A stretch of 64,000 bases of DNA from Acidobacteriaceae bacterium (GTDB taxonomy: Bacteria > Acidobacteriota > Terriglobia > Terriglobales > Acidobacteriaceae): NCBI GenBank assembly GCA_003151335.1, contig PLXE01000092.1, positions 1-64,000 on the forward strand, given 5' to 3'. Both the position numbers and the translations under genes were made by a program. Of the stretch, positions 1 through 64,000 are shown piece by piece; within the stretch, counting starts at the first letter, position 1; every line of letters starts with the position of its first letter. A model generated the notes under the pieces. The model was not told the DNA's origin and made no database searches. It worked only from the letters and a program-made list of their open reading frames with translations.

Positions 1-138
1 GACAACAACCTATTGAAACATCACAGCTAAAGCCGAATTCAAACGCGACTCTCAAATGCACCGCTGAAGCAGAAACGGCGGTCCCAAAGCTCTCGGCTTG
101 CGCGGGGTCCCATGGCGGCGAGTAAACTGTAATTTGCC

Positions 139-606
139 ATGACCTTGTTCGAAGCCCAACCCTATGATCCGGCGCGTGCCCGCAAGAAGCGTCTGGTGGT
201 CCTCGCCATCATTGGCGGCGTCATCGTCATCGGCCTCCTGTGGTGGATGTTCCGCTTCTGGCCGCAAGAACATGCCGTAAACCAGTTCTTCGATGCGCTG
301 CAGCAGCAGAACTATGACCAAGCCTACGGCGTGTGGATGCACGATGCGGATTGGAAACAGCATCCTGACAGGTATTCGCGTTATCCCTACGACGACTTTA
401 TTAAGGATTGGGGACCGAGTGGCGAATGGGGCATCATCAAGAGCCATCACATTGACGGCGCAGCGGTGCCGACGGGCCACAGTGGTTCCCCGTTTGCTAC
501 CGCCAGTGGAGTGGTGGTTGTGGTCACGGTCAACGACCGGGTCAGCGACAAAGCGCACATCTGGGTGCAGAATGACGACAAGACGCTGGGGTTCTCGCCG
601 TACTAG
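139..606 (+). CDS. Small membrane-anchored hypothetical protein
   Basis: A 155-residue protein. It starts with a short cytoplasmic tail carrying a positive cluster (ARARKKR, about residues 13-19). One strong hydrophobic helix follows at about 20-40. The remaining 115 residues are probably outside the membrane and rich in aromatic and charged residues (repeated Tyr-Asp, His and Trp). The fold after the helix recalls small NTF2-like or DUF4878-like domains, but I see no diagnostic motif and assign no function. It is convergent with fabD, 24 bases away. The 138 bases before it hold no complete gene. Confidence 0.7.
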   Translation: MTLFEAQPYDPARARKKRLVVLAIIGGVIVIGLLWWMFRFWPQEHAVNQFFDALQQQNYDQAYGVWMHDADWKQHPDRYSRYPYDDFIKDWGPSGEWGIIKSHHIDGAAVPTGHSGSPFATASGVVVVVTVNDRVSDKAHIWVQNDDKTLGFSPY

Positions 607-630
607 CCGAGAGTGACGAGCATTCCGCGC

Positions 631-1596
631 CTAATCCGGTTTGGGCGACGCCGTGCTGAGGTGGTTCACCGTCTTCTGCAGCGAGGCTTCGTCTTCCACG
701 TTGACGCAGGTGCGCGAGCGGTCAATCTGGCGCAGCAGTCCGCAGAGCACCTTGCCGGGGCCAACCTCTACAAAGGTGTGCGCTCCCAGCGCCGCCAACT
801 CGCGCATCGACTTGTGCCACTGCACCGTCCCGGTTACCTGGCGTATCAGCGCATCGCGCGCCTGCTCGCCGGTCGTGATTAGACTGGCATCCACATTGCA
901 CATCAGGGGAATTGCGGGCGTGTGAAGCGTCAATGCGCGCAAGTCCTCCGCCAGCCTGTCCTGCGCGGGCTTCATCAGCGCACAGTGAAAGGGAGCGCTC
1001 ACCGGAAGCAGGATGGCGCGCTTAGCTCCGCGGTGCTTGGCCAACTCGGTCGCGCGCCCGACCGCCGCTTTGTTGCCGGATATTACCGTCTGGTCGGGTG
1101 AGTTCAGGTTGGCCGCCTGGCAGATCTCTGCCTGCGCCGCCTCTTCGCATACCTGTTGCACCTCCTCGCACGACAGCGCGAGGATGGCAGCCATCGCGCC
1201 CACACCAACCGGTACCGCTTCCTGCATATACTTTCCGCGATTGCGCACGGTGCGCACCGCATCCGCAAACGATAGGGTGCCGGCAGCCACGTGCGCCGAA
1301 TACTCCCCCAGGCTGTGTCCGGCGACGTAGGAAGGGATGATCGCTTTCGACTGAAGCACGCGCCACGCCGCAACCGACACCGTCAGAATCGCGGGCTGCG
1401 TGATTTCCGTCAGCTTAAGTTTGTCTTCGGGACCGTCGAAGCAGAGTTGCGAAAGTTTGTAGCCGAGCGCATCGTCGGCTTCGTCGAAAGTTTCCTTCGC
1501 CACCGGATACAGAGCGGCCAGTTCCTTGCCCATGCCAACCGCCTGCGAACCTTGTCCGGGAAAGAGAAAGGCGATGGGAGAAGAGTGTGAACTCAT
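631..1596 (-). CDS. fabD: Malonyl-CoA:ACP transacylase
   Basis: Transfers malonyl from CoA to acyl carrier protein, supplying the extender unit for type II fatty-acid synthesis in the cytosol. The 321 residues match the family length of about 310. GQGSQ is at 14-18. The nucleophile elbow GHSLGE at 93-98 contains catalytic Ser95. Arg120 fits the carboxylate-binding Arg, and His204 (in APFH) is the second catalytic residue. A GQG-containing N-terminus and a VEVGPGKVL segment near 275 complete the fold. It is the last gene of a same-strand block yceD-rpmF-plsX-fabD, with 63 bases separating it from plsX, so its expression probably depends on the promoter before yceD. Confidence 0.95.
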   Translation of the reverse strand: MSSHSSPIAFLFPGQGSQAVGMGKELAALYPVAKETFDEADDALGYKLSQLCFDGPEDKLKLTEITQPAILTVSVAAWRVLQSKAIIPSYVAGHSLGEYSAHVAAGTLSFADAVRTVRNRGKYMQEAVPVGVGAMAAILALSCEEVQQVCEEAAQAEICQAANLNSPDQTVISGNKAAVGRATELAKHRGAKRAILLPVSAPFHCALMKPAQDRLAEDLRALTLHTPAIPLMCNVDASLITTGEQARDALIRQVTGTVQWHKSMRELAALGAHTFVEVGPGKVLCGLLRQIDRSRTCVNVEDEASLQKTVNHLSTASPKPD

Positions 1597-1659
1597 CGTG
1601 CCTCGCTGAATCGTGCGGTCAATTGGAGTTGGCAGAACCTGTCGCGGGCAAGCACAGTA

Positions 1660-2742
1660 TTACACCAGGCTGCTGCCGAGCGGGCCGGCTGTGGCTGCGT
1701 CGCTGACGTGATTGTTCAGGTTCTTGCTGGCCGCGGCGATGCGCTCCTGAATCACGTCATTGAGTTGGCTGTTGGCAAACTCCATGGCCACACGCACCGC
1801 GTTCTTGATGGCGTTCGAGTTCGACGATCCGTGACTGACGATGCACACACCCTTCAGTCCCAACAGCGGCGCGCCGCCATACTCGGAATAGTCGAGACGC
1901 TTCTTGAAATCGGCAAAGGCCTTGCGCGACAGCAAGAAGCCGACCTGGCTGCTGATGGTAGCTTGCAAGGACTGCTTCAAGAGGAAGCGGACGGTCTCGA
2001 CCATGCCCTCGGAGATCTTCAGCGCCACATTGCCCACAAAGCCGTCGCACACCAGCACGTCGGCCTTTCCGTTGTAGAGATCGCGCCCCTCAACATTGCC
2101 TACGAAATTCAAGGGCAGCTCTCGAATCAACTTGTAGGCTTCGCGGGTAAGTTCGTTGCCCTTGCTCTCTTCCTCGCCGATGGAAAGCAAACCTACACGC
2201 GGATGCTCGGCGCTGGGGAACTTCCCGCCGAAAATGCTGCGGAAGTAAATATCGCCCATGATGGCGAACTGCTGCAGGTTTTGCGGCTTGGAATCGACAT
2301 TGGCGCCCACGTCGATGAGGATGGTGGCAGTGCCTTGCGCGGTGGGAAACACTGCGGCGAGTGCGGGACGGTCCACCCCGGGGATCGCGCCCAAAACCAT
2401 TTTGGCGGTGGCCATGGCCGCGCCGGTGTTGCCGGCTGTAACGAAACCAGCGGCCTTGCCGTCGCGCACCAGGCGCAGGCCGACGCGCAGGGACGAATCA
2501 CGCTTGCTGCGCATCGCCTGCGCCGCCTTCTCTTGCATGCCGATGACTTCGCGCGCATTGACGATGCGAATGGAGAGCCTGCGCCAGAATGGGTGCAGGT
2601 CGAGCTCGCCGCGGATCACGTCCTCTTTTCCCACCAGCAGGACTTCCACGTCATAGTGACGGGCGGCAAGAATGGCGCCTTCCACTTCGGGTTTGGGCGC
2701 GCGGTCCGAGCCCATGGCGTCAACAGCAATAGTGGTTGGCAT
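1660..2742 (-). CDS. plsX: Phosphate acyltransferase PlsX
   Basis: Makes acyl-phosphate from acyl-ACP, the first step of the PlsX/PlsY route to phosphatidic acid. It is a peripheral membrane enzyme. The 360 residues are slightly longer than the usual 330-350 because of a C-terminal Ala/Ser/Gly tail after about residue 335. The N-terminal signature usually reads DAMGGD; here it is DAMGSD (8-13). GNTGAAMA near 104-111 and a DIGANVDS-like segment (DVGANVDS) near 143 are intact. It lies between rpmF and fabD on the same strand, the conserved bacterial order that couples ribosomal protein L32 to lipid synthesis. Confidence 0.95.
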
Positions 2743-2868
2743 GTCTGCCTGTCAGTTGCAAACCTTCGTAACCGTCAAACCGAGGACGCAGTCCAGCTTC
2801 CAATTGCGCGTGCGCTGCTGTAGCTTACCGCCCAAGTTTGGCCGGAAAAGGATACCACCGCAACCGCG

Positions 2869-3057
2869 CTAGCTGGTGCTCTCTGCGACCTCGATGACCT
2901 CGCGCCCCTTATAGTAACCGCACTTTGGGCAAGTGCGATGCGGCAATTTGCGCTCGTGGCAGTTGGGGCACTCGGACAACGATTGCGCCGTCAGATGATC
3001 GTGGGAGCGGCGTTTGGATGTGCGCGCCTGGGAATGACGTCGTTTCGGATTAGGCAT
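2869..3057 (-). CDS. rpmF: 50S ribosomal protein L32
   Basis: A 62-residue large-subunit ribosomal protein. The N-terminus MPNPKRRHS is the typical L32 start. A zinc ribbon is formed by Cys30, Cys33, Cys43 and Cys46 (CPNC and CPKC), so this is the zinc-bound form. It follows yceD by 48 bases and precedes plsX by 126 bases on the same strand. The yceD-rpmF pairing is one of the most conserved bacterial neighbourhoods. Confidence 0.97.
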   Translation of the reverse strand: MPNPKRRHSQARTSKRRSHDHLTAQSLSECPNCHERKLPHRTCPKCGYYKGREVIEVAESTS

Positions 3058-3105
3058 TCAAGACCTCGTAAAAGGACCGCCCGGCCGTGCCGCGCGATCG
3101 GAACT

Positions 3106-3657
3106 TTAAGTTTGCAGCTTCTTCTTGATTTCGCTCAGCGCTTCCCACCGAGGGTCGCTAAGATATTGCTCACAATGGCATTGCTCGACGTTCAGATTGC
3201 TGCCGCAATGCGGGCATAATCCCCTGCAATCCTCGCGGCACAGGGCCCTGACCGGCGTGGCCAGCAGCACCTGCTCGCGCAGCGCATCTTCCAGCAAAAG
3301 ACCTTCGCCTTGATAATACCCGATCTCGGTCTCCGCCTCGGTGATCGCCACCTCATCGGCACGGCGATCCACCCCTAACGGACGGTAGATCAGGTCGAAG
3401 GCCCAGTTCACGTCCTCGCCGACAGGCTCCAGGCATCGCGCACAACTGAATTCCAGGTGCGCCTCCACCTTGCCCACCAGTCGAATGTCTTCCACGTTCT
3501 GGTGATGCCCGCGATGCTCCACAATCAGCTCGGCACGGCCTGTGCTGTGCAAGAGGCCAATCTGCCGGAAGTCAGGACCAAATTCGATGGCGCCGGGCTG
3601 ATAGTTTTCGTTGAACTCCAAATTACGGAGTTTCAGTTCCCGGACCCGAATCAGCAT
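3106..3657 (-). CDS. DUF177/YceD family protein
   Basis: A 183-residue member of the YceD (DUF177) family, encoded next to rpmF in most bacteria and linked in several of them to 23S rRNA accumulation. The core CARCLEP motif, here SCARCLEPVGED near 91-102, is present. A Cys-rich C-terminal segment (CREDCRGLCPHCG) is followed by a CHCEQ motif, which suggests metal binding. The protein ends in a Lys-rich tail. It is the first gene of the rpmF-plsX-fabD block and has a good sigma-70 type promoter about 130 bases upstream. Confidence 0.9.
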   Translation of the reverse strand: MLIRVRELKLRNLEFNENYQPGAIEFGPDFRQIGLLHSTGRAELIVEHRGHHQNVEDIRLVGKVEAHLEFSCARCLEPVGEDVNWAFDLIYRPLGVDRRADEVAITEAETEIGYYQGEGLLLEDALREQVLLATPVRALCREDCRGLCPHCGSNLNVEQCHCEQYLSDPRWEALSEIKKKLQT

Positions 3658-3788
3658 GGCAGCACCCGCCTAAGAAAACGCCCAAAATAGCCCTTCGCTC
3701 CGGCCGGAACCGGGTCTGGCAGGCCAAGCTCCTGACGGGAAACGCTGGCAGGTACAGACGGGCGGGAACGTTCTTAAGGCAAACATCA

Positions 3789-3817
3789 AGGATAAATTTA
3801 TGAGAGAGCAGTGTCAA
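3789..3817 (-). promoter_or_regulatory. Promoter of yceD-rpmF-plsX-fabD
   Basis: On the minus strand TTGACA (3817-3812, perfect -35) is followed after 17 bases by TATCCT (3794-3789, 4 of 6 match to TATAAT). The start would lie near 3782, giving a leader of about 125 bases before yceD. Exact spacing plus a perfect -35 make this one of the better promoter candidates here. Confidence 0.6.
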
Positions 3818-3908
3818 GGCGAGTTGGATGGGTACAACACCTTAGGCTCTTATTGGAGCGTTTTGAGCAACGCGCAGCGAGAGCGACTGGCGTAAGTGAT
3901 TGAAGAAA

Positions 3909-3985
3909 TGGTAGGCACGAGGGGACTCGAACCCCTGACCTCTACCGTGTCAAGGTAGCGCTCTAACCAACTGAGCTACGCGCCT
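3909..3985 (-). tRNA. tRNA-Val (anticodon GAC)
   Basis: A 77-base tRNA on the minus strand with CCA encoded (3911-3909). The acceptor arms AGGCGCG and CGTGCCT pair with one G-T. The anticodon stem CTACC/GGTAG encloses TTGACAC, giving anticodon GAC, which reads GUC valine codons. The T arm is AGGGG-TTCGAGT-CCCCT. It stands alone, downstream of its own promoter. Confidence 0.96.
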
Positions 3986-4004
3986 ACGCGGTGGGACGGA
4001 CTTT

Positions 4005-4033
4005 ATTCTAGCGGGCGGGCGCTAGGTGGGCAA
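4005..4033 (-). promoter_or_regulatory. Promoter of tRNA-Val
   Basis: On the minus strand TTGCCC (4033-4028) and TAGAAT (4010-4005) are separated by 17 bases. The -10 box ends 19 bases before the mature tRNA 5' end, so the transcript would have a short leader of about a dozen bases, as is normal for a tRNA gene. Confidence 0.6.
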
Positions 4034-4144
4034 GTTCGCAATTGCTACGGTCCGCGTCTTGGGATGAACAAGCGCCTTGAGACGAAGGAACTTGTCCACT
4101 GTTCGAAACCGCGGGCCCTGAAGCTGACCTCAATCCCGGGTTGG

Positions 4145-4654
4145 TCATCTTCGTCGCCGCCAGAAGTGTCGATCGCGGAAGTCTCGACGCCAGTAGTTTC
4201 GTGGCTTATCGGTGTCCCACGAGAAGGCCCCCTTGTGCACCGTGATCTGGGGTTTGCCATCGTCGCCCTCCAAAATAATGCTAACTATGTCGAAACGGCA
4301 CGGCGGAGGCCGGTTGCCTGGGATGCGACGAACATATCTGCGAGCGACCGATAAGATGTGCCGCCGCTTGCTCCGATCGACTGCGGTCACTGGTGGCGCT
4401 AATCCCACGTTCGTTCGGGTCTTGACCTCAATGAAGCAGAGGATGCCATCGTCCCATCCAATCAGATCAATCTCACCCCGGTCATACGGCACACGAAAGT
4501 TTGCAGCAACGATCGTGTAACCCAGGCTGCGCAAGTGCAGGTATGCCTCAAGTTCGCCGCGCTTGCCGGTCAGCAGATGTTTGGGCTTGCGCGCCGGTAA
4601 GAGACGACTAGCGAATTCCAGACTGCGCATGACGAACTTGGTCAGCCACAACAT
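4145..4654 (-). CDS. yraN: YraN/UPF0102 family nuclease-fold protein
   Basis: A 169-residue protein of the YraN family, which has a Holliday-junction-resolvase-like endonuclease fold. Its role is unproven and it is often found near ribosomal and rnhB genes. Fold residues are present: Glu34 in KRGELEA, then the RGEID pair Glu61 and Asp63, then IEVKTR with Glu76 and Lys78, giving an E-D-ExK site. Both ends run past the usual 120 residues: about 25 extra at the N-terminus and about 40 basic, Arg/Asp-rich residues at the C-terminus, ending DRHFWRRRR. A start at the internal Met9 would give a more typical length. Confidence 0.85.
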   Translation of the reverse strand: MLWLTKFVMRSLEFASRLLPARKPKHLLTGKRGELEAYLHLRSLGYTIVAANFRVPYDRGEIDLIGWDDGILCFIEVKTRTNVGLAPPVTAVDRSKRRHILSVARRYVRRIPGNRPPPCRFDIVSIILEGDDGKPQITVHKGAFSWDTDKPRNYWRRDFRDRHFWRRRR

Positions 4655-4964
4655 GAGGCGAGTGCGCCTCCGATAAGCCTGACTCTACTGGTTTCCGGTC
4701 TCTGCCGTTGTGATGCGCATCACCGAAAGTCGTGCTGGGGAGAGAAGAGCACACTACCGCGCTTTGGGAAATTCCGTTACCCGGTTGCCAGCCGGAGACA
4801 AAGCCGTCAGAATCGAGGAGGCGCCGGGCTAAGCTTGGTCCGTATGCCGGTTTGCGAGAGTCGCCCGGCAGCCATGCCAAGATTTAGAGATAGGTTCGGA
4901 GACCCGCAGGAAAGGTGCACGTGGAACATTTGGCAGTAGCAGACTTCGTTTTTGGAGTAGCCGC
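4655..4964. other. Intergenic region between divergent yraN and pgsA
   Basis: About 310 bases with no coding sequence I can support. Short open frames exist but have no family features, no ribosome site and poor composition. It should hold the divergent promoters of yraN and pgsA, but I see no convincing -35/-10 pair. A purine-rich stretch near 4905-4912 (gcaggaaagg) is too far from pgsA to be its ribosome site. Confidence 0.5.
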
Positions 4965-5534
4965 GTGAAGAGTCAATTCTGGACTGCGCCCAACCAGATC
5001 ACACTGCTGCGCCTGATCTTCATTCCGTTTGTCATCATTACGGTGTTCGATGAGCAATGGCTTTGGGCGCTCGGCCTTCTGGTCGCGGCAGCACTCAGTG
5101 ACGCCCTCGACGGACTGCTGGCGCGTGTCTTGCAGCAGCAAACCATGCTGGGACAATATCTGGATCCGATCGCCGACAAGCTGTTGCTGAGTTCGCTGTT
5201 TCTGGTGCTTTCGTTTGTCAAGAAAATCCCGTGGAAGTACACCATCCTGGTGTTCAGCCGCGACCTGTGCATCGTCGCCACCGCGGTGGTTTTATATGCC
5301 GCGGTCGGGTTCCGCGACTTCCGGCCCAGCATTTATGGCAAGCTGAACACGGGTTCCCAGATCGCCGCAGTTTTCTTCGTTGTTTTGGCACAGGTGCTGC
5401 GCGTGCCTTGGGTGCTGTACCTGCAAACGCTCTTTCTCTACGCCACCTTTACATTCGCGACCATTTCGGGCGTCCACTATGTCTTGATTACGGGACGGCG
5501 CTTGCGCAAACAGGACCAAAAGCCGGCCGTCTAG
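4965..5534 (+). CDS. pgsA: CDP-diacylglycerol-glycerol-3-phosphate phosphatidyltransferase
   Basis: Forms phosphatidylglycerol phosphate from CDP-diacylglycerol and glycerol-3-phosphate in the inner membrane. The 189 residues are the family size. The complete CDP-alcohol phosphotransferase signature is visible: Asp46, Asp49, Gly50, Ala53, Arg54, Gly63, Asp67, Asp71. It lies between membrane helices near 13-30 and 32-46, with further helices after 75. The N-terminal NQITLLR motif is typical of PgsA rather than of Pss or cardiolipin synthase. The initiation codon is GTG. An EamA transporter follows 45 bases later and may be co-transcribed. Confidence 0.9.
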   Translation: MKSQFWTAPNQITLLRLIFIPFVIITVFDEQWLWALGLLVAAALSDALDGLLARVLQQQTMLGQYLDPIADKLLLSSLFLVLSFVKKIPWKYTILVFSRDLCIVATAVVLYAAVGFRDFRPSIYGKLNTGSQIAAVFFVVLAQVLRVPWVLYLQTLFLYATFTFATISGVHYVLITGRRLRKQDQKPAV

Positions 5535-5579
5535 CCCGACGCCAGAGCGCGGCAAGCTGACCTGGGCTGCGGCCATCTC

Positions 5580-6539
5580 ATGACCACGGATCGCCATCAC
5601 CGTCTTCAAGTGATCGTCGCCTTTGCCTTGGTGTACGTGTTCTGGGGCTCGACCTATCTGGCCATCGGAATTGCCGACGACGAGCACCTTCCACCCGCCG
5701 TGATGTGTGCTCTGCGATTTCTGATCGCCGGGCCGCTGATGCTGGCCGCTTGTGCCGCCTTGGGCCGCAGCATTCGTATCAGCTTGAACGAGGCGATACG
5801 GCTGGCGACGATCGGGTGCTTGCTACTGGTCGCCGCCAATGGCGGTCTGGCCTGGGCAGAACAATGGGTGCCTACGGGACTTGCAGCACTGATCGTAGCG
5901 GTTACGCCGATCTGGTTTATGGTGCTGGAAACCTTCGTCTTCCGGGGAGACCGGCTTTCGCGCCGCGGTTTGATCGGGCTGGCGCTAGGCATCGCGGGCA
6001 TTGCGATCCTCTTCTGGCCGAAGTTTGCGGACCGCACTACGCTTGGCACGATGCAACTGGTGGGTTCGTTCACACTCTTGCTCTCTTCCATGAGTTGGGC
6101 CATCGGCTCGGTGCTGTCGCGCAAGTGGCAAATGAAAGTTGACCCACTCACCGCAACCGGATGGGAAATGTCGTTTGCCGCGATCGGCAATACCGTGGTC
6201 GCATTGGCGACGGGCCAGCAGCATCGCATTGTGCTGACTTCCCGCGCACTGATGGCGGTGCTCTACCTGGTGGTTTTCGGGTCGTGGGTCGGTTACACCG
6301 CGTACATCTGGTTGCTGAAGCACGTATCCACGCACAAGGTGGCGACGTACGCCTATGTGAATCCCATCGTCGCGGTTTTCCTGGGATGGCTGGTGCTGCA
6401 CGAGCGCTTCGATGGATACATATTTGCCGGAAGCGTCGTGATCATCGCCGCCGTGGCATTGGTCACCACGGCAAAAGTTCACCGCCGCGAACCGGGCGAG
6501 CAAGCGGTGGGATTGCCCGAACTGGAGTCGGAAGTGTAG
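5580..6539 (+). CDS. EamA/DMT family transporter (YedA-like)
   Basis: A 319-residue inner-membrane protein with ten predicted helices arranged as two EamA repeats, about residues 10-145 and 160-295. The start FALVYVFWGSTYLAI and the ALRFLIAGPLML segment are typical of the YedA/RhaT branch of drug/metabolite exporters. Substrates in this group include amino acids and metabolites, but nothing here fixes one. It sits 45 bases after pgsA on the same strand and ends 10 bases from the convergent cysS. Confidence 0.85.
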   Translation: MTTDRHHRLQVIVAFALVYVFWGSTYLAIGIADDEHLPPAVMCALRFLIAGPLMLAACAALGRSIRISLNEAIRLATIGCLLLVAANGGLAWAEQWVPTGLAALIVAVTPIWFMVLETFVFRGDRLSRRGLIGLALGIAGIAILFWPKFADRTTLGTMQLVGSFTLLLSSMSWAIGSVLSRKWQMKVDPLTATGWEMSFAAIGNTVVALATGQQHRIVLTSRALMAVLYLVVFGSWVGYTAYIWLLKHVSTHKVATYAYVNPIVAVFLGWLVLHERFDGYIFAGSVVIIAAVALVTTAKVHRREPGEQAVGLPELESEV

Positions 6540-6549
6540 GGGCTAACGC

Positions 6550-8037
6550 TTATTTCCTCCTCCACCGCACCCCGTCTTTGGTGTTTTCCAGAATGATGCC
6601 GTTTTCTGCCAACTGCGCTCGGATAGCGTCTGAACGAGCGAAATCGCGGGTCTTGCGCGCTTGCGAGTGCTCGGCAACGAGTTGCTCAACATCGGCGTCG
6701 GAAAGCGCCGCAGCTTTGGCAAGCTCGGCCGTTTGCGGGCTGATCTTGTTCTCCAGGCCTTCTGTCTTTGCCCACTCGACCGTTGCGCGCACTTTGGCGG
6801 CATCGTCGTCCTTCAGCACAGCGAAGATCTCTTCGAATTCTTCCAGCACCCTGAGCAGTTGAGGTACGTTGGCTTTCCGGACTTCCCCGGCATCGGCGGC
6901 AGCGTTTACGTCCCTCACCATGTCAAAAACGGCGCCCAAGGCGCGCGCCGTGTTCAAGTCATCGTCCAGCCCGGCGCGCATTTCCGCCGAAGTCCTCTCC
7001 GCGATTTCGGCGATGATCACATTGCCGCCGTCGGCGAACTGCGAAGTCTGCAGCCGCAGCTTGAAGTTGCGCAGACGCTCAACCGAATTGGCCGCCTGGG
7101 TCAGCCCGTCGAAGGTGAAGTTGAGCTGTTTACGGTAGGGGACCGACATCAGCAGAAAGCGGATGGACGACGGCTTGTGTCCCATCAGGATCAAGTCGCG
7201 GACGGTGAAGAAATTGCCCGCGCTCTTGGCCATCTTTTCGCCTTCCACCAGCAGAAAGCGCGCATGAACCCAAACGTGCACGAATGGCTTTCCGGTCAGC
7301 GCCTCCGATTGCGCGATTTCGTTCTCATGGTGCGGAAAGATGAGGTCTTCGCCCCCGGCATGAATGTCGAAGCTCTCGCCGAGGTACTTCATCGACATTT
7401 GCGAGCATTCGATATGCCAACCCGGGCGGCCGGGGCCGATCTCGGTCTCCCATTGCGCCTCGCCCGGTTTCGGCGCCTTCCACAGCGCGAAGTCGCGGGC
7501 ATTGTCCTTGTCGTATTCGTCCACGTCCACCCGTGCGCCGTCGTTCATCCCGGCGAAATCCTTCTTCGACAGCTTCCCGTACTCGGGAAATTTTGCGATG
7601 CGGAAGTAGTACGAGCCGTCATCCGTGCGGTAGGCATACCCCTTTTCCACAAGTCCGGCGATGAAGTGCGCCATCTCCTGAATGTGGTCGGTGGCGTTCA
7701 CCAGGAATTCGGGATGCTGGATGTTCAGCGCGTCGGCATCTTCCAGAAACGCCTGCTTGTACTTTTTGGTGTAGTCCTGGACGCTGACGCCCAGAGCGGC
7801 GGCGTTACGGATGATCTTGTCGTCCACGTCGGTGATGTTCATCACGTGCTTCAGCTTGTAGCCGCTCTGCTTCAGAAATCGCCGCAGCGTGTCCACCACG
7901 ATGAAAGTGCGGAAATTGCCGATGTGGCCGTAGTCGTAAACCGTAGGGCCGCAGGCGTACATGCGGACCAGATCGTCTTCCAGCGGATGGAACTCCTCGA
8001 CTTTTCCAGACAGCGTGTTAAAAAGCTGAAGCGGCAT
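6550..8037 (-). CDS. cysS: Cysteinyl-tRNA synthetase
   Basis: Charges tRNA-Cys with cysteine. At 495 residues it is slightly longer than the usual 460. The class I motifs are present: HIGN at 38-41 and KMAKS at 268-272 (the KMSKS loop). The zinc that selects cysteine is bound by Cys29, Cys211, His236 and Glu240 (in FPHHENE). An insertion of about 15 residues near 160-178 (FAGMNDGARVDVDEYDKD) and a DALR-like helical C-terminus ending in basic residues are visible. The gene stands alone, convergent with the EamA gene. Confidence 0.96.
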   Translation of the reverse strand: MPLQLFNTLSGKVEEFHPLEDDLVRMYACGPTVYDYGHIGNFRTFIVVDTLRRFLKQSGYKLKHVMNITDVDDKIIRNAAALGVSVQDYTKKYKQAFLEDADALNIQHPEFLVNATDHIQEMAHFIAGLVEKGYAYRTDDGSYYFRIAKFPEYGKLSKKDFAGMNDGARVDVDEYDKDNARDFALWKAPKPGEAQWETEIGPGRPGWHIECSQMSMKYLGESFDIHAGGEDLIFPHHENEIAQSEALTGKPFVHVWVHARFLLVEGEKMAKSAGNFFTVRDLILMGHKPSSIRFLLMSVPYRKQLNFTFDGLTQAANSVERLRNFKLRLQTSQFADGGNVIIAEIAERTSAEMRAGLDDDLNTARALGAVFDMVRDVNAAADAGEVRKANVPQLLRVLEEFEEIFAVLKDDDAAKVRATVEWAKTEGLENKISPQTAELAKAAALSDADVEQLVAEHSQARKTRDFARSDAIRAQLAENGIILENTKDGVRWRRK

Positions 8038-8094
8038 GGACCTTCCCTGTGCAGGTGGAGAATCTTTGATTGTAGGGGGCTGCGAGAAAGGGGG

Positions 8095-8691
8095 TCAAGA
8101 ATGCGGAGTGGGTTGGAAGGTTCGGAAGGTCGCGAGAAGGCGGCGCTCGATCTCCTTGGTCTCGGGCGTCGGTGTCTTGTCGTCACGGCATGGCCCGTCG
8201 AAATCGATGGTAAGAGTCTTCCCGCGGAGGTTGAAGAAGTATTGATCGGGATAGCAGACGCCACCACCGCCCGGACCATAATAGTAAAACGTGTAGCGAT
8301 CGATCTTGATCGGTTCGGGCGGCGATTCACTACCAGTCGGCGCCCCCTCGATGAAACTCTGTAGATCGAACCGCGTGGTTTCAAGCCACACCCAAATTGA
8401 AGCGTCCTCGAATTTCTTGTGCTGCAGGCGTAGCAGCCGGCCTTCTCGAACGGTCTTGCGCAGGGTTTGCGAATAGACAGGGTCATTCTTGTATTCCTCG
8501 AGCCACGACTTGGCGCTCGGAGTGTAGACCGGCGGATGAGAAAAACAGAAACTGTGAATCCGATCGATGTAGACGATCCATCCCTTAGGAGCGCTCTCCA
8601 CCGGGCAGGGAGCGTGCGTTGTTTCTTGCGCCATCGCGGCAACGACAGCGAAGCACATGAACCCGGCAATTCGGACCAAACTGTTGCTCAC
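8095..8691 (-). CDS. Secreted hypothetical protein
   Basis: A 198-residue protein with a signal peptide (about residues 1-21, ending AMAQ) followed by a polar mature domain. Cysteines in the mature part (Cys29, Cys49 and two later) could form disulfides. A glycine-proline patch with neighbouring tyrosines (YYYGPGGGG) sits near 145. I recognise no family. Codon use and GC match the neighbours. It is upstream of cysS on the same strand, 57 bases away, and could share a transcript with it. Confidence 0.7.
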   Translation of the reverse strand: MSNSLVRIAGFMCFAVVAAMAQETTHAPCPVESAPKGWIVYIDRIHSFCFSHPPVYTPSAKSWLEEYKNDPVYSQTLRKTVREGRLLRLQHKKFEDASIWVWLETTRFDLQSFIEGAPTGSESPPEPIKIDRYTFYYYGPGGGGVCYPDQYFFNLRGKTLTIDFDGPCRDDKTPTPETKEIERRLLATFRTFQPTPHS

Positions 8692-8916
8692 GAATCCCTC
8701 ACGCGACAGGCGGTGGGCCCTCTACAGAATAGACCTTACCACGCCGCCGTCGGCGCGCAGGGCGGCTCCGTTGGTTGCCGAGGAAAGCGGACTAGTCCAT
8801 GCTGCGGCGAAGGTCAACCAGCACTCGTCCCCGAAAGAAATTATCGGCGATAATGAAAGCAAGGTGGGCGAAGGAAGAAGCTGGAAGTAACGGCCCGCGA
8901 ACTTAAGGAGTATCAA

Positions 8917-9459
8917 ATGCCGAACGCAACAGAAAGTGGGGTCCAGTCGGGCAAAACCGCGTTTCACTCGATGACGCGCGAGCAGTTGCTGCTAGCGCTC
9001 GAGATGTTCGCCAAGAACTGGCTGGCCCATGACGGTTGCTGGTTTCTCGCGGCGGAGGAAAGCCTTGGTATGGATGCCGCCATCGATCTGGATACGGCCG
9101 CGTGGCGGCGGTTCGCGGCGACTGAGGCAAACCGCATTATGACGACGTTCGGCATTTTGCCTGCAGGCGGCTTGGGAGCGCTGGAAAGGGCTTTGGGCCT
9201 GCGGCAGTATAGCCTGATCAACTCTCAGCGAACCGAGTGGTCGGAAGACGGCAAACGCCTGCGGCTCTTCATGGATGTTTGCCGGGTCCAGGAGACCCGG
9301 CGGCGCAAGGGGCTTCCGGATTTCCCTTGCAAACCCGTCGGCACAGTGGAGTTTGAGACTTTCGCTCGCGCCGTGGATCCTCGTATTCAGACGAGGTGTC
9401 TGCACTGCCCACCGGAATCGCCGGATGGCAAATATTGCGCCTGGGAGTTCAGCCTGTGA
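8917..9459 (+). CDS. Conserved hypothetical protein, DUF6125-like
   Basis: A 180-residue cytosolic protein with a good ribosome site (AAGGAG, 6 bases before ATG). It is helical at the N-terminus (LALEMFAKNWLAHDGCWF) and ends with a Cys cluster: CRVQETRRR, then CLHCPP and YCAW. The helical part with a conserved W-DG-WF segment followed by late cysteines recalls proteins annotated DUF6125 or related to L-2-amino-thiazoline-4-carboxylate hydrolase. I make that link from memory of the pattern and cannot confirm it. It is probably metal- or substrate-binding through the Cys/His residues. It stands alone. Confidence 0.65.
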   Translation: MPNATESGVQSGKTAFHSMTREQLLLALEMFAKNWLAHDGCWFLAAEESLGMDAAIDLDTAAWRRFAATEANRIMTTFGILPAGGLGALERALGLRQYSLINSQRTEWSEDGKRLRLFMDVCRVQETRRRKGLPDFPCKPVGTVEFETFARAVDPRIQTRCLHCPPESPDGKYCAWEFSL

Positions 9460-9898
9460 TGGTTCTTGTCCGATCCACTTAGGCAGTCCGCCGGGGTCCT
9501 GGCAGGCCGATTTTTGGGGGTTACGCCGCGCTTGGAAGGCGACTATAATCGGGCTAGGAGTATCCCTTTGGCCAGCCGCCAGAACCAGCCGAACGCCGTT
9601 GCCGCCGCCTCCAATCCGGGGTGCGGCGTCGGTGTGCCTGCTAACTGGTCAAGCGCGATCTCCCACCCCACCAAACCCAAAGGCGGTTGGGGACCCCGGG
9701 TTCCGGTGCGTGCAGATGCCAGACTAGCCCCCTGTATGGCCCGTCCCAACCTCTTCTCCGGCGACTAGCTAGCTTCCTGTCTTTCGTCTTCCCGTCGGCC
9801 TCCCGCGCCATACCAGTCCAACCAGATTGCAGTCGCGGGCTGACAGAAGCTCCGGCCCCCGCCTCGGCGGGCCGCAAGCCTTTCGAAGGAGAAACATC
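9460..9898 (+). other. Long leader region of the class III aminotransferase
   Basis: About 440 bases without a supportable gene. Short frames here lack ribosome sites and family features. A promoter-like TTACGC-17-TATAAT lies at 9521-9549, which would give a leader of roughly 345 bases. The leader contains GC-rich inverted segments, including one at about 9856-9876 just before the ribosome site (GGCCC...GGGCC), so a structured, possibly regulatory leader is likely. I do not recognise it as a known riboswitch. Confidence 0.45.
9521..9549 (+). promoter_or_regulatory. Candidate promoter of the aminotransferase gene
   Basis: A perfect TATAAT at 9544-9549 has TTACGC 17 bases upstream (9521-9526, a weak -35). 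A perfect -10 is uncommon in this GC-rich background. The distance to the next start codon (9899) is unusually long. Confidence 0.45.
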
Positions 9899-11266
9899 AT
9901 GACCACAGATACTCTGACCCACGTTGCCGGTCCGAACATCAGGACCGCTTTGCCCGGCCCCAATGCCCGGCGCATTCTGGAGGGCGATGAACGTTACGTC
10001 TCGCCGTCCTACACTCGTTCCTATCCCATGGTCGCCAAGCGTGGGCGTGGCGTCATCGTCGAAGACGTGGATGGCAACGAGTTCCTCGATTTTTCTGCCG
10101 GCATCGCCGTGACCTCCACCGGACATTGCCATCCGGAAGTCGTGGCCGCCATCCAGAAGCAGGCGGCCGAACTGATTCACATGTCGGGCACCGACTTCTA
10201 CTACGAGAGCATGGTGACCCTGGGCGAGCGTCTGTCGAAGGTCGCGCCCATGAAGGGGCCACACAAGGTTTACTACGGCAACTCGGGCGCGGAGGCCATC
10301 GAGGCTGCGCTGAAACTGGCGCGCTATCACACTAAGCGGCAGAACATCATCGCGTTCTACGGGGCGTTTCACGGACGCACCATGGGCGCGCTGTCGCTGA
10401 CGGCTTCGAAGCCCCAACAGAAGCGGCGCTTCGCGCCGATGGTTCCGGGTGTGACGCACGTGCGCTATCCCGATGTGTATCGCGGATGCGTGGGTGGAAG
10501 CCAGGAAGCGGAGGCGTTCGCGCTAGGCTGCGCCCGCTTCATCGAAGAAAAATTGTTCAAGACGACGCTGCCCCCGGAGGAAGTGGCGGCGATTTTTGTG
10601 GAGCCGATTCAGGGTGAGGGAGGCTACGTGGTCGCGCCGACCGTGTTCATGCAGGAGCTGCGGCGCATCTGCGATCGCCATGGCATTCTGCTGGTCGCCG
10701 ACGAAGTTCAGTCAGGGGCGGGGCGCACTGGAAAGTGGTGGGCCATCCAGCACACCGGCGTTGAGCCTGACATCTTCTGCAGCGCCAAGGGGATTGCCAG
10801 CGGGATGCCGCTCGGCATCATGATGTCGAAGGCGGAAATCATGGACTGGGTGCCGGGTTCGCACGCTTCGACGTTCGGCGGGAATCCGGTCTCTATCGCG
10901 GCTGCGCTCGCCACCATGGATGTGCTCGAACGTGAAGGCGTCAAGAATGCCGAGGTGGTGGGCAAACACATCATGCAACGTATCGCCGATTGGCCGCAGC
11001 GGCTCAATCTGGTGGGCGACGTCCGCGGACGCGGCTTGATGATCGGAGTCGAGATCGTCACCGACAAGAAAGCCAAGACGCAAGGCGCCGCGGAACGCGA
11101 TCACATCGTCGAGCTCGCCTTCGAGCGCGGCGTGCTCTTTCTGGGATGCGGGCCGAACAGCATTCGCATCGCGCCTCCGCTCATCGTGACCAGGGAGCAG
11201 GCCGACATCGCCATGGATGTGCTGGAAGAGTGCATTGCGGTTGCCGGCAAGGAGCGCCGCAGCTAG
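9899..11266 (+). CDS. Class III aminotransferase (acetylornithine/GABA aminotransferase-like)
   Basis: A PLP-dependent enzyme of 455 residues. The start at 9899 is chosen because AAGGAG lies 8-9 bases before it; a longer in-frame extension to 9827 has no such site. The PLP phosphate contact GNSGAEA is at 127-133, Asp268 (in VADEVQSG) contacts the ring nitrogen, and Lys297 in CSAKG is the Schiff-base lysine. The long N-terminus with GPNARRILEGDERYVSPSY is typical of a subgroup annotated acetylornithine aminotransferase family. Some archaeal members are ornithine aminotransferases or broad amino-acid racemases. The substrate cannot be fixed from sequence: GABA, ornithine or branched amino acids are all possible. 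It is followed by a toxin-antitoxin pair. Confidence 0.88.
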   Translation: MTTDTLTHVAGPNIRTALPGPNARRILEGDERYVSPSYTRSYPMVAKRGRGVIVEDVDGNEFLDFSAGIAVTSTGHCHPEVVAAIQKQAAELIHMSGTDFYYESMVTLGERLSKVAPMKGPHKVYYGNSGAEAIEAALKLARYHTKRQNIIAFYGAFHGRTMGALSLTASKPQQKRRFAPMVPGVTHVRYPDVYRGCVGGSQEAEAFALGCARFIEEKLFKTTLPPEEVAAIFVEPIQGEGGYVVAPTVFMQELRRICDRHGILLVADEVQSGAGRTGKWWAIQHTGVEPDIFCSAKGIASGMPLGIMMSKAEIMDWVPGSHASTFGGNPVSIAAALATMDVLEREGVKNAEVVGKHIMQRIADWPQRLNLVGDVRGRGLMIGVEIVTDKKAKTQGAAERDHIVELAFERGVLFLGCGPNSIRIAPPLIVTREQADIAMDVLEECIAVAGKERRS

Positions 11267-11396
11267 AGCAGCTCCCGAGTTGTTGGACCTCGGGTGGGTA
11301 GCTTTGAAGGAGCGCGCTGGGAAGGCGTGCTCCACCCTTCGCCAATCCATCAAAGCGCAAATGCTTTAGCCCTCAGCTACTTGGACTTTGACGGTA

Positions 11397-11415
11397 CGTA
11401 CAGGAATGCTGTACG
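11397..11415 (+). promoter_or_regulatory. Operator palindrome of yefM-yoeB
   Basis: A perfect inverted repeat, CGTACAG-5-CTGTACG, lies 22 bases upstream of the antitoxin ATG. Each arm carries GTACA/TGTAC, close to the TGTACA core bound by YefM in E. coli. Antitoxin and toxin-antitoxin complex would bind here to repress the pair. Confidence 0.65.
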
Positions 11416-11437
11416 CTTGCTTGGAGGCCAAATCGTC

Positions 11438-11725
11438 ATGCCGGTGGAGACCACCTACACCAGTTTGCGGGAACGGCTGGCTTCGGTGCTTGACCAGGTT
11501 GCCAACGATCACGACGTTGTCATTGTGCGCCGCCGCAACGCCAAGGATGTCGCGTTGGTCCCAGCCGAGGAGCTGACCAGCTTGTTGGAGACAGCACATC
11601 TGCTGCGCTCCCCGAAGAATGCCCAGCGCCTGCTGGCGGCATTGCGGCGCGCCACTCGTGGAAGAGGCAAGCCGGAATCGCTGGACAAGCTGCGGCGGGA
11701 GATGGGACTTGGCCCGGCCCGCTGA
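11438..11725 (+). CDS. yefM: YefM-type antitoxin (Phd/YefM family)
   Basis: A 95-residue antitoxin and autorepressor. The ATG at 11438 has a GGAGG site 9 bases before it; the in-frame extension upstream would run through the operator palindrome and is rejected. The N-terminal part shows the Phd/YefM DNA-binding fold: YTSLRERLASVLDQVANDHDVVIVRRR, then DVALVPAEELTSLLET. The C-terminal 35 residues (RSPKNAQRLLAALRR onward) are the toxin-neutralising helix. It overlaps the toxin frame by 17 bases, which suggests translational coupling. Confidence 0.9.
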   Translation: MPVETTYTSLRERLASVLDQVANDHDVVIVRRRNAKDVALVPAEELTSLLETAHLLRSPKNAQRLLAALRRATRGRGKPESLDKLRREMGLGPAR

Positions 11726-11981
11726 GCGCCAGGCGGTATTCCAGCCCGAGTTCCGCGAGGACCTACGGTACTGGATCAAGACCGACCGGAAAGTCGCGCT
11801 GCGAATTCTGGAACTGGTGGAAGCAGTGATGAATAACCCGTGCGCAGGCATCGGCAAGCCGGAGCCCTTGAAGTTTGCGCTGGCAGGTTGCTGGTCGAGG
11901 CGCATCACGCAAGAGCACCGGCTCGTCTACCGGGTCAAAGAGGCCCGCATCGATTTCTTACAAGCTCGGTATCATTACTGA
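11709..11981 (+). CDS. yoeB: YoeB-type mRNA-cleaving toxin
   Basis: A ribosome-dependent endoribonuclease of about 90 residues (E. coli YoeB has 84). The family core is clear: a Trp-x-x-x-D-x-K opening (YWIKTDRK), then the GIGKPEPLK block with the catalytic Glu, the WSRRI-x-x-EHRLVY block with the catalytic Arg, and the C-terminal HY. The proposed start is TTG at 11709, 17 bases inside the antitoxin gene, with GGGAGA upstream. No ATG or GTG gives a sensible length. A rare start inside the antitoxin gene would keep toxin synthesis below that of antitoxin. Confidence 0.88.
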   Translation: MARPAERQAVFQPEFREDLRYWIKTDRKVALRILELVEAVMNNPCAGIGKPEPLKFALAGCWSRRITQEHRLVYRVKEARIDFLQARYHY

Positions 11982-12125
11982 AAGCCCTAGTAGACCCCAC
12001 CGCCGGTGCTGCCGCCCCGCTGTCACGCAGACTTGTGATTAACTCGCGTGTTCGCCGCCCGCTCTGCAACATAGAATTCGGGTAGAGAATAGCAACCGAG
12101 TATTGTGAGGCAGATTGCAGGTTCC

Positions 12126-13025
12126 ATGATGAGGCATAGGCTTTGGGCGTTCTGCAGATCGCACGCCAATATTCACTTCATAGTCCTTACCTGGCTGTTG
12201 CTTTCAGCCGCAGCTGCCGCGCAATACCAACATCAACTCTCCCTGTCACTAGTGAAGCAGTTCCTTGTTCTGCGCAACAATTACACTGACGATCATCTTA
12301 CGTATGACAGCCAAGGGAAACTAACGTCGCCGGAAAGCCCGGGCTTCGGTCCCATCGAAGGACGGATATTCGTTGACGGCATCCAACTACAGCCGGGAAA
12401 ACTGCTCATCGCCGGCAATCGTCCCGTGGATGTTCACTATGAGAGCAAGAACCAATTGCAAGCGACGAATGTCAAGCGCAAGGTGACAATCGAGGTGGCG
12501 CTACCGAGCGATGAGGGGCTAGACAAAGCAATACCGGAGCTGCTGGAGAAAATCTTCTACACCCCCGCCGAGCTTGACCAGATGAAGTGCTCGCCCGACG
12601 AACTGAAGAGTTTTACCGACCTGCTCCAGAAATCGCGAATCGTTGATCTGACTAGCACGCAAAGGAAGAGTCCGCCTACGCCGGAGGCTCAGAGCCTCGA
12701 TGAGCTTCGCCGTGCCTGCTATCCGATTGGTGATCGCGCCTACTCAGTGGGGAAAGGTGTCAAGCCTCCGAAAGCTATCAAGGCACCGGATCCTTCCTTT
12801 TCTAACGAAGCTTTGCGCGCTCACAAGACTGGGACGGTCGTTTTGATGTGCATCATTGATACGGATGGGAGGCCGACCTCATTTATCGTTGCGGGTCCGG
12901 TCGGGTACGGCTTGGATGAGGCCGCGCTAAACGCCGTGCGCACCTGGACCTTCACACCCGGTACTTTTCAGTTCAAACCTGTTCCCGTCGCCATTACCGT
13001 GGAGGTCAATTTCGCATTCCGCTAG
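12126..13025 (+). CDS. Secreted TonB C-terminal domain protein
   Basis: A 299-residue protein with an N-terminal hydrophobic segment (FIVLTWLLLSAAAAAQ) that is probably a signal peptide. The middle region of about 170 residues is unrecognised. The C-terminal 80 residues (from about 215) are a TonB-C type domain: TGTVVLMCIIDTDGRPTSF, then LDEAALNAVRTWTFTP. This domain contacts outer-membrane receptors in true TonB. Proteins of this shape, without a proline spacer and with an N-terminal domain of their own, are abundant in Acidobacteria and mostly uncharacterised. A GTG at 12105 would add seven residues; ATG 12126 or 12129 is preferred. Convergent with clpB. Confidence 0.8.
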   Translation: MMRHRLWAFCRSHANIHFIVLTWLLLSAAAAAQYQHQLSLSLVKQFLVLRNNYTDDHLTYDSQGKLTSPESPGFGPIEGRIFVDGIQLQPGKLLIAGNRPVDVHYESKNQLQATNVKRKVTIEVALPSDEGLDKAIPELLEKIFYTPAELDQMKCSPDELKSFTDLLQKSRIVDLTSTQRKSPPTPEAQSLDELRRACYPIGDRAYSVGKGVKPPKAIKAPDPSFSNEALRAHKTGTVVLMCIIDTDGRPTSFIVAGPVGYGLDEAALNAVRTWTFTPGTFQFKPVPVAITVEVNFAFR

Positions 13026-13070
13026 TGCCCTTCCTCAGTCGAATTTGACAGTAGGAATTGCAAGGGTCCG

Positions 13071-15707
13071 TCACATCACTGAGGACGCCGGCTCACCCAC
13101 CCGCTTGGCCACTTTGAACGTCAGCTTGTGGTCTTTCTTGTCGGCGTCCACGACGACGTGGTCGCCGTGCAGCACTTCGCCATCGAGGATCTTCATGGCG
13201 AGCGGGTCCTGCACCAGTCGCTGGATGGCCCGCTTCAGCGGGCGCGCGCCGTAGTTCGGATCGTAGCCTTCGGTAAAGATCAACTCCTTGGCCTTCGCGG
13301 TCAGCTCCAGGCTGATCTTGCGATCGGCCAGCAGCCTGCGCAAGTCCTCCAGGCGCAGGTCCACAATCCTGGTTAACTGCTCCTTGCCCAGCGGGTTAAA
13401 GATGACAATGTCGTCCACGCGGTTGAGGAACTCGGGCTTGAAGTGCGCCCGCAGCGCCTCCATCACCCGCTGGTGCGCTTCGGAAATCTGCTCCGCTGAA
13501 CGCTCGCCGAGGTCCTGCAGATAACTGGAGCCAATGTTCGACGTCATGATGATGATGGTGTTCTTGAAATCGACGATGCGGCCTTTGCCGTCGGTGAGGC
13601 GCCCATCGTCCATGATTTGCAGAAAAACGTTGAACACGTCGGGATGCGCCTTCTCGATTTCGTCAAACAGCACCACCGCGTACGGCCGGCGGCGCACCGT
13701 TTCGGTCAGTTGCCCGCCTTCGTCGTAACCGATGTAGCCCGGAGGCGCGCCGATGAGCCGTGACACCGAATGCTTCTCCATATACTCCGACATGTCGATG
13801 CGCACCATGGCGTGCTCGTCGTCGAAAAGAAATTCGGCCAGCGCCCTCGCCAGCTCGGTCTTGCCGACGCCGGTCGGTCCGAGGAAGATGAACGAGCCAA
13901 TCGGACGGCGCGGATCGCTGAGTCCCGCACGAGAGCGCCGAATGGCGTTGGCCACGCTCTGAATCGCCTCGTCCTGTCCAATAACGCGCTGCCGCAGCCG
14001 CTCTTCCATGGTCACCAGCTTCTTCACTTCGCCTTCCAGCATCTTCGACACCGGAATGCCGGTCCACTTGCTGACGATCTTGGCGACGTCTTCCTCGTCC
14101 ACCTCTTCCTTCAACATGCGCGCCTGCTTGTCGTCCATTGCCGCGCCCAGCTTCTTGACCTCGGCTTCGAGCTGCGGCAACTCGCCATACTTGATTTGCG
14201 CAGCGCGATTGTAGTCGCCCTTGCGGGTGGCTTCCTGCTCCTCCAGCTTCAGGCGCTCGATGCGCTCCTTGGCCTCGCGCACTTTGGCGATGGCTTCCTT
14301 CTCCTGCTTCCAGCGCGCCTTCAGAGCGTTGGATTCCTCTTTGATGTGCGCCAGCTCTTTCTCCAGAGCGGCCAGCCGTTCGCGCGAGTTCGCATCGTCT
14401 TCGCGCTTCAGCGCCTGGCGCTCGATCTCAAGCTGCGTCGCCCGGCGCTCCAACTGGTCGATCTCGGTCGGCATGGAGTCGATCTGAATGCGCAGCGAAG
14501 CCGCAGCCTCGTCAATCAGGTCGATGGCTTTGTCGGGCAGAAAACGGTCGGAGATGTAGCGATGCGACAGCGTCGCTGCCGCCACAATGGCTGAGTCCTT
14601 GATGCGGACGCCGTGATGAACCTCGTATTTCTCCCGCAGCCCGCGCAGAATTGCGATCGTGTCCTCGACGTTGGGCTCGCCGACGTACACAATCTGGAAG
14701 CGGCGCTCCAGCGCGGCGTCTTTCTCGATGTACTTGCGATATTCGTTCAGCGTGGTGGCGCCAATGGCGCGCAACTCACCGCGCGCCAAGGCGGGCTTTA
14801 GCATGTTGGAAGCGTCAATCGCGCCTTCCGCCGCGCCGGCGCCCACCAGCGTGTGCAGCTCGTCAATGAACAGGATGATCTGCCCATTGGACTGCTCGAT
14901 CTCTTTCAGCACCGCCTTCAGCCGGTCTTCAAACTCGCCACGATATTTCGCACCTGCCAACATCGCGCCCAGGTCAAGCGAGACCACGCGCTTGTTCTTC
15001 AACTGCTCGGGAACGTCGCCGGAAACAATGCGCTGCGCCAGACCTTCAACAATCGCGGTCTTGCCAACGCCGGGTTCGCCAATCAGCACCGGATTGTTTT
15101 TTGTTCGGCGCGAAAGCACCTGCACCACGCGCCGCACTTCCTCGTCGCGCCCAATCACGGGATCGAGTTTGCCCTGGCGGGCGAGCTCGTTAAGGTCCTT
15201 GGCGTAACGCTCCAACGCCTGGTACTTCGCCTCGGGATTCTGGTCGGTGACCTTCTGATTGCCGCGCACGGAAGTGAGCGCACGCAAAATGTTGTCGTAC
15301 GTCGCGCCCGCAGTGGCAAGAATCTGCTGGGCGGCATCACGCTTCAGCTTGGTGAGGGCCAGCAGCATGTGCTCGGTGGAGACGTACTCGTCCTTGAAGT
15401 TGTCCGCCTCTTTGAAGGCGTTTTCCAGCATCTGCGAGGCGGCATCGGAGAGATGCGCCTGCGTAGCCCCGCTGCCCGAGACTTTCGGCAGACCGTCGAT
15501 CTCACGCATGGCCTCGGCCTGCACCGTCGGCACATGCAGGCCTACGCGCTCCAGCAGAGGCGAGACGATGCCTTCGCGGTCTTCCAGCAGCGCTGCCAGA
15601 ATATGTGCCGGCTGTAGCTCAGGGTTGCCGTGCTCGCTGGCGAGATCGTTCGCCCGCTGCATGGCTTCCTGCGCTTTCACGGTTAATTTTTCCCAACGTA
15701 TTGCCAT
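13071..15707 (-). CDS. clpB: Chaperone disaggregase ClpB
   Basis: An AAA+ hexameric disaggregase that works with DnaK to rescue aggregated proteins after heat stress. The 878 residues are the normal size. Order: Clp N-domain with two repeats (about 1-150), first AAA+ domain with Walker A GEPGVGKT at 210-217, the ClpB-specific coiled-coil M-domain (about 405-530, rich in Glu/Lys/Arg), second AAA+ domain with Walker A GPTGVGKT near 610, and the C-terminal D2-small domain. No ClpP-binding loop tripeptide is expected or seen. It lies 98 bases downstream of hsp20 on the same strand, separated by a heptamer repeat array, so the two probably form one heat-shock transcript. Confidence 0.97.
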
Positions 15708-15716
15708 GGGTAACTC

Positions 15717-15765
15717 CAGTTGTCAGTGGCCAGCTGTCAGTTGTCAGTTGTCAGTTGTCAGCTAA
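15717..15765. repeat. Tandem heptamer array (unit CAGTTGT)
   Basis: Seven consecutive 7-base units on the plus strand. Four are exact CAGTTGT and the others are CAGTGGC, CAGCTGT and CAGCTAA. It lies between hsp20 and clpB, in the stretch directly before the clpB start. Confidence 0.85.
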
Positions 15766-15805
15766 ACGCTAGGCTACTCGCTTGCCTTCTGAAAAATCTC
15801 TAAGC

Positions 15806-16249
15806 TCAAAAACTACTGGCGACTCCTTCCAACTTGGCTTCGGCGCGCTTGGCCAGCCGGATGTTCAACACGCCGTTGTTGTAGTCGGCGTGGATATCGT
15901 CGGTGTTCACCGTGGTCGGCAGCGTGAACGAGCGGCTGAAGCTGCCATAGCGGCGCTCCACGCGACGGAAGTTCTCTTCCTTCTCTTCCTTCTCGAATTT
16001 GCGCTCGCCACTGACGGTCAAAACGTTGTTTTCCACCCGGATGTCCAGGTCTTTCTCGTCGATGCCAGGAACTTCCAGCTTCAACTGAATGCTCTGCTCA
16101 TCCTCGTAGATGTCAACCGGGGGAGCAAATGCGCCAGCGGTCAGCGAGTCTTCGCGCCCGCCGCCGTACTGCTCTTCAAACAGACGGTTCATGCGATGCT
16201 GCAAGGAATTCAATTCACGGAATGGGTCCCAACGGGTCAATACAGTCAT
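15806..16249 (-). CDS. Small heat-shock protein, Hsp20/alpha-crystallin family
   Basis: An ATP-independent holdase of 147 residues. The start is the ATG at 16249 because GGAGG lies 10 bases upstream; an in-frame TTG seven codons earlier would place that site inside the gene. The N-terminus MTVLTRWDPFREL is typical of bacterial class A small Hsps. The alpha-crystallin domain spans about 40-140, with the signature ending GVLNIRLAKR (A-x-x-x-n-GVL-x-I). It precedes clpB on the same strand. Confidence 0.95.
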   Translation of the reverse strand: MTVLTRWDPFRELNSLQHRMNRLFEEQYGGGREDSLTAGAFAPPVDIYEDEQSIQLKLEVPGIDEKDLDIRVENNVLTVSGERKFEKEEKEENFRRVERRYGSFSRSFTLPTTVNTDDIHADYNNGVLNIRLAKRAEAKLEGVASSF

Positions 16250-16325
16250 GGTTCCAAAGCCTCCAAACAAGGTTTGTGGTCATTCCGACCATCGCTAAGT
16301 TTGATGCATGACTTATCGTAAAGTA

Positions 16326-16354
16326 AGCATAAAATATGAGTGTATTGCTGTCAA
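16326..16354 (-). promoter_or_regulatory. Promoter of hsp20-clpB with HAIR-like element
   Basis: On the minus strand a perfect TTGACA (16354-16349) and TATGCT (16331-16326) are 17 bases apart, in an unusually A/T-rich stretch. Overlapping the -35, TATGAGT-7-TGTCAAG (plus strand, 16335-16355) matches 10 of 14 positions of the HspR-associated HAIR element CTTGAGT-7-ACTCAAG with the right spacer. The promoter is well supported; the HspR site is a guess. Confidence 0.6.
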
Positions 16355-16481
16355 GTACAAGTGTTGGCTGGGGGCTGTCCCGATGATTAAAGTTAAGCCA
16401 AGCAACTGATATTAAATAAGTTGTTAATACTTTTGATCTCTGGAACAGGGTACAACTTTGCCGTCCGAAAATGGCTGTTGC

Positions 16482-17651
16482 CTACAGCACTTGGCAAACG
16501 ATGCACTTCAGATAGCCCGTTTCCAGGACATTCAACAGGACAGGATGGTCGAGCGACTGGCCGCGCTCTTCCAGAATGCGCACTCGGCGGCCTGCATCGG
16601 CGGCAGCAGAGCCGAGCATTGCCAGGAACTCACCCTCGCCGACGTGGAACGAACAGGAGCAGGTGACCAGAATGCCGCCGGGACGAAGCATCTTCAGCGC
16701 GCGCAGGTTCAGCTCCTTGTAGCCGCGGAGGGCGGTCGGCACCGCTCGCTTAGTCTTGGCGAACGCCGGTGGATCGAGGACGATGGTGTCATACTGCCGG
16801 CCCGCGGTAGCGTAGTCCTTGAGCAGGTCGAAAGCGTTGGCTTCGGTCCATTCGATCTCGCCGCAGCGGTGCGCGGCGCGATTGAGCTGCTCGTTCCGCT
16901 CCGCCACTTCCAGTGCCGGACGCGACGAATCCACCGCGGCGACGGTGGTGCACACTCGCGCCAAATACAGCGCAAATCCTCCCTGGTAGGTGAAACAGTC
17001 GAGCGCGTCTCCGTGAGCGTAGCGCGCCGCGGCGGCATAGTTCTCGCGCTGATCGAGGAAAGCGCCAGTCTTCTGCCCGCCGAGTCCATCGAAGTGGAAA
17101 CGGACTCCGTTCATGGTGAAGATCGTGCTGGAGCGGTCGCCACGCACCAGTTGCGAGTCGCGCGGCGGCAACTGCTCCAGTTCGCGAATGTGGGGATCGA
17201 CGCGCTCGACGACGCTGGCCTGGGGAAAGTGTTCGGCGATGGCGTCGAGGACCGCCTGCCGCAGGTCCTGGCGATCAAAAGCCTGGGTCAGCGCCTGCAT
17301 GGAAAGCACATCGTTGTATTTGTCGAGGATGACGCCGGGCAGCAGGTCTGCCTCGCTGAAGATCAAGCGGTAGGAATCGGTGTCGCGCGCGGCTTGCGCG
17401 CGAAAGTAAACTGCGGCTGCAATGCGTTCCCGCAAGAGCGATGTGAGCTGCGCTTCGCCGATTTCGTCGCCAGTCAGCAGGCGGATAGCAATCTGCGATG
17501 CACTGCTGTAGAGCGCCGATCCCAAATGGCGGCCGCGCTCATCGCGGACATGCACCAGCGCTCCGGCAGCGGCCTCGGCTGGCGGCACAAGGTCAGAGCG
17601 ATAGACCCACAGATGTCCGCCGCGCAGACGAGCCGCGCCGCGATGGTTCAC
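16482..17651 (-). CDS. RlmI-type rRNA cytosine-C5 methyltransferase
   Basis: A 389-residue SAM-dependent RNA methyltransferase of the RlmI/YccW group, which in E. coli makes m5C1962 of 23S rRNA. An N-terminal PUA domain covers about 1-70. A central domain (about 75-180) and the Rossmann methyltransferase domain follow: ALDCFTYQGGFALYLA for SAM binding, then LDPPAFAKTK (motif IV) and TCSCSFHV (motif VI) with the catalytic Cys. It is divergent from nothing close: the HigA-type gene upstream is on the same strand 89 bases away. Assignment to the family is strong; the exact target base is inferred. Confidence 0.88.
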   Translation of the reverse strand: MNHRGAARLRGGHLWVYRSDLVPPAEAAAGALVHVRDERGRHLGSALYSSASQIAIRLLTGDEIGEAQLTSLLRERIAAAVYFRAQAARDTDSYRLIFSEADLLPGVILDKYNDVLSMQALTQAFDRQDLRQAVLDAIAEHFPQASVVERVDPHIRELEQLPPRDSQLVRGDRSSTIFTMNGVRFHFDGLGGQKTGAFLDQRENYAAAARYAHGDALDCFTYQGGFALYLARVCTTVAAVDSSRPALEVAERNEQLNRAAHRCGEIEWTEANAFDLLKDYATAGRQYDTIVLDPPAFAKTKRAVPTALRGYKELNLRALKMLRPGGILVTCSCSFHVGEGEFLAMLGSAAADAGRRVRILEERGQSLDHPVLLNVLETGYLKCIVCQVL

Positions 17652-17740
17652 GGTTATGACTGGAATGGAGTTGGCCAGGGGTTCCTCGCGCGAAAGCCAA
17701 ACGCTTATCTATCTTACGCGCGCGATTGCCTCCAGAGCCG

Positions 17741-18142
17741 TCACTGTGTCCCGAGCCGCTCAATCCGACTGCCGCGCCGCAAGCCGCGGACGTATGCGAC
17801 AGGATCGCGAAATTCGGAGCGTTGCTTCCTGATTCCGACGAACTCCTGCTTCGCTTCTATGGGGCGATAGCGCCGAACGCGAATTTTGCTCTCACGCTTA
17901 CGGGTGCGGGCAATGTCATAGGCGGACTGCATTCGCATGAGCGTGTCCATCCTGGGGCCAAACGCCTTTTCAATTCGCAGGGCCATCTCTCCGGACAAGT
18001 CGGCTTTGCCGTTAAGCAGGCTGGACAGCGCAGGCCGGGAAACGCCCAAGACTTCGGCGGCGGCGGTTACAGACAGGCCGAATGGCTCGATGATTTCAGT
18101 CCGGATAAATTCGCCGGGATGCGGCGGGTTCGACATCGGCAT
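17741..18142 (-). CDS. HigA-type antitoxin / XRE regulator
   Basis: A 133-residue helix-turn-helix protein. The ATG at 18142 has AAGGAA seven bases upstream. The opening PPHPGEFIRTEIIEPFGLSVTAAAEVLGVSRPALS is the HigA/VapI family signature. The HTH covers about 18-50, followed by RIEKAFGPRMDTLMRMQSAYD, also typical. The normal protein ends near 95-100; here 35 extra residues rich in Arg follow (RGLRRGSRIERLGTQ at the end). No intact HigB toxin precedes it, only a 47-codon frame without a start codon whose end resembles HigB. Confidence 0.85.
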   Translation of the reverse strand: MPMSNPPHPGEFIRTEIIEPFGLSVTAAAEVLGVSRPALSSLLNGKADLSGEMALRIEKAFGPRMDTLMRMQSAYDIARTRKRESKIRVRRYRPIEAKQEFVGIRKQRSEFRDPVAYVRGLRRGSRIERLGTQ

Positions 18143-18161
18143 AACAGATTCCTTTGGTTCC

Positions 18162-18305
18162 CTAGTGATAGTCCTCAAACCTCACGTCGCAGTTTTCGTT
18201 TTCATCACCATCAAGCGTTAGGGGCTCGGCGTCAGACGCAATGATTCTATCGGAGGCTGAAACGGCTGGATAGTTATGCCAGCGCCACAGGAGACGGACT
18301 ACTGC
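18162..18305 (-). pseudogene. Possible remnant of a higB toxin gene
   Basis: A frame of 47 sense codons on the minus strand, open from a TGA to a TAG at 18164-18162, with no ATG, GTG or TTG able to start it. It ends CDVRFEDYH, close to the usual HigB ending (…YDVE-x-VDYH), and its stop is 19 bases before the HigA-type start, the usual gap in higBA operons. Upstream of the last 15 residues I see no HigB similarity, so this could also be chance. Confidence 0.3.
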
Positions 18306-18395
18306 TCAGACGGTGCCCCCGGTCAACCACTCGGTGGTGTCATAAGTCCGTAGCACGCGGTGAGGGATTAAACTGGGTGTGCATGGAGGGTCGCG

Positions 18396-19316
18396 ATGCG
18401 CAGATCGGGCATCAGAGAAAGATCGCAGCTGAAAATTGTCAATAAGAAGTGTTGCGATCTGTATTTGGAGCTTCGCAGCAATGAACCTAACCCCCCAGAG
18501 AGACTCTTCCACTACACAAACTCACAAGGACTGCTCGGTATCGTAGCCGGTAAGAAGCTGTGGGTTTCACATGCGGATTTTCTGAACGACTCGAGCGAGC
18601 CCCGATACGCTCTCGCTGTACTCAAAGACTCTGTTGAGAAGGTTACCCGAGCCCTTGAAGGCGATAGCATTGCAGCTCGATCGCTCAGGGGTGTCTGGGA
18701 GTATGTGGACGATGAGTACAAGAAGCATGGACCGCACGTGTATGTTTCTTGCTTTTCCGAAGAGGGTGATTTGCTTAGCCAGTGGCGAGGATATGGCGAC
18801 CAGTGTGCAGGCTACGCACTAGGATTTTCAGGCTCTAGCCTTCGTAATCTCTTGGCGCGTGGCAAGGGTCAATTCATGATGAAGATCGTCTATGACGAAC
18901 AGAAGCAGTGGGAGGAGGCTAAGTACGTTTTGGAGCAGATTGTCTCGATAGCCAACGACGTCGAGACTCGGCTACCGGATGCTGAGGCGGAGACAATTGA
19001 GGACAGACTGCGATCCGCAATTTTCGCAGAAATTATTCGACTCCGTGCAAAGTTCAAGGTGAAGTCATTTGAGGAGGAGCGGGAGTGGCGAATTGTGCAG
19101 TTTATCCCTTCCGAATCGGAGGTCAAGTTTCGCGCGGGTGTTGAGGTGATCAAGCCTTACCTCGAACTGGATCTCGGTAGGCTACCGATTGACCAAGTCA
19201 CGATAGGCCCAACACTTGATATGACTTTGTCAAACCAGTCCCTCGATCTACTGTTCACGAACCATGGGTATGCGAACATCTGTTTAAAGAAGTCAAGCGT
19301 TCCCTATAGACAATAG
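18396..19316 (+). CDS. DUF2971 family protein
   Basis: A 306-residue protein with a clear ribosome site (GGAGG, 7 bases before ATG). The DUF2971 pattern is present: RLFHYTNSQGLLGI near 33-46, then LWVSHADFLNDSSEP, then a central YVSCFSEEGDLLSQWRGYG block and a late EEREWRIVQF block. The fold is thought to resemble ADP-ribosyl/RNA-processing type proteins, but the function is unknown. DUF2971 genes are patchily distributed and often in accessory regions. Its codons are visibly less GC-rich than those of the neighbours (many A/T third positions), suggesting transfer. It lies divergent from the HigA-type gene. Confidence 0.8.
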   Translation: MRRSGIRERSQLKIVNKKCCDLYLELRSNEPNPPERLFHYTNSQGLLGIVAGKKLWVSHADFLNDSSEPRYALAVLKDSVEKVTRALEGDSIAARSLRGVWEYVDDEYKKHGPHVYVSCFSEEGDLLSQWRGYGDQCAGYALGFSGSSLRNLLARGKGQFMMKIVYDEQKQWEEAKYVLEQIVSIANDVETRLPDAEAETIEDRLRSAIFAEIIRLRAKFKVKSFEEEREWRIVQFIPSESEVKFRAGVEVIKPYLELDLGRLPIDQVTIGPTLDMTLSNQSLDLLFTNHGYANICLKKSSVPYRQ

Positions 19317-19373
19317 AACCGGTCTCTGGATGAGTGAGTTGGTCAGCTGACAGTTGGCGAACTCCGTAACTTC

Positions 19374-20183
19374 CTACTGCGCGGCGGCTTCGTCTGCCTC
19401 GACGGACTCTTCTTTGGCGGGTTTGGCGCCGTGCCCGGTTTTTGCGTTCTTCGCGGCCGCTTCTTCCGGCTGGGGCGGCGGGGGGACGTAATACAGAATG
19501 CGATTGCAGTAAAAGCAGGTGACGATCTGCTCGTTGCTGGTGACTTCCTGGAACACCTGCGGGCGCAGCCGGACGCGGCAAGCCGAGCAGCTTTCATCCT
19601 CATAAACCGGCGCCATGACGGAACCGCGCAGCTTGAGCACGCGGTCGTAATGGGTGAGGGTCTCCTCGGCGACGCCGGAACGCAACTCCTTACGCGTCGC
19701 GCTCAATTCCGCGAGCTGCCTTTCGTCTTCGGCGGTCTGCGCCCGGGCGTGGTCTTTCTCTTTTTCATTGGCAGCGGTGTCGGCCTTCAGCGCGATCTCA
19801 GCCTGCTTGATCGCTTCTTTGCGCGCGTCGGTGGCGACCATGATTTCCAGGACCTTGTCTTCCAGCTTCTGGATCTCGGACTCGGCAAACTGGATTTCGT
19901 GGTTCAGCGCCCTGTACTCGTCGTTGGTTTTGACCTTCAGCGACTGGTCGCGGTACCTGCTGATCTTCTCCTGCTGGTCCTTGATGTCGGATTCGTGCTT
20001 GCGGCGGGCGATCTCGTCGGCCTTCATTCCGGCCTGGGCGGCGTCGAGTTGGGCCTTGGAACCGGCGAGTTTGGCCTCGATCTGCGCCACCTGCTGGGGC
20101 AGGGCGGCAACCTCGGCCTTAAGCGCGGCAATCCGGGCATCGACCTCTTGCAAGTCGATCAGCTTTTGCAGATCTGAATTCAT
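19374..20183 (-). CDS. Coiled-coil zinc-ribbon protein (C4-type, DUF164 group)
   Basis: A 269-residue protein. A long antiparallel coiled coil fills about 1-175. A C4 zinc ribbon is formed by Cys199, Cys202, Cys223 and Cys226. An Ala/Lys/Glu-rich, disordered tail follows a proline run (PPPP) near 234. The family includes chlamydial CT398/CdsZ and Helicobacter HP0958/FlgZ, which bind sigma-54 or flagellar/secretion partners. In Acidobacteria the partner is unknown. It is divergent from the DPP-IV gene. Confidence 0.85.
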   Translation of the reverse strand: MNSDLQKLIDLQEVDARIAALKAEVAALPQQVAQIEAKLAGSKAQLDAAQAGMKADEIARRKHESDIKDQQEKISRYRDQSLKVKTNDEYRALNHEIQFAESEIQKLEDKVLEIMVATDARKEAIKQAEIALKADTAANEKEKDHARAQTAEDERQLAELSATRKELRSGVAEETLTHYDRVLKLRGSVMAPVYEDESCSACRVRLRPQVFQEVTSNEQIVTCFYCNRILYYVPPPPQPEEAAAKNAKTGHGAKPAKEESVEADEAAAQ

Positions 20184-20307
20184 CTGGACCCCAAGGGAAC
20201 CTGCTGGGATTCTAGCACGCAGAAACCAGGCCCCGAGCCGGCAGTCACGTTGGCAGACTAAGGTTTAAGGCCTATTGAGAGAATGCTGCGGGCTTGTGAC
20301 CGGTGCC

Positions 20308-20362
20308 GTCCCTAAAGGGACTCAGTTAGATTTCCCACTCGACCGCGGGCTTACGCCCACGG
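20308..20362. repeat. Pair of short intergenic hairpins
   Basis: GTCCCT-AA-AGGGAC (20308-20321) is followed by CCGCGGGC-TTAC-GCCCACGG (20343-20362, one mismatch). Neither has a T run. They lie between the divergent zinc-ribbon and DPP-IV genes. Their look (two small GC hairpins 21 bases apart) is that of a dispersed bacterial palindromic repeat, but there is only one copy of each in this window. Confidence 0.5.
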
Positions 20363-20469
20363 CTAAACCAAATATCGTCGCTTGCGCGGCTTGATGCCAG
20401 CCATCGCCGCATGAACCCGCTATCCTGATATAAACTTTCCCGCTAGAGATTTTCTTCATCGGAGTTAAC

Positions 20470-22764
20470 GTGAAATCACGGTTTGCTGCATTCGTCTGCT
20501 GTGTGCTGTCCGCTTCATTTCTGGCTGCGCAATCGGTCCCATCCCCTGCCTCGCAGGAATCACCAACGAAAAAAGAGCTGACGATTGAAGAAATGTTCAA
20601 GCCTGGCGCCATACTCGGCCGCGGCCCGGAAGATGTGAAGTGGAGTCCCGATGGCTCCAAGGTTTCCTTCGTGCAACGCGACGACAGCGGCCAACACGGA
20701 GCTTTGTATTACGTGGATGTAACCACGACGGGCAAGCCGGCCGTGCTGGTGGCGAGCGAGAAGCTGGCATCTTTGGCTCCGCCCACCAGCGCCATCAAGG
20801 ACGAACGTAAGAAGGAGGCGGCGCAGCGTTATTCCATTGGCGCCTATCACTGGTCGCCTGATTCCAAGAAGTTGCTGTTCGACTCCATGGGACAACTTTG
20901 GCTTTACACATTGGACACCGGCACCGCCGTGCAGATCACCAGCAGCTCCGATGCCGCGGTCGATCCCAAGTTCTCGCCGGATGGAAGCCGCATCTCGTAT
21001 GTGCGCAAGCACAACCTCTATGCTCAGCCGCTGGACAGGGGGAGCGAACGAACTCTAACCAAAGATGGCGACGACAACCTGCTGAACGGGGAAGTTGACT
21101 GGCTTTACGAGGAAGAGCTGTACACACGCAGCAATTACTTCTGGTCTCCCGACGGCAGGCACATCGCATTTCTGCAGATGAACGAGAAGGCGGTGCCCAC
21201 CTATCCCATCACCGACTGGATGCCCACCCACGCCAGCGTGGACCAGGAGAAGTATCCTCAGCCCGGCGATCCGAATCCCAAAGTGCGCTTGGGCGTGGTG
21301 GGCCTAGATGGCGGCAAGATCAAGTGGATCAGCGCGGGAACGGGCAGCGACGCGCCGCTGTCAGACAGTCCCGATGCGCTGGTTCCCCGCTTCGGATGGG
21401 TGCGCGACGGCCTGCTCTGGGCGATCGCTCTTAACCGCCTGCAAAACCGGCTGGACCTGTATCTTGTGGATGTCAAAAACAGCAAGTGGACGCTAATGAT
21501 GACCGAGACCACCGACGCCTGGATCGACATGCATCCCGAGGTGGATTTCCAGATATTGTCGTCCGGCGATCGCTACTTGTGGACGAGTTGGCGCGACGGG
21601 CACAACCATATTTACCTGTACCAGTTCGACAAGCAGAACCCGCTGAGTGGCCCGGCCAAGCTGGTGGCCCAACTCACGCGTGGCGACTGGGAAGTCGAGA
21701 GCATCAATGGCGTCGACGAAAAGCAGGGAGTGGTGTATTTCTCGGCTAACGAGGGCGATTGGCGGCAGACGAACCTGTACGGCGTGGGACTGGACGGGCA
21801 GAACTTCCATCGCATCTCCAAGGAAAATGGATTCCACTCGACGGACTTCGATCCCCAAAATTCTAAGTATTATGTGGACCGCTACTCCTCGCTGACCACG
21901 CCCACGACGATTTCGCTATGCGCCGTAGGCGACGTTTGCAACGTGTTTTGGAAGCCGCGCAGCCTCGAGGCCTACAACCTGCTGACCCCGAAGTTCGTGG
22001 ACTTCAAGGCCGCCGATGGCACAACCACTTTGCAAGGCGTGCTCCTGCTGCCGGAGAGCGGGCCGATGATGGCGAACGGCAAAGCACCGCTCATCGTCAA
22101 TCCCTATGGCGGGCCAGCAGAGCAGACGGTGCGCGATGCCTGGGGCGCAATCGACCTGTTCGACCAGGTCCTGGCACGGCAGGGGTTCGCGATTCTGAAA
22201 GTTGACAACCGCGGCATGGGCGGACGAGGTAAGGCCTTCGCCATGGCCATCCAACACAACTTCGGCGAGACCGAGCTCAGCGACCAGATGGCCGCCGTGA
22301 AGCAAGCGCTGCAACAGTTTCCGCAACTGGACGGAAACCGGCTCGGATTCTGGGGCTGGAGCTACGGCGGATATTTCACGCTCTATGCGCTGGAGCACAC
22401 CGACATGTTCAAGGGTGGAGTTTCAGTGGCGCCGGTGACCGATTGGCGCAATTACGATTCGATTTACACCGAGCGTTATATGGGCCTGCCGAACGAGAAC
22501 CAGGAGGGTTACAGGAAAAGCTCGGCGGTGAACTTCGCGGCGAATTTGCACGGCAAGCTGCTGGAGGTGCATGGCACCAGCGACGACAACGTGCACATGC
22601 AAAACACTATTCAGATGATCAACGCGTTCATCAACTCAGGCAAGCAGTTCGAGCTGATGATGTATCCCAGCAAAACTCATGGCATCGCCGGGTACCAGGC
22701 CCGTACGCATCTGTTTCATATGATCGAGAACCACTTCGAGAAGATACTCGCGCCGGAGAAGTAG
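20470..22764 (+). CDS. Dipeptidyl-peptidase IV family protease (S9B)
   Basis: A 764-residue secreted or periplasmic serine peptidase that would remove N-terminal dipeptides, typically with Pro or Ala at position 2. A GTG start gives a signal peptide of about 20 residues (ending LAAQ). The beta-propeller (about 60-490) carries WSPDG repeats and the DWLYEEELY helix near 213, whose Glu pair binds the substrate N-terminus in DPP-IV. The alpha/beta hydrolase domain has Ser631 in GWSYGG, Asp705 in GTSDDN and His737 in SKTHG. The next gene is an amino-acid permease, suggesting peptide scavenging. Confidence 0.9.
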   Translation: MKSRFAAFVCCVLSASFLAAQSVPSPASQESPTKKELTIEEMFKPGAILGRGPEDVKWSPDGSKVSFVQRDDSGQHGALYYVDVTTTGKPAVLVASEKLASLAPPTSAIKDERKKEAAQRYSIGAYHWSPDSKKLLFDSMGQLWLYTLDTGTAVQITSSSDAAVDPKFSPDGSRISYVRKHNLYAQPLDRGSERTLTKDGDDNLLNGEVDWLYEEELYTRSNYFWSPDGRHIAFLQMNEKAVPTYPITDWMPTHASVDQEKYPQPGDPNPKVRLGVVGLDGGKIKWISAGTGSDAPLSDSPDALVPRFGWVRDGLLWAIALNRLQNRLDLYLVDVKNSKWTLMMTETTDAWIDMHPEVDFQILSSGDRYLWTSWRDGHNHIYLYQFDKQNPLSGPAKLVAQLTRGDWEVESINGVDEKQGVVYFSANEGDWRQTNLYGVGLDGQNFHRISKENGFHSTDFDPQNSKYYVDRYSSLTTPTTISLCAVGDVCNVFWKPRSLEAYNLLTPKFVDFKAADGTTTLQGVLLLPESGPMMANGKAPLIVNPYGGPAEQTVRDAWGAIDLFDQVLARQGFAILKVDNRGMGGRGKAFAMAIQHNFGETELSDQMAAVKQALQQFPQLDGNRLGFWGWSYGGYFTLYALEHTDMFKGGVSVAPVTDWRNYDSIYTERYMGLPNENQEGYRKSSAVNFAANLHGKLLEVHGTSDDNVHMQNTIQMINAFINSGKQFELMMYPSKTHGIAGYQARTHLFHMIENHFEKILAPEK

Positions 22765-22813
22765 GTGAGACTCTTCACCACGGAGGCACGAAGAAGCAAT
22801 TAGCAAAATCAAA

Positions 22814-22876
22814 ATGCTAAATGCCAAGTGCTAAGTGCTAAGTGCTAAGTGCTAAGTGCTAAGTGCTAACTGCCAA
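22814..22876. repeat. Tandem heptamer array (unit GTGCTAA)
   Basis: Nine 7-base units. Six are perfect GTGCTAA (22828-22869), flanked by ATGCTAA and ATGCCAA on one side and CTGCCAA on the other. It fills the gap between the DPP-IV stop and the APC permease. Confidence 0.9.
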
Positions 22877-22887
22877 ATGCTTCCTCC

Positions 22888-24558
22888 GTGGTGAATTACC
22901 TTCCGCTTGCTCTCGCCCGGCCCTTTCTGTTTGAATTCGGAGGCACTGATTCCAGCACTCCTGGGAGCGTCACCCTGGCGAACCAAGTCTTCGCGCGCAA
23001 GTCTATCGACAAGCTGATCTCCGATTCCGAGGAGCCGGAACATCGGCTTAAGAAGACGCTGGGCCCGTGGTCGCTGACCGGGCTCGGCATCGGCGCCGTG
23101 ATCGGCTCCGGCATCTTCACCGTGGTGGGAACGGCGATTGCCGGACAGAAATTCAACACCTCGTCCATCCTGAACGCACCCTTAGCCGACTACCTGGTGC
23201 ATCATGCGGCCACGCTGGGCCGTCCCGGAGCGGGTCCGGCATTGGCGATCTCGCTGGTGCTGGTGGCCATCGTCTGCGCCTTTACGGGACTCTGCTATGC
23301 CGAGCTGGCGTCCATGATCCCGATTGCCGGCAGCGCTTACACGTACACCTACGCCACCATGGGCGAGTTGATTGCCTGGATCATCGGCTGGGACCTCATC
23401 CTGGAGTATGCGGTCAGCAATATGGCGGTGAGCGTGGGCTTCGCCGCGCACATGGTCGCCACGTTCAGTTGGTTCGGCTGGCATCCCGCGCTGCGCTGGA
23501 TCACCCCCGCGTACTTGCCCGGCGGCCTCACCGACTTGCAGAACAACGTGCTCTATGCTCCGGGCTGGCACTTTGGCTTCAACCTGCCGGCGTTTCTGAT
23601 CGTCATGTTGCTGACGGTGGTGCTGGTGCGCGGCATTCGCGAATCGGCCGAAACCAACAATGTCATGGTGATCCTGAAGATCGCCGCCATCCTGGCCTTC
23701 GTGTTCGTGGGGATGCGATTCATTCATCCCGCCAACTATCACCCCTTCGCGCCCGAGGGCTGGCCCGGCGTGCTGACCGGCGGCTCGATCATCTTCTTCA
23801 CCTATATCGGGTTCGACTCGGTCTCGACCGCGGCCGAGGAGGCGCGCAACCCGCAGCGCGATCTGCCGATCGGCATTATCGCCACGCTCATCGTTTGTAC
23901 CGTGCTTTACATTGCGGTTGCCGTGGTGCTGACCGGCATCGTTCCCTGGCAGACTTTGATTGACGACGCCGCACCCGTGGTCAACAGCATGAGCAAGCTG
24001 GCGGGGACCACGAAGTCCGCGCTGCTGCACTGGACGGAGCTGGCGGTCCTTTTCGGCGCGATGATGGGTATGATCTCGTCGCTGCTGGTGTTCCAGTTGG
24101 GACAGGCGCGGGTTTGGTTCTCGATGTCGCGCGATGGCTTGCTGCCCAAATTGTTCAGCCGGGTGCATCCGCGATTTCGCACACCGGCCACCGCAACCTG
24201 GATCGCCGGATTTCTGGTGGGGATTCCGGGCGGGATTCTCGACATTGGCACGCTCTCGGATTTGTCGAATATCGGTACGCTGTTCGCGTTTGTCCTGGTG
24301 TCGATCGGCGTCATCATCCTGCGCTACAAGCAGCCGGAGCGGCGTCGCGGATTCCGCGCTCCGGGCGGGCTGACGGCGCCAATCCTCAGCGTAGTGTTTT
24401 GTGTGCTGCTGATGTCGGGCCTGCCGATCTTGACCTGGCTGCGCTTTTTCGTGTGGCTGATTATCGGCTTGACAGTGTACATGCTCTACAGCCGCCACCG
24501 CAGCGAGTTCAGCCCGCGCCAGCTCAGACCCGTGCCCAACGCGTCGAACAAGCCGTAG
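22888..24558 (+). CDS. APC family amino-acid permease
   Basis: A 556-residue inner-membrane transporter with about 12-13 helices, of the cationic amino-acid transporter type. The consensus opening LKKTLGPWSLTGLGIGAVIGSGIFT is at about 52-76, and the helix 6/8 segment IIFFTYIGFDSVSTAAEEARNP marks the CAT branch. The start is uncertain. The GTG at 22888 adds about 29 residues with no counterpart in the family, while a CTG at 22975 has GGGAG seven bases upstream and gives the usual MANQ-like N-terminus. It is followed after 23 bases by an adenosine-deaminase-like gene. Confidence 0.85.
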   Translation: MVNYLPLALARPFLFEFGGTDSSTPGSVTLANQVFARKSIDKLISDSEEPEHRLKKTLGPWSLTGLGIGAVIGSGIFTVVGTAIAGQKFNTSSILNAPLADYLVHHAATLGRPGAGPALAISLVLVAIVCAFTGLCYAELASMIPIAGSAYTYTYATMGELIAWIIGWDLILEYAVSNMAVSVGFAAHMVATFSWFGWHPALRWITPAYLPGGLTDLQNNVLYAPGWHFGFNLPAFLIVMLLTVVLVRGIRESAETNNVMVILKIAAILAFVFVGMRFIHPANYHPFAPEGWPGVLTGGSIIFFTYIGFDSVSTAAEEARNPQRDLPIGIIATLIVCTVLYIAVAVVLTGIVPWQTLIDDAAPVVNSMSKLAGTTKSALLHWTELAVLFGAMMGMISSLLVFQLGQARVWFSMSRDGLLPKLFSRVHPRFRTPATATWIAGFLVGIPGGILDIGTLSDLSNIGTLFAFVLVSIGVIILRYKQPERRRGFRAPGGLTAPILSVVFCVLLMSGLPILTWLRFFVWLIIGLTVYMLYSRHRSEFSPRQLRPVPNASNKP

Positions 24559-24581
24559 CATCTCGGGTACTCGCATACCCC

Positions 24582-25640
24582 ATGACGAAATCGCCCCATC
24601 TTACTGATTCCGCCAACGACTTCATCCTAGGGCTGCCCAAGGCCGAGCTACATCTGCACCTCGAAGGCACGGTCGATCCGCCGACGCTGGCGGAACTGAG
24701 CCGCCGCCATCCCACGCCGCTTCCCAGCACCAATAATCGCTACAAAAACATTGAGGACAGTGGACGCGTCTTCAGCGAGGAAGAAGCGCGCGCGCTTTAT
24801 GAATACAAAGATTTCACCGGCTTCCTAGTGGCGTTCAAGGCGGTCACCGAGCGGTTGCGTACCGCCGAGGATTACGAGCTGGTCACCTATCGCATGATGC
24901 AGAAGCTGCATGCGCAGAATGTTCTGCACGCCGAGGTGTACATCTCTGCTGGCGTGGTGCAGTGGCGCGGGCAGGAATTCGCTCCTTTGTTTGAAGGGGC
25001 GGAGCGCGGGCGGCAGCGCGGCGAGCGCGAGTTTGGCATGTCGCTGTATTGGATCTTCGACGCAGTCCGGCACTTCGGCGTGGACGAAGCGCGCAGGGTG
25101 GTCGAGGAGGCAATTCGCTTCAAGGAAAGAAGCGTCGCCGGCATTGGAATTGGCGGAGACGAGCGCCGCGCCGGTCCCGAGCAGTTCCGTGAAATATATG
25201 AGCGCGCAGCGCAACATGGGTTGCGTTTGACCGTGCACGCCGGGGAAACGGTGGGAGCCGAATCCATCTGGAGCGCTTTGCGGGAGCTGAAGGCGGAACG
25301 CATCGGGCATGGACTGCACGCCCCCGGCGATCCCGAACTGGTGCGGTATCTCGCCGAAAACAAAATACCAGTGGAAGTGTGCATCACCAGCAACGTGATG
25401 ACCGGGTGCTGCACTACGGTGGAGGAACACCCGGTCCGGAAATTGTTTGACGCTGGCGTCCAGGTCACGCTGAATACGGACGACCCGGACATGTTTCACA
25501 CCAGCTTGTCGCGTGAATACCGGATTGCGCAGCAGGTTTTCCGCTTCAGCGAGGCCGAGCTTCGCGAGCTGGCGAAGAATTCGTTCCGCGCGTCGTTTTT
25601 GCCGGACGAGAAGAAGCGAGAGTACCTGGCGAAGTTCTGA
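24582..25640 (+). CDS. Adenosine deaminase family protein
   Basis: A zinc-dependent amidohydrolase of 352 residues. The metal and catalytic residues of the family are present: HLHLEG with His24 and His26, VHAGET (His and Glu) near 211, the RIGHGL His near 239, and NTDDPDMF (Asp pair) near 300. The start at 24582 gives the right length. Members deaminate adenosine, adenine or aminodeoxyfutalosine, the last in the menaquinone pathway used by many Acidobacteria. Sequence alone does not choose between them. It follows an APC permease by 23 bases and is convergent with gltX. Confidence 0.85.
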   Translation: MTKSPHLTDSANDFILGLPKAELHLHLEGTVDPPTLAELSRRHPTPLPSTNNRYKNIEDSGRVFSEEEARALYEYKDFTGFLVAFKAVTERLRTAEDYELVTYRMMQKLHAQNVLHAEVYISAGVVQWRGQEFAPLFEGAERGRQRGEREFGMSLYWIFDAVRHFGVDEARRVVEEAIRFKERSVAGIGIGGDERRAGPEQFREIYERAAQHGLRLTVHAGETVGAESIWSALRELKAERIGHGLHAPGDPELVRYLAENKIPVEVCITSNVMTGCCTTVEEHPVRKLFDAGVQVTLNTDDPDMFHTSLSREYRIAQQVFRFSEAELRELAKNSFRASFLPDEKKREYLAKF

Positions 25641-25661
25641 AATCCTTGTCCGCGGAGTTTG

Positions 25662-27179
25662 TTACTTCCCACGTGCCGCACGAAAGGCAGCCAGACGCTC
25701 GCGAACATTCATGACATGCTGTGGCAACTCTAGCCGAGAGCCTTCCTCGAGAATCGGAATCAGCTTGTCGAACTCGGGGCCGGAGTGCGAGCCGGTCAAT
25801 GCGATCCGCACGGGATGAAATAGATCCTTGCCCTTCACGCCAGTCTTCGCCTTCACCTCATTCATGATGGCCTTGAAGGCTTCTGGCGTCATCGGCGACG
25901 GACCGCCTTCCACCTGTTGCGCAAATACTGCCAGGACGTCGGAAGTTTTGGGCGAGGCGAGCACCTCCGCGTTATCGGCAGAGTTCACAGCAGCGGCTGC
26001 ATCGTAGCGAAAGATCAGCGCGGCGCGCTCGGGAAGCTGGTCCAGCTTGTCCACCGACGGAACGAGCAGCGCGACCACCTTGGCAAACCAGGCTCGCGTG
26101 TGTTCATCGAGATTTTCCGGCAGTATTCCGGCGCGCACAAAAAACGGTTCGGCGAGCTTCGCGATGCGCTCAGGCGGACCCTGCTTGATGTAGTGCCGGT
26201 TCAACCAATACAGCTTCTCCATGTCGAAGACCGCGGGCGATGGGGTTACTCGCTGCAGGGAAAATTCCTTGACCAACTCTTGGGGCGAAAAGATTTCGCG
26301 GGTGCCGCCGGTCGGCGCCCATCCCAGCAGGGCGAGGTAATTCACCAGGGCTTCGGGCAGCACACCCATCTCGCGAAAATTGGCGATGGAGGTTGCGCCG
26401 TGCCGCTTGGACAAGCGCTCGCGATCGCTCCCCAGAATCGTGGAAAGGTGCGCGAACTCCGGCACCGGCCATCCCAGCGCCTCGTAGAGCGCCACTTGCT
26501 TGGGCGTGTTGGAGAGGTGATCGTCTCCGCGAATGACGTGAGTGATGTCCATCAAAGCGTCGTCCACGACCACGACATAGTTGTAAACCGAGATCCCGGT
26601 AGAGCGCAGGATGATGGGATCGCTGACCACTTCGTTAGAAAACTCAACCGGCCCGTGCACGATGTCGTGAAAGCGAATGGGGTGCTCAGGAATGCGCAGG
26701 CGGATTGCTGCCGCTTCGCCGCTGGCGCGGCGGCGCTGGCTCTCTTCCGGATCGAGCGCGCGGCATTTTCCCGAGTAGATTGGCGGCTGCTGATGTTGCA
26801 GAGCACGCTCGCGGTCGCGTTCCAATTCCTCCGGCGAGCAGAAGCAGAGGTAGGCTTTGCCTTCCGTCACCAGCCGCTCGGCATGTTCGCGATATAGTTC
26901 CAGGCGATCGCTCTGGCGATAGGGCTTGAACGGACCTTGGGGCTCCTTGTCGGGACCCTCGTCCCAATCGATGCCTAGCCACTTGAGATCGTCGAGGAGT
27001 TGGTCCTCGAAACGCGCCTCGCTGCGGGCCACATCGGTGTCCTCGATGCGCAACACCATGACGCCGCCGGCTTGACGGGCAAAGAGCCAGTTGAAGAGTG
27101 CAGTGCGGGCGTTGCCGACATGCAGTTGTCCCGTAGGAGAAGGAGCGAAGCGGACGCGGACTTTGGAAGGGGTGCTCAC
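25662..27179 (-). CDS. gltX: Glutamyl-tRNA synthetase
   Basis: Charges tRNA-Glu, and perhaps tRNA-Gln if the amidotransferase route is used. At 505 residues it is near the normal length. The class I HIGH motif appears as HVGN at 20-23 after FAPSPTGQL. The KMSKS loop is RLSKRHGAT, near 258. The CFCSPEELE segment near 110 lies in the region that binds zinc in some GluRS. The C-terminal anticodon-binding helical domain ends with [10 protein letters not shown]. It stands alone between two convergent or divergent neighbours. Confidence 0.95.
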
Positions 27180-27308
27180 GCTTTGATGTTAGCAAGAGCG
27201 GAGGAAGAAAACCGTTTGTCCATGAATTTGCGCGGATGAACACGGAGTTTTAAGCGTAGCAAACCTCCCTGTTTTCTCGTGTCGATCCTCGGCCGTGCCG
27301 CGCGCCGA

Positions 27309-29585
27309 TTACGTCGGCGGTGGAGGCGGAACATCGTCGTCAGCGACCGGTGCTCCGCCATGCCGCCGCATCTCTTCGAAAATTTCCTTCATGACCCCAT
27401 CGTGGTACGCGCCGTTGTGCATACGCTCCACCATCTCCTGGAGCGCCACATTCAGCACATGGTAATGGTGGAGCTCGCGATAACGCGGGTCGGTGGTCAC
27501 TTCCTTCCACAGACCGTGCAGCAGGTCCACATCTTCCTGGCGCATGCGCGGGGTGTGCGGGCCCAGTAGGTATTCGTGCTTGGTACCGTTGGGCTCAACC
27601 ACCACCAGCCGCAGTCGCGGACGCGGCTCGGGCAACCTCTCCCAGGCATCGCCGGTGAGTTTGCCCTGTTCATCCGCGGTGAGCTTGTTTGACAAGCCGC
27701 AGACGGCGACCGACGAATGCAATCGTTGCGCCGTGGCCACAATGCTTTCGAAAACATCGTTGGTAGGCACCACCAGCAGGGAAACGTGTTTACCTTCCTT
27801 CTCGGCGGCGGTTACTACCGCGGTGAACAGCTCCTGCTCATACTTCTTGAACACTTCCGAGGTGTCCACCACCTCGCTGCCGCTGAAGGAGTGCTCACGG
27901 TGATAGACGCGAGCGGTCATCACCACCACATCGGTCTTGGTGGTGTCCGTCTTGGCCAGCACTTGCCGCAAGTAGTACAGATTGCGGGGGTCGCGGACGG
28001 CGACCAGAATGTTGCCCGGCCGCACCTGCATGGTCTCCGCGCTCAGTTCTGGATCGGTGGCGATGTTGAACTGCTCCAGCCCTGATTCGCCGGCGGCGTG
28101 TTCGCGAGCGGTCTTGCGCTCGGAGATGGTGAAGACGACAAAAAACACCACGCTGAACGTCACCCCGGCGACAGTCGCCAGTTGCTTGGTCAGCAGGTTC
28201 ACCAAGGCAGTGGAAAACAGGACCGCCGAAATCAAGATCACGCCCACGGGTATCTCAACCCCCCGGATGTGGATGTTGCCCGGCACTTTCCACTGCCGGT
28301 CCTCCGGGCTCTTGTAGCGCAGCACCATTACCGCCAGCGACATGAAGGAGAAGCTCCAGATCACGCCAAAGGCATAGAGGGAGGCCAGCAGGTACACGTT
28401 GCCGCGGCTGGCGATGATGGTGAGTACCTGCAAACCAACGATCAAATTAATTACCCGATAACTGGTGCCGTAACGCTTCTGAGGTCTTTTGAACCAGGTA
28501 GTCAGAACGCCATCCTCGACCAGCCGGTTGAGCACGCCATTGGCGCCCACGATGGCGGTATTGACCGCGCCAGACAGCATGAGGGTGCCCACGATCACCA
28601 CGAAGGCCTGGAAGAAGAGCCGTAGGGTGTAGGGACCGACGACGTTCATGGCCAACCCGCCAATCAGATTGGCATAGTAGTCGGGACGCACCTTGTCGGG
28701 AATGATCATGACGGCGAAAAATGAGACCAGCCCGGTGAAGAACAGGCTGTACAGGAAGATCACCAGCCCGGTTTTTTCCAGGTTCTTAAGCTTGGGGTGT
28801 TCGATCTCGCGATTGATCTGGGCCAGCGATTCCTCGCCGCTCATGGCCAGCACCGAATGGCCGAACCCAACCAGCAGCATGATGATGGAAATCCGCTCGG
28901 CCCAGGTGCCCAGCAGCCAGCCCAACGATTCCTTGTTATGGTGCATGTGGGCGGGCGACGGCAAAGGCGGCAATTGACCGCCGTGTTTGGCCAGCGTGAT
29001 AAGACACCAGACAATCAGGATCACCACCATCACCGTGGTGATCTTCATGATCTGCAGGGCGCGTTCGCTGGATTGGTGAATGCCCTGGATGTTTTGCCAC
29101 CAGAAATAGAGGGTCACCAGCACGGCAAAGCCGGCAGCAAACGAGTTCTCAGGAACGTGGAGGTTGTAGCCGAGATGATGGAAGGTGTCGGTCAGCAGCC
29201 CGGCAGCGTACTGTCCGGCGGCCACGGAACTGATGGGGCCGGTCAGGATGTAATCGAACAGCAGCGCCGAAACCGACAGCTTGGCCAGCGTCCCACCCAT
29301 CGCCTGCTTTACCACGCGGTAAACGCCACCGCGGACGAACATGGAGCTGGACTCGATGTAGAGGGCCCGCACGGCATAGCTGAAGAGCATGACGGCGAGC
29401 ACGAACCAGGGCGCGCTTTTGCCGATGACCTTCTCGGCGTCGCCGCCAACGTAGTACGCCGATGATCCCAGGTCGGAGAGAACAATGGCTGCGGCCCGCC
29501 AGAAGGAAATGAAAGTCAGCATCACCGAGGTGGCGACGAAGACTTTGATGGCGGGTCGCTGCAGGTTCTCAGCTGGTGTGGACAT
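27309..29585 (-). CDS. APC permease with C-terminal soluble domain
   Basis: A 758-residue protein. The first 480 residues form about 12 membrane helices of an APC-type amino-acid permease (SDLGSSAYY near helix 1, and a YVGGDAEKVIGKSAPWF segment). From about 490 a soluble region follows with a pattern like the universal stress/nucleotide-binding fold: GNILVAVRDPRNLYYLRQVL, then KHVSLLVVPTNDVFESIV. A C-terminal helical tail ends in PPPPPT. APC-Usp fusions exist and may link uptake to stress or energy state. The substrate is unknown. Confidence 0.82.
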   Translation of the reverse strand: MSTPAENLQRPAIKVFVATSVMLTFISFWRAAAIVLSDLGSSAYYVGGDAEKVIGKSAPWFVLAVMLFSYAVRALYIESSSMFVRGGVYRVVKQAMGGTLAKLSVSALLFDYILTGPISSVAAGQYAAGLLTDTFHHLGYNLHVPENSFAAGFAVLVTLYFWWQNIQGIHQSSERALQIMKITTVMVVILIVWCLITLAKHGGQLPPLPSPAHMHHNKESLGWLLGTWAERISIIMLLVGFGHSVLAMSGEESLAQINREIEHPKLKNLEKTGLVIFLYSLFFTGLVSFFAVMIIPDKVRPDYYANLIGGLAMNVVGPYTLRLFFQAFVVIVGTLMLSGAVNTAIVGANGVLNRLVEDGVLTTWFKRPQKRYGTSYRVINLIVGLQVLTIIASRGNVYLLASLYAFGVIWSFSFMSLAVMVLRYKSPEDRQWKVPGNIHIRGVEIPVGVILISAVLFSTALVNLLTKQLATVAGVTFSVVFFVVFTISERKTAREHAAGESGLEQFNIATDPELSAETMQVRPGNILVAVRDPRNLYYLRQVLAKTDTTKTDVVVMTARVYHREHSFSGSEVVDTSEVFKKYEQELFTAVVTAAEKEGKHVSLLVVPTNDVFESIVATAQRLHSSVAVCGLSNKLTADEQGKLTGDAWERLPEPRPRLRLVVVEPNGTKHEYLLGPHTPRMRQEDVDLLHGLWKEVTTDPRYRELHHYHVLNVALQEMVERMHNGAYHDGVMKEIFEEMRRHGGAPVADDDVPPPPPT

Positions 29586-29604
29586 AGTTATTCGCGCGGC
29601 GCCC

Positions 29605-30429
29605 TCATAACGCCCTCTCCAGTTTACTGAAGGCCTCCGTCATCTTCTCTGAAACTTTCTCGCCTTCCACTCCTTCGATCTCCAGCAACACGGGCGGTGC
29701 GTGCGGCGCAGTCCGCAATAGTTCCCTCGTCTGCTTCCAATCGACGCTGCCTTCGCCGGGCCAGAGATGCAAATCGTGATCCTTGTCATTGTCGTGAACG
29801 TGGGTGGAGCGCACGCGGTCCTTCAAGACTTCGAACGCCTGCGGCACACTCGACATGATGTGCGCATGGCCGACGTCAAAGCACACCCCGATATCGCCGA
29901 AGCGCCCGGTGTGCAGCAGTTCCATCAGCTTCTCCGGCGTCGAAAGCTCGTTGGTAATGTTCTCGACCAGCAGTTGCACGCCCAGGGGTTTAGCGAAGGC
30001 GTGCAGGTGTTCGAGGGAACTCATCGCGGCGTCGAGCTTGTGCTCGTCCGCCTCTTCGTGGCCGATCCCGACATGCTGCACCAGAAATTGAAAGGGCGCC
30101 TGTTCGGCTACCTCGATGGCGCGCTTGATTTCATCGGTAGCCGCGACCCGCTGAAATCTCTCAACCGACGCAATGTTGATGGGCGTCGCGCCGCCGCGTC
30201 CCCAATCTTCGTCGGGATGCATGGGCGAGTGCATGGAGTGGAACGTCACTCCGGTGCTGCGAAACCAGTTGGCGATCTGCCGGACGTGTTGCCGGTCGGT
30301 GTAATTGAAGTGCCCGCGCGCCGCGAAGATCTCGATGGCTTCCGCCCCGCCGGATACCATCTGATCGAGCAGGCCGGGATGCAGCCGTTCCCGCCGTGCA
30401 TAGATCAGCGTGGACATGGCGCGGCGCAT
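29605..30429 (-). CDS. Sugar phosphate isomerase/epimerase family (AP endonuclease 2 fold)
   Basis: A 274-residue TIM-barrel protein of the xylose-isomerase-like group. Metal-binding residues fit the family: HSMHSPMHPDED near 59-70, VQHVGIGHEEADEH near 115-128, the VENITNE Glu near 156, CFDVGHAH near 184 and HVHDNDKDHDLHLWPGEG near 210-227. The ATG at 30429 overlaps the last base of the ggt stop codon (TGATG), so translation is coupled. A second ATG four codons later is an alternative. Its substrate cannot be told from sequence. Confidence 0.8.
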   Translation of the reverse strand: MRRAMSTLIYARRERLHPGLLDQMVSGGAEAIEIFAARGHFNYTDRQHVRQIANWFRSTGVTFHSMHSPMHPDEDWGRGGATPINIASVERFQRVAATDEIKRAIEVAEQAPFQFLVQHVGIGHEEADEHKLDAAMSSLEHLHAFAKPLGVQLLVENITNELSTPEKLMELLHTGRFGDIGVCFDVGHAHIMSSVPQAFEVLKDRVRSTHVHDNDKDHDLHLWPGEGSVDWKQTRELLRTAPHAPPVLLEIEGVEGEKVSEKMTEAFSKLERAL

Positions 30430-32207
30430 CAGAATCCCACTGCCTTTCCGTTATGGCGTCCGTCACTGGCGCCCAGGCGCTCGCCGGTGTTGAGGTCAAT
30501 TTCGATACACTGAGCGTCGCCCCAATATTCCGGCTTCGAAGGATGCTGCTGTCCCGGCAGAGAATCCAGGTTGGCGTCGGCGGAGACCTTGTGTCCCATG
30601 TGCTCGAGGATGCGAACCGTGTCCGGCGAGAAGCCCTCCTTCTCCAGTTTGATCTCGTCGGGCAGCCATTGATCATGGAAGCGGGGCGCATTCACCGCCT
30701 GCTGAATGTTTAATCCGTAATCCACTACGCCCATCAGCACATCGGCAACCGTGGTGATGATGGTGGGGCCGCCCTCAGCGCCGAGAACCAGGAAAAGCTT
30801 GCCGCCTTTGAGCACGATAGTCGGCGCCATTGCCGACAGCGGCCGCTTGCCGGGGCCAATGGCATTTGCGGGGCCCTGGATCAGTCCGAAGATGTTAGGC
30901 ACACCGGGCTTGGATGAAAAATCGTCCATCTCGTCGTTGAGCAGGAAGCCCAACTCCCCGGCGGTGACGTGGGAGCCAAAGCTCTCATTCAGCGTGGTCG
31001 TGACCGACACTGCGTTGCCCTCGGGATCGACTATCGAATAGTGGGTGGTGTGGACTGGCTCAACGAGCTTCTTCGGCTGGGGATGCGAACTGGCATAGCT
31101 GTCTAACTGCGAGAAGATGGAAGGCCGTCGCAACTCATTTCCGGGAGTGGCGCGGCGCAGCGGGATAGTCTCGCGCCAGGCGTTGGCATAGCGCTTGTCC
31201 AGCAGTTGCGCAACCGGGACCTTGGAAAAATCCGGGTCCCCGAGAAACTCGGCGCGATCGAAAAATGCCCGCTGATAAGCTTCGGCGGTGAGATGAATGC
31301 TCTGGGCCGAATCTTCGCCCTGCTTAGCCAAGTCGTATCCTTCGAGAATGTTGAGGATCTCGACCAGGGTGACGCCGCCAGACGACGGCGGTGGAGCGCT
31401 GATGACTTCGTAGCCACGATAGGTGCCGCGAATCGGCTGCCGCTCCTTTACTTCGTACTGGGCAAGGTCCTCGGCGGTGATCAAGCCGCCGCCCTTCTCG
31501 ATGGCCGCAGCCAGCTCGCGCGCCATCGCGCCATGGTAGAAGTCGTCAGGGTTTTCGGCGATGCGCTCGAGGGTCTTGGCCAGTTCCGGCTGCTTGAAAA
31601 CGTCGCCCGGCTGGTAGTAGTCGCCATCGCGCTGAAAGATGCGATGCGATTCGGGAAACTTCGCCAGGTTTGGATCGTGGAACGACCTCGCCGCGTCGTA
31701 GTCGAGCACGAAGCCATCGCGTGCCAGCCGGATCGCCGGCTCCATCACCTGCTTCAGCGGCAGCTTGCCCCAATGCTTCTGCGCGTACACCAGACCCGCA
31801 ACTGAGCCCGGAACGCCGATCGCTTTGTAGCCGAGAATACTCATTCCTGGGACAATATTGCCGTGAGCGTCAAGATACATATTGGCAGTGGCTTTGGCGG
31901 GAGCTTTCTCGCGGAAATCGAGGAAGTGGACCTCGCCGTTGGCTTGGCGGAGGAGCAGGAAGCCGCCTCCGCCGATGTTGCCTGCCTGGGGAAGCACCAC
32001 GGCGAGAGCGAAACCGACCGCAACCGCGGAGTCCACCGCGTTGCCGCCCTGCCGCATGATCGTTACGCCCGCCTCGGATGCTTCGGGTTGCAGCGTGGCC
32101 ACCATGGCCTTGGGCGCGTGCACCGGATGCATCCCATTGCCGGCGAAAGCCTGGGCGCAAAGAGCGAAGGCAAGTGCTACATGCAACAGTTGGCGTCTCA
32201 GTTTCAT
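30429..32207 (-). CDS. ggt: Gamma-glutamyltransferase
   Basis: Cleaves or transfers the gamma-glutamyl group of glutathione and related peptides. It is exported by an N-terminal signal (about 1-22, ending QAFAG). At 592 residues it matches the family. Maturation Thr387, first residue of TTHYSIVD, becomes the N-terminus of the small subunit and the nucleophile. The substrate-binding GNAVSVTTTLN and the PLSAMAPTIV segment are intact. It precedes a TIM-barrel isomerase with a one-base overlap. Periplasmic processing of gamma-glutamyl compounds fits the neighbouring permeases. Confidence 0.93.
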   Translation of the reverse strand: MKLRRQLLHVALAFALCAQAFAGNGMHPVHAPKAMVATLQPEASEAGVTIMRQGGNAVDSAVAVGFALAVVLPQAGNIGGGGFLLLRQANGEVHFLDFREKAPAKATANMYLDAHGNIVPGMSILGYKAIGVPGSVAGLVYAQKHWGKLPLKQVMEPAIRLARDGFVLDYDAARSFHDPNLAKFPESHRIFQRDGDYYQPGDVFKQPELAKTLERIAENPDDFYHGAMARELAAAIEKGGGLITAEDLAQYEVKERQPIRGTYRGYEVISAPPPSSGGVTLVEILNILEGYDLAKQGEDSAQSIHLTAEAYQRAFFDRAEFLGDPDFSKVPVAQLLDKRYANAWRETIPLRRATPGNELRRPSIFSQLDSYASSHPQPKKLVEPVHTTHYSIVDPEGNAVSVTTTLNESFGSHVTAGELGFLLNDEMDDFSSKPGVPNIFGLIQGPANAIGPGKRPLSAMAPTIVLKGGKLFLVLGAEGGPTIITTVADVLMGVVDYGLNIQQAVNAPRFHDQWLPDEIKLEKEGFSPDTVRILEHMGHKVSADANLDSLPGQQHPSKPEYWGDAQCIEIDLNTGERLGASDGRHNGKAVGF

Positions 32208-32362
32208 AAGACGAGGGCGGGAGAGCCCGAATTCCTAGCCGCTCAAATGCGTTCGGCGCAAGAAGTTACGGCCATGCGAATACAAGACATTGAGGCTAGC
32301 CCACGCCTCTGGGAGAGTCAAATCTGCACGGATGGGGAAACGCACTAGTGTAGCTCGCCTGC

Positions 32363-33742
32363 TCACGACAGTCCGCGGCTGGTGATTTCTTGCGCGGGTG
32401 AGCCGCCTGTCAGGCCTTGCGCCAGAACCAGATCGCGGGTCTTAGCGCGCAGCGTTGGCATATACCTGCCAAACCAGACCGCCGCCGCGATACATGCCAC
32501 TCCCCCCATCGCGACCGTCCAGGGAGCCCCCAGATGATGCGCCACAACGCCGGCAGAGAGCGCTCCCAGCGGCGCCATGCCCATGAACATCATGGAGTAC
32601 ACCGACATGACTCTGCCCCGCAGCTTATCGGGAACCATCGCCTGAATCAGCGTGTTGGAGGAAGCCATCTGCACCATCATGGTGAGGCCCACCGGCAGGA
32701 GCAGTATCGTGGACAGCCAGAAGATTTTCGAAAACGAGAACAGAATCAGGCTGACCCCAAATCCTCCCGCGGAAAGAGCGATCAACTTCCCCAAGCCCTT
32801 AACGCCGACTCGGGCCGCCAGGCTGGCCGCGCCCAGCAGCGCTCCCACGCCGGTAGCTCCCATCAGAATGCCCAGTCCGCGGGCGCCGCCGTGCAATATC
32901 TTATCGGCGAAGACCGGCATCAACACGGCATACGGCATGCCTACAAAACTAACCACTCCCAGCAATAGCAGGATGGCGCGCACGGGCCCGGTATAGCGCA
33001 CGAAAGCAAATCCCTCCAGGATGTTCTCCAGCGGCGATCCCTGATTAGCAAGATTGGCAGGATGTTTGATGCGCATGAGCAACAGGCCGACGATGACCGC
33101 GATATAGCTCACCGCGTTGGCGAAGAAGCACCAGCCCTCGCCGATGGACGCGACTAATATGCCGGCAATGGCGGGACCGATGATCCGGGCCCCATTGAAC
33201 ATGGAGGAGTTCAAGGCAATCGCGTTCAACAGGTCCTCCCTGCCGACCATGTCAATCAGAAACGCCTGGCGCGCGGGAATGTCGAACGCATTCACCACGC
33301 CGAGCCCGGCGGCGATCGCCATGATTTGCCAGACCTGGATGCGTCCCGTCAGGGTTAGCAGTGCGAGTATCGCCGCCAGGACCATGGAAGCGATTTGCGT
33401 GCCGATCACTACCCGCTGGCGGTTCTGTCGGTCGGCTACGATGCCGCCAATCGGCGCCATGATGAACACCGGAATCTGGCTGGCGAATCCCACCGTACCG
33501 AGGAGTAACGCAGAGCCGGTCATGCGATACACCAGCCAGGACTGGGCAACGGTCTGCATCCAGGTGCCGATCAGGGAGATGGCCTGGCCGGCGAAGAAAA
33601 GCTGAAAGTTGCGGTGGCGCAGCGCCCGCACGGCCAGCCCCAGCCTCGATTTCCGCGATGCCGGCCGGGCAAACTCCTGCTTCTCCTGTTGCACGGTGGA
33701 GGCCAAAAGGTCGCGTTCGGATTCCCAGAAATTCTTCGTCAT
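32363..33742 (-). CDS. MFS exporter (EntS/MFS_3 type)
   Basis: A 459-residue 12-helix transporter of the major facilitator family. After a 35-residue cytoplasmic tail come ALRHRNFQLFFAGQAISLIGTWMQTVAQSWLVYRMTGSA-like features of the EntS/MFS_3 branch. A motif-A-like loop, GGIVADRQNRQRV, lies near 98-110. A central loop separates the halves near 225. This branch mostly exports siderophores, drugs or macrolides. No neighbouring biosynthetic gene suggests a substrate. Part of the C-terminus is Arg/Gly-rich. Confidence 0.85.
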   Translation of the reverse strand: MTKNFWESERDLLASTVQQEKQEFARPASRKSRLGLAVRALRHRNFQLFFAGQAISLIGTWMQTVAQSWLVYRMTGSALLLGTVGFASQIPVFIMAPIGGIVADRQNRQRVVIGTQIASMVLAAILALLTLTGRIQVWQIMAIAAGLGVVNAFDIPARQAFLIDMVGREDLLNAIALNSSMFNGARIIGPAIAGILVASIGEGWCFFANAVSYIAVIVGLLLMRIKHPANLANQGSPLENILEGFAFVRYTGPVRAILLLLGVVSFVGMPYAVLMPVFADKILHGGARGLGILMGATGVGALLGAASLAARVGVKGLGKLIALSAGGFGVSLILFSFSKIFWLSTILLLPVGLTMMVQMASSNTLIQAMVPDKLRGRVMSVYSMMFMGMAPLGALSAGVVAHHLGAPWTVAMGGVACIAAAVWFGRYMPTLRAKTRDLVLAQGLTGGSPAQEITSRGLS

Positions 33743-33967
33743 AAGGCAGAAAACAAATTCACGGCTTGCGCGGGCTGTGATGGTGGCCGGACGGGCGCCA
33801 CCAATCAGAATACTTCAACTCGTCCCTGATGAAGGCGGTTATGACACGTCTGGCTACCCGATTTTGTAACGGCTGGTTGCCAGCCTGCACTCGAGGTAGG
33901 TGTCCTCCTTGTTTGGCTGACCCCATCGCAGCATTGTCACAACAACAAGCGGTACCCGCTTAGGCCG

Positions 33968-35446
33968 TCACTGCTTAACACGGTATTCGATAACTATTAC
34001 TCCGCGAAATGTCTTCCGGTCACCTGCGTCGTATTGCTTCAGAAGTTCCTGTTCGATCACCCGCGATTCGGGGTCGTCGGGCTTGGCGCGATACAGCACT
34101 AGCCACGCTCGCGGAGCATGGCCGAGCTGCTTCTCCCAATCCGTGCTGGGCGGATTCACGCTCAGCGCTGACGGATGCGGCGCGCCTCCACCCGGCAGCC
34201 ACCCGCGGTAATTCTCCCCCGCAAGATATCCCACCGGCTGGTAATACAGGACGCGGTCTTCAGGATGAGCTGCGGCGATCAGATAGCTGACAGCGCCGCG
34301 CCAGTCTTCTGTGACCCGGGTGTAAGAAATGACGGTACTGAAGAAGGACAGAACACAGATACCCCCAACGGCAAGAGTTCGCCATAGGCGATGACGAATC
34401 TGTCGCGCACCGACCGCGGTCATCAGCACCCAAGCTGGCAGGCAGATGATGAGGAAGCGGTGATAGAAGACCGGCCTCACAATCGATACCAACAGAGTCA
34501 GGACGATGGGAGAAAAAAAGGAACTGGCGACCAACGCGTGATGCGAGCGTCGCAGATGGTTGTCGCGCTCGCGCCACTCCGTTCTTAGTTTGCCGAGGTA
34601 AAGTCCCACGATTACGAGATTGAGCGCGAGCAAGACCGCACCGACAGCTTTGCCGCTGTTGGCCGCAAGAAACACACCGAGGTGATAAAACTCCAGCAGC
34701 GAAGGCGGCTGCACCCACGAGATGTGCCTGACGTTCTGTGCGTGAATCAGCCAAAAGATGGGAATGGCCAGGAGTACAAAAATTACGCCCGCAACCGAAT
34801 ACTGCTTCCACGGCCACTTGCCCCGCGGCATCGCCACCAACGAGACGGCATGCGCCGCCGCAACCAAGACCCCGAAATAATGGAAGTAGCAGGTGAACCC
34901 GGCGGCAAGGCCATAGACAATAGCAAACCTGTAAGACGGGCCTTCCATGAAGCGAATGAAGCAATAGGTAGAGATAATCACCATGAGCACAAGAAAACTA
35001 TAGGCGCGGGCTTCCTGCGAGCTAGCAATGGCGCATGGATTAAGCGCGAATAGCGCCGCGGTGAGTATTCCTGTGCGGGGGCCGAACAGGCGCTTGCCCA
35101 GCAGATACATAAGAGGAATGGAAAGGACGCCCGGGAGCACGGAGAGCAGCCGGACGATAGCTTCGCTGTTCCCGAAGTGCAACCACGGCCGCAGCAACAC
35201 GTAGTACATCGCCATGTTGCCTTCCTCGTGCCAAAGAAAATGCCAGAAGGCGGCGCTCGGTCGCTGAACGATGGCGATGCTGGCGATCTCGTCGAGCCAG
35301 AAACTCTTGTGGCCCAGGGCAACCAGCCGCAGGACCGCGCCCAGAGCGACGAGCGACCATAACCGGAGCGAGTTGCGAGGTCCGAAAGGACCGTCGTCGC
35401 CCGCCTCACTGGTAGTCGTTACCCCCGCCCCTGATGCGAACACCAT
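33968..35446 (-). CDS. GT39-type membrane glycosyltransferase
   Basis: A 492-residue multi-pass protein of the PMT/ArnT-like (GT-C) superfamily, which uses polyprenyl-phosphate sugars at the outer face of the inner membrane. The hallmark acidic site in the first periplasmic loop is present: SFWLDEIASIAI (Asp-Glu, about 47-48). About eleven hydrophobic helices follow, then a soluble C-terminal domain of about 110 residues with the RVLYYQPVGY segment. The start at 35446 is chosen: an in-frame extension upstream to 36196 runs antisense through ppx and is not credible. It is divergent from ppx, 189 bases away. Confidence 0.8.
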   Translation of the reverse strand: MVFASGAGVTTTSEAGDDGPFGPRNSLRLWSLVALGAVLRLVALGHKSFWLDEIASIAIVQRPSAAFWHFLWHEEGNMAMYYVLLRPWLHFGNSEAIVRLLSVLPGVLSIPLMYLLGKRLFGPRTGILTAALFALNPCAIASSQEARAYSFLVLMVIISTYCFIRFMEGPSYRFAIVYGLAAGFTCYFHYFGVLVAAAHAVSLVAMPRGKWPWKQYSVAGVIFVLLAIPIFWLIHAQNVRHISWVQPPSLLEFYHLGVFLAANSGKAVGAVLLALNLVIVGLYLGKLRTEWRERDNHLRRSHHALVASSFFSPIVLTLLVSIVRPVFYHRFLIICLPAWVLMTAVGARQIRHRLWRTLAVGGICVLSFFSTVISYTRVTEDWRGAVSYLIAAAHPEDRVLYYQPVGYLAGENYRGWLPGGGAPHPSALSVNPPSTDWEKQLGHAPRAWLVLYRAKPDDPESRVIEQELLKQYDAGDRKTFRGVIVIEYRVKQ

Positions 35447-35592
35447 CGTCCGAATATAGCAGTTTAAATTTGTTGAACGACGGGATTGCGCCCGGCGCGA
35501 AGTAGCGATGCCAACTACAGGGCAATTACAAATCCGTGAACGCGAGATGAATGTATCTTGAATCTGCGAAGAACCACAAAAGGGGTATCTAC

Positions 35593-35621
35593 TTGTAAAG
35601 GACGCTTTGGTAACTGATACT
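35593..35621 (+). promoter_or_regulatory. Candidate ppx promoter
   Basis: TTGTAA (35593-35598) and GATACT (35616-35621) are separated by 17 bases. The start point would be only about 8 bases before the ppx ATG, so the mRNA would be nearly leaderless, consistent with the lack of a ribosome site there. Confidence 0.4.
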
Positions 35622-35635
35622 TTTTCTGGCCTTGC

Positions 35636-37171
35636 ATGCCAACCTTCGCTGCGGTTGATATCGGTTCGAACTCGGTCCGGCTCAAGATAGCCAAGGCCGT
35701 TCGCGGCCGTCTGGAGACGCTCCACGACGAGCGCGAGGTCACGCGCCTCGGGGAAAGCGTCTTTGCCAACGGCACGCTCGATCCGCAAGCCATGTCGCAC
35801 ACCTTGCAAGTGCTGCGGCGCTTTCACCGCGCCGTGCAAACCTACGCTGCCGACCGGGTGCGCGTGGTCGCGACCAGCGCTTTGCGTGATGCGCGCAACA
35901 GCCGCGCCTTTCTGGATTGGGTGCGCAGCGCCACCGGCTGGAAAACAGAAATCATCTCGGGATTGGAAGAGGGCCGCCTCATTCACCTCGGGGTGCTCTC
36001 CAATGCCCGCATCGCCGGCGGTCGCGCCCTGCTGATCGACCTCGGCGGCGGCAGTTGCGAGTTGACCATCTCTATCTCGGGTCACATTGAAGACATGGTC
36101 AGCCTCCCCATCGGGGCGGTGCGCCTCACGCAAACCTTTCTGCATCACGATCCGCCCAAGAAAAAAGAACTGGAGCAGATGCGTGGGTTCATCCAAGGCG
36201 AGGTTTCCCGCATCCGGAAACGGATCGCGGCCGCGAAATTACAGATCTCCATCGCCACCTCCGGCACGCCGGCGGCGCTCTCCGATTTGTACGCTGCGAA
36301 AATCCGCGGCTACCACGAAAGCAAGCCGCAAACCGTGCCCAAGACCGCAGTCGCAACCTTGCTGACCACCTTGAGCCGGCGCAACCTGGCGCAGCGGCGG
36401 GCCCTGCCCGGCATTGGACCGCGGCGCGCCGAAATCATCATTGCCGGCGCCATGGTCCTCGCCGAACTCATGCACCTGTGCAACCTGCGCAGCTTCCGCT
36501 ACCTGCCGCTCGGGCTGCGCGACGGATTGTTGGCGCAGATGATGGCCGATTACAACGGCAGCGCGGTCATGCGCGAACGAGTGGAATCGGAGCGCCACGA
36601 TGCCTTACTTTCCGCGGCCAAACATTATGGCGCCGATCTGACCTTTGCCCAGCGCATTCGCGATCTCGCCATGCAGTTGTTCCGGCGATTGCAGCCCGTA
36701 CACCAGTTGCCGCCGCAGTACGCCAATTGGCTGGAGGCGGCGGCCATGTTGCACGAAGTCGGCGCCTATATCAATCGTTCCGGACGGCGTCGCCACAGCT
36801 ATTACGTCATCGCCCACTCGGAAATTTTTGGATACACTCCCATGCAGCGGCGCATCATCGCCGCCATCACCCGCTATCTTGGCAAGTCGCTTCCCGCGCC
36901 CAGCGATCGCGTAATGGGGCTCTTACCCGGCATCGGCCAGATTCACGTTGCCAAAGCCGTGGCTTTGTTGCGCCTGGCGCGCGCCCTCGATCAAGGACGC
37001 CGCGGTTCTGTGCGCGAGTTGAAAGTCCGCGTTCACCTGGACGGTCGAGTGCGCCTGATGCTGACACCGAGCCCCGCGGAAGGAATTGAGCTGGAATTGT
37101 GGGCGGTGGAGCAGGAAAAGACCTACTTCGGGACGGTCTTCGGCCGCGAACTGCTGGCCGAAGCCTGCTGA
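35636..37171 (+). CDS. ppx: Ppx/GppA family phosphatase
   Basis: An exopolyphosphatase or pppGpp phosphatase of 511 residues. The ASKHA-fold N-terminal half has the phosphate-binding DIGSNSVRL at 8-16 and the GGGSCEL loop near 143. The second half includes an HD-like helical domain: MLHEVGAYINRSGRRRHSYYVIAHSE near 372-397. The ATG has no clear ribosome site. The last 49 bases overlap the antisense 3' end of sixA. Members degrade polyphosphate chains and/or (p)ppGpp; which one applies here is not decided by sequence. Confidence 0.9.
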   Translation: MPTFAAVDIGSNSVRLKIAKAVRGRLETLHDEREVTRLGESVFANGTLDPQAMSHTLQVLRRFHRAVQTYAADRVRVVATSALRDARNSRAFLDWVRSATGWKTEIISGLEEGRLIHLGVLSNARIAGGRALLIDLGGGSCELTISISGHIEDMVSLPIGAVRLTQTFLHHDPPKKKELEQMRGFIQGEVSRIRKRIAAAKLQISIATSGTPAALSDLYAAKIRGYHESKPQTVPKTAVATLLTTLSRRNLAQRRALPGIGPRRAEIIIAGAMVLAELMHLCNLRSFRYLPLGLRDGLLAQMMADYNGSAVMRERVESERHDALLSAAKHYGADLTFAQRIRDLAMQLFRRLQPVHQLPPQYANWLEAAAMLHEVGAYINRSGRRRHSYYVIAHSEIFGYTPMQRRIIAAITRYLGKSLPAPSDRVMGLLPGIGQIHVAKAVALLRLARALDQGRRGSVRELKVRVHLDGRVRLMLTPSPAEGIELELWAVEQEKTYFGTVFGRELLAEAC

Positions 37172-37656
37172 ATTGCGCGCACCACTTTAGGCGGCATGCA
37201 CCACTTCAGCACCGCAGGCTTGCGCCCGTCCTTTTCGACCTTGGCTACGCCGCCCTTCTTCAGTTCGATGGCGTTCAGCGGGCTGCCACCGGAGAGAAGC
37301 TGGTTCAGGAACAGCGTCATGCTGGGATTGTGGCCGACCACCATAATCGCGTCCCGGCGGCTGTGGCGGCCAAGCAGTTCCCGGAACTTCTCATAGCTCG
37401 CCTCCGGGCGCAGCGCGGCGTCGAGGATGACCTTGTCTTCGTATCCCAGTTCGTTGGCCACCACGGCTGCGGTCTGGGTCGCGCGCCGCAGAGAACTGGA
37501 GATGATCACGTCAGGGCAGACGCCGAGCGCCGCGAGCGCACGTCCCACATCGTGGGACTGCTCGATTCCCAGCTTGTCAAGCGGCCGTTTTTCATCCTTG
37601 GCTGGGTTAACTTTCGGCTCCCCGGCGTTGGCATGACGCAAGAAATAAATGTCCAT
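37123..37656 (-). CDS. sixA: SixA-type phosphohistidine phosphatase
   Basis: A histidine-phosphatase-superfamily protein of 177 residues (E. coli SixA has 161), which removes phosphate from phosphohistidine of carrier proteins. The RHG-type motif reads FLRHANAG with His8 as nucleophile. Second catalytic His is in MVVGHNPSM near 104. The C-terminal 25 residues (QQASASSSRPKTVPK) are extra, and their codons overlap the 3' end of ppx on the other strand. Confidence 0.88.
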   Translation of the reverse strand: MDIYFLRHANAGEPKVNPAKDEKRPLDKLGIEQSHDVGRALAALGVCPDVIISSSLRRATQTAAVVANELGYEDKVILDAALRPEASYEKFRELLGRHSRRDAIMVVGHNPSMTLFLNQLLSGGSPLNAIELKKGGVAKVEKDGRKPAVLKWCMPPKVVRAIQQASASSSRPKTVPK

Positions 37657-38014
37657 GACGACTATTTTGCCCTAACCGCCCGGCGAGTGCTACGCGGGCG
37701 ATGGGACGGCAGCGCCGGAATGGCGTCCAGCGTGACCTGCTGTTTCCTCTGCGCGTCGCTCCAGGCGCAAACAACAGCAGATTCCTCGCTGCGCTCGTAA
37801 TGACAATTTTCAGAAGCGCACCGTCAATTCCAAACGACCCTGAACCGACACAGCGCCATGCATCATTCGTCACAGACAAACCCAGGCTCGCAGTGGGATG
37901 ATGGACTTGAACGCAGGCCCAGCGGAAGCCGTGTGTGCAGAGAGATTCCATCCTCCGCACTCGACTTGGACGTGGTCCTGCGCAAATTAACTTTCGAATG
38001 AGGAGGCCGCTCCC
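37657..38014. other. Intergenic region upstream of the small secreted protein
   Basis: About 358 bases with no gene. It holds one degenerate copy of the dispersed GCAGATCCCTC...ATGACAAT element (37777-37806), and a GAGGAGG ribosome site (37999-38005) for the next gene. A possible TTGGAC-16-TAACTT at about 37965-37992 could be a weak promoter. Confidence 0.45.
37777..37806. repeat. Dispersed element, copy 1 (degenerate)
   Basis: Reads GCAGATTCCTCGCTGCGCTC then GTAATGACAA. It shares GCAGAT-CCTCG and ATGACAA with the copy at 45638. The middle segment differs. Confidence 0.6.
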
Positions 38015-38359
38015 ATGAGAAAAGCAATCATTCTTCTTGGGCTTTTTGGGCTATTGGCTGCAATGCAACTTATGGCGGAGGACAAGTCCATCATCACCGT
38101 GAAAAGCGGCGAAACAAGCAATGGCGTGGTGATTCTCACCGTGCATCAGACCGCTACGTCGCAAGTGGCAGAGTCTTTCATGCTGCATTGTAATAAGGGC
38201 ATGGCGGACTGCAAGGTCCTGGAACCAGGAACTTACGTGATGGTCCGGCTCCCTAAGAATTGGGGAATGTACGACTGCGCCTGCATCGATCTTTATGCCA
38301 GTACGGCCGATCCGGCGAGCGGCGAGAAACTGGGCGAGTACTGTTTGGTCGAGAAGTAA
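38015..38359 (+). CDS. Small secreted hypothetical protein
   Basis: A 114-residue protein with a signal peptide (about 1-21, ending LMAED) and a mature part of about 93 residues with five cysteines (LHCNKG, DCKV, YDCACID, EYCLVEK). This suggests two disulfides. It has a strong ribosome site (GGAGG, 8-9 bases before ATG). No family is recognised. It is convergent with the GMC oxidoreductase. Confidence 0.72.
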   Translation: MRKAIILLGLFGLLAAMQLMAEDKSIITVKSGETSNGVVILTVHQTATSQVAESFMLHCNKGMADCKVLEPGTYVMVRLPKNWGMYDCACIDLYASTADPASGEKLGEYCLVEK

Positions 38360-38383
38360 GACCAGCACGGACCGGGCGGTCCG

Positions 38384-40054
38384 TTAGCGACTCTGCATTT
38401 CCGCTGGCTCCGCAGCGTCGTTCCAGTCCGTCTCCGATGCCGGGGGGATGAAACTCATCGCGCGTTCCGTCAGGGCGGCGATAGTCAAGCTGGGATTGAC
38501 GCCAAGATTGGCTGCGACCACCGACCCGTCGCAGACATACATGTTCTTATACCCAAAAACGCGGTTGCGATAATCCACCACGCCGTCCTCCGGCGAGCTG
38601 CCGATTACAGCGCCTCCCAGACAGTGGGCGGTACCGGGAACATCGAACAATATTTCCGGCAACATGCTCATCGCCGTGCCGCCGGCAATTCCAGCAAACT
38701 TCTGGGCAAACTCGTTGGCCTGGGGAATGAACGTGGGTACCCGCTGTCCGCGGCTGACCAGAAACTTCCTGAACGGCCAATAGATGTGCCGCTCCCAGCG
38801 CATGTCAATGTGCCCCTCGAGGGCCTGCATACAAAGCAGAATCACCGATTCCTGCGCCCATTTCACGGGTTGGAGGATGCGCAAGGTCTTGAAGGGATGG
38901 CGCAGCAACGCGACAAAGAGATTCCGAATCCAAAGTGCAATCCGCCCCGGGCCGGGACGGCCGCCCGTCAGAATCGTGGCCAGAAGGCCCATAGTGTCCG
39001 AGCCCGCTGGATACCGAACTGCTTCAATGTGGGTGTGCTCATCGATGTAAACCCCCGACCCGATGGCAACCCCTGTGGACAAGTCTTCGCTGGAATTAGG
39101 TATTCGCACCCCGATGAGCGATTCGGAATTGGTGCGCACTCGCCTGCCCAGCTGATCGCTGATCGCCGGCAAAGAGCCTTTTTCTTTCAGATGAAAGAGC
39201 AATTCCATGGTGCCCAGCGACGACGCCGAAAACACTACGCCGCGACAAGTGAAGCGCCTAGGATGCCGGTTGAAGCGGGCCGTGGACTTCACCGTACAAA
39301 CTTCATATCCACCGCTGCCGTCGTTCAGTCCATTGAGCGGCCTGACGTTTACCACTCTTGTCTCCGGGAAAACTTTGGCGCCGTGCTTCTCCGCCAGATA
39401 AAGATAGTTCTGGTCGAGCGTGTTTTTGGCGCCGTGGCGGCAACCCATCATGCAGCCGCCGCAGCCCAGGCAGGTCGTCCGCTCCGGCCCCTCTCCGCCG
39501 AAATAGGGGTCAGGAAACGTCTGCCCACCAGGCTCTCCTTCGGGAGACTGAAAGATAGCGACATGCGTCCGGTAGAACGTGTCTCCGATTCCGGCAGCGT
39601 CGGCAACCTGCTTCAGCAGATGATCGGCAGGCCCGAGGATTTTGTTCTCCGTAACCCCCAGCATTCGCGAAGCCGTCGCGTAATGCCGCGGCATCTCCGC
39701 CTTCCACTCCGCTAAACCTTGCCACGAGCCGCAGTCCCAAACCTTGTCCGGAGGCGGAAGAAGAGTGCAGGCATACGTAATCGATCCGCCGCCTACCGCA
39801 CAGCCGTGCAGAATGGTGACATGCCTGAAATAGCGCATGTTGAAGAAGCCCCGCAGCGCAAGATTAGGGCTCCAAAACCAGCGATGAATGGACCAGCTGG
39901 TACGCGGCAGGTTCTCAGGTGTCCATCGCCGGCCCATTTCCATTACCGCAACCCGGTAGCCTTTCTCCACCAGCCGGTGAGCGGTAACGCTGCCGCCAAA
40001 ACCTGAGCCGATCACGATGAAGTCAAAATCCCATTCGCCGTTGTGAGACGGCAT
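38384..40054 (-). CDS. GMC oxidoreductase (cholesterol-oxidase-like)
   Basis: A 556-residue FAD-dependent oxidoreductase. The dinucleotide fold IVIGSGFGGSVTA is at 13-25. A cysteine-rich segment, CLGCGGCMMGCRHGAKNT near 192-209, is characteristic of the cholesterol-oxidase-like branch and of some long-chain alcohol oxidases; it may bind a metal or disulfides. The C-terminal GMC motif NLGVNPSLTIAALTERAM is present. Substrate is not clear: sterols, long-chain or cyclic alcohols are possible. It is divergent from adhE across a 307-base gap, which fits a role in alcohol chemistry, but that is inference. Confidence 0.83.
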   Translation of the reverse strand: MPSHNGEWDFDFIVIGSGFGGSVTAHRLVEKGYRVAVMEMGRRWTPENLPRTSWSIHRWFWSPNLALRGFFNMRYFRHVTILHGCAVGGGSITYACTLLPPPDKVWDCGSWQGLAEWKAEMPRHYATASRMLGVTENKILGPADHLLKQVADAAGIGDTFYRTHVAIFQSPEGEPGGQTFPDPYFGGEGPERTTCLGCGGCMMGCRHGAKNTLDQNYLYLAEKHGAKVFPETRVVNVRPLNGLNDGSGGYEVCTVKSTARFNRHPRRFTCRGVVFSASSLGTMELLFHLKEKGSLPAISDQLGRRVRTNSESLIGVRIPNSSEDLSTGVAIGSGVYIDEHTHIEAVRYPAGSDTMGLLATILTGGRPGPGRIALWIRNLFVALLRHPFKTLRILQPVKWAQESVILLCMQALEGHIDMRWERHIYWPFRKFLVSRGQRVPTFIPQANEFAQKFAGIAGGTAMSMLPEILFDVPGTAHCLGGAVIGSSPEDGVVDYRNRVFGYKNMYVCDGSVVAANLGVNPSLTIAALTERAMSFIPPASETDWNDAAEPAEMQSR

Positions 40055-40361
40055 AGTGGACTCCTCTGTTGGGATTAATGCTGCGGTTATCGTGGAATTT
40101 CGATCCGCAGTTAATTATTTCACCGTTGGTGACACTCGGTTCAGTTACAGCGACCTGTTTCGTGGGTGCCCGTGCCGAATTGGAGCGGCGCATTCCCAAA
40201 ACGGGAATCACACCGAACGGGTTCGCTCGTCACTGCATCCCGGGTCTTAGGTGCCGCATTATGAAGAAGTTCCTGTTTCTCATTTTGGGAACGTGGCAGT
40301 GGGCGACCGCCAAGGAACGGCTGGGGCGCAATCGCTGGCGAATTTGAAAGGAAGTAGAAGG
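40055..40361. promoter_or_regulatory. Divergent control region between the GMC oxidoreductase and adhE
   Basis: About 307 bases without a gene. A perfect inverted repeat ATTCCC-5-GGGAAT (40192-40208) lies about 155 bases before adhE and could be an operator or a small hairpin. Candidate -35/-10 pairs are poor. The adhE ribosome site GAAAGGAAG is at about 40347-40355. Confidence 0.4.
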
Positions 40362-43010
40362 ATGGCAGAGATCGTTGCAAGCCTCAGTGAAGAACGGATT
40401 GCTTACCTGGAAGGACTGGTCAGCCAAGCCCGGACCGCGGCCGCCATCTTTACGCAATACACCCAAGAGGACGTCGATCGCATTGTCAAACCCATGGTGC
40501 TGGCTGGACTGGAACAGGCGCAATATCTGGCCCGGCTTGCCATTGAGGAAACCCGGCTTGGGGTTGTGGAAGACAAAGCCCTGAAGAACATGGTGGCCAC
40601 GGAGTTCGTTTACAACTACGTCAAAGACAAACGGACGGTTGGCACCATTCGCGAGTTTCCGGAACGCGGTGTGGTGGAGGTGGCTGAACCCATCGGGGTC
40701 ATCTTTTCGCTCACCCCAATCACGAACCCGACTTCGACCGTCCTGTTCAAATGCATCATGGCCATCAAGACGCGGAACGCGGTCATTTTCAGTCCGCATC
40801 CCAGCGCCGGGCACTGTTGCTACGAGGCGGTGCGGATCATGCATGAGGCGGCGGTGAAGCACGGCGCGCCTGAAGGCGTCTTCACTTGCCTGGAATCGCA
40901 AACTCTTCAGGACAATGCCTACCTGATGCGACACAAGGACGTCGGCCTGATCGATGCCACAGGTGGGCCGGGTATGGTTAAAGCCGCTTATAGCTCCGGC
41001 AAACCGGCCTTGGGTGTAGGTCCGGGCAATACACCGGTCTATCTGGAAAAGACGGCGGACCTGAACATGGCCGTGGTGGACATCATCACTTCGAAGACCT
41101 TCGATAACGGAACCATTTGCGCCTCCGAGCAGACGGTGGTGATCGATGACGAGATTTACGACTCCGTGCTGCAAAAATTTTCGGACCTGGGCGCGCACAT
41201 CTGCAATGAGAAAGAAACGGAACTGCTGGGACGCACTGTGATCGATCCCAAGACGGGATACATGCAGCCTCTGGCAGTCGGTCAGAAGGCCACCGATATC
41301 GCCCGCATGGTTGGCTTGTCGGTCAAGCCGAACACCAAGCTCCTGATTGCGCCGATTCAAGGTGTGGGTCGGGAATATCCACTGTCAGTCGAGAAGCTGT
41401 TCCCCGTGCTCGCCGTTTACCGGGCGAAATCGGTCAATGAGGCGCTCACGGTGTGCGTGGACGTGAATCATGCCGGCGGAATTGGACATACGGCGGTCGT
41501 TTTCTCGCGCAACGACGAGATCATCCAAAAGTTCAGTGAACTGATGAACGCGGGCCGGATCATTGTGAATTCGCCGGGTTCCATCGGAGCGTTGGGTGGC
41601 GTTTACAACGACATGGTGCCCACCTTCTCCTTTGGATGCGGGACCGGTGGGGGCAACAGCACCACCGATAACGTAAATGTGTACAACTACCTCAACATCA
41701 AACGCGTGGCGCGAAGGACGCAAGCCCATATGTGGTTCCGAGTTCCCAATCAGATTTACTTCAACATGAACGCGGTGGAGAACCTGCGCCAGTTCCCATC
41801 GCGCTCCACCGTCATCATCACCAATCCGGCCATGGAACAGATCGGCCATGTGGACACGGTCCGTCGCCACATTCCACCGGAAACTCTGGTCCACGTCTCG
41901 GTCATTCCTGACGCGGAGCCCGAAGTCAAGGTCGTGATGCAAGGAGTGGAGGCGCTCAATTTCTACAAAGCCGACCAAATCATTGCGTTGGGCGGCGGGT
42001 CGGTGATCGACGCGGCGAAAATCATGAAGCTCAAGTACGAATCGCCGGAGGCGGACCTGGAAGAACTGGCCGCGCCCTTTCTGGATCTCCGCAAGCGCGT
42101 GGTCCAGTACCCTACTGAAAAAGTTACCAAGGCGCGTTTGATTGCCATCTCCACCACCAGCGGAACGGGGAGCGAAGTCACGCCGTTTGCCGTCCTGACC
42201 AACAAGCAGCAAGGGCGCAAGGTGACACTCGCGGACTATTCGCTGAGTCCGGATGTAGCGATCGTCGATCCGCAGTTCGTCATGTCAATGCCGAAAGGCC
42301 TGACCGCCGACACCGGCGTTGACTGTTTGACCCACGCCCTGGAAGCCGGAGTGTCGATTTTCGCGTCACCCTACACCGACTCCAACGCCATGCAAGCGAT
42401 TCGCATGGTATTCAAGTTCCTGCCCATCGCTTATGAACATCCCCAGGATGAAGAGGCGCGCACCATGATGCACAATGCCGCCTGCATTGCGGCGATTGCG
42501 TTTTCCAACGCCTCGGTGGGCGTGAATCACGCGCTGGCCCATGCCTTCGGCGCGCGCTTCGGGGTCGCGCACGGTCGCGCCAACGCGCTCATGTTGCCGC
42601 ATGTCATTGCCTTCAATGCGGGCGTGCCGACCAAGTTCATGCCGTCGCCAAACCAGCGGGGATATATCGCGCACAAGAAGTATGCGATGGTGGCCGATCT
42701 GCTCGGCCTGGGCGGTAAGACGATTGAGGAAAAAGTGAAGAACCTGGAGGCGGCGACAGAACGGTTACTCGACCGATTGGCGATCCCGCGTTCCATCGCC
42801 GAGTTGGGGATTTCCAAGGAAGAATTCGAGCGTGCCATGCCCGAGCTGGTCAAGATTGCCTTTGACGATCCTTCCTGGCGATCCAACCCGCGCATGCCGC
42901 TGTTGAGCGAATTGGCCGAGCTGTTTTGGAGCGCTTATCGGGGACGGAGCCTGCCGACCGTGGCTAAGGCATCGCAACCACAAACCGCTGAGGAATGGTC
43001 GTGCGTATGA
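40362..43010 (+). CDS. adhE: Bifunctional aldehyde/alcohol dehydrogenase AdhE
   Basis: An 882-residue fusion that reduces acyl-CoA (usually acetyl-CoA) to aldehyde and then to alcohol with NADH. The aldehyde dehydrogenase half (about 1-440) has the catalytic Cys253 in TICASEQ. The iron-dependent alcohol dehydrogenase half (about 450-870) has GGGSVIDAAK for NAD and the metal ligands in DCLTHALE and NHALAHAFGARFGVAHG. The start ATG has AAAGGAAG just upstream; the frame extending to 40251 is rejected. Its last four bases ATGA overlap the STAS gene start, so the two are coupled. Normal AdhE forms long spirosomes; the linker between domains is intact. Confidence 0.93.
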   Translation: MAEIVASLSEERIAYLEGLVSQARTAAAIFTQYTQEDVDRIVKPMVLAGLEQAQYLARLAIEETRLGVVEDKALKNMVATEFVYNYVKDKRTVGTIREFPERGVVEVAEPIGVIFSLTPITNPTSTVLFKCIMAIKTRNAVIFSPHPSAGHCCYEAVRIMHEAAVKHGAPEGVFTCLESQTLQDNAYLMRHKDVGLIDATGGPGMVKAAYSSGKPALGVGPGNTPVYLEKTADLNMAVVDIITSKTFDNGTICASEQTVVIDDEIYDSVLQKFSDLGAHICNEKETELLGRTVIDPKTGYMQPLAVGQKATDIARMVGLSVKPNTKLLIAPIQGVGREYPLSVEKLFPVLAVYRAKSVNEALTVCVDVNHAGGIGHTAVVFSRNDEIIQKFSELMNAGRIIVNSPGSIGALGGVYNDMVPTFSFGCGTGGGNSTTDNVNVYNYLNIKRVARRTQAHMWFRVPNQIYFNMNAVENLRQFPSRSTVIITNPAMEQIGHVDTVRRHIPPETLVHVSVIPDAEPEVKVVMQGVEALNFYKADQIIALGGGSVIDAAKIMKLKYESPEADLEELAAPFLDLRKRVVQYPTEKVTKARLIAISTTSGTGSEVTPFAVLTNKQQGRKVTLADYSLSPDVAIVDPQFVMSMPKGLTADTGVDCLTHALEAGVSIFASPYTDSNAMQAIRMVFKFLPIAYEHPQDEEARTMMHNAACIAAIAFSNASVGVNHALAHAFGARFGVAHGRANALMLPHVIAFNAGVPTKFMPSPNQRGYIAHKKYAMVADLLGLGGKTIEEKVKNLEAATERLLDRLAIPRSIAELGISKEEFERAMPELVKIAFDDPSWRSNPRMPLLSELAELFWSAYRGRSLPTVAKASQPQTAEEWSCV

Positions 43011-43282
43011 CAAGCAATGGCGAGTGGCTTGAAATTGATGGAGAGCGTGTAGTCCAGGGCTTGCAAGCGGCCCGTGAGGCGCTGGCCAGTGCCCACAGCG
43101 ATGTGGTCCTGGATTTCTCTGCCGTGCGCCGGATCGATCCCAATGCGCTCCGGACGATGGAAAAGCTGGCCGGGTTAGCCGACGGGAAGGCCGTCAAGGT
43201 CGTGTTGCGCGGCGTCAATGTCGATATTTACAAAGTGCTCAAGCTGGTGAAGCTGACGTCGCGATTCTCCTTTCTGGCCTGA
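43007..43282 (+). CDS. STAS-domain protein
   Basis: A 91-residue stand-alone STAS domain like anti-anti-sigma factors (SpoIIAA/RsbV type). The pattern VVLDFSAVRRIDPNALRTMEKLAG covers the signature region. The usual D-S-S-G-L phosphorylation loop is changed: Asp44 is followed by Pro45-Asn46-Ala47-Leu48, so the Ser normally phosphorylated is Pro. It could not be regulated by the standard kinase. The ATG at 43007 overlaps the adhE stop (ATGA). The next gene is a WS/DGAT acyltransferase. I see no anti-sigma kinase nearby. Confidence 0.82.
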   Translation: MTSNGEWLEIDGERVVQGLQAAREALASAHSDVVLDFSAVRRIDPNALRTMEKLAGLADGKAVKVVLRGVNVDIYKVLKLVKLTSRFSFLA

Positions 43283-43297
43283 GGCTTTTGGTGGAAG

Positions 43298-43317
43298 CCT
43301 CCTGCTTCAGCAGGGGG
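43298..43317 (+). promoter_or_regulatory. Intercistronic hairpin between STAS and WS/DGAT genes
   Basis: CCTCCTGC and GCAGGGGG form an 8-base stem with one G-T pair around a TTCA loop. No T run follows, so it is not a classic terminator. It could stabilise or separate the mRNA halves. Confidence 0.45.
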
Positions 43318-43346
43318 AAGCTGGAAGCTTGGAAGAGGTAGCTGCT

Positions 43347-44954
43347 ATGACGAACGGAAACGGGAACAATTCCTTCTCCTGGGGCGATGCGCTGTTTCTG
43401 CATATCGAACGCCCAGGCCAGCCGCTCAATATCGCGGGCGTCAGTATGTTCGAGGGCGAGATAAAGCTCGCGGACCTCCGCGCATTTGTCGAATCGAAGC
43501 TTCCGCTGATTCCCCGCTATCGTCAGCGTGCGGTGCCTTCTCCTTTCGATTTCGGCCTTCCCACTTGGGAGTTCGACCCGCAGTTCGACATTCGGAACCA
43601 CGTTCGAGAAGTGAAACTCAAGCACGGGACGGAGGACGAACTCAAGGCGCTGGCCGGCAAAATCGTGAGCCAGAGCTTGGACCGGCAGCGGCCACTGTGG
43701 GATTTCACTCTGGCGCGTCTGAAAAGTGGGCGCACCGGAATGGTGACTCGAATTCATCACTGCCTGGCGGACGGAATTGCCGGCGTGGGCGCGATGAATG
43801 TCATCCTGGATGCCTCCCCGAACCCGCCTCCGGTCTCGCGGAAGCGATTGAAGGCGACACCTCCTCCGACGCCCAAGGATGCCGGAGCGGCCCTGCTGGA
43901 CGGGCTGGCCAAGTCCTACCTCTCGCTGTTCAACGGGGCACTAACTCTGCATTCGGGACTGATGAACATGGCGGAGCAGGCGGTGGCCGATCCGGCAGGC
44001 GCACCGGCCGAGCTGCTTCGTGTATTGTCTGAGCTGGCTGCGCCGGCGGAGCGGTTGCCTTTCAACGTGATCTGCAACGGGCCGCAGAAGTTTGCCTGGA
44101 CCGAGGTCCCGCTCGCCGACATCAAAGCGATCAAGAACAAGTGCGGAGGGACGGTGAATGATGTCGTCCTGGCGACGGTGACTATGGCGTTTGGCCGTTA
44201 TGTCGCGCACCGCGGCGTTGACCTGACCGGGCGATCGCTGCGAGTTGTGGTTCCGGTAAACGTGCGCGGCAACGGAGATGCCAAGGAACTGGGAAATCAA
44301 ATCTCCTTCGTGCCGGTGCCGCTCCCGCTGGACCTGCGCGATCCCGTGAAGTTGCTGGCCGTGGTGACGGAACGAGTGGAGTTCCTCAAGCACGCGCGGG
44401 CGGCCGAATTTGTCGGCTTACTGGGCGGGCTGTTGGCAACTCTGCCCAATGCTTTCTGGAAAAATATTGGACCCGTGGCCAGCCAACTGCCGCTGAGCCT
44501 GTGCAATATCATTTGTACCAACGTCCCGGGCCCGCAGATACCGCTCTACCTTATGGGGCACAAGATGCTGTCCTGGTATCCGTGGGTGCCGATCGGCGGC
44601 TTGATGGGCATTAATTGCGCCATCCTCACCTATAACGGCACCGCGTTTTTCGGCTTTACCGGCGATGTACACGCGGCGCCCGACCTCGAGCGCCTGGAGA
44701 AGTTCGTGGATGAGAGTTTTGCTGAGTTGCGTGCAGGTGCCGACACCGCAGTGGAAGCCAAGCCGGAGGTGCGCACGCGCGCGCGGCCGCACGCAGAGAT
44801 TCCGGTGGGGCATACGAAGACTCGCCTCTCGAAGAAGCCGACGGTTCGCAGGAAGTCGTCGCCAAAAGGTGCAAGCGCCCAGCCGGGGGCACCGGTTGCG
44901 GCTCCGGCCAAACCGGAGAAGGAGCCGGAGAAAACTGCGGCGGTCGGCGCGTAA
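43347..44954 (+). CDS. Wax ester synthase/diacylglycerol acyltransferase (WS/DGAT)
   Basis: A 535-residue acyltransferase that joins acyl-CoA to fatty alcohols (wax esters) or diacylglycerol (triacylglycerol) for storage lipid. The catalytic HHxxxDG motif is HHCLADG at 137-143. The second conserved PLW motif is at 116-118. The NDVVLA segment near 269 is typical. The C-terminal 75 residues are a Lys/Pro/Ala-rich tail not needed for the fold. The ATG at 43347 has GAGG upstream. It follows adhE and the STAS gene by 64 bases, suggesting that the alcohol may come from AdhE. Confidence 0.9.
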   Translation: MTNGNGNNSFSWGDALFLHIERPGQPLNIAGVSMFEGEIKLADLRAFVESKLPLIPRYRQRAVPSPFDFGLPTWEFDPQFDIRNHVREVKLKHGTEDELKALAGKIVSQSLDRQRPLWDFTLARLKSGRTGMVTRIHHCLADGIAGVGAMNVILDASPNPPPVSRKRLKATPPPTPKDAGAALLDGLAKSYLSLFNGALTLHSGLMNMAEQAVADPAGAPAELLRVLSELAAPAERLPFNVICNGPQKFAWTEVPLADIKAIKNKCGGTVNDVVLATVTMAFGRYVAHRGVDLTGRSLRVVVPVNVRGNGDAKELGNQISFVPVPLPLDLRDPVKLLAVVTERVEFLKHARAAEFVGLLGGLLATLPNAFWKNIGPVASQLPLSLCNIICTNVPGPQIPLYLMGHKMLSWYPWVPIGGLMGINCAILTYNGTAFFGFTGDVHAAPDLERLEKFVDESFAELRAGADTAVEAKPEVRTRARPHAEIPVGHTKTRLSKKPTVRRKSSPKGASAQPGAPVAAPAKPEKEPEKTAAVGA

Positions 44955-45066
44955 CGGGACCTGATTGAGCGCGCTGCAGGCTATTCAACTTCCCGTTCTT
45001 GGTAGGGATGCATCTTGGCAGGGATGCACTTGACACTAACCGTTGCCGCGACCTACCGTGAACGAC

Positions 45067-45312
45067 ATGGATGTGATCCCCATCAAACCGGAACGCAAGG
45101 CCCAACTCGAGGAATACGCGCAGCGTCGCGGGCAGGATCCTGCCACCGCCCTGGATGACGCTCTGGCTGAGTATCTGGAGTGGGAGCGTCAGGATTTTGA
45201 GCAAGCTGTTGAAGGTATCCGGCAGGGCTATGAGGACGTGCAAGCCGGACGCACTCAACCCATCGAGGAAGCATTTGAAGAGTTCCGCCTGAAGCATGGC
45301 CTTCCGCGTTAA
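45067..45312 (+). CDS. ParD-like antitoxin
   Basis: An 81-residue small acidic protein. The N-terminus (IPIKPERKAQLEEYAQRRG) resembles a ribbon-helix-helix DNA-binding domain. The C-terminal half is Glu-rich (EYLEWERQDFEQA, then GRTQPIEEAFEEFRLKHG), as for ParD/RelB-like antitoxins that wrap a toxin. The 3' end overlaps the toxin gene by 17 bases, so they are coupled. GTG or TTG starts upstream are possible. Confidence 0.8.
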   Translation: MDVIPIKPERKAQLEEYAQRRGQDPATALDDALAEYLEWERQDFEQAVEGIRQGYEDVQAGRTQPIEEAFEEFRLKHGLPR

Positions 45313-45610
45313 AACCACTGCCCAAGCAAAGCGGGATTTGGACGACATCCTGGAGCGGCTGTTGTCGCAAGAGGCGGGAGAAACCGGATTGCGCTGGTTT
45401 CAGGGATTGCACCAGGCCGTCGCAACCCTAGCTGATTCTCCCCAACGCTGTGCCTTGGCTCCCGAGAGTGCCGTCTTCCCCTTCGAGGTGCGGCATCTGC
45501 TCTGCGGGCGCAGGCCCCATGTCTACCGAATTATCTTCACCATTGAAGGCAACACGGTGTCCGTTCTACATGTCCGCCATGGACGCCGCCAGCCAATCGC
45601 CAAGCCTTGA
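45296..45610 (+). CDS. ParE/RelE family toxin
   Basis: A 104-residue toxin of the ParE/RelE superfamily. The fold pattern is present: TAQAKRDLDDILERLLSQ as the helical pair, then VRHLLCGRRPHVYRIIFTIEGNTVSVLHVRHGRRQ for the beta sheet. ParE members poison DNA gyrase, RelE members cleave mRNA; ParE is favoured by the helix pattern. The short overlap with the antitoxin is the usual arrangement. Confidence 0.85.
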   Translation: MAFRVKTTAQAKRDLDDILERLLSQEAGETGLRWFQGLHQAVATLADSPQRCALAPESAVFPFEVRHLLCGRRPHVYRIIFTIEGNTVSVLHVRHGRRQPIAKP

Positions 45611-45637
45611 CCGAAGGCAGAAAAACGCGTTCCGACC

Positions 45638-45670
45638 GCAGATCCCTCGACTCCGCTCGGGATGACAATA
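45638..45670. repeat. Dispersed element, copy 2 (best)
   Basis: GCAGATCCCTCGACTCCGCT is followed by CGGGATGACAATA, directly after the toxin gene. The 37777-37806 and 61315-61352 copies match the ends with different middles. Confidence 0.7.
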
Positions 45671-45808
45671 TTGTTTTTTGTTGCCCATGAATAATCCAGT
45701 TTCAGGAGTCCTGAAACACCCACCTGTCGTATTCCGCGCGGTTTGTTTAGAATTACGCCGTACTCGTTTCATCTGGAAGAACGCTCGCATTTCTTGAGGA
45801 GGCCTCCT

Positions 45809-47230
45809 GTGACTCGCCTATTACGTCATTTTTCTGCCCTTGCCATCGCCCTAGTCTGTTTTTCCACCATCGCGTCAGCCGACCTGAAGATCAAAACCCG
45901 CACCACGGTGATGGGCCACTCCACCGAGAGCACGGTGTACATCAAGGGAGGCCGCCAGCGCACCGAGACCAGCTTTGGAGGTCGCGGCGGGTCGGTCAGC
46001 ATTATTCAGTGCGATCAGAAGCGCATGATCACCGTCACCGGCAATGAATGCATGGTGATCCCGATGGGCGGCGGGGAGTCGTCTTGTCCCGCGATGCCGA
46101 ACATGGGGGCCATGGCACGGGAGATGGCAGGAGGCGAGTCCACGCCTCCGCGCAAGGGTGGCGTTGTGACCATCACGCGCACCTCCACGGATACTGGCGA
46201 GCGCCAGGACATGTTCGGCTACAAGGCACGCCACATCAAGAGTGTCATGATGATGGAGTCCAGCCCCGACGCCTGCAACCAGTCGCACATGAAGATGGAA
46301 ATGGATGGCTGGTACGCCGATCTGTCGGCGGGGTTTTCCTGCGGCGACGAGTCGTACCGCGCTCTGGCCTGCGGCGGCCCCGGCGCCAAGCGCGATTGTA
46401 AGGACCGCATCGTGATGAGGGGCGGCGGTGGCGGCGCGCTGGGCTACCCGCTTAAGCAAACCATGACCATGACGTCAGGCCAGGGAACATTCACCACCAC
46501 GACGGAAGTGGTGGAACTGACCAACACCAGCCTGGATGCGCCGCTGTTCGACATGCCTCCGGGATGCAAGGTCATGGACATGTCCGCCATGATGGGCGGG
46601 GCGCCGCCAACAGCGCATTCGGAGACGGCGCCTGAGCCGGCAGCGGCCCCGGCCAAGCCCGCAGCAACTGCACCGGAGCCACCTCCCGCGCCGGTGGTTG
46701 CGGCCAAGACTGCTGGCGTGGTGCGCATCGGCGTAGTCAAAATTAAGGACATGAGCGGCCAGTCCCTGCCGACCGACAACCTGCGCCTCAACCTGATCAA
46801 CGAGATTGCCCGCCACCAACATGAAGCCGTTCCGCTGGATGCCGAAGGGCCGCATTCGGACGTAGAGAGCGAGGCCCGCTCTAAGCAGTGTGACTACATC
46901 CTCTACACCGTTCCCACGCAGGTGAAGGAGCCTAACAGCGGCGGTCTGCCACCGGCTTCTCTGCCCAAAGGAGTGGTGCTGGATCCGGCCAAGTTCGAGG
47001 CCTTGACTCACGTGACCTTGTACAAGGTGGGCAAACCGCTTCCCGAACTCAAGGAATTGCCGCTGGCGGCTGATGCCGGTCAGTTCGCCGTTGACGCGGT
47101 CATGATTACGTTTGTAATGGAGTCCGACAGGGTCGATCAGCAGATTGCCGAGGATGCCCATCCCAAGCCGGGTTCAAAGTCCTCCAAGGCGCAGGCGAAG
47201 CCTGGGACGAGCGGCACGAAGCCGCACTGA
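45809..47230 (+). CDS. Secreted Met-rich hypothetical protein
   Basis: A 473-residue exported protein. The GTG at 45809 has a strong GAGGAGG site and gives a clear signal peptide (about 1-25, ending ASA). The N-terminal domain (about 26-230) has a DUF4412-like opening, DLKIKTRTTVMGHSTE, and many Met and Cys residues (YVIC-like CNQSHMKMEMDG, DMPPGCKVMDMSAMMGG). This might bind metals or be oxidised. A Pro/Ala linker follows, then a second domain (about 305-455) reading VVRIGVVKIKDMSGQSL. No family is firmly known. It is convergent with rocD. Confidence 0.7.
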   Translation: MTRLLRHFSALAIALVCFSTIASADLKIKTRTTVMGHSTESTVYIKGGRQRTETSFGGRGGSVSIIQCDQKRMITVTGNECMVIPMGGGESSCPAMPNMGAMAREMAGGESTPPRKGGVVTITRTSTDTGERQDMFGYKARHIKSVMMMESSPDACNQSHMKMEMDGWYADLSAGFSCGDESYRALACGGPGAKRDCKDRIVMRGGGGGALGYPLKQTMTMTSGQGTFTTTTEVVELTNTSLDAPLFDMPPGCKVMDMSAMMGGAPPTAHSETAPEPAAAPAKPAATAPEPPPAPVVAAKTAGVVRIGVVKIKDMSGQSLPTDNLRLNLINEIARHQHEAVPLDAEGPHSDVESEARSKQCDYILYTVPTQVKEPNSGGLPPASLPKGVVLDPAKFEALTHVTLYKVGKPLPELKELPLAADAGQFAVDAVMITFVMESDRVDQQIAEDAHPKPGSKSSKAQAKPGTSGTKPH

Positions 47231-47269
47231 ACGGTGCATTCGCTGTGGAGAACTCATGGTGGTGTCACC

Positions 47270-47305
47270 CTGAGCGAGCGGCCGTTTTTTGCCGCGCTCG
47301 CTCAG
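47270..47305. terminator. Bidirectional hairpin between convergent genes
   Basis: CTGAGCGAGCG (47270-47280) and CGCTCGCTCAG (47295-47305) are a perfect 11-base inverted repeat around a 14-base loop containing six T. Short arms TGTCA/TGACA extend it. It is at the junction of the convergent secreted-protein and rocD genes. It has no trailing T run, so it may be a dispersed palindrome acting as a barrier rather than a true intrinsic terminator. Confidence 0.5.
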
Positions 47306-47345
47306 CATGACAGAGGGTTTGCCGCAAGCGATCGACGAATCGCAC

Positions 47346-48560
47346 TCAGCGCGATGCTTCGATGACTTTCTTGATCCGCTCGAACGCCCAGAAGATGTCT
47401 TCGCGCGTAATGACCAGCGGAGGCGCGATGCGGATGACGTGTTCGTGAGTTTCTTTGCAGAGGATCCCAAGCTCCTTCAGTGCCTCGCAGTAGGGTCGCG
47501 CCGGGACATCCAGTTCAATCCCGATCCATAGGCCTTTGCCGCGGACCTCGCGTATGTGCGGACTCTTCAGCGTCTTCAGCTTGGTGAGGAAGTAGTCGCC
47601 GAGTTCTGTAGAGCGTTGAATCAGGTTCTCCTCGACCAGCACGCGCAGCGCGGAGCGGGCGACAGCGCACGCCAGCGGATTACCGCCGAAAGTGCTGCCG
47701 TGGTCGCCTGGGTTGAACACGCCGAGCACTTCCTTCGACGCCAGCACCGCCGATACCGGGTAGAAACCACCTGACAGCGCCTTGCCCACAATCACGACAT
47801 CTGGAGTGATGCCTTCGTGCATGTAGGCGAAGAGCTTGCCGGTGCGACCCAGACCCGACTGAATTTCGTCGGCTATCAGGAGCACGCGATTCTCGCGGCA
47901 GATGGCAGCGGCCTCCTTCAGAAATCCCGCAGGCGGGAAAACGATCCCGGCTTCTCCCTGAATGGGCTCCACCAGGAAGGCGCAGGTGTTGGGCGTGATC
48001 GCCTCGCGTAAAGCGTTAGCATCGCCGAAGGGAATGACCTTGAATCCTGGCGTGAACGGTCCGAAGCCATCGCGGTACTGCTCGTCGGTCGAAAAGCTGA
48101 CGATGGTCACCGTGCGTCCGTGAAAGTTGTTGGCGCAAACAATAATTTCGGCCTTGCCGTCAGGAATGCCCTTGAGCTTGTAGCCCCACTTGCGGGCGGC
48201 CTTCACGGCAGTCTCCACCGCCTCCGCGCCCGAGTTCATGGGCAGCGCCATCTCGAAGCCGGTCAGGTCGTGGAGTTCCTGATAGAGCAGGGGCAACTGA
48301 TCGTTGCGAAAGGCCCGGGATGTCAGCGTCACCTTGCGCGCCTGCTCGATCATGGCCTTCAGGATTTTGGGATGGCAGTGCCCCTGGTTGACCGCGGAAT
48401 AGGAAGCCAGGCAATCGAGATAGCGATTCCCTTCCACGTCATAAACCCACACCCCTTCCGCGTGTTCGATAACCACGTCGAGAGGATGGTAGTTGTGCGC
48501 GCCGTATTGATCTTCAAGTTCGATAAAATTGCTGGTTTGCAAACGATCGATGACTTCCAT
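47346..48560 (-). CDS. rocD: Ornithine aminotransferase
   Basis: A class III PLP aminotransferase of 404 residues that moves the delta-amino group of ornithine to 2-oxoglutarate, giving glutamate semialdehyde. The start [21 protein letters not shown]-like and the ANNFHGRT and [15 protein letters not shown] motifs are typical of RocD. Lys260 in VGKALSGG is the Schiff-base lysine; Asp231 contacts the pyridine nitrogen. It ends a same-strand block with carbamoyltransferases and carbamate kinase, which would release ornithine as its substrate. It is 43 bases downstream of a small membrane protein. Confidence 0.93.
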
Positions 48561-48603
48561 AAGCTCCTCAAATCTTTAATTGGTGTTTCCAGTATTGCAG
48601 AGT

Positions 48604-49278
48604 TCACATCCGGCCCACCGCGTTGGTGAGTGTTTGAAACAGGACACTTCCCCAACTGTTGCCGGCCACAGCGGGAATGACCGCGATCGCGTACCCAGAA
48701 GCAAAACTACCAAGAAAACCAGATACACCCTGACCGAGAGCTGCATGGATGAGACCATTGAACAGACCGAATCCCCATGCGCCGGGAGTAAGCCATCCAT
48801 GGCCCTCATGTCCTACGATGTGGTTCAATCGGTTGGCAAAGAACACGCCATACAAGGCTTCGAAAAAGCCCCACACCATCACAGTTGTAGCTATGCCTAC
48901 GAGGTTTAGCGGAAACTCCGAAGCCAGGGAGAGCCGCAAAGCCAAGTGGCGGCGCAGCGGCACCCAGACCGGTTGGCCCATCTGCGAAGAAAGAGCTGCG
49001 TCATAGATTATGGCGAAGAGCACGGCAATCGCCACTGACTTGAGAACACCACGTGAACTAAACCCGTAATTCGACAGCCGTTCGCGCCGAACTGCCATTA
49101 ACAGCAATACCGCCAACCCTTCCGCCGTAAATTGGAACATTGCGAGAGCAAAGACCTCTCGCATCCCGCCCAGACGTTTAAGAGCAGGGGTGATCGCGGG
49201 AATGCTGAAGCCGCAGATCAATGTGACGCTGACTGCAATCGCAAGGTCCACCGCCGCGGAAGAGCGCGTCGCGGTCAT
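48604..49278 (-). CDS. Membrane protein, possible CPBP-like fold
   Basis: A 224-residue multi-pass protein with about seven helices. A WGFFEALYGVFFANRLN segment near 137-153 and LFNGLIHAALGQG near 178-188 recall the CPBP/Abi fold, where EExxxR and FxxxH form the metal site. Only part of each motif remains (FEA, then IHAA), so the activity is uncertain. It lies in the middle of the ornithine/carbamoyl block between the ATCase-like gene and rocD, 37 and 43 bases from them. It could be a transporter or a chaperone-type protein for this pathway. Confidence 0.65.
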   Translation of the reverse strand: MTATRSSAAVDLAIAVSVTLICGFSIPAITPALKRLGGMREVFALAMFQFTAEGLAVLLLMAVRRERLSNYGFSSRGVLKSVAIAVLFAIIYDAALSSQMGQPVWVPLRRHLALRLSLASEFPLNLVGIATTVMVWGFFEALYGVFFANRLNHIVGHEGHGWLTPGAWGFGLFNGLIHAALGQGVSGFLGSFASGYAIAVIPAVAGNSWGSVLFQTLTNAVGRM

Positions 49279-49315
49279 GATTCAATACCCTGGATGATGC
49301 TCATGGCTTCTCGCT

Positions 49316-50272
49316 TTATCCATCCCAAAGCATGGTCAGCAGCGCCATTCGCACATACAGTCCGTTCTCCGCCTGCCGGAAATACAAAGCGCGCGGATCG
49401 TCGTCCACTTTCTTGTCCAGCTCCACGGTCCGTGGCAAGGGGTGAAGAATCATGGCGTCGGACCTTATGTGCTGCAGCACAGTGGAGTCGATGGCATAGC
49501 GCAGCGGCCCCTTGAGCCGGTCGGGGCGGATGCGCGTCTGGTAAATGACATCCACCTCCCCGATCACGCGGTTGATGTCCGACTCCAACTCGTAGCTGAC
49601 GCCATGCCGGTCGAGGTACTGCAGGATGTCGGGTTTCATCTGCAGCTCGGGCGGGCTGACGAAGAAGACCTTCACCCGTTCGAATTTTGCCAGCAGGTAA
49701 GCCAGGGAACGGACGGTGCGGCCGCGATCAAGTTCCCCAATGAAGGCCACGCTCAGTCCATCGAGCGGACGTTCGCGGTAAATCGTGTACAGATCGAGCA
49801 AGGCTTGCGTGGGATGCTGGCCGCCCGCGCCGTCGCCTGCGTTGATGATCGGCACCGGCGAGACCTTGGCCGCGCGGCCCGCTCCGCCCGGCTCATGATG
49901 GCGAATCACGATGACGTCGCAATAGCTGCCAATGATGCGGATGGAATCCTCCACCTGTTCGGCTTCGATCTCGGAGGAGAACGTGCGAGCATGTTCGGTG
50001 GAGAGCACGCGTCCGCCCAGCCGGTGCATGGCCGCTTCAAAGCAGAAGCGCGTCCGGGTGGACGGCTGATAGAACAGGCTGGCGAGAATTCGATTCTGGT
50101 AGTCCAGCGTTCCGCCGCGCGCCACAATTCGCTCCATCAGCCGCGACCGGTCGAACAGCTCCATCAACAATGGAACGGTGAACTGTTGCGACTCGACAAC
50201 GTGCTTCAAACTCATACGGGAACGTCCTGGCTTGGCTTCCTGCAGTCTAGTGGTTCGGTCTGTCGTTAGCAT
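49316..50272 (-). CDS. Aspartate-carbamoyltransferase-like enzyme, altered active site
   Basis: A 318-residue transcarbamoylase most similar to PyrB. Carbamoyl-phosphate residues are intact: STRTR 71-75, Arg124, HPTQ 153-156, and HPLP 277-280. Two substrate-side residues differ from E. coli PyrB: the 80s-loop Lys84 aligns with Glu103 and no Lys occurs between 49 and 136, and the Arg229-x-Gln231 pair reads Arg247-Ile-Arg249. So aspartate may not be the acceptor. It starts three bases after the carbamate kinase stop; an internal ATG at 50215 gives a more standard N-terminus. No pyrC or pyrI is nearby. It may be an inactive or re-targeted homologue. Confidence 0.8.
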   Translation of the reverse strand: MLTTDRTTRLQEAKPGRSRMSLKHVVESQQFTVPLLMELFDRSRLMERIVARGGTLDYQNRILASLFYQPSTRTRFCFEAAMHRLGGRVLSTEHARTFSSEIEAEQVEDSIRIIGSYCDVIVIRHHEPGGAGRAAKVSPVPIINAGDGAGGQHPTQALLDLYTIYRERPLDGLSVAFIGELDRGRTVRSLAYLLAKFERVKVFFVSPPELQMKPDILQYLDRHGVSYELESDINRVIGEVDVIYQTRIRPDRLKGPLRYAIDSTVLQHIRSDAMILHPLPRTVELDKKVDDDPRALYFRQAENGLYVRMALLTMLWDG

Positions 50273-50275
50273 GGT

Positions 50276-51277
50276 TCACCGGATAACCGGCACCTCAAGT
50301 TCCTCATCTTGCAGCCCAGTTTTGCGGCGTGGTCCTGCGTCCGCCACAATGCGCGTACCCGCGGAGCCTTGCACGGCTTCGCACAAACGCTCATACGTGG
50401 TAATCACGGCTTCCCTGCCTCCGCTGTGCAGGAAGCGCAACACCGATTCCACCTTTGGCCCCATGTTTCCCGGCGGGAAGTGGCCGTCGCGCAGATGCTG
50501 CTCCATCTGCGCCGCGGTGACGTAAGTGAGCGGCGTCTGGTTCGGCTTCTTGTAGTTCAGAAAAACATATTCGGTATCGGTCGAGATCGCAAACAGGTCC
50601 ACTCCCAACTGAGACGCCAGCAACGCCGAAGCACGGTCCTTGTCGATGACCGCTTCCACGCCTTGCAGGCGGCCGTTCACGCGCATCACGGGAATGCCTC
50701 CGCCCCCGGTAGATACCACCAGCACGCCGCGATCGACCAACGCGCGAATGACATCCAGTTCCAGGATCTCGATGGGCTCCGGCGAGGGTACCACGCGCCG
50801 ATAGCCGCGGGCTGCATCCTCGACAATCTGCCATCCCAGCAGGCGCTTTTTCTCGTCGGCATCGGCCCGCGAATAAAATGGCCCGATCGGCTTGGACGGA
50901 TGTTGCATGGCAGGGTCATCGAGCGAGACCAGGGCTTGGGTCACCAGGGTCGCGACCGGAACCTCCATGCCGGCTGCGGCCAGTTCGTTCTCCAGCGACT
51001 GGGCGAGCAGATAACCGATCTCGCCTTGACTGGCGGCGCCGCAAACATCAAGGGTCTGCCCATACACCACGTCGGAGGCGCGCTCCGAGCGCAGCAATTG
51101 TGCGCCCACTTGCGGCCCGTTGCCATGCGTGATCACCAGGTTGTATCCGAGGCGGATGATCCCGACAATCGCCTGGGCCGTGCGGCGAGTGTTGGCCAAC
51201 TGCTCGGCAATCGTGCCCTTTTCTCCGGCACGAATGAGAGAGTTGCCGCCCACCGCGACTAGCGCAGTCTTTGCCAT
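50276..51277 (-). CDS. arcC: Carbamate kinase
   Basis: Makes ATP from carbamoyl phosphate and ADP, releasing carbamate (CO2 plus NH3). The 333 residues fit the family (about 310). The start MAKTALVAVGGNSLIR has AAGGAA six bases upstream; an ATG ten codons earlier is rejected. Nucleotide-binding residues GGN and STGGGGIPV and the segment DKDRASALLASQLGVDLF are typical. It lies 106 bases after argF with inverted heptamer arrays in between and directly before the ATCase-like gene. Confidence 0.93.
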   Translation of the reverse strand: MAKTALVAVGGNSLIRAGEKGTIAEQLANTRRTAQAIVGIIRLGYNLVITHGNGPQVGAQLLRSERASDVVYGQTLDVCGAASQGEIGYLLAQSLENELAAAGMEVPVATLVTQALVSLDDPAMQHPSKPIGPFYSRADADEKKRLLGWQIVEDAARGYRRVVPSPEPIEILELDVIRALVDRGVLVVSTGGGGIPVMRVNGRLQGVEAVIDKDRASALLASQLGVDLFAISTDTEYVFLNYKKPNQTPLTYVTAAQMEQHLRDGHFPPGNMGPKVESVLRFLHSGGREAVITTYERLCEAVQGSAGTRIVADAGPRRKTGLQDEELEVPVIR

Positions 51278-51298
51278 AAAAAATTCCTTACAAACGCG

Positions 51299-51374
51299 AT
51301 TCGCCATTCGCTCCTCGCTCTTCGCCAGAGGTTTCTGGGCTCCTGCGCGAAAGGCGAAGAGCGAAAAGCGAACA
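51299..51374. repeat. Inverted pair of heptamer arrays
   Basis: Four units (ATTCGCC, ATTCGCT, CCTCGCT, CTTCGCC, 51299-51326) and four units (GCGAAAG, GCGAAGA, GCGAAAA, GCGAACA, 51347-51374) run in opposite orientation with 20 bases between. Read as RNA they could fold into a long imperfect stem. They fill the gap between argF and arcC. Confidence 0.8.
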
Positions 51375-51383
51375 GCGGTTTTT

Positions 51384-52358
51384 CTACTTCACCAACTCCA
51401 ACCTCGATTCACGAGCGGTCTCGCGTTCCGCGGCCTTGTCTCCCTTCATCAGTTCCAGCATGATTGCCTTTTGGGCGTGCAGCCGGTTCTCTGCCTGCTG
51501 GAAGACGAACGAGCGCGGCGAATCGATTACGTCCTCTGTAACTTCATCGCCCCGATGCGCCGGCAGACAATGCAGGAAGATGGCATCGGGCTTGGCCTTG
51601 GCGAACAACTTGGCGTTTACCTGATACGGCTGGAAGATGTTGCGCCGCGCTGCCGCCTCCGCTTCCTGTCCCATGCTTGCCCACACGTCGGTGTAAACCA
51701 CGTCGGCGCCGAGGACCGCCAGGTTGGGATCGTTGGTGATGGTGCAGCTTGCGCCGGTCGCGGCGCAGCGTTCAACCGCCCAGGCAACGGCCCCGCTGTC
51801 AGGCTCGTATCCCGGTGGCGTGGCTATCCACACCTCCGCCCCCAATTGCGCTCCCGCAAATAGCAGCGAGTGCGCCACATTGTTGCCGTCGCCGATGTAG
51901 GCCACCTTCAGTCCGGCAATTCGCCCCTTGACCTCGAGCATGGTCAGGTAGTCGGCCATTGCCTGGCAGGGGTGGCTGTAGTCGGTGAGGCCGTTGATGA
52001 CCGGGATGCCGGCGTACCGCGCCATGTCCACGACGATGTCGTGGGCGAAGGTCCGGATCATGATCCCCTGTACCATCCGCTCCAGGTTCTTGGCGACGTC
52101 ATAGACCGACTCTCGTTTGCCGAGACTGATCTCGGCTGGCGAAAGATACAGCGGATGCCCGCCCAGTTCCTGGATGCCCACGTCGAAGGTCACGCGCGTG
52201 CGCAGCGACGGCTTTTCGAAGATCATGGCCAGCGTCCTGCCCTTCAGAGCGCTGGTATATCCGCCCGGGTGGGCCTTGAGCTGGCAGGCAAGATGAAGAA
52301 ATTGCCCGGTCTCCTGCGGCGAGAAGTCGCGAATCGAGAGGAAGTCTTTTTGCAGCAT
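51384..52358 (-). CDS. argF: Ornithine carbamoyltransferase
   Basis: Couples ornithine and citrulline through carbamoyl phosphate; the reverse, phosphorolytic direction would feed arcC. The 324 residues are typical. Motifs: the carbamoyl-phosphate loop reads PSLRTRVTF (SLRTR is a common variant), HPCQ near 129, DVWASMGQE near 228, and HCLPAHRG near 267 with the catalytic Cys. The start at 52358 has GGGAGG upstream and is one base after the stop of the COG2403 gene (TAG-C-ATG), so they are coupled. The catabolic or anabolic role is not told by sequence; the neighbours favour catabolism. Confidence 0.92.
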   Translation of the reverse strand: MLQKDFLSIRDFSPQETGQFLHLACQLKAHPGGYTSALKGRTLAMIFEKPSLRTRVTFDVGIQELGGHPLYLSPAEISLGKRESVYDVAKNLERMVQGIMIRTFAHDIVVDMARYAGIPVINGLTDYSHPCQAMADYLTMLEVKGRIAGLKVAYIGDGNNVAHSLLFAGAQLGAEVWIATPPGYEPDSGAVAWAVERCAATGASCTITNDPNLAVLGADVVYTDVWASMGQEAEAAARRNIFQPYQVNAKLFAKAKPDAIFLHCLPAHRGDEVTEDVIDSPRSFVFQQAENRLHAQKAIMLELMKGDKAAERETARESRLELVK

Positions 52359-52359
52359 G

Positions 52360-53703
52360 CTACCTCCCAACTTCCGCCAGCGCCGGCTTATAAGTGTGGG
52401 TGAACTGTTCCAGCATGGTGGTGATTGCGGGCTCGCCGATTTCCTCGACGGCGTAGCTCACGCGCACGCTGGGTTTGTCCAGCTTGATGGTGCGCGCCAA
52501 GTCGATCGGCGTCGCCACCAGCACTAAATCGCAGGGTACGCGCTTGATCGTCTCTTCCAGTTCGTGCCGCTGGACATCGCTGTATCCCATGGCCGGCAAG
52601 ACTCTCCACAGATGGGGAAACTTCTCGAAGGTCTTCTGGATGGAGCCCACGGCATAGGGACGAGGATCGACCAACGTGGCCGCATTGTAGCGATTGGCGG
52701 CGACCACGCCAGCCCCATAAGGCATCTCTCCGTGGGTAAGCGTGGGGCCATCTTCGATCACCAGCACCCGCTTGCCCCTAACCGCTTCGGGATCGGCCAC
52801 GGTCACCTTGCAGGTGGTCTCAATGACTTGCGCCTTGGGGTTAAACAGCGCGATGTTCTGCCGCACGGTTTTGATTCCGTCGGGATCGGCCGTGTCAACC
52901 TTGTTGATGATGAGCACGTGCGCGCTGCGGAAGTTCACTTCACCGGGGTAGTAGGCCAACTCGTGTCCCGGGCGATGCGGATCAAGGACAACGATATCGA
53001 GATCGGGACGATAGAACGAAGTGTCATTGTTACCGCCGTCCCACAGCACGACATCGCCCTCCTTCTCTGCCTGGCGCAGGATTTCCTCGTAATCGACCCC
53101 GGCATAGACTGTGGTGCCCTCAATAATGTGAGGCTCGTATTCCTCACGCTCTTCGATGGTGCAGAGATTCTTGTCGAGGTCGGCCAGCGAAGCGAAGCGT
53201 TGCGCATGCTGCGCGGCAAGATCGCCGTAAGGCATGGGATGACGGACCACGACGGGGTTCCAGCCGAGCTTGCGAAGCTCGGTGGCAATCCGGCGAGAGA
53301 CCGGGCTCTTGCCGCAGCCGGTGCGGACGGCGCAGACCGAGATGACCGGCACTTTGGCAACCAGTTGCGTGCGTTCGACGCCCAGCAGCCAGAAATCGGC
53401 GCCCGCGGCGACGGCGCGCGAGGCCAGGTGCATCAGCGTTGGATAAGCGACATCGCTGTAAGAGAAGACCACCACATCGACGAGTTGGTCGTGGATGATC
53501 TCTTCCATCTTGTCTTCTTCCAGGATGGGAATGCCATCGGGATAGAAATCGCCCGCCAATTGCACGGGATAACGGCGGCCGGCGATGTCGGGAATTTGGG
53601 TTGCGGTGAAAGCTACGACGTGAAATTCAGGGTTGTTTCGAAAAACTACGTTGAAGTTGTGGAAGTCTCGTCCAGCGGCTCCCAGGATAAGCACTCTTTG
53701 CAT
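52360..53703 (-). CDS. COG2403-type P-loop protein (cyclic-2,3-diphosphoglycerate synthetase-like)
   Basis: A 447-residue protein of the family that includes archaeal cyclic 2,3-diphosphoglycerate synthetase and predicted GTPases. The N-terminal Rossmann-like domain (about 1-115) begins VLILGAAGRDFHNF. A P-loop-like RTGCGKS lies at 127-133, an acidic WDGGNNDTSF follows near 221-230, and NKVD at 267-270 looks like a GTPase G4 motif. It heads a same-strand block of argF, arcC, an ATCase-like gene and rocD. Reaction and substrate are unknown; an energy-dependent step on a phosphate ester or carbamoyl compound is possible. Confidence 0.8.
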   Translation of the reverse strand: MQRVLILGAAGRDFHNFNVVFRNNPEFHVVAFTATQIPDIAGRRYPVQLAGDFYPDGIPILEEDKMEEIIHDQLVDVVVFSYSDVAYPTLMHLASRAVAAGADFWLLGVERTQLVAKVPVISVCAVRTGCGKSPVSRRIATELRKLGWNPVVVRHPMPYGDLAAQHAQRFASLADLDKNLCTIEEREEYEPHIIEGTTVYAGVDYEEILRQAEKEGDVVLWDGGNNDTSFYRPDLDIVVLDPHRPGHELAYYPGEVNFRSAHVLIINKVDTADPDGIKTVRQNIALFNPKAQVIETTCKVTVADPEAVRGKRVLVIEDGPTLTHGEMPYGAGVVAANRYNAATLVDPRPYAVGSIQKTFEKFPHLWRVLPAMGYSDVQRHELEETIKRVPCDLVLVATPIDLARTIKLDKPSVRVSYAVEEIGEPAITTMLEQFTHTYKPALAEVGR

Positions 53704-53971
53704 AGTGCATAAAAAGCGTCATTAGACCCATGAGGTGGGGACACTTTTCTCCTTGCCAATATGGTGAACCAAGCGCGAACTTCGCGCTGTGAGGGCGGTC
53801 ACACAGCAGTGAGACGTGGCGGCGCCAGGGAGTGGGTGCTAACTGCGTCGCCCTAGCCAAAAGCAGGCTAGAACGGGGCCCCGGAAAGAGTACTTCCTGT
53901 CAGACGCCAGGCTGCGGTCAAACGCAAAGGGCGGTACGCAGCCGCCCTTGCAAAACAGCACAACCCTCCGC

Positions 53972-55117
53972 TTACGGCTTCTTCTTGGGCGCCACCTTGC
54001 TTTTTCCGTAAGTCGTTTCCACCGGAGCGCCGATAGTGGCCAGCATCTGCTTGGCGGGATCGGCGAACCTGCCGGTGGGCGCCAGTTCCAGATACCTGTT
54101 GAAGGCTTCCGCCGTCCCCGGAGGCGCAACCATCTTGTCGCCCTTGACCGTGGCTTTGCCCATCAGGTCGACACCCTTCCAGTAGTAGGCTTCGGCACGG
54201 GTGGGATCAACCTGCAGCGCCTTGTCGAATGCAGCGATGGCTTCATCCACCTTGCCGGTGTTGGTGAGCACGGCGCCTTCGTTGAAATAATAGGTCCCAG
54301 CATTGGTCGGATCATTCTGCACGGCAGTAGCCCACTCCGCCACGGCTTTGTCGGTCTGGCCCGATTTGGCCAAAGCGTCGGCAAGTGCGCTGTGGTAGGG
54401 GCCGTTGGTGGGTTTGAGGGCGATTGCCTTTTGATAAAACTCAATGGCCTCTGGATATTTCTTGGCCTTGCTCTTTACCTCGCCTAGATTTGCCCAGATC
54501 ACATCCTGACTGGGATCGACTTGAGCCGCTTGCTGCAAAATGCTGATGGCCTGGTCATAATTGCCAGCCGCTTCGAGCTGCTTGGCTTGCGCCTGGTCGT
54601 GATTGCCTGCTGCTTCGAGCTGCGTAGCCTGTGCTTGGCCAGCATCACCAGCCGTTTCCAGTTGCTTCGCCTCTGCCAGCTGCGCGTTCAGACCCTTAAT
54701 CTTTTCGTTTTGCTTCTGGACTTCCTCAATCTTTTTCTGCTGCTCTGGAGTGATGCCAGCCTTTTGCGCCGCCTGCGCTTTTTCCTTTGCCAGGTCGAAA
54801 TCTATCACTCGCTCCTCGCCCGCTTGGACCGGCACTTTGTCGAAAAAGTCGACCACCTTGCCGTCCACCATCAGACTGAACTTGTAAGTACCAAAAGCAA
54901 TCCCGATGGAAAAATACTCGCCTTTCGAATTGGTCTTTAGATTGATCTTCCTGCCGTTTTCGGCGCTTAACAGCTCCACCGTAGCGCCTTGGATCGGCTT
55001 GCCGCTTTCATCCTTGGCAACGCCCTTCACGGTGCCGGTGAACTGCGCCCAAACCGGAGCCGCGCTGATCGCGACCAGCAATACCAGCCATATGACGAGG
55101 GAAATATGTTTCTTCAT
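53972..55117 (-). CDS. Secreted TPR protein with a carboxypeptidase-regulatory-like domain
   Basis: A 381-residue exported protein. The ATG at 55117 has GGAGG four bases upstream and gives a signal peptide of about 24 residues (ending VWAQ). Next comes a carboxypeptidase-regulatory-like domain (about 25-105: FTGTVKGVAKDESGKPIQGATVEL). A Lys/Gln-rich helical linker follows, then a 14-residue motif repeated three times (…LEAAGNYDQAQ…, about 148-190). Four or so TPR units then cover 190-330, and a Lys-rich tail ends the protein. Such proteins are common in Acidobacteria and probably act as scaffolds at the envelope. Confidence 0.85.
   Translation of the reverse strand: MKKHISLVIWLVLLVAISAAPVWAQFTGTVKGVAKDESGKPIQGATVELLSAENGRKINLKTNSKGEYFSIGIAFGTYKFSLMVDGKVVDFFDKVPVQAGEERVIDFDLAKEKAQAAQKAGITPEQQKKIEEVQKQNEKIKGLNAQLAEAKQLETAGDAGQAQATQLEAAGNHDQAQAKQLEAAGNYDQAISILQQAAQVDPSQDVIWANLGEVKSKAKKYPEAIEFYQKAIALKPTNGPYHSALADALAKSGQTDKAVAEWATAVQNDPTNAGTYYFNEGAVLTNTGKVDEAIAAFDKALQVDPTRAEAYYWKGVDLMGKATVKGDKMVAPPGTAEAFNRYLELAPTGRFADPAKQMLATIGAPVETTYGKSKVAPKKKP
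54549..54674. repeat. In-gene tandem repeat, 42-base period
   Basis: Three consecutive units of 42 bases inside the TPR gene, encoding the motif AxQLEAAGNxDQAQ with small changes. DNA identity between the first two units is high, so they arose by recent duplication. Confidence 0.75.
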
Positions 55118-55170
55118 TTTTCCTCCAACCATAAAACGGAATGATGACTGCTTCACTATAGCAACGGCCA

Positions 55171-55878
55171 CTAATCCCGAAACGGAGCCGCCGTTTGCGC
55201 CGCATAAGAAATAGGATCAACGGCTCCGGCGGTTGCGAAGGCCTTCCGCCGCAACACGCAACTCTCGCAAATGCCGCAAGCCCGATCTTCGGCACCGTAG
55301 CATGACCAAGTTAAATCGAAGGGAGCGTGCAATTCAAGGCCAAGCGTCACAATCCGGACCTTTCGCAATGCGATCAACGGCGTTTCGACGCGAATTCTTC
55401 CCTCTTTGGTACCCCTGCGAATCACTTCATTGAACGCCTGGTAGAACTCCGGACGGCAATCGGGATAGCCGGAGCTGTCCTGCTGCACCGCGCCGATGTA
55501 AATCCGGGCCGCGCCCAGCACTTCGGCCCAGCTCACCGCCGCCGACAGGAAGTGGGCATTGCGAAAAGGAACGTAGGTAACCGGAATGTGCAGACCGATC
55601 TGGGAGCCGGCAGCGGGAATCGAGATATTGTTGTCGGTGAGCGCGGAGCCTCCAATCGCGTGAAAAAACGGGGTGCGAACGGCGAGACGTTGGCGAATCT
55701 GCAGGCGGTCGCAAATCGCCTGGAAGGAAGCCAGTTCGCGGCGCTCGGTGCGTTGCCCGTAACCGATGTGAAGCGCCGCGGTCGCGTTGGCCCCGAAGTC
55801 GCGCACCGCGAGGGCCGCACACACGCAGGAGTCCATCCCGCCGCTGAGCGCCACCACCACCTGTGCTTGATCGTGCAT
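55171..55878 (-). CDS. queC: 7-cyano-7-deazaguanine synthase
   Basis: Converts carboxy-deazaguanine (CDG) to preQ0 with ATP and ammonia. The 235 residues match the family. PP-loop SGGMDS at 12-17 binds ATP. Zinc site is Cys193, Cys201, Cys204, Cys207. It is the last of queD-queE-queC, all on the minus strand and 11-12 bases apart. The stop lies 53 bases before the TPR gene start region. Confidence 0.95.
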   Translation of the reverse strand: MHDQAQVVVALSGGMDSCVCAALAVRDFGANATAALHIGYGQRTERRELASFQAICDRLQIRQRLAVRTPFFHAIGGSALTDNNISIPAAGSQIGLHIPVTYVPFRNAHFLSAAVSWAEVLGAARIYIGAVQQDSSGYPDCRPEFYQAFNEVIRRGTKEGRIRVETPLIALRKVRIVTLGLELHAPFDLTWSCYGAEDRACGICESCVLRRKAFATAGAVDPISYAAQTAAPFRD

Positions 55879-55890
55879 AGTGCTAAGTCT

Positions 55891-56574
55891 CTAAACACCC
55901 TTCCGCTCGGGCTCCCAGATGAACTTGTGAATCTGCAGCCCCAGACGCGCGTTCAGTCCATCCGCCAGCATCCATTCGGCCAGGTGCTGCGGGTCAACCA
56001 TGCAATGCGAGGCATCACGGCTGCCGGACGCGTCCTTGCGAAACGCCGGGGACAAAATCACCGTGCCGACGCGCGAATTCAGCCCGTGCTGCCGGATGAA
56101 GTCGCACGCGAATTCATAGTCCTGACGGCTGGCAATGACAAACTTCACTTCATCCTGACGGCCCAGCGCGTCGAGGTTTTCGATGCGAAAGGTATCGCCC
56201 TCGCCGGAGTCAGGACATTTTACGTCCACAATCTTGACCACGGCAGCGGGAACTTGCTCCAAGGGGCGTTCGCCACTGGTCTCCAGCAGGACGGTGTATC
56301 CGACGGCCAGGAGTCGTCCCATCAGGGGGACCGCTTCGCGTTCCTGCAATAGCGGCTCGCCGCCGGTGATCTCCACCAGGCCGCCCTCCGGCGCGAGGCG
56401 ATGCACCTCAGCTTCGATCTCCTCCAGGCCCATGCGCTGGCCACCCTTGAAGGTGTATTCGCTATCGCACCAGGTGCAACGCAGATTGCATCTCGCCAGC
56501 CGCACAAACACGCAGGGCAGGCCGGTGTAAGAGGACTCCCCTTGCAGCGATTTGTAAATCTCGATGATCTGCAT
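55891..56574 (-). CDS. queE: 7-carboxy-7-deazaguanine synthase (radical SAM)
   Basis: Turns 6-carboxytetrahydropterin into CDG. The 227 residues start at the ATG at 56574; an upstream in-frame extension has no homology. The iron-sulfur cluster is bound by Cys29, Cys33 and Cys36 (CNLRCTWC). SAM and substrate residues GGEPLLQ near 84 are present. It sits between queC and queD. Confidence 0.94.
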   Translation of the reverse strand: MQIIEIYKSLQGESSYTGLPCVFVRLARCNLRCTWCDSEYTFKGGQRMGLEEIEAEVHRLAPEGGLVEITGGEPLLQEREAVPLMGRLLAVGYTVLLETSGERPLEQVPAAVVKIVDVKCPDSGEGDTFRIENLDALGRQDEVKFVIASRQDYEFACDFIRQHGLNSRVGTVILSPAFRKDASGSRDASHCMVDPQHLAEWMLADGLNARLGLQIHKFIWEPERKGV

Positions 56575-56585
56575 GAACGCGAAGC

Positions 56586-56963
56586 TTATTCGCTGTACCT
56601 CGCGGTGGTCGTGTCGGTCTCCCAAATGGTGACGTCCTTCACCCGGACCCGGCCATTGGTGCCCTGCTTCAACCGCGAGTTGGTCTCATCGTAGAAATAC
56701 TTGGCCAGGTTCTCCGCCGAAGGATTGATGGTGGTGAACGGCTCCAACTCATTCATCATCTGGTGGTCGAGATAGTTCATCACCGGGCGCAGAACGTCCT
56801 TCAGGTCCTTGAAGTCCAGCAGCAGCCCGGCCTGGTCCAAGGTCTCGCCGCTGAGGGTGACGCGAACCCGATAGTTGTGTCCGTGGGGCTTCTCGCACTT
56901 GCCGCGATAGTTGCGCAAGTAATGTCCCGCGGAAAACGTATCTTCTACAGTGACTTCGAACAT
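56586..56963 (-). CDS. queD: 6-carboxytetrahydropterin synthase
   Basis: Converts dihydroneopterin triphosphate to 6-carboxytetrahydropterin, the first dedicated step to queuosine or preQ0. The 125 residues start at 56963. Zinc is bound by His14, His27 and His29; catalytic Cys23 lies in CEKPHGH. It is the first gene of queDEC. GTP cyclohydrolase and queF are not in the window, so the end product (preQ0 or queuosine) cannot be told. No preQ1 riboswitch is recognisable upstream. Confidence 0.94.
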   Translation of the reverse strand: MFEVTVEDTFSAGHYLRNYRGKCEKPHGHNYRVRVTLSGETLDQAGLLLDFKDLKDVLRPVMNYLDHQMMNELEPFTTINPSAENLAKYFYDETNSRLKQGTNGRVRVKDVTIWETDTTTARYSE

Positions 56964-57227
56964 GGTCTCCCCACCCCGTCGAGCGCAAAAGCGGCGTTCC
57001 ATGGGACCCGGTTCCGCCGCAATACCGCAAGTAGTCGGGTGAAGTTACTATCTTACCGTGTTTGGACGCACGAAAGGCAGCCCGGGCTGGGCTCGTCTCC
57101 TAACCTTCACTTTCAAGACAGCACGTCGAGCCAACGATCCACCGCCGGAGCTGTTCAGATCCACTGAAACATACTCCCTGCTGATTCCGTATCATTCTCG
57201 GTGGGCATTCCGTCTCCGGAGAACTGG

Positions 57228-58799
57228 ATGGCTACCGCTCCTAACCTCTCTCAGTTTGAACATCGCAAGAATCCGGTGCGCTGGTATGCGACTGGCTTTG
57301 CGGCCGTCGCGTTGATTGTTGCGGCGCGCCTGTTGCTCCATCTGCTGACCGCCAACCGCTACGGCATCTTTCGCGATGAGCTCTACTACGTCGCCTGCAG
57401 CCGGCATCTGGACTGGGGCTACGTGGACATGCCGCCGTTCATTTCGGCGGTGACCTGGCTGGTCACCAAACTGTTCGGGTCTTCGCTGTTTGTCATCCGC
57501 CTCATCCCGGCAATGGCGGGCTGCGGGGCCATCGCACTTACCGGCTACCAGGCGTACCAGTTCGGCGGACGCCGCTTCGCAATGGCATTGTCCGCTTTGG
57601 CCATGGCAGTTTCCGCCGTTTTCGTCATCAACGGCCACCTGCTTGGGACCAACGACTTCGAAGCGCTGTTCTGGATGGGCTGTGCCTCGGTCGTCATCCT
57701 CATCATCCAGACCGGCAATCAGAAATTGTGGCTGTGGTTCGGGGTGCTGGCGGGCATCGGCCTCGAAAACAAGTATTCGATGGCCGTGTTCGGAATGGGC
57801 ATCGTCGCCGGATTGCTTTTCACGCCGGAGCGCAAGGCCTTCACCCACAAGTGGATCTGGATTGCGGGCGTGATCGCATTTCTGATTTTTCTGCCCAACT
57901 TGCTGTGGAATGTTCACCGCGACTGGCCGTTCGTGCAGTTGATGCACAACATCCACGCCAGCGGCCGAGACGTTGAACTGAATCCCGTTGGGTTCTTTCT
58001 GCGACAGATCCTGATGGTGAATCCCTTCGCGCTCCCGCTGTGGCTGGCCGGATTGGCCTGGCTCTTCTTTGGCCGCGAAGGGCGGCGCTATCGTGTTCTC
58101 GGCTGGGCCTACCTGGTCACACTCGCTGTCTTCATGATCCTGCATGGCAAAGATTACTACGTCGCTCCGGCGTATCCCATGCTGTTCGCGGCTGGGAGCG
58201 TGGTCTGCGAAAGCTGGATCGAGCGCACCCGGCGCACCTGGCTGAAACCCGTGTTTGTTCTGGTGCTCGTGGTTCCCGCGCTGGTGTTCTTGCCGCTGAT
58301 TGCGCCGGTCATCAGTCCCGCACAGTTTGTCGCTTTCACGCGGGCGATCCACTTCACGCCGCCAATTAGCGAACACAGTCACGCGCGGTCTCCGCTGCCG
58401 CAGTACTATTCCGACGAGCTTGGCTGGGAAGCCATGGTGGCCGAAGTGGCCCGCGTTTATCACAGCCTGCCGCCCGACGTGCAGGCCAAGACCGCCATCA
58501 AGACCGGCGATTACGGGCAGGCTGGCGCGATCGACTATTTCGGACCAAAGTATGGTTTGCCGCCGGCGGTCTGCTTTCATCAAAACTACTGGTACTGGGG
58601 AATTCACGGCTACACCGGCGAGAGCATAATCGTGGTGGATGAAGACAATCCCGCGCATCTCAAGAGCATCACCGAGCACGCCGAATGGGCGGGACACTTT
58701 GAGTATCCGTACGCGCTGGAGAAGTTCGACATCTGGTATGCCCGGGGACTGAAATTGAGTTTGCACGACGTTTGGGAACATGAGAAAGATTGGGACTAG
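57228..58799 (+). CDS. GT39-type membrane glycosyltransferase (second)
   Basis: A 523-residue multi-pass protein of the PMT/ArnT-like GT-C superfamily. The ATG at 57228 has GGAG upstream; a GTG at 57201 would add nine residues. The first periplasmic loop has the acidic DE pair, FRDELYYVACSRHLDWGYVDMPPF, typical of the group. About ten helices follow, then a C-terminal domain of about 150 residues with PQYYSDELGWEAMV. Substrate unknown; in Acidobacteria such proteins decorate lipids or proteins. It is followed by an Ada-type gene. Confidence 0.82.
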   Translation: MATAPNLSQFEHRKNPVRWYATGFAAVALIVAARLLLHLLTANRYGIFRDELYYVACSRHLDWGYVDMPPFISAVTWLVTKLFGSSLFVIRLIPAMAGCGAIALTGYQAYQFGGRRFAMALSALAMAVSAVFVINGHLLGTNDFEALFWMGCASVVILIIQTGNQKLWLWFGVLAGIGLENKYSMAVFGMGIVAGLLFTPERKAFTHKWIWIAGVIAFLIFLPNLLWNVHRDWPFVQLMHNIHASGRDVELNPVGFFLRQILMVNPFALPLWLAGLAWLFFGREGRRYRVLGWAYLVTLAVFMILHGKDYYVAPAYPMLFAAGSVVCESWIERTRRTWLKPVFVLVLVVPALVFLPLIAPVISPAQFVAFTRAIHFTPPISEHSHARSPLPQYYSDELGWEAMVAEVARVYHSLPPDVQAKTAIKTGDYGQAGAIDYFGPKYGLPPAVCFHQNYWYWGIHGYTGESIIVVDEDNPAHLKSITEHAEWAGHFEYPYALEKFDIWYARGLKLSLHDVWEHEKDWD

Positions 58800-58911
58800 T
58801 CCGAAGGCGGCGGTCGGTGGCAATACAGCTCTGAAAGGAGCGGCGTTGTCAAAACGCTTTGCCCGCAAGGGCCGGATAGCGCCGCCTCGGAGCCGCAGCT
58901 ACGCTGTGACC

Positions 58912-59982
58912 ATGCAAACCCAACTTCAGAATGAAAGTCAGAATGAAAACCGGAACGAAAATCATTGGCAACAAGTGATGGCGCGCGATGCCCGGCAGGA
59001 CGGCCGCTTCGTTTTCGCGGTGCGCACCACCGGCATTTACTGCCGCCCATCGTGTCCCAGCCGTCGCCCGCGGCGCGACTCGGTTGAGTTTTTTCCCGAT
59101 CCGCGTGAAGCCGAGCGCGCTGGTTACCGCGCCTGTCTGCGTTGCAAGCCGACGGAAATCTCGGCTCAGGCGCAATATGTGCTGCGGGCGCGGCAGTTGC
59201 TCGACAGCGCCGAAGGCGTGGTTACGCTCGCGCAACTCAGCAAGCGTGTCGGGCTTAGCCCGTTCCATCTGCAACGGCTGTTCAAACGCGCAACCGGGCT
59301 CAGTCCGCGCGAATATCAATCAGCGCGGCGCATGCAGCAGGTCAAAACCGAACTACGCAAAGCAGGGGATGTGACCACCGCACTGTACGACGCAGGCTTC
59401 AGCTCGCCCAGCCGTCTCTACGAGAAGTCCGATCAACAGCTTGGCATGACGCCGGGCGCCTACCGGCGCGGGGGCGCGGGCGCGACGATCATGTTTGCGA
59501 TTGCGCCGACTCCGCTGGGGCGAATGCTGGTTGCTGCCACCGAGCGCGGCCTGTGCGCGGTTCGCTTTGGCGAGACCGCGACCGAGTTGGAGCGCGGCCT
59601 GCGCAGCGAATTCCACGCAGCGACCTTGCATCGTGACGATGCGGCCATGCGTCGTTACATCGAGCCGCTGCTGGCCAGCCTCGGCGGCGATAAGACCATA
59701 ATCGACCTGCCGCTTGACGTGCGCGCCACCGCCTTCCAGCAGAAAGTTTGGGAGACGTTGCAACGGATTCCGCGCGGCGAGACGCGCAGCTACACCGAGA
59801 TCGCGCGCGCGATCGGCGATCCGAAAGCGGTCCGCGCCGTGGCTCGCGCTTGCGCTTCGAATCCCGTGGCGCTGGCCGTGCCTTGTCATCGCGTAGTCCG
59901 CAGCGACGGGAATCTGGCGGGATATCGTTGGGGGCTGGAGCGGAAGAGAAAACTACTCGAGCGAGAGCGGGCAAACTCCTAA
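58912..59982 (+). CDS. ada: Ada-type methylated-DNA repair protein and regulator
   Basis: A 356-residue bifunctional Ada. The N-terminal zinc domain (Cys44, Cys48, Cys75, Cys78; GIYCRPSCPS) repairs methylphosphotriesters by taking the methyl on a Cys. The AraC-type helix-turn-helix follows at about 85-185. The C-terminal O6-methylguanine methyltransferase domain has the PCHRV active site at 324-328, Cys325. The start at 58912 is preferred; the in-frame stretch upstream to 58780 lies partly in the previous gene. Methylation of Cys44 would turn it into an activator of its own and other repair genes. Confidence 0.9.
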   Translation: MQTQLQNESQNENRNENHWQQVMARDARQDGRFVFAVRTTGIYCRPSCPSRRPRRDSVEFFPDPREAERAGYRACLRCKPTEISAQAQYVLRARQLLDSAEGVVTLAQLSKRVGLSPFHLQRLFKRATGLSPREYQSARRMQQVKTELRKAGDVTTALYDAGFSSPSRLYEKSDQQLGMTPGAYRRGGAGATIMFAIAPTPLGRMLVAATERGLCAVRFGETATELERGLRSEFHAATLHRDDAAMRRYIEPLLASLGGDKTIIDLPLDVRATAFQQKVWETLQRIPRGETRSYTEIARAIGDPKAVRAVARACASNPVALAVPCHRVVRSDGNLAGYRWGLERKRKLLERERANS

Positions 59983-60075
59983 CTATGTAGTCTTCGTGAC
60001 ATGCGGCGGACTGCTCCGTCGCATTTTCATCGCGCCAATCAGTTCCACTTCGGAACTAGACTGTCACCTCTGCGT

Positions 60076-60104
60076 TTCCCATCCTCGCGCCACTCATTTA
60101 TACT
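60076..60104 (+). promoter_or_regulatory. Candidate etfB promoter
   Basis: TTCCCA (60076-60081) and TATACT (60099-60104) with 17 bases between, 54 bases before the GTG start. Good -10 and 4 of 6 at the -35. Confidence 0.5.
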
Positions 60105-60157
60105 TGCCCGTTTCACGGTATGCGCTCGGAGCATTCCGTGGAGCGTTAGGAGCCCTG

Positions 60158-60928
60158 GTGAAGATCCTGGTCTGCATGAAGCAGGTCCCGCAGAAAGACG
60201 CGCCGCTCAAGCTGAATGAGGGCGGCACGTGGATTCGCGAAGATGTTTCCTATGAAGTGAACGAGCCCGACGCTTACGCTCTGGAAGAGGCGCTGCGACA
60301 GAGAGAGAAGCACGGCGGCGAGGTGGTGGCGATCACCGGCGGCCCGCCCCGCGCGCAGCAGGTTTTGCGCGAGGCGCTGGCCAAGGGGGCCGACCGCGCC
60401 ATTCACCTGGAAGGCGACGGCTTCGTTACCCTCGACGCGTTCAACACTGCGAAGGCCTTCGCCGCGGCCATCAAGGACGAGAGCTTCGATCTCATCTTCA
60501 CCGGCTTGCAGTCCGACGATTACGGCTTTGCCCAGACCGGCGTCATTCTGGCTGAGCTGCTGGGCTGGCCGCACGCCACCATCATCATGCAAATCGAAAA
60601 GAGCGATAGCGGCATTCGCGTGAAACGCGAACTCGAGGCAGGCTTCTTCCAGTTTGTCGAGATGCCGCTGCCGGCGCTGCTGACCATCCAGTCGGGCATC
60701 AACAAATTACGTTATGCGACCTTGATCGGCATTAAGCAGGCGAAGAACAAGCCGCTCAAGAAAGTGAGCTTTGACGAAGTCAAGCCGGCGCTCGGCGAAA
60801 ACTTGCAGAGGATCGAGAAGCTGTACATCCCGCAGAAGACCAAGAAGACCGAAGTGCTGGAAGGTCCGCCGGGAGAGATCGCCAAGAAATTGGTGGACAA
60901 GCTGCGCAACGAGCTGCGCGTGATCTAA
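60158..60928 (+). CDS. etfB: Electron transfer flavoprotein beta subunit
   Basis: The 256-residue AMP-binding subunit of ETF (FixA type), which with EtfA takes electrons from acyl-CoA and related dehydrogenases. The GTG start at 60158 has AGGAG six bases upstream. The opening VKILVCMKQVPQKDAPLKL is the family start. Residues for AMP binding and the recognition loop near 190-200 (ELEAGFFQFVEMPLPALLTIQSGINK) are present. The longer upstream frame is not coding. etfA is 453 bases away with a small membrane gene in between. Confidence 0.92.
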   Translation: MKILVCMKQVPQKDAPLKLNEGGTWIREDVSYEVNEPDAYALEEALRQREKHGGEVVAITGGPPRAQQVLREALAKGADRAIHLEGDGFVTLDAFNTAKAFAAAIKDESFDLIFTGLQSDDYGFAQTGVILAELLGWPHATIIMQIEKSDSGIRVKRELEAGFFQFVEMPLPALLTIQSGINKLRYATLIGIKQAKNKPLKKVSFDEVKPALGENLQRIEKLYIPQKTKKTEVLEGPPGEIAKKLVDKLRNELRVI

Positions 60929-61050
60929 GGCGTATTCGAGCGGCCCTGGCCGCCTGATCGTCCGCAGGTGCAAGGTCGCCACCGGGCTTGAAAGTTTGGC
61001 TGTCAGTGAATTGGCAAGTCGGCGCCCGCGGCGGCGGGTAGGAGGCGACC

Positions 61051-61260
61051 ATGCCATCGTCAGAAGAGAAACGTGAAACCGGCTCAGCCTTCGTGATCAT
61101 TGGCTGGGTGCTGGTGCTGTTTGCATTCCTAGTCATGTTCTTTCAGCCGGCGGCACGCAAGCTGGGGGAGACACGGTTTGAGATCATCGCAGGCGTGCTG
61201 GTCGCCGTGGGTCTGCTGTTGAATATCGTCGGCGCTCGCATAAGACGCCGCAATCGCTGA
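61051..61260 (+). CDS. Small two-helix membrane protein
   Basis: A 69-residue protein with two membrane helices (about 12-32 and 43-62), a short acidic N-terminus and a basic C-terminus (RIRRRNR). It has an AGGAGG site just before the ATG and lies between etfB and etfA on the same strand. A role in anchoring ETF or ETF-QO at the membrane is only a guess. Confidence 0.7.
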   Translation: MPSSEEKRETGSAFVIIGWVLVLFAFLVMFFQPAARKLGETRFEIIAGVLVAVGLLLNIVGARIRRRNR

Positions 61261-61314
61261 AGCGGCGGCGACGTATGCGCGCAGCTGGAACATGCTGCGG
61301 AAAAAGTCGGAAAA

Positions 61315-61352
61315 GCAGATCCCTCACCGACTAAAGTCGGTTCGGGATGACA
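61315..61352. repeat. Dispersed element, copy 3
   Basis: Reads GCAGATCCCTCACCGACTAA then AGTCGGTTCGGGATGACA and AT. A 6-base inverted repeat (CCGACT-AA-AGTCGG) fills the middle. It lies 30 bases before etfA. It shares GCAGATCCCTC and CGGGATGACAATA with copy 2. Confidence 0.65.
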
Positions 61353-61381
61353 ATAATAAAGGCAGATAAGATCGGATCGAA

Positions 61382-62374
61382 ATGGCAGATACCATCCTGG
61401 TTGTAGTAGAGCAACGCGAAGGCAAGCTGAATCGTGTTTCCTGGGAGACCATCACCGGAGCGCAGGCGATCGCCGCTGAAACCGGCTGGACGCTGGAAGC
61501 GGCCGTAGCTGGCAGCGGCGTGGGCGACATCGCCAAAGAAATCGCCGCGACAAAAGTGTCGAAGGTGTACGACCTCGAGTCGGCCAAGCTGGAGCCGTAC
61601 ACCCCCGATGGCTTTGTGGCCGCGCTGAAACCGTTCCTCGAGCAGAAACAGCCCAAGCTCGTATTGATGCCGCACACCTACCAGGTGCGCGACTTCGCTC
61701 CCAAGCTGGCTGCCGCTTTGAATCGCACGCTCATCAGCGATGCCGTCGGCTACAAGTATGAGGGCGGCAACCTGCGGTTCACACGCCAGATGTTCCAGGG
61801 AAAGTTCGCCGCCGACGTGTCGTTCGTTGGTGGTCCTCCGTACTTCGCGACCTTCCAGAATGGTGCATTCCGTGCCGACCAGATCGTACAAGGGGACGCA
61901 GCCGCGCCGGTGGAAACCGTTAATCTCGACGTGGCCGACGGTGTGGTGCGCAATAAACCCGAGGCCCCGTTCAAAGAGGCGAAGCAGGCAGTCGATCTAA
62001 CCCAGGCCCAGGTCATTGTCGCTGTTGGCCGCGGTATCAAGGAGCAGAAGAACATTGCACTTGCTCAGCAGTTGGCCGACGCGCTGGGCGGCGAGATCGC
62101 GGCGTCACGCCCGATTTGCGATGCCGGTTGGCTGCCCATGGAGCGTCAGGTCGGATCTTCTGGACAGACCGTCGCACCCAAGCTGTATCTCGCGCTGGGA
62201 ATCAGCGGTGCGATTCAGCACGTGGTGGGGATGAAAGGCGCGCGTACTATTATTGCCGTCAACAAAGACGCAGAGGCGCCAATCTTTGAAATCGCCGATG
62301 TCGCCGTGGTCGGCAATCTGTTCGATATCGTTCCACCCCTGATCGAAGAAGTGAAAAAAACGAAAGGCGCTTAG
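61382..62374 (+). CDS. etfA: Electron transfer flavoprotein alpha subunit
   Basis: The 330-residue FAD-binding subunit (FixB type). FAD contacts are in the C-terminal domain: ERQVGSSGQTVAPKLYLALGISGAIQH and the IIAVNKDAEAPIF segment. N-terminal domain about 1-180 pairs with EtfB. It follows the small membrane gene and one copy of the dispersed repeat. A strong hairpin terminator follows the stop. Confidence 0.94.
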   Translation: MADTILVVVEQREGKLNRVSWETITGAQAIAAETGWTLEAAVAGSGVGDIAKEIAATKVSKVYDLESAKLEPYTPDGFVAALKPFLEQKQPKLVLMPHTYQVRDFAPKLAAALNRTLISDAVGYKYEGGNLRFTRQMFQGKFAADVSFVGGPPYFATFQNGAFRADQIVQGDAAAPVETVNLDVADGVVRNKPEAPFKEAKQAVDLTQAQVIVAVGRGIKEQKNIALAQQLADALGGEIAASRPICDAGWLPMERQVGSSGQTVAPKLYLALGISGAIQHVVGMKGARTIIAVNKDAEAPIFEIADVAVVGNLFDIVPPLIEEVKKTKGA

Positions 62375-62412
62375 CAGCATCGCGCACGCCGGCAGATTCT
62401 TGAAGTAGGGAG

Positions 62413-62440
62413 CGGCGCATGAACTTGCGCCGTTCTTTTT
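62413..62440 (+). terminator. Intrinsic terminator after etfA
   Basis: CGGCGCA and TGCGCCG form a 7-base stem around TGAACT, followed by TTCTTTTT. It ends the etfB-etfA transcript, which separates ETF-QO into its own unit. Confidence 0.8.
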
Positions 62441-62497
62441 GCGTAACATCAATTTGTAATTTGGGGACATCACCTGCCCGGGACCTGCGATGAGCGG

Positions 62498-62514
62498 CTG
62501 TAACAATGTCACAG
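62498..62514 (+). promoter_or_regulatory. Palindromic candidate operator before ETF-QO
   Basis: CTGTAACAATGTCACAG is a near-perfect palindrome of the form CTGTnACAnTGTnACAG. A direct repeat GTCACAGTTTT (62508-62518 and 62523-62533) overlaps it, just upstream of the promoter. It would suit a dimeric regulator of electron transfer or fatty-acid breakdown. Confidence 0.5.
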
Positions 62515-62531
62515 TTTTCTTCGTCACAGTT

Positions 62532-62559
62532 TTGTCATCGAGGGTGACGATAAAATAAT
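62532..62559 (+). promoter_or_regulatory. Promoter of ETF-QO
   Basis: TTGTCA (62532-62537) and AATAAT (62554-62559) with a 16-base gap, 25 bases before the start codon. The gene before it ends in a terminator, so a separate promoter is expected. Confidence 0.55.
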
Positions 62560-62583
62560 CATGTACTTTTTCGGAAAGGCCTA

Positions 62584-64000
62584 ATGATCGTTTTTCGTAA
62601 ACCGCTTGAGGGTGTTGAACGTCCGGTAATGGAAGCCGATGTCGTCATCGTCGGCGGAGGCCCCGCGGGTATGGCCTGCGCCTTGCGCCTGTCGCAGCTT
62701 ATTGACGAGCACAACGCCAGCCATCCTGACGCCCCGCTCACTAAGGAGAATATCTACCTCCTGGAGAAGGCGAGGGAGGTAGGGGCGCATTGTCTGTCGG
62801 GCGCGCTGCTGGACCCGCGCTCCATGCGCGAGCTGCTGCCCGGCTTCGAAAAGGAAGCGCCACTTGATGCCGCGGTAGTGAAAGAGGCGGTTTACTTCCT
62901 GACCCGCACCGGCAAGTTCAAGTTCCCCATCACGCCTCCGGCCATGCGCGACCATGGAAACTACGTTATCTCCATCAACAAGTTCGTGAAGTGGCTGGGC
63001 AGCAAGGTGGAAGAGGCGGGGATCACGGTCTTCACCGGTTTTGCCGGCTCCGAGCTGCTTTTTGAAAGCGGGCGCGTGGTGGGAGTGCGGACCGACGATA
63101 AAGGCGTGGACAAGAACGGCGAGCGCAAGTCTAACTTCGAGCCCGGCTACGATCTAAAAGCCAAGGTTGTGATTCTGGCCGAAGGCACGCGCGGCTCGCT
63201 GACCAAGCAACTCATAGGCCGCTTCCAGCTCGATAAAGAACGCAATCCACAAACCTACGGGGTCGGAGTGAAGGAGCTGTGGGAGCTGCCCGCCGGGCGC
63301 GTCGCGCCGGGCGAGGTCATCTACACCATGGGCTACCCGCTGACCTTCCACGAATATGGGGGCGCTTGGATTTACGGCGCCAAAGACAATCTCGTCTCGC
63401 TGGGTTTTGTCACCGGGCTCGACTATCGTGATCCGCGTCTTGATCCGCATCGCGTGCTCCAGGAGTTCAAGAAACATCCGTTCATCGCCCGGCTACTGGA
63501 GGGCGGTAAGATGGTGCGCTATGGCGCCAAGTCGCTGCCCTACGGCGGCTGGTGGTGCATTCCCCCGCTGGCCGGCGATGGCTGGATGGTCCTGGGCGAC
63601 TCTGCCGGCTTCTTGAATTCACAGCGGCTGAAGGGGATTCATCTTGCCATTAAAAGTGGGATGCTGGCGGCCGAGACTGCCTTCGATGGCATGGTGAAGA
63701 ACGATTTCTCGCTCGCCCTGCTGGAGACATTTCAGGACCGCGTGGAGAAGAGTTGGATTAAGACCGAACTTTGGCCGGTGCGCAACTTCCACCAGGGATT
63801 CGAGAGCGGCCTCGTCGCGGGCATGTTCCACGCGGGCATGCAGCAGTTTACGGGTGGCCGCGGCCTGCACCCGCATTACACCAACGAGGCGGGGCATCGT
63901 CGCATGGAGCAGTTGAAGCGGCTTTCGGCGGACGGCGGCCCGGAGGCGGATATCATCGGTCCCGCCAAGGGCGACGGCAAACTCACCTTCGACAAGCTGA
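62584..64000 (+). CDS. Electron transfer flavoprotein-ubiquinone oxidoreductase (partial, 3' end cut)
   Basis: An inner-membrane-associated FAD and 4Fe-4S enzyme that passes electrons from ETF to quinone. It starts at ATG 62584 and runs open to the window end, at least 472 residues; the whole protein is usually 540-560. The FAD fold ADVVIVGGGPAGMACAL begins at about residue 18. The LLEKAREVGAHCLSGALLDPR segment and the GGWWCIPPL and GDSAGFLN segments are family hallmarks. The C-terminal ferredoxin-like cysteines would lie past the edge. It has its own promoter and palindromic operator. Confidence 0.92.
   Translation, partial: MIVFRKPLEGVERPVMEADVVIVGGGPAGMACALRLSQLIDEHNASHPDAPLTKENIYLLEKAREVGAHCLSGALLDPRSMRELLPGFEKEAPLDAAVVKEAVYFLTRTGKFKFPITPPAMRDHGNYVISINKFVKWLGSKVEEAGITVFTGFAGSELLFESGRVVGVRTDDKGVDKNGERKSNFEPGYDLKAKVVILAEGTRGSLTKQLIGRFQLDKERNPQTYGVGVKELWELPAGRVAPGEVIYTMGYPLTFHEYGGAWIYGAKDNLVSLGFVTGLDYRDPRLDPHRVLQEFKKHPFIARLLEGGKMVRYGAKSLPYGGWWCIPPLAGDGWMVLGDSAGFLNSQRLKGIHLAIKSGMLAAETAFDGMVKNDFSLALLETFQDRVEKSWIKTELWPVRNFHQGFESGLVAGMFHAGMQQFTGGRGLHPHYTNEAGHRRMEQLKRLSADGGPEADIIGPAKGDGKLTFDKL

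Follow-up and report, generated by a model that had tools for sequence, protein, structure and literature searches.

A conserved gene set in soil and peat Acidobacteriota pairs an alcohol-forming fermentation enzyme with a potential fatty-ester-storing enzyme and suggests a redox-balancing lipid store

Background

The wax esters of Marinobacter and Acinetobacter are made from acyl-CoA by way of an alcohol, which is formed by a fatty acyl-CoA reductase (FAR) and esterified by a WS/DGAT-type acyltransferase. In the engineered microdiesel system alcohol formation was likewise coupled to a wax synthase. In Euglena wax ester is the anaerobic product of a mitochondrial, eukaryotic route that involves rhodoquinone, trans-2-enoyl-CoA reductase and a FAR rather than AdhE. 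The latter enzyme, a fusion of a CoA-acylating aldehyde dehydrogenase and an iron alcohol dehydrogenase, serves ethanol fermentation in E. coli and Clostridia. According to an excerpt of PMC10351704, ws/dgat of Pseudomonadota can have the gene of an SDR-type fatty acyl-CoA reductase as its neighbour; it also describes neutral lipid storage in Acidobacteriota as unexplored. Elsewhere, AdhE was used to end the acyl-CoA chain of reverse beta-oxidation at C4 (PMC9160091, excerpt), an acyl-CoA dehydrogenase and electron transfer flavoprotein were reported for the reverse beta-oxidation of Euglena (PMC6334954, in a passage citing Nakazawa et al.), and an exchange of electrons with menaquinone was suggested for the butyryl-CoA dehydrogenase/EtfAB/DUF224 complex of Syntrophomonas wolfei (PMC3582634, excerpt).

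The locus described here differs from the FAR-based route in that the alcohol-forming neighbour of WS/DGAT is AdhE, a member of another protein family, and in the addition of a STAS and a GMC gene; unlike microdiesel and AdhE-terminated reverse beta-oxidation, which are laboratory constructs, it is a natural, conserved set. In the open-licence literature we found neither an earlier report of an adhE-STAS-WS/DGAT gene set nor measurements of its products, transcripts or enzymes. Acidobacteriota are abundant in soil and peat, and the correlated gene set leads to the testable hypothesis that in these genomes a lipid store is fed or drained by AdhE, which is usually interpreted as an ethanol enzyme. 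If so, wax ester formation can begin from AdhE instead of a dedicated FAR, and such Acidobacteriota are being mis-annotated as to how they ferment and store carbon.

Results and discussion

Gene content of the locus

The window, i.e. the whole stretch of 64,000 nucleotides that was analysed, contains three genes that an earlier note had read as one operon possibly leading from alcohol to ester, and coordinates and profile matches confirm that all three are real. The first, adhE (40362..43010, plus strand, from ATG 40362 to the stop at 43010, 882 amino acids), encodes a bifunctional CoA-acylating aldehyde/iron alcohol dehydrogenase, in which fused ALDH and Fe-ADH parts were recognized (PF00171, PF00465 and PF25137) and which scored 1139 bits against NF010378 (cut-off 951). 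The protein carries the motifs GTICASEQ (from residue 250), GVDCLTH (652), ALAHAFG (724) and VAHG (735), which we take to hold the catalytic Cys and the metal ligands. Among solved structures, those of AdhE proteins come nearest to it in sequence (8uhw, 751 bits), and it is the sole full AdhE match in its own genome.

The second gene (43007..43282, plus strand) encodes a stand-alone STAS domain protein of 91 amino acids, with a score of 31.2 bits for PF13466 (cut-off 29.2), a match above the cut-off for PF01740 as well, and a predicted fold (pLDDT 92.2) that matches STAS structures. Its ATG at 43007 indeed overlaps the adhE stop as ATGA, as had been claimed, and an in-frame ATG at 42995 is a possible alternative start. 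We rejected the idea that the overlap generally signals translational coupling, since it is confined to the window's nearest relatives (L123, L124 and L169) and perhaps L154, and the adhE-STAS gaps in other loci measure around 19-122 nt by alignment ends. Within the family the STAS gene was found in 16 of 100 genomes, in all 16 directly 3' of adhE. A canonical phospho-switch, like the anti-sigma factor antagonists SpoIIAA and RsbV, is not supported by the alignment, as the phosphorylatable Ser that follows the DSSG-type Asp in the SpoIIAA/RsbV motif occupies the expected column in 1/16 sequences, and Ser the next column in 6/16. The protein probably acts on AdhE as a regulator or adaptor.

The third gene (43347..44954, plus strand, 535 amino acids, best start ATG 43347 behind GAGG) follows the STAS gene after 64 nt, a gap in which a sequence scan revealed no terminator-like site; a scan for sigma-70-like promoters gave 0 sites against 3.0 expected by chance and was uninformative. 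It encodes a WS/DGAT O-acyltransferase that scored 351.5 bits against TIGR02946 (cut-off 309.95) and has intact PLW (116), HHCLADG (137) and ND (271) motifs, the HHxxxDG, PLW and ND columns being invariant among 18 aligned sequences including that of the window. Ala, Pro and Lys are abundant in its tail of around 70 residues, and the protein represents the single PF03007 match in its genome.

Divergent from adhE lies a gene for a cholesterol-oxidase-like FAD oxidoreductase of the GMC family (38384..40054, minus strand; NF058674, 904.9 bits, cut-off 850). The His and Asn positions that we take to be catalytic in cholesterol oxidase are retained (H477 and N520). The gene was present in 18 of the 21 family genomes with WS/DGAT and in 1 of the 79 others, and in 7 of 50 related loci it lies co-directionally upstream of adhE.

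Conservation and co-occurrence

The same-strand order adhE-STAS-WS/DGAT is kept in 31 of 51 related loci. One hundred genomes of the family were inventoried, 21 with and 79 without WS/DGAT. This type of AdhE was found in 18 genomes, all of them WS/DGAT bearers (18/21 against 0/79), and in at least 6 of the 18 both genes are kept although they are unlinked (G063, G049, G069, G075, G096 and G032), which weakens linkage as the sole cause of the co-occurrence. When 80 genomes were placed on a tree built from RpoB alone, the evolution of the two genes was correlated (LR 54.3, p 5e-11), with 10-11 state changes and correlated gain and loss. Weighing on the other side, well supported branches alone left 4 informative pairs, of which a mean of 3.9 were concordant and 0 discordant (p 0.125). 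The family AdhE differs from that of ordinary ethanol fermentation in occurring only with WS/DGAT (18/18), and mostly with the STAS gene (16/18) and a DUF224 gene (17/18).

A neighbourhood that arose by chance or was simply inherited, devoid of functional meaning, would fit the situation outside the family, where such AdhE, STAS and GMC genes were found neither beside the WS/DGAT homologues of 25 genomes (flanks of around 1.5 kb) nor in longer stretches (up to 19 kb) from 12 genomes, of which one was not among the 25. A phylum-wide AdhE-WS/DGAT system was rejected, as it did not show up in the 26 of 54 outside-family genomes with WS/DGAT that the survey covered. Within the family, however, the conserved order, the correlated gain and loss and the retention of unlinked pairs rule out chance adjacency and leave the idea of a meaningless arrangement hardly credible. 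The claim that adhE, STAS and WS/DGAT form one functional unit with GMC as a partner is therefore strongly supported by the order and by co-occurrence even when unlinked, and co-function of the module genes is well supported.

A second operon and the direction of flow

A second operon, encoding a DUF224-type membrane Fe-S protein, EtfB, EtfA and an acyl-CoA dehydrogenase, tracks AdhE. The DUF224 gene occurred in 17 of the 18 AdhE bearers, in 0 of the 82 other genomes, and in 17 of the 21 genomes with WS/DGAT. It was followed by the EtfB, EtfA and dehydrogenase genes in 8 of 9 stretches, including that of the window's own genome, the ninth stretch ending at a contig end. In the own genome the operon is on a different contig from the adhE locus, and in 20 of 51 loci the DUF224 gene starts no more than 400 nt downstream of WS/DGAT. 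The protein scored 91.2 bits for PF02754, in addition to Fer4 hits, and has hydrophobic segments within residues 19-190 and two CX2CX2CX3C motifs. The N-terminal hydrophobic segments, Fer4 and CCG domains and adjacency to EtfBA are those of a DUF224/EtfAB:quinone oxidoreductase. The parts list (dehydrogenase, EtfA, EtfB and membrane cysteine-rich Fe-S protein) matches that of the S. wolfei complex, whereas the counterpart found here is tied to AdhE and WS/DGAT, has a dehydrogenase of around 564-576 amino acids and a quinone link that is predicted. Because this operon, which was beyond the view of the earlier note, is linked to the locus, the picture shifts towards redox balance.

We propose, at what we consider an even chance of being right, that Terriglobales have a storage-lipid module for redox balance, with this locus as its core operon and with AdhE in the position that a FAR usually occupies. 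AdhE would convert acyl-CoA to an alcohol with NADH, WS/DGAT would join the alcohol and a second acyl-CoA into a neutral ester, and the DUF224-EtfB-EtfA-acyl-CoA dehydrogenase operon, separate or downstream, would couple acyl-CoA/enoyl-CoA to the quinone pool. With electron acceptors scarce, surplus reductant and carbon would be banked as ester; once acceptors are back, a lipase would free the ester, AdhE and GMC would take back the alcohol and the dehydrogenase-Etf-membrane route would oxidise the acyl-CoA. The hand-over of alcohol, its direction, the chain length and the parts played by STAS and GMC are what we infer from the genes.

The flow might also be reversed, with AdhE and GMC oxidising ethanol or longer alcohols to acyl-CoA that is elongated or beta-oxidised via EtfBA, the dehydrogenase and the DUF224 protein, while WS/DGAT stores acyl groups, a scheme resembling the ethanol-driven chain elongation of Clostridium kluyveri. 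The oxidase-type family and co-occurrence of GMC, the tighter association of DUF224 with AdhE than with WS/DGAT (17/18 against 17/21) and the lipase-like and acyl-CoA-ligase-like genes among the recurrent neighbours are in line with it. Yet 0 thiolases, hydratases or hydroxyacyl-CoA dehydrogenases were found among the annotated recurrent neighbours (clusters 2, 5, 20 and rarer ones left out), and WS/DGAT as the immediate partner suggests storage, which makes the reversed flow quite unlikely.

Source and fate of the alcohol

A search with PF07993, which leaves out LuxC-type reductases, gave no strong fatty acyl-CoA reductase match in the own genome, where the best score was 68 bits and is read as that of a generic SDR. 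The alcohol-to-ester route of the earlier note is plausible in this respect, given the lack of a strong FAR match. A dedicated FAR as alcohol source is thus absent at a FAR-like score from this genome, and present in 10 of the 21 genomes with WS/DGAT (177-191 bits); considering these strong homologues, the alcohol in those genomes may have a source other than AdhE.

A serious rival, possible though on the doubtful side, is that AdhE performs plain ethanol fermentation and WS/DGAT, like many of its kind, makes triacylglycerol from diacylglycerol, the operon being shared because both deal with excess carbon and NADH when oxygen is low, and no alcohol being passed on. By its score AdhE is an ordinary acetyl-CoA/ethanol enzyme, above the curated cut-off of the acetaldehyde/ethanol equivalog, and this weighs against a hand-over, as does the assignment of ethanol formation to an acidobacterial AdhE in an excerpt of PMC6018796. 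Three of the 21 WS/DGAT genomes moreover lack this AdhE. In favour of the proposed module, PMC6018796 lists AdhE among the genes upregulated in anoxic microcosms of peatland Acidobacteria, which need not belong to this family. Co-regulation alone, on the other hand, poorly explains why this AdhE type was never found without WS/DGAT (0/79) and why the pair is retained when unlinked. AdhEs of 43-44% identity in G019, G083 and G089 manage without WS/DGAT, so AdhE as such has no need of it.

To our knowledge there is no natural ethyl-ester storage, and bacterial wax synthases have a low affinity for ethanol; both points speak against a natural counterpart of microdiesel, in which WS/DGAT would join ethanol from AdhE and fatty acyl-CoA into fatty acid ethyl esters. 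Such a product is highly improbable, even though the AdhE is of the ethanol type and wax synthases are described as promiscuous and in use for ethyl ester production in the passages of PMC6610577 on that subject.

The recurrent neighbours include phasin-like and PhaR-like genes (34 of 51 loci) and lipase-like genes (32 of 51), in line with a storage module. The former may also indicate polyester storage, which counts against an ester store. Of 16 phasin-like members, 14 matched PF09712 (best E 3e-4) and 6 PF09361 (best E 0.002); the Pfam cut-off was not reached (14.5 bits for the first member, against 25.7), and the predicted model is all-helical and of low confidence (pLDDT 45).

To return to the storage of alcohol as ester, a more specific form of it, which we regard as unlikely, is a bacterial wax ester fermentation resembling that of Euglena. 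Under oxygen limitation dehydrogenase, EtfBA and DUF224 would work towards enoyl-CoA reduction, AdhE would form the alcohol with NADH, and the electrons would be locked in wax ester as a rechargeable redox store, so that the fermentation product would be retained inside the cell. The own genome encodes counterparts of the dehydrogenase, ETF and wax synthase of Euglena, but its candidate alcohol-forming reductase is AdhE and its predicted quinone link a DUF224-type protein.

Gene unit in the window

The earlier note had read an adhE-STAS-WS/DGAT unit as a possible alcohol-to-wax-ester route, and the gene set on which it relied was borne out. The genes for AdhE (40362-43010; above the curated equivalog cut-off), a stand-alone STAS domain protein (43007-43282) and WS/DGAT (43347-44954; above the subfamily cut-off) all lie on the plus strand, with the STAS start overlapping the adhE stop by ATGA, and a window scan revealed no terminator-like site between them. 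A gene for a GMC oxidoreductase, above the cholesterol-oxidase equivalog cut-off, is oriented divergently (38384-40054, minus strand). STAS may alternatively start at position 42995, where a further in-frame ATG lies; a GAGG sits ahead of the WS/DGAT start (43347), and the ORF opens earlier, with a TTG at 43329. The WS/DGAT motifs (HHCLADG, PLW and ND) are intact, AdhE has the active-site Cys and the Fe-ADH ligand motifs, and GMC has His477 and Asn520. A gene search of the organism's own genome (4.65 Mb, 121 contigs) yielded one WS/DGAT, one GMC and one full-length AdhE, and six further AdhE matches that were weak (20-30% identical). The last ~70 residues of WS/DGAT are rich in Ala, Pro and Lys and differ among relatives, a tail that we take to be reminiscent of those of granule-bound proteins.

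Conservation of gene order and co-occurrence

A scan of named genomes with a WS/DGAT alignment provided 50 loci, all titled Acidobacteriota or subtaxa thereof (Acidobacteriaceae, Acidobacteriales, Terriglobia, Terriglobales, Candidatus Sulfotelmatobacter), with palsa, bog, fen, pasture, groundwater and others as sample sources in the titles. The nearest relative of the window among them, locus L123, is 97% identical in AdhE and 90% in WS/DGAT. Together with locus L203, 51 loci from 48 genomes were scored, the pairs L160/L161, L125/L169 and L162/L171 each sharing one genome. A same-strand run of AdhE, STAS and WS/DGAT was present in 31 of the 51, AdhE in 34, STAS in 32 and GMC in 20, which are lower bounds because contig ends cut some loci. 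AdhE-STAS and WS/DGAT point away from each other in L136, and in L155 and L203 AdhE is present with STAS undetected. The divergent GMC/adhE arrangement of the window recurred in 2 of the 50 loci (L123, L124); in seven (L137, L140, L142, L143, L147, L155, L156) GMC is co-directional, ~250-600 nt upstream of adhE. A 128-aa protein (L133:6500-6886, plus strand, and homologues), often encoded immediately 5' of adhE, occurred in 23/51 loci and had no match in the window. The RelB/ParE-like toxin-antitoxin pair directly 3' of WS/DGAT in the window (45043-45610) had no match among the 50 loci.

Of 100 family genomes, 21 carry WS/DGAT and 18, all within these 21, carry AdhE of the window's type (at least 78% identity; in three the gene is broken up by contig ends). 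GMC (at least 69% identity) occurred in 19, 18 of them WS/DGAT genomes and one outside (G046). The 16 genomes with STAS all bear AdhE, and STAS always lies directly downstream of adhE; it was undetected in the AdhE bearers G032 and G042, the contig of the latter ending there. Fisher tests gave 4e-17 for WS/DGAT-AdhE and 8e-16 for WS/DGAT-GMC. Even congeners differed: G028 has all four genes versus none in G093 (95% complete), and G084 all four versus none in G009 (88% complete). Linkage alone does not explain the AdhE-WS/DGAT pairing, since six genomes keep the genes apart, five on separate contigs, neither gene adjoining the site of the other (G063, G049, G069, G075, G096) and one (G032) with 33 kb in between.

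Kinship was controlled for with a quick single-gene tree of RpoB pieces from 80 of the 100 genomes, which leaves off 12 genomes without an RpoB match and 8 whose RpoB pieces were not included, the module bearers G051, G071 and G096 among the latter (18 of the 21 WS/DGAT genomes are on it). On this tree WS/DGAT required at least 10 state changes and AdhE 11. A dependent four-state model (custom script) outperformed the independent one for WS/DGAT-AdhE (LR 54.3, p 5e-11), WS/DGAT-GMC (LR 55.1) and AdhE-STAS (LR 53.0). A stricter WS/DGAT-AdhE pairing test, on well supported branches, had only 4 pairs, with a mean of 3.9 concordant and 0 discordant (p 0.125).

Possible alcohol-to-ester route

In the most likely reading, AdhE and WS/DGAT can form a route in which AdhE would convert acyl-CoA to an alcohol and WS/DGAT the alcohol to an ester, AdhE taking the place of the fatty acyl-CoA reductase (FAR) of known wax pathways. 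The best PF07993 score in the own genome was 68 bits, which we ascribe to generic reductases because the model also matches all 14 control genomes. A FAR-like gene scoring 177-191 bits was present in 10 of the 21 WS/DGAT genomes, and AdhE is therefore not necessarily the alcohol source there; the one example examined contained PF03015 and a HAD domain. At locus L224 a FAR-like protein (715-3114, plus strand) with HAD, NAD_binding_4 and Sterile domains is followed by a second FAR-like match; a pair of this type (10/21 WS/DGAT genomes) is a possible ether-lipid or wax route. AdhE was reported to be upregulated in peatland Acidobacteria in anoxic microcosms, and one such AdhE was interpreted as ethanol-forming (PMC6018796). 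The use of AdhE for C4 alcohols (PMC9160091) and the acceptance of short alcohols by wax synthases (PMC6610577) have been described, and the nearest physiological analogue is the wax ester fermentation of Euglena (PMC6334954).

An associated electron-transfer operon

When ORFs from the surroundings of the 50 loci and from additional relatives were clustered, the recurrent neighbours included a membrane Fe-S (DUF224) protein of ~705 aa, which has hydrophobic segments at its N-terminus, a pair of 4Fe-4S motifs and the CCG (DUF224) domain. Its gene starts less than 400 nt 3' of WS/DGAT in 20/51 loci, where it is generally followed by EtfB, EtfA and acyl-CoA dehydrogenase; this order was found in 8 of 9 stretches examined around the gene, the ninth being cut inside EtfA by a contig edge. 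In the own genome the complete, tight operon lies on contig C73 (L341:6143-11801, minus strand). The second EtfBA pair, at one end of the window (59996-62374, plus strand), is a different one, 35-40% identical; the other end (634-2742, minus strand) carries acyl-transferase-domain (FabD-type) and FA_synthesis (PlsX-type) genes.

A search of the 100 family genomes (E 1e-30) recovered the DUF224 protein, at 51% identity or more, in 17, every one an AdhE bearer (in G096 as two pieces), so that G075 alone among the 18 AdhE bearers lacks it. None of the 82 genomes without AdhE has it, matches there being 30-36% identical, and the three with WS/DGAT and no AdhE (G078, G038, G015) are likewise without it. 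The operon belongs to the AdhE-WS/DGAT set, and as this electron branch tracks AdhE closer than WS/DGAT, it argues for a role in redox balance. It corresponds to a system of Syntrophomonas wolfei made up of butyryl-CoA dehydrogenase, EtfAB and DUF224 protein, from which electrons were proposed to reach menaquinone (PMC3582634).

Every protein of the set belongs to a known family; in the open-licence literature we found no report of the combination of AdhE, WS/DGAT, STAS, GMC and the DUF224-Etf operon. According to a survey of WS/DGAT clusters, FAR-type reductases adjoin ws/dgat in Pseudomonadota, and the storage of neutral lipids by Acidobacteriota is unexplored (PMC10351704).

STAS protein and storage neighbourhood

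The predicted STAS structure (pLDDT 92.2) matched STAS domains of anti-sigma antagonists, MlaB and SLC26/SulP transporters, including that of the YchM STAS-ACP complex (3ny7). Only 1 of 16 STAS sequences has a Ser at the usual phospho-Ser column. Strong conservation towards the C-terminus, together with the position beside AdhE, suggests that STAS is a partner of AdhE and not a sigma-factor switch.

Up to 10 kb either side of the 51 loci, phasin-like (34/51), PhaR-like (34/51) and alpha/beta-hydrolase (32/51) genes were recurrent; phasin-, PhaR- and lipase-like genes had no match inside the 64-kb window at E 1e-8. The PhaR-like proteins score 93 bits against PF07879, but do not reach the cut-off of the NCBIfam PhaR model. 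The designation phasin-like is based on the repeat character and on weak matches, given that the family scores below the Pfam cut-offs and that its all-helical predicted structure is of low confidence. Among stretches from 12 genomes outside the family, 8 have the hydrolase gene immediately 3' of WS/DGAT and 6 contain a PhaR-like gene, with AdhE and STAS absent from these stretches; the storage neighbourhood therefore appears to predate the insertion of AdhE-STAS. Further genes that recur near the loci encode acyl-CoA ligases, a FadE-type dehydrogenase and patatin-like proteins, and the recurrent storage-type neighbours might act on either ester droplets or polyester granules.
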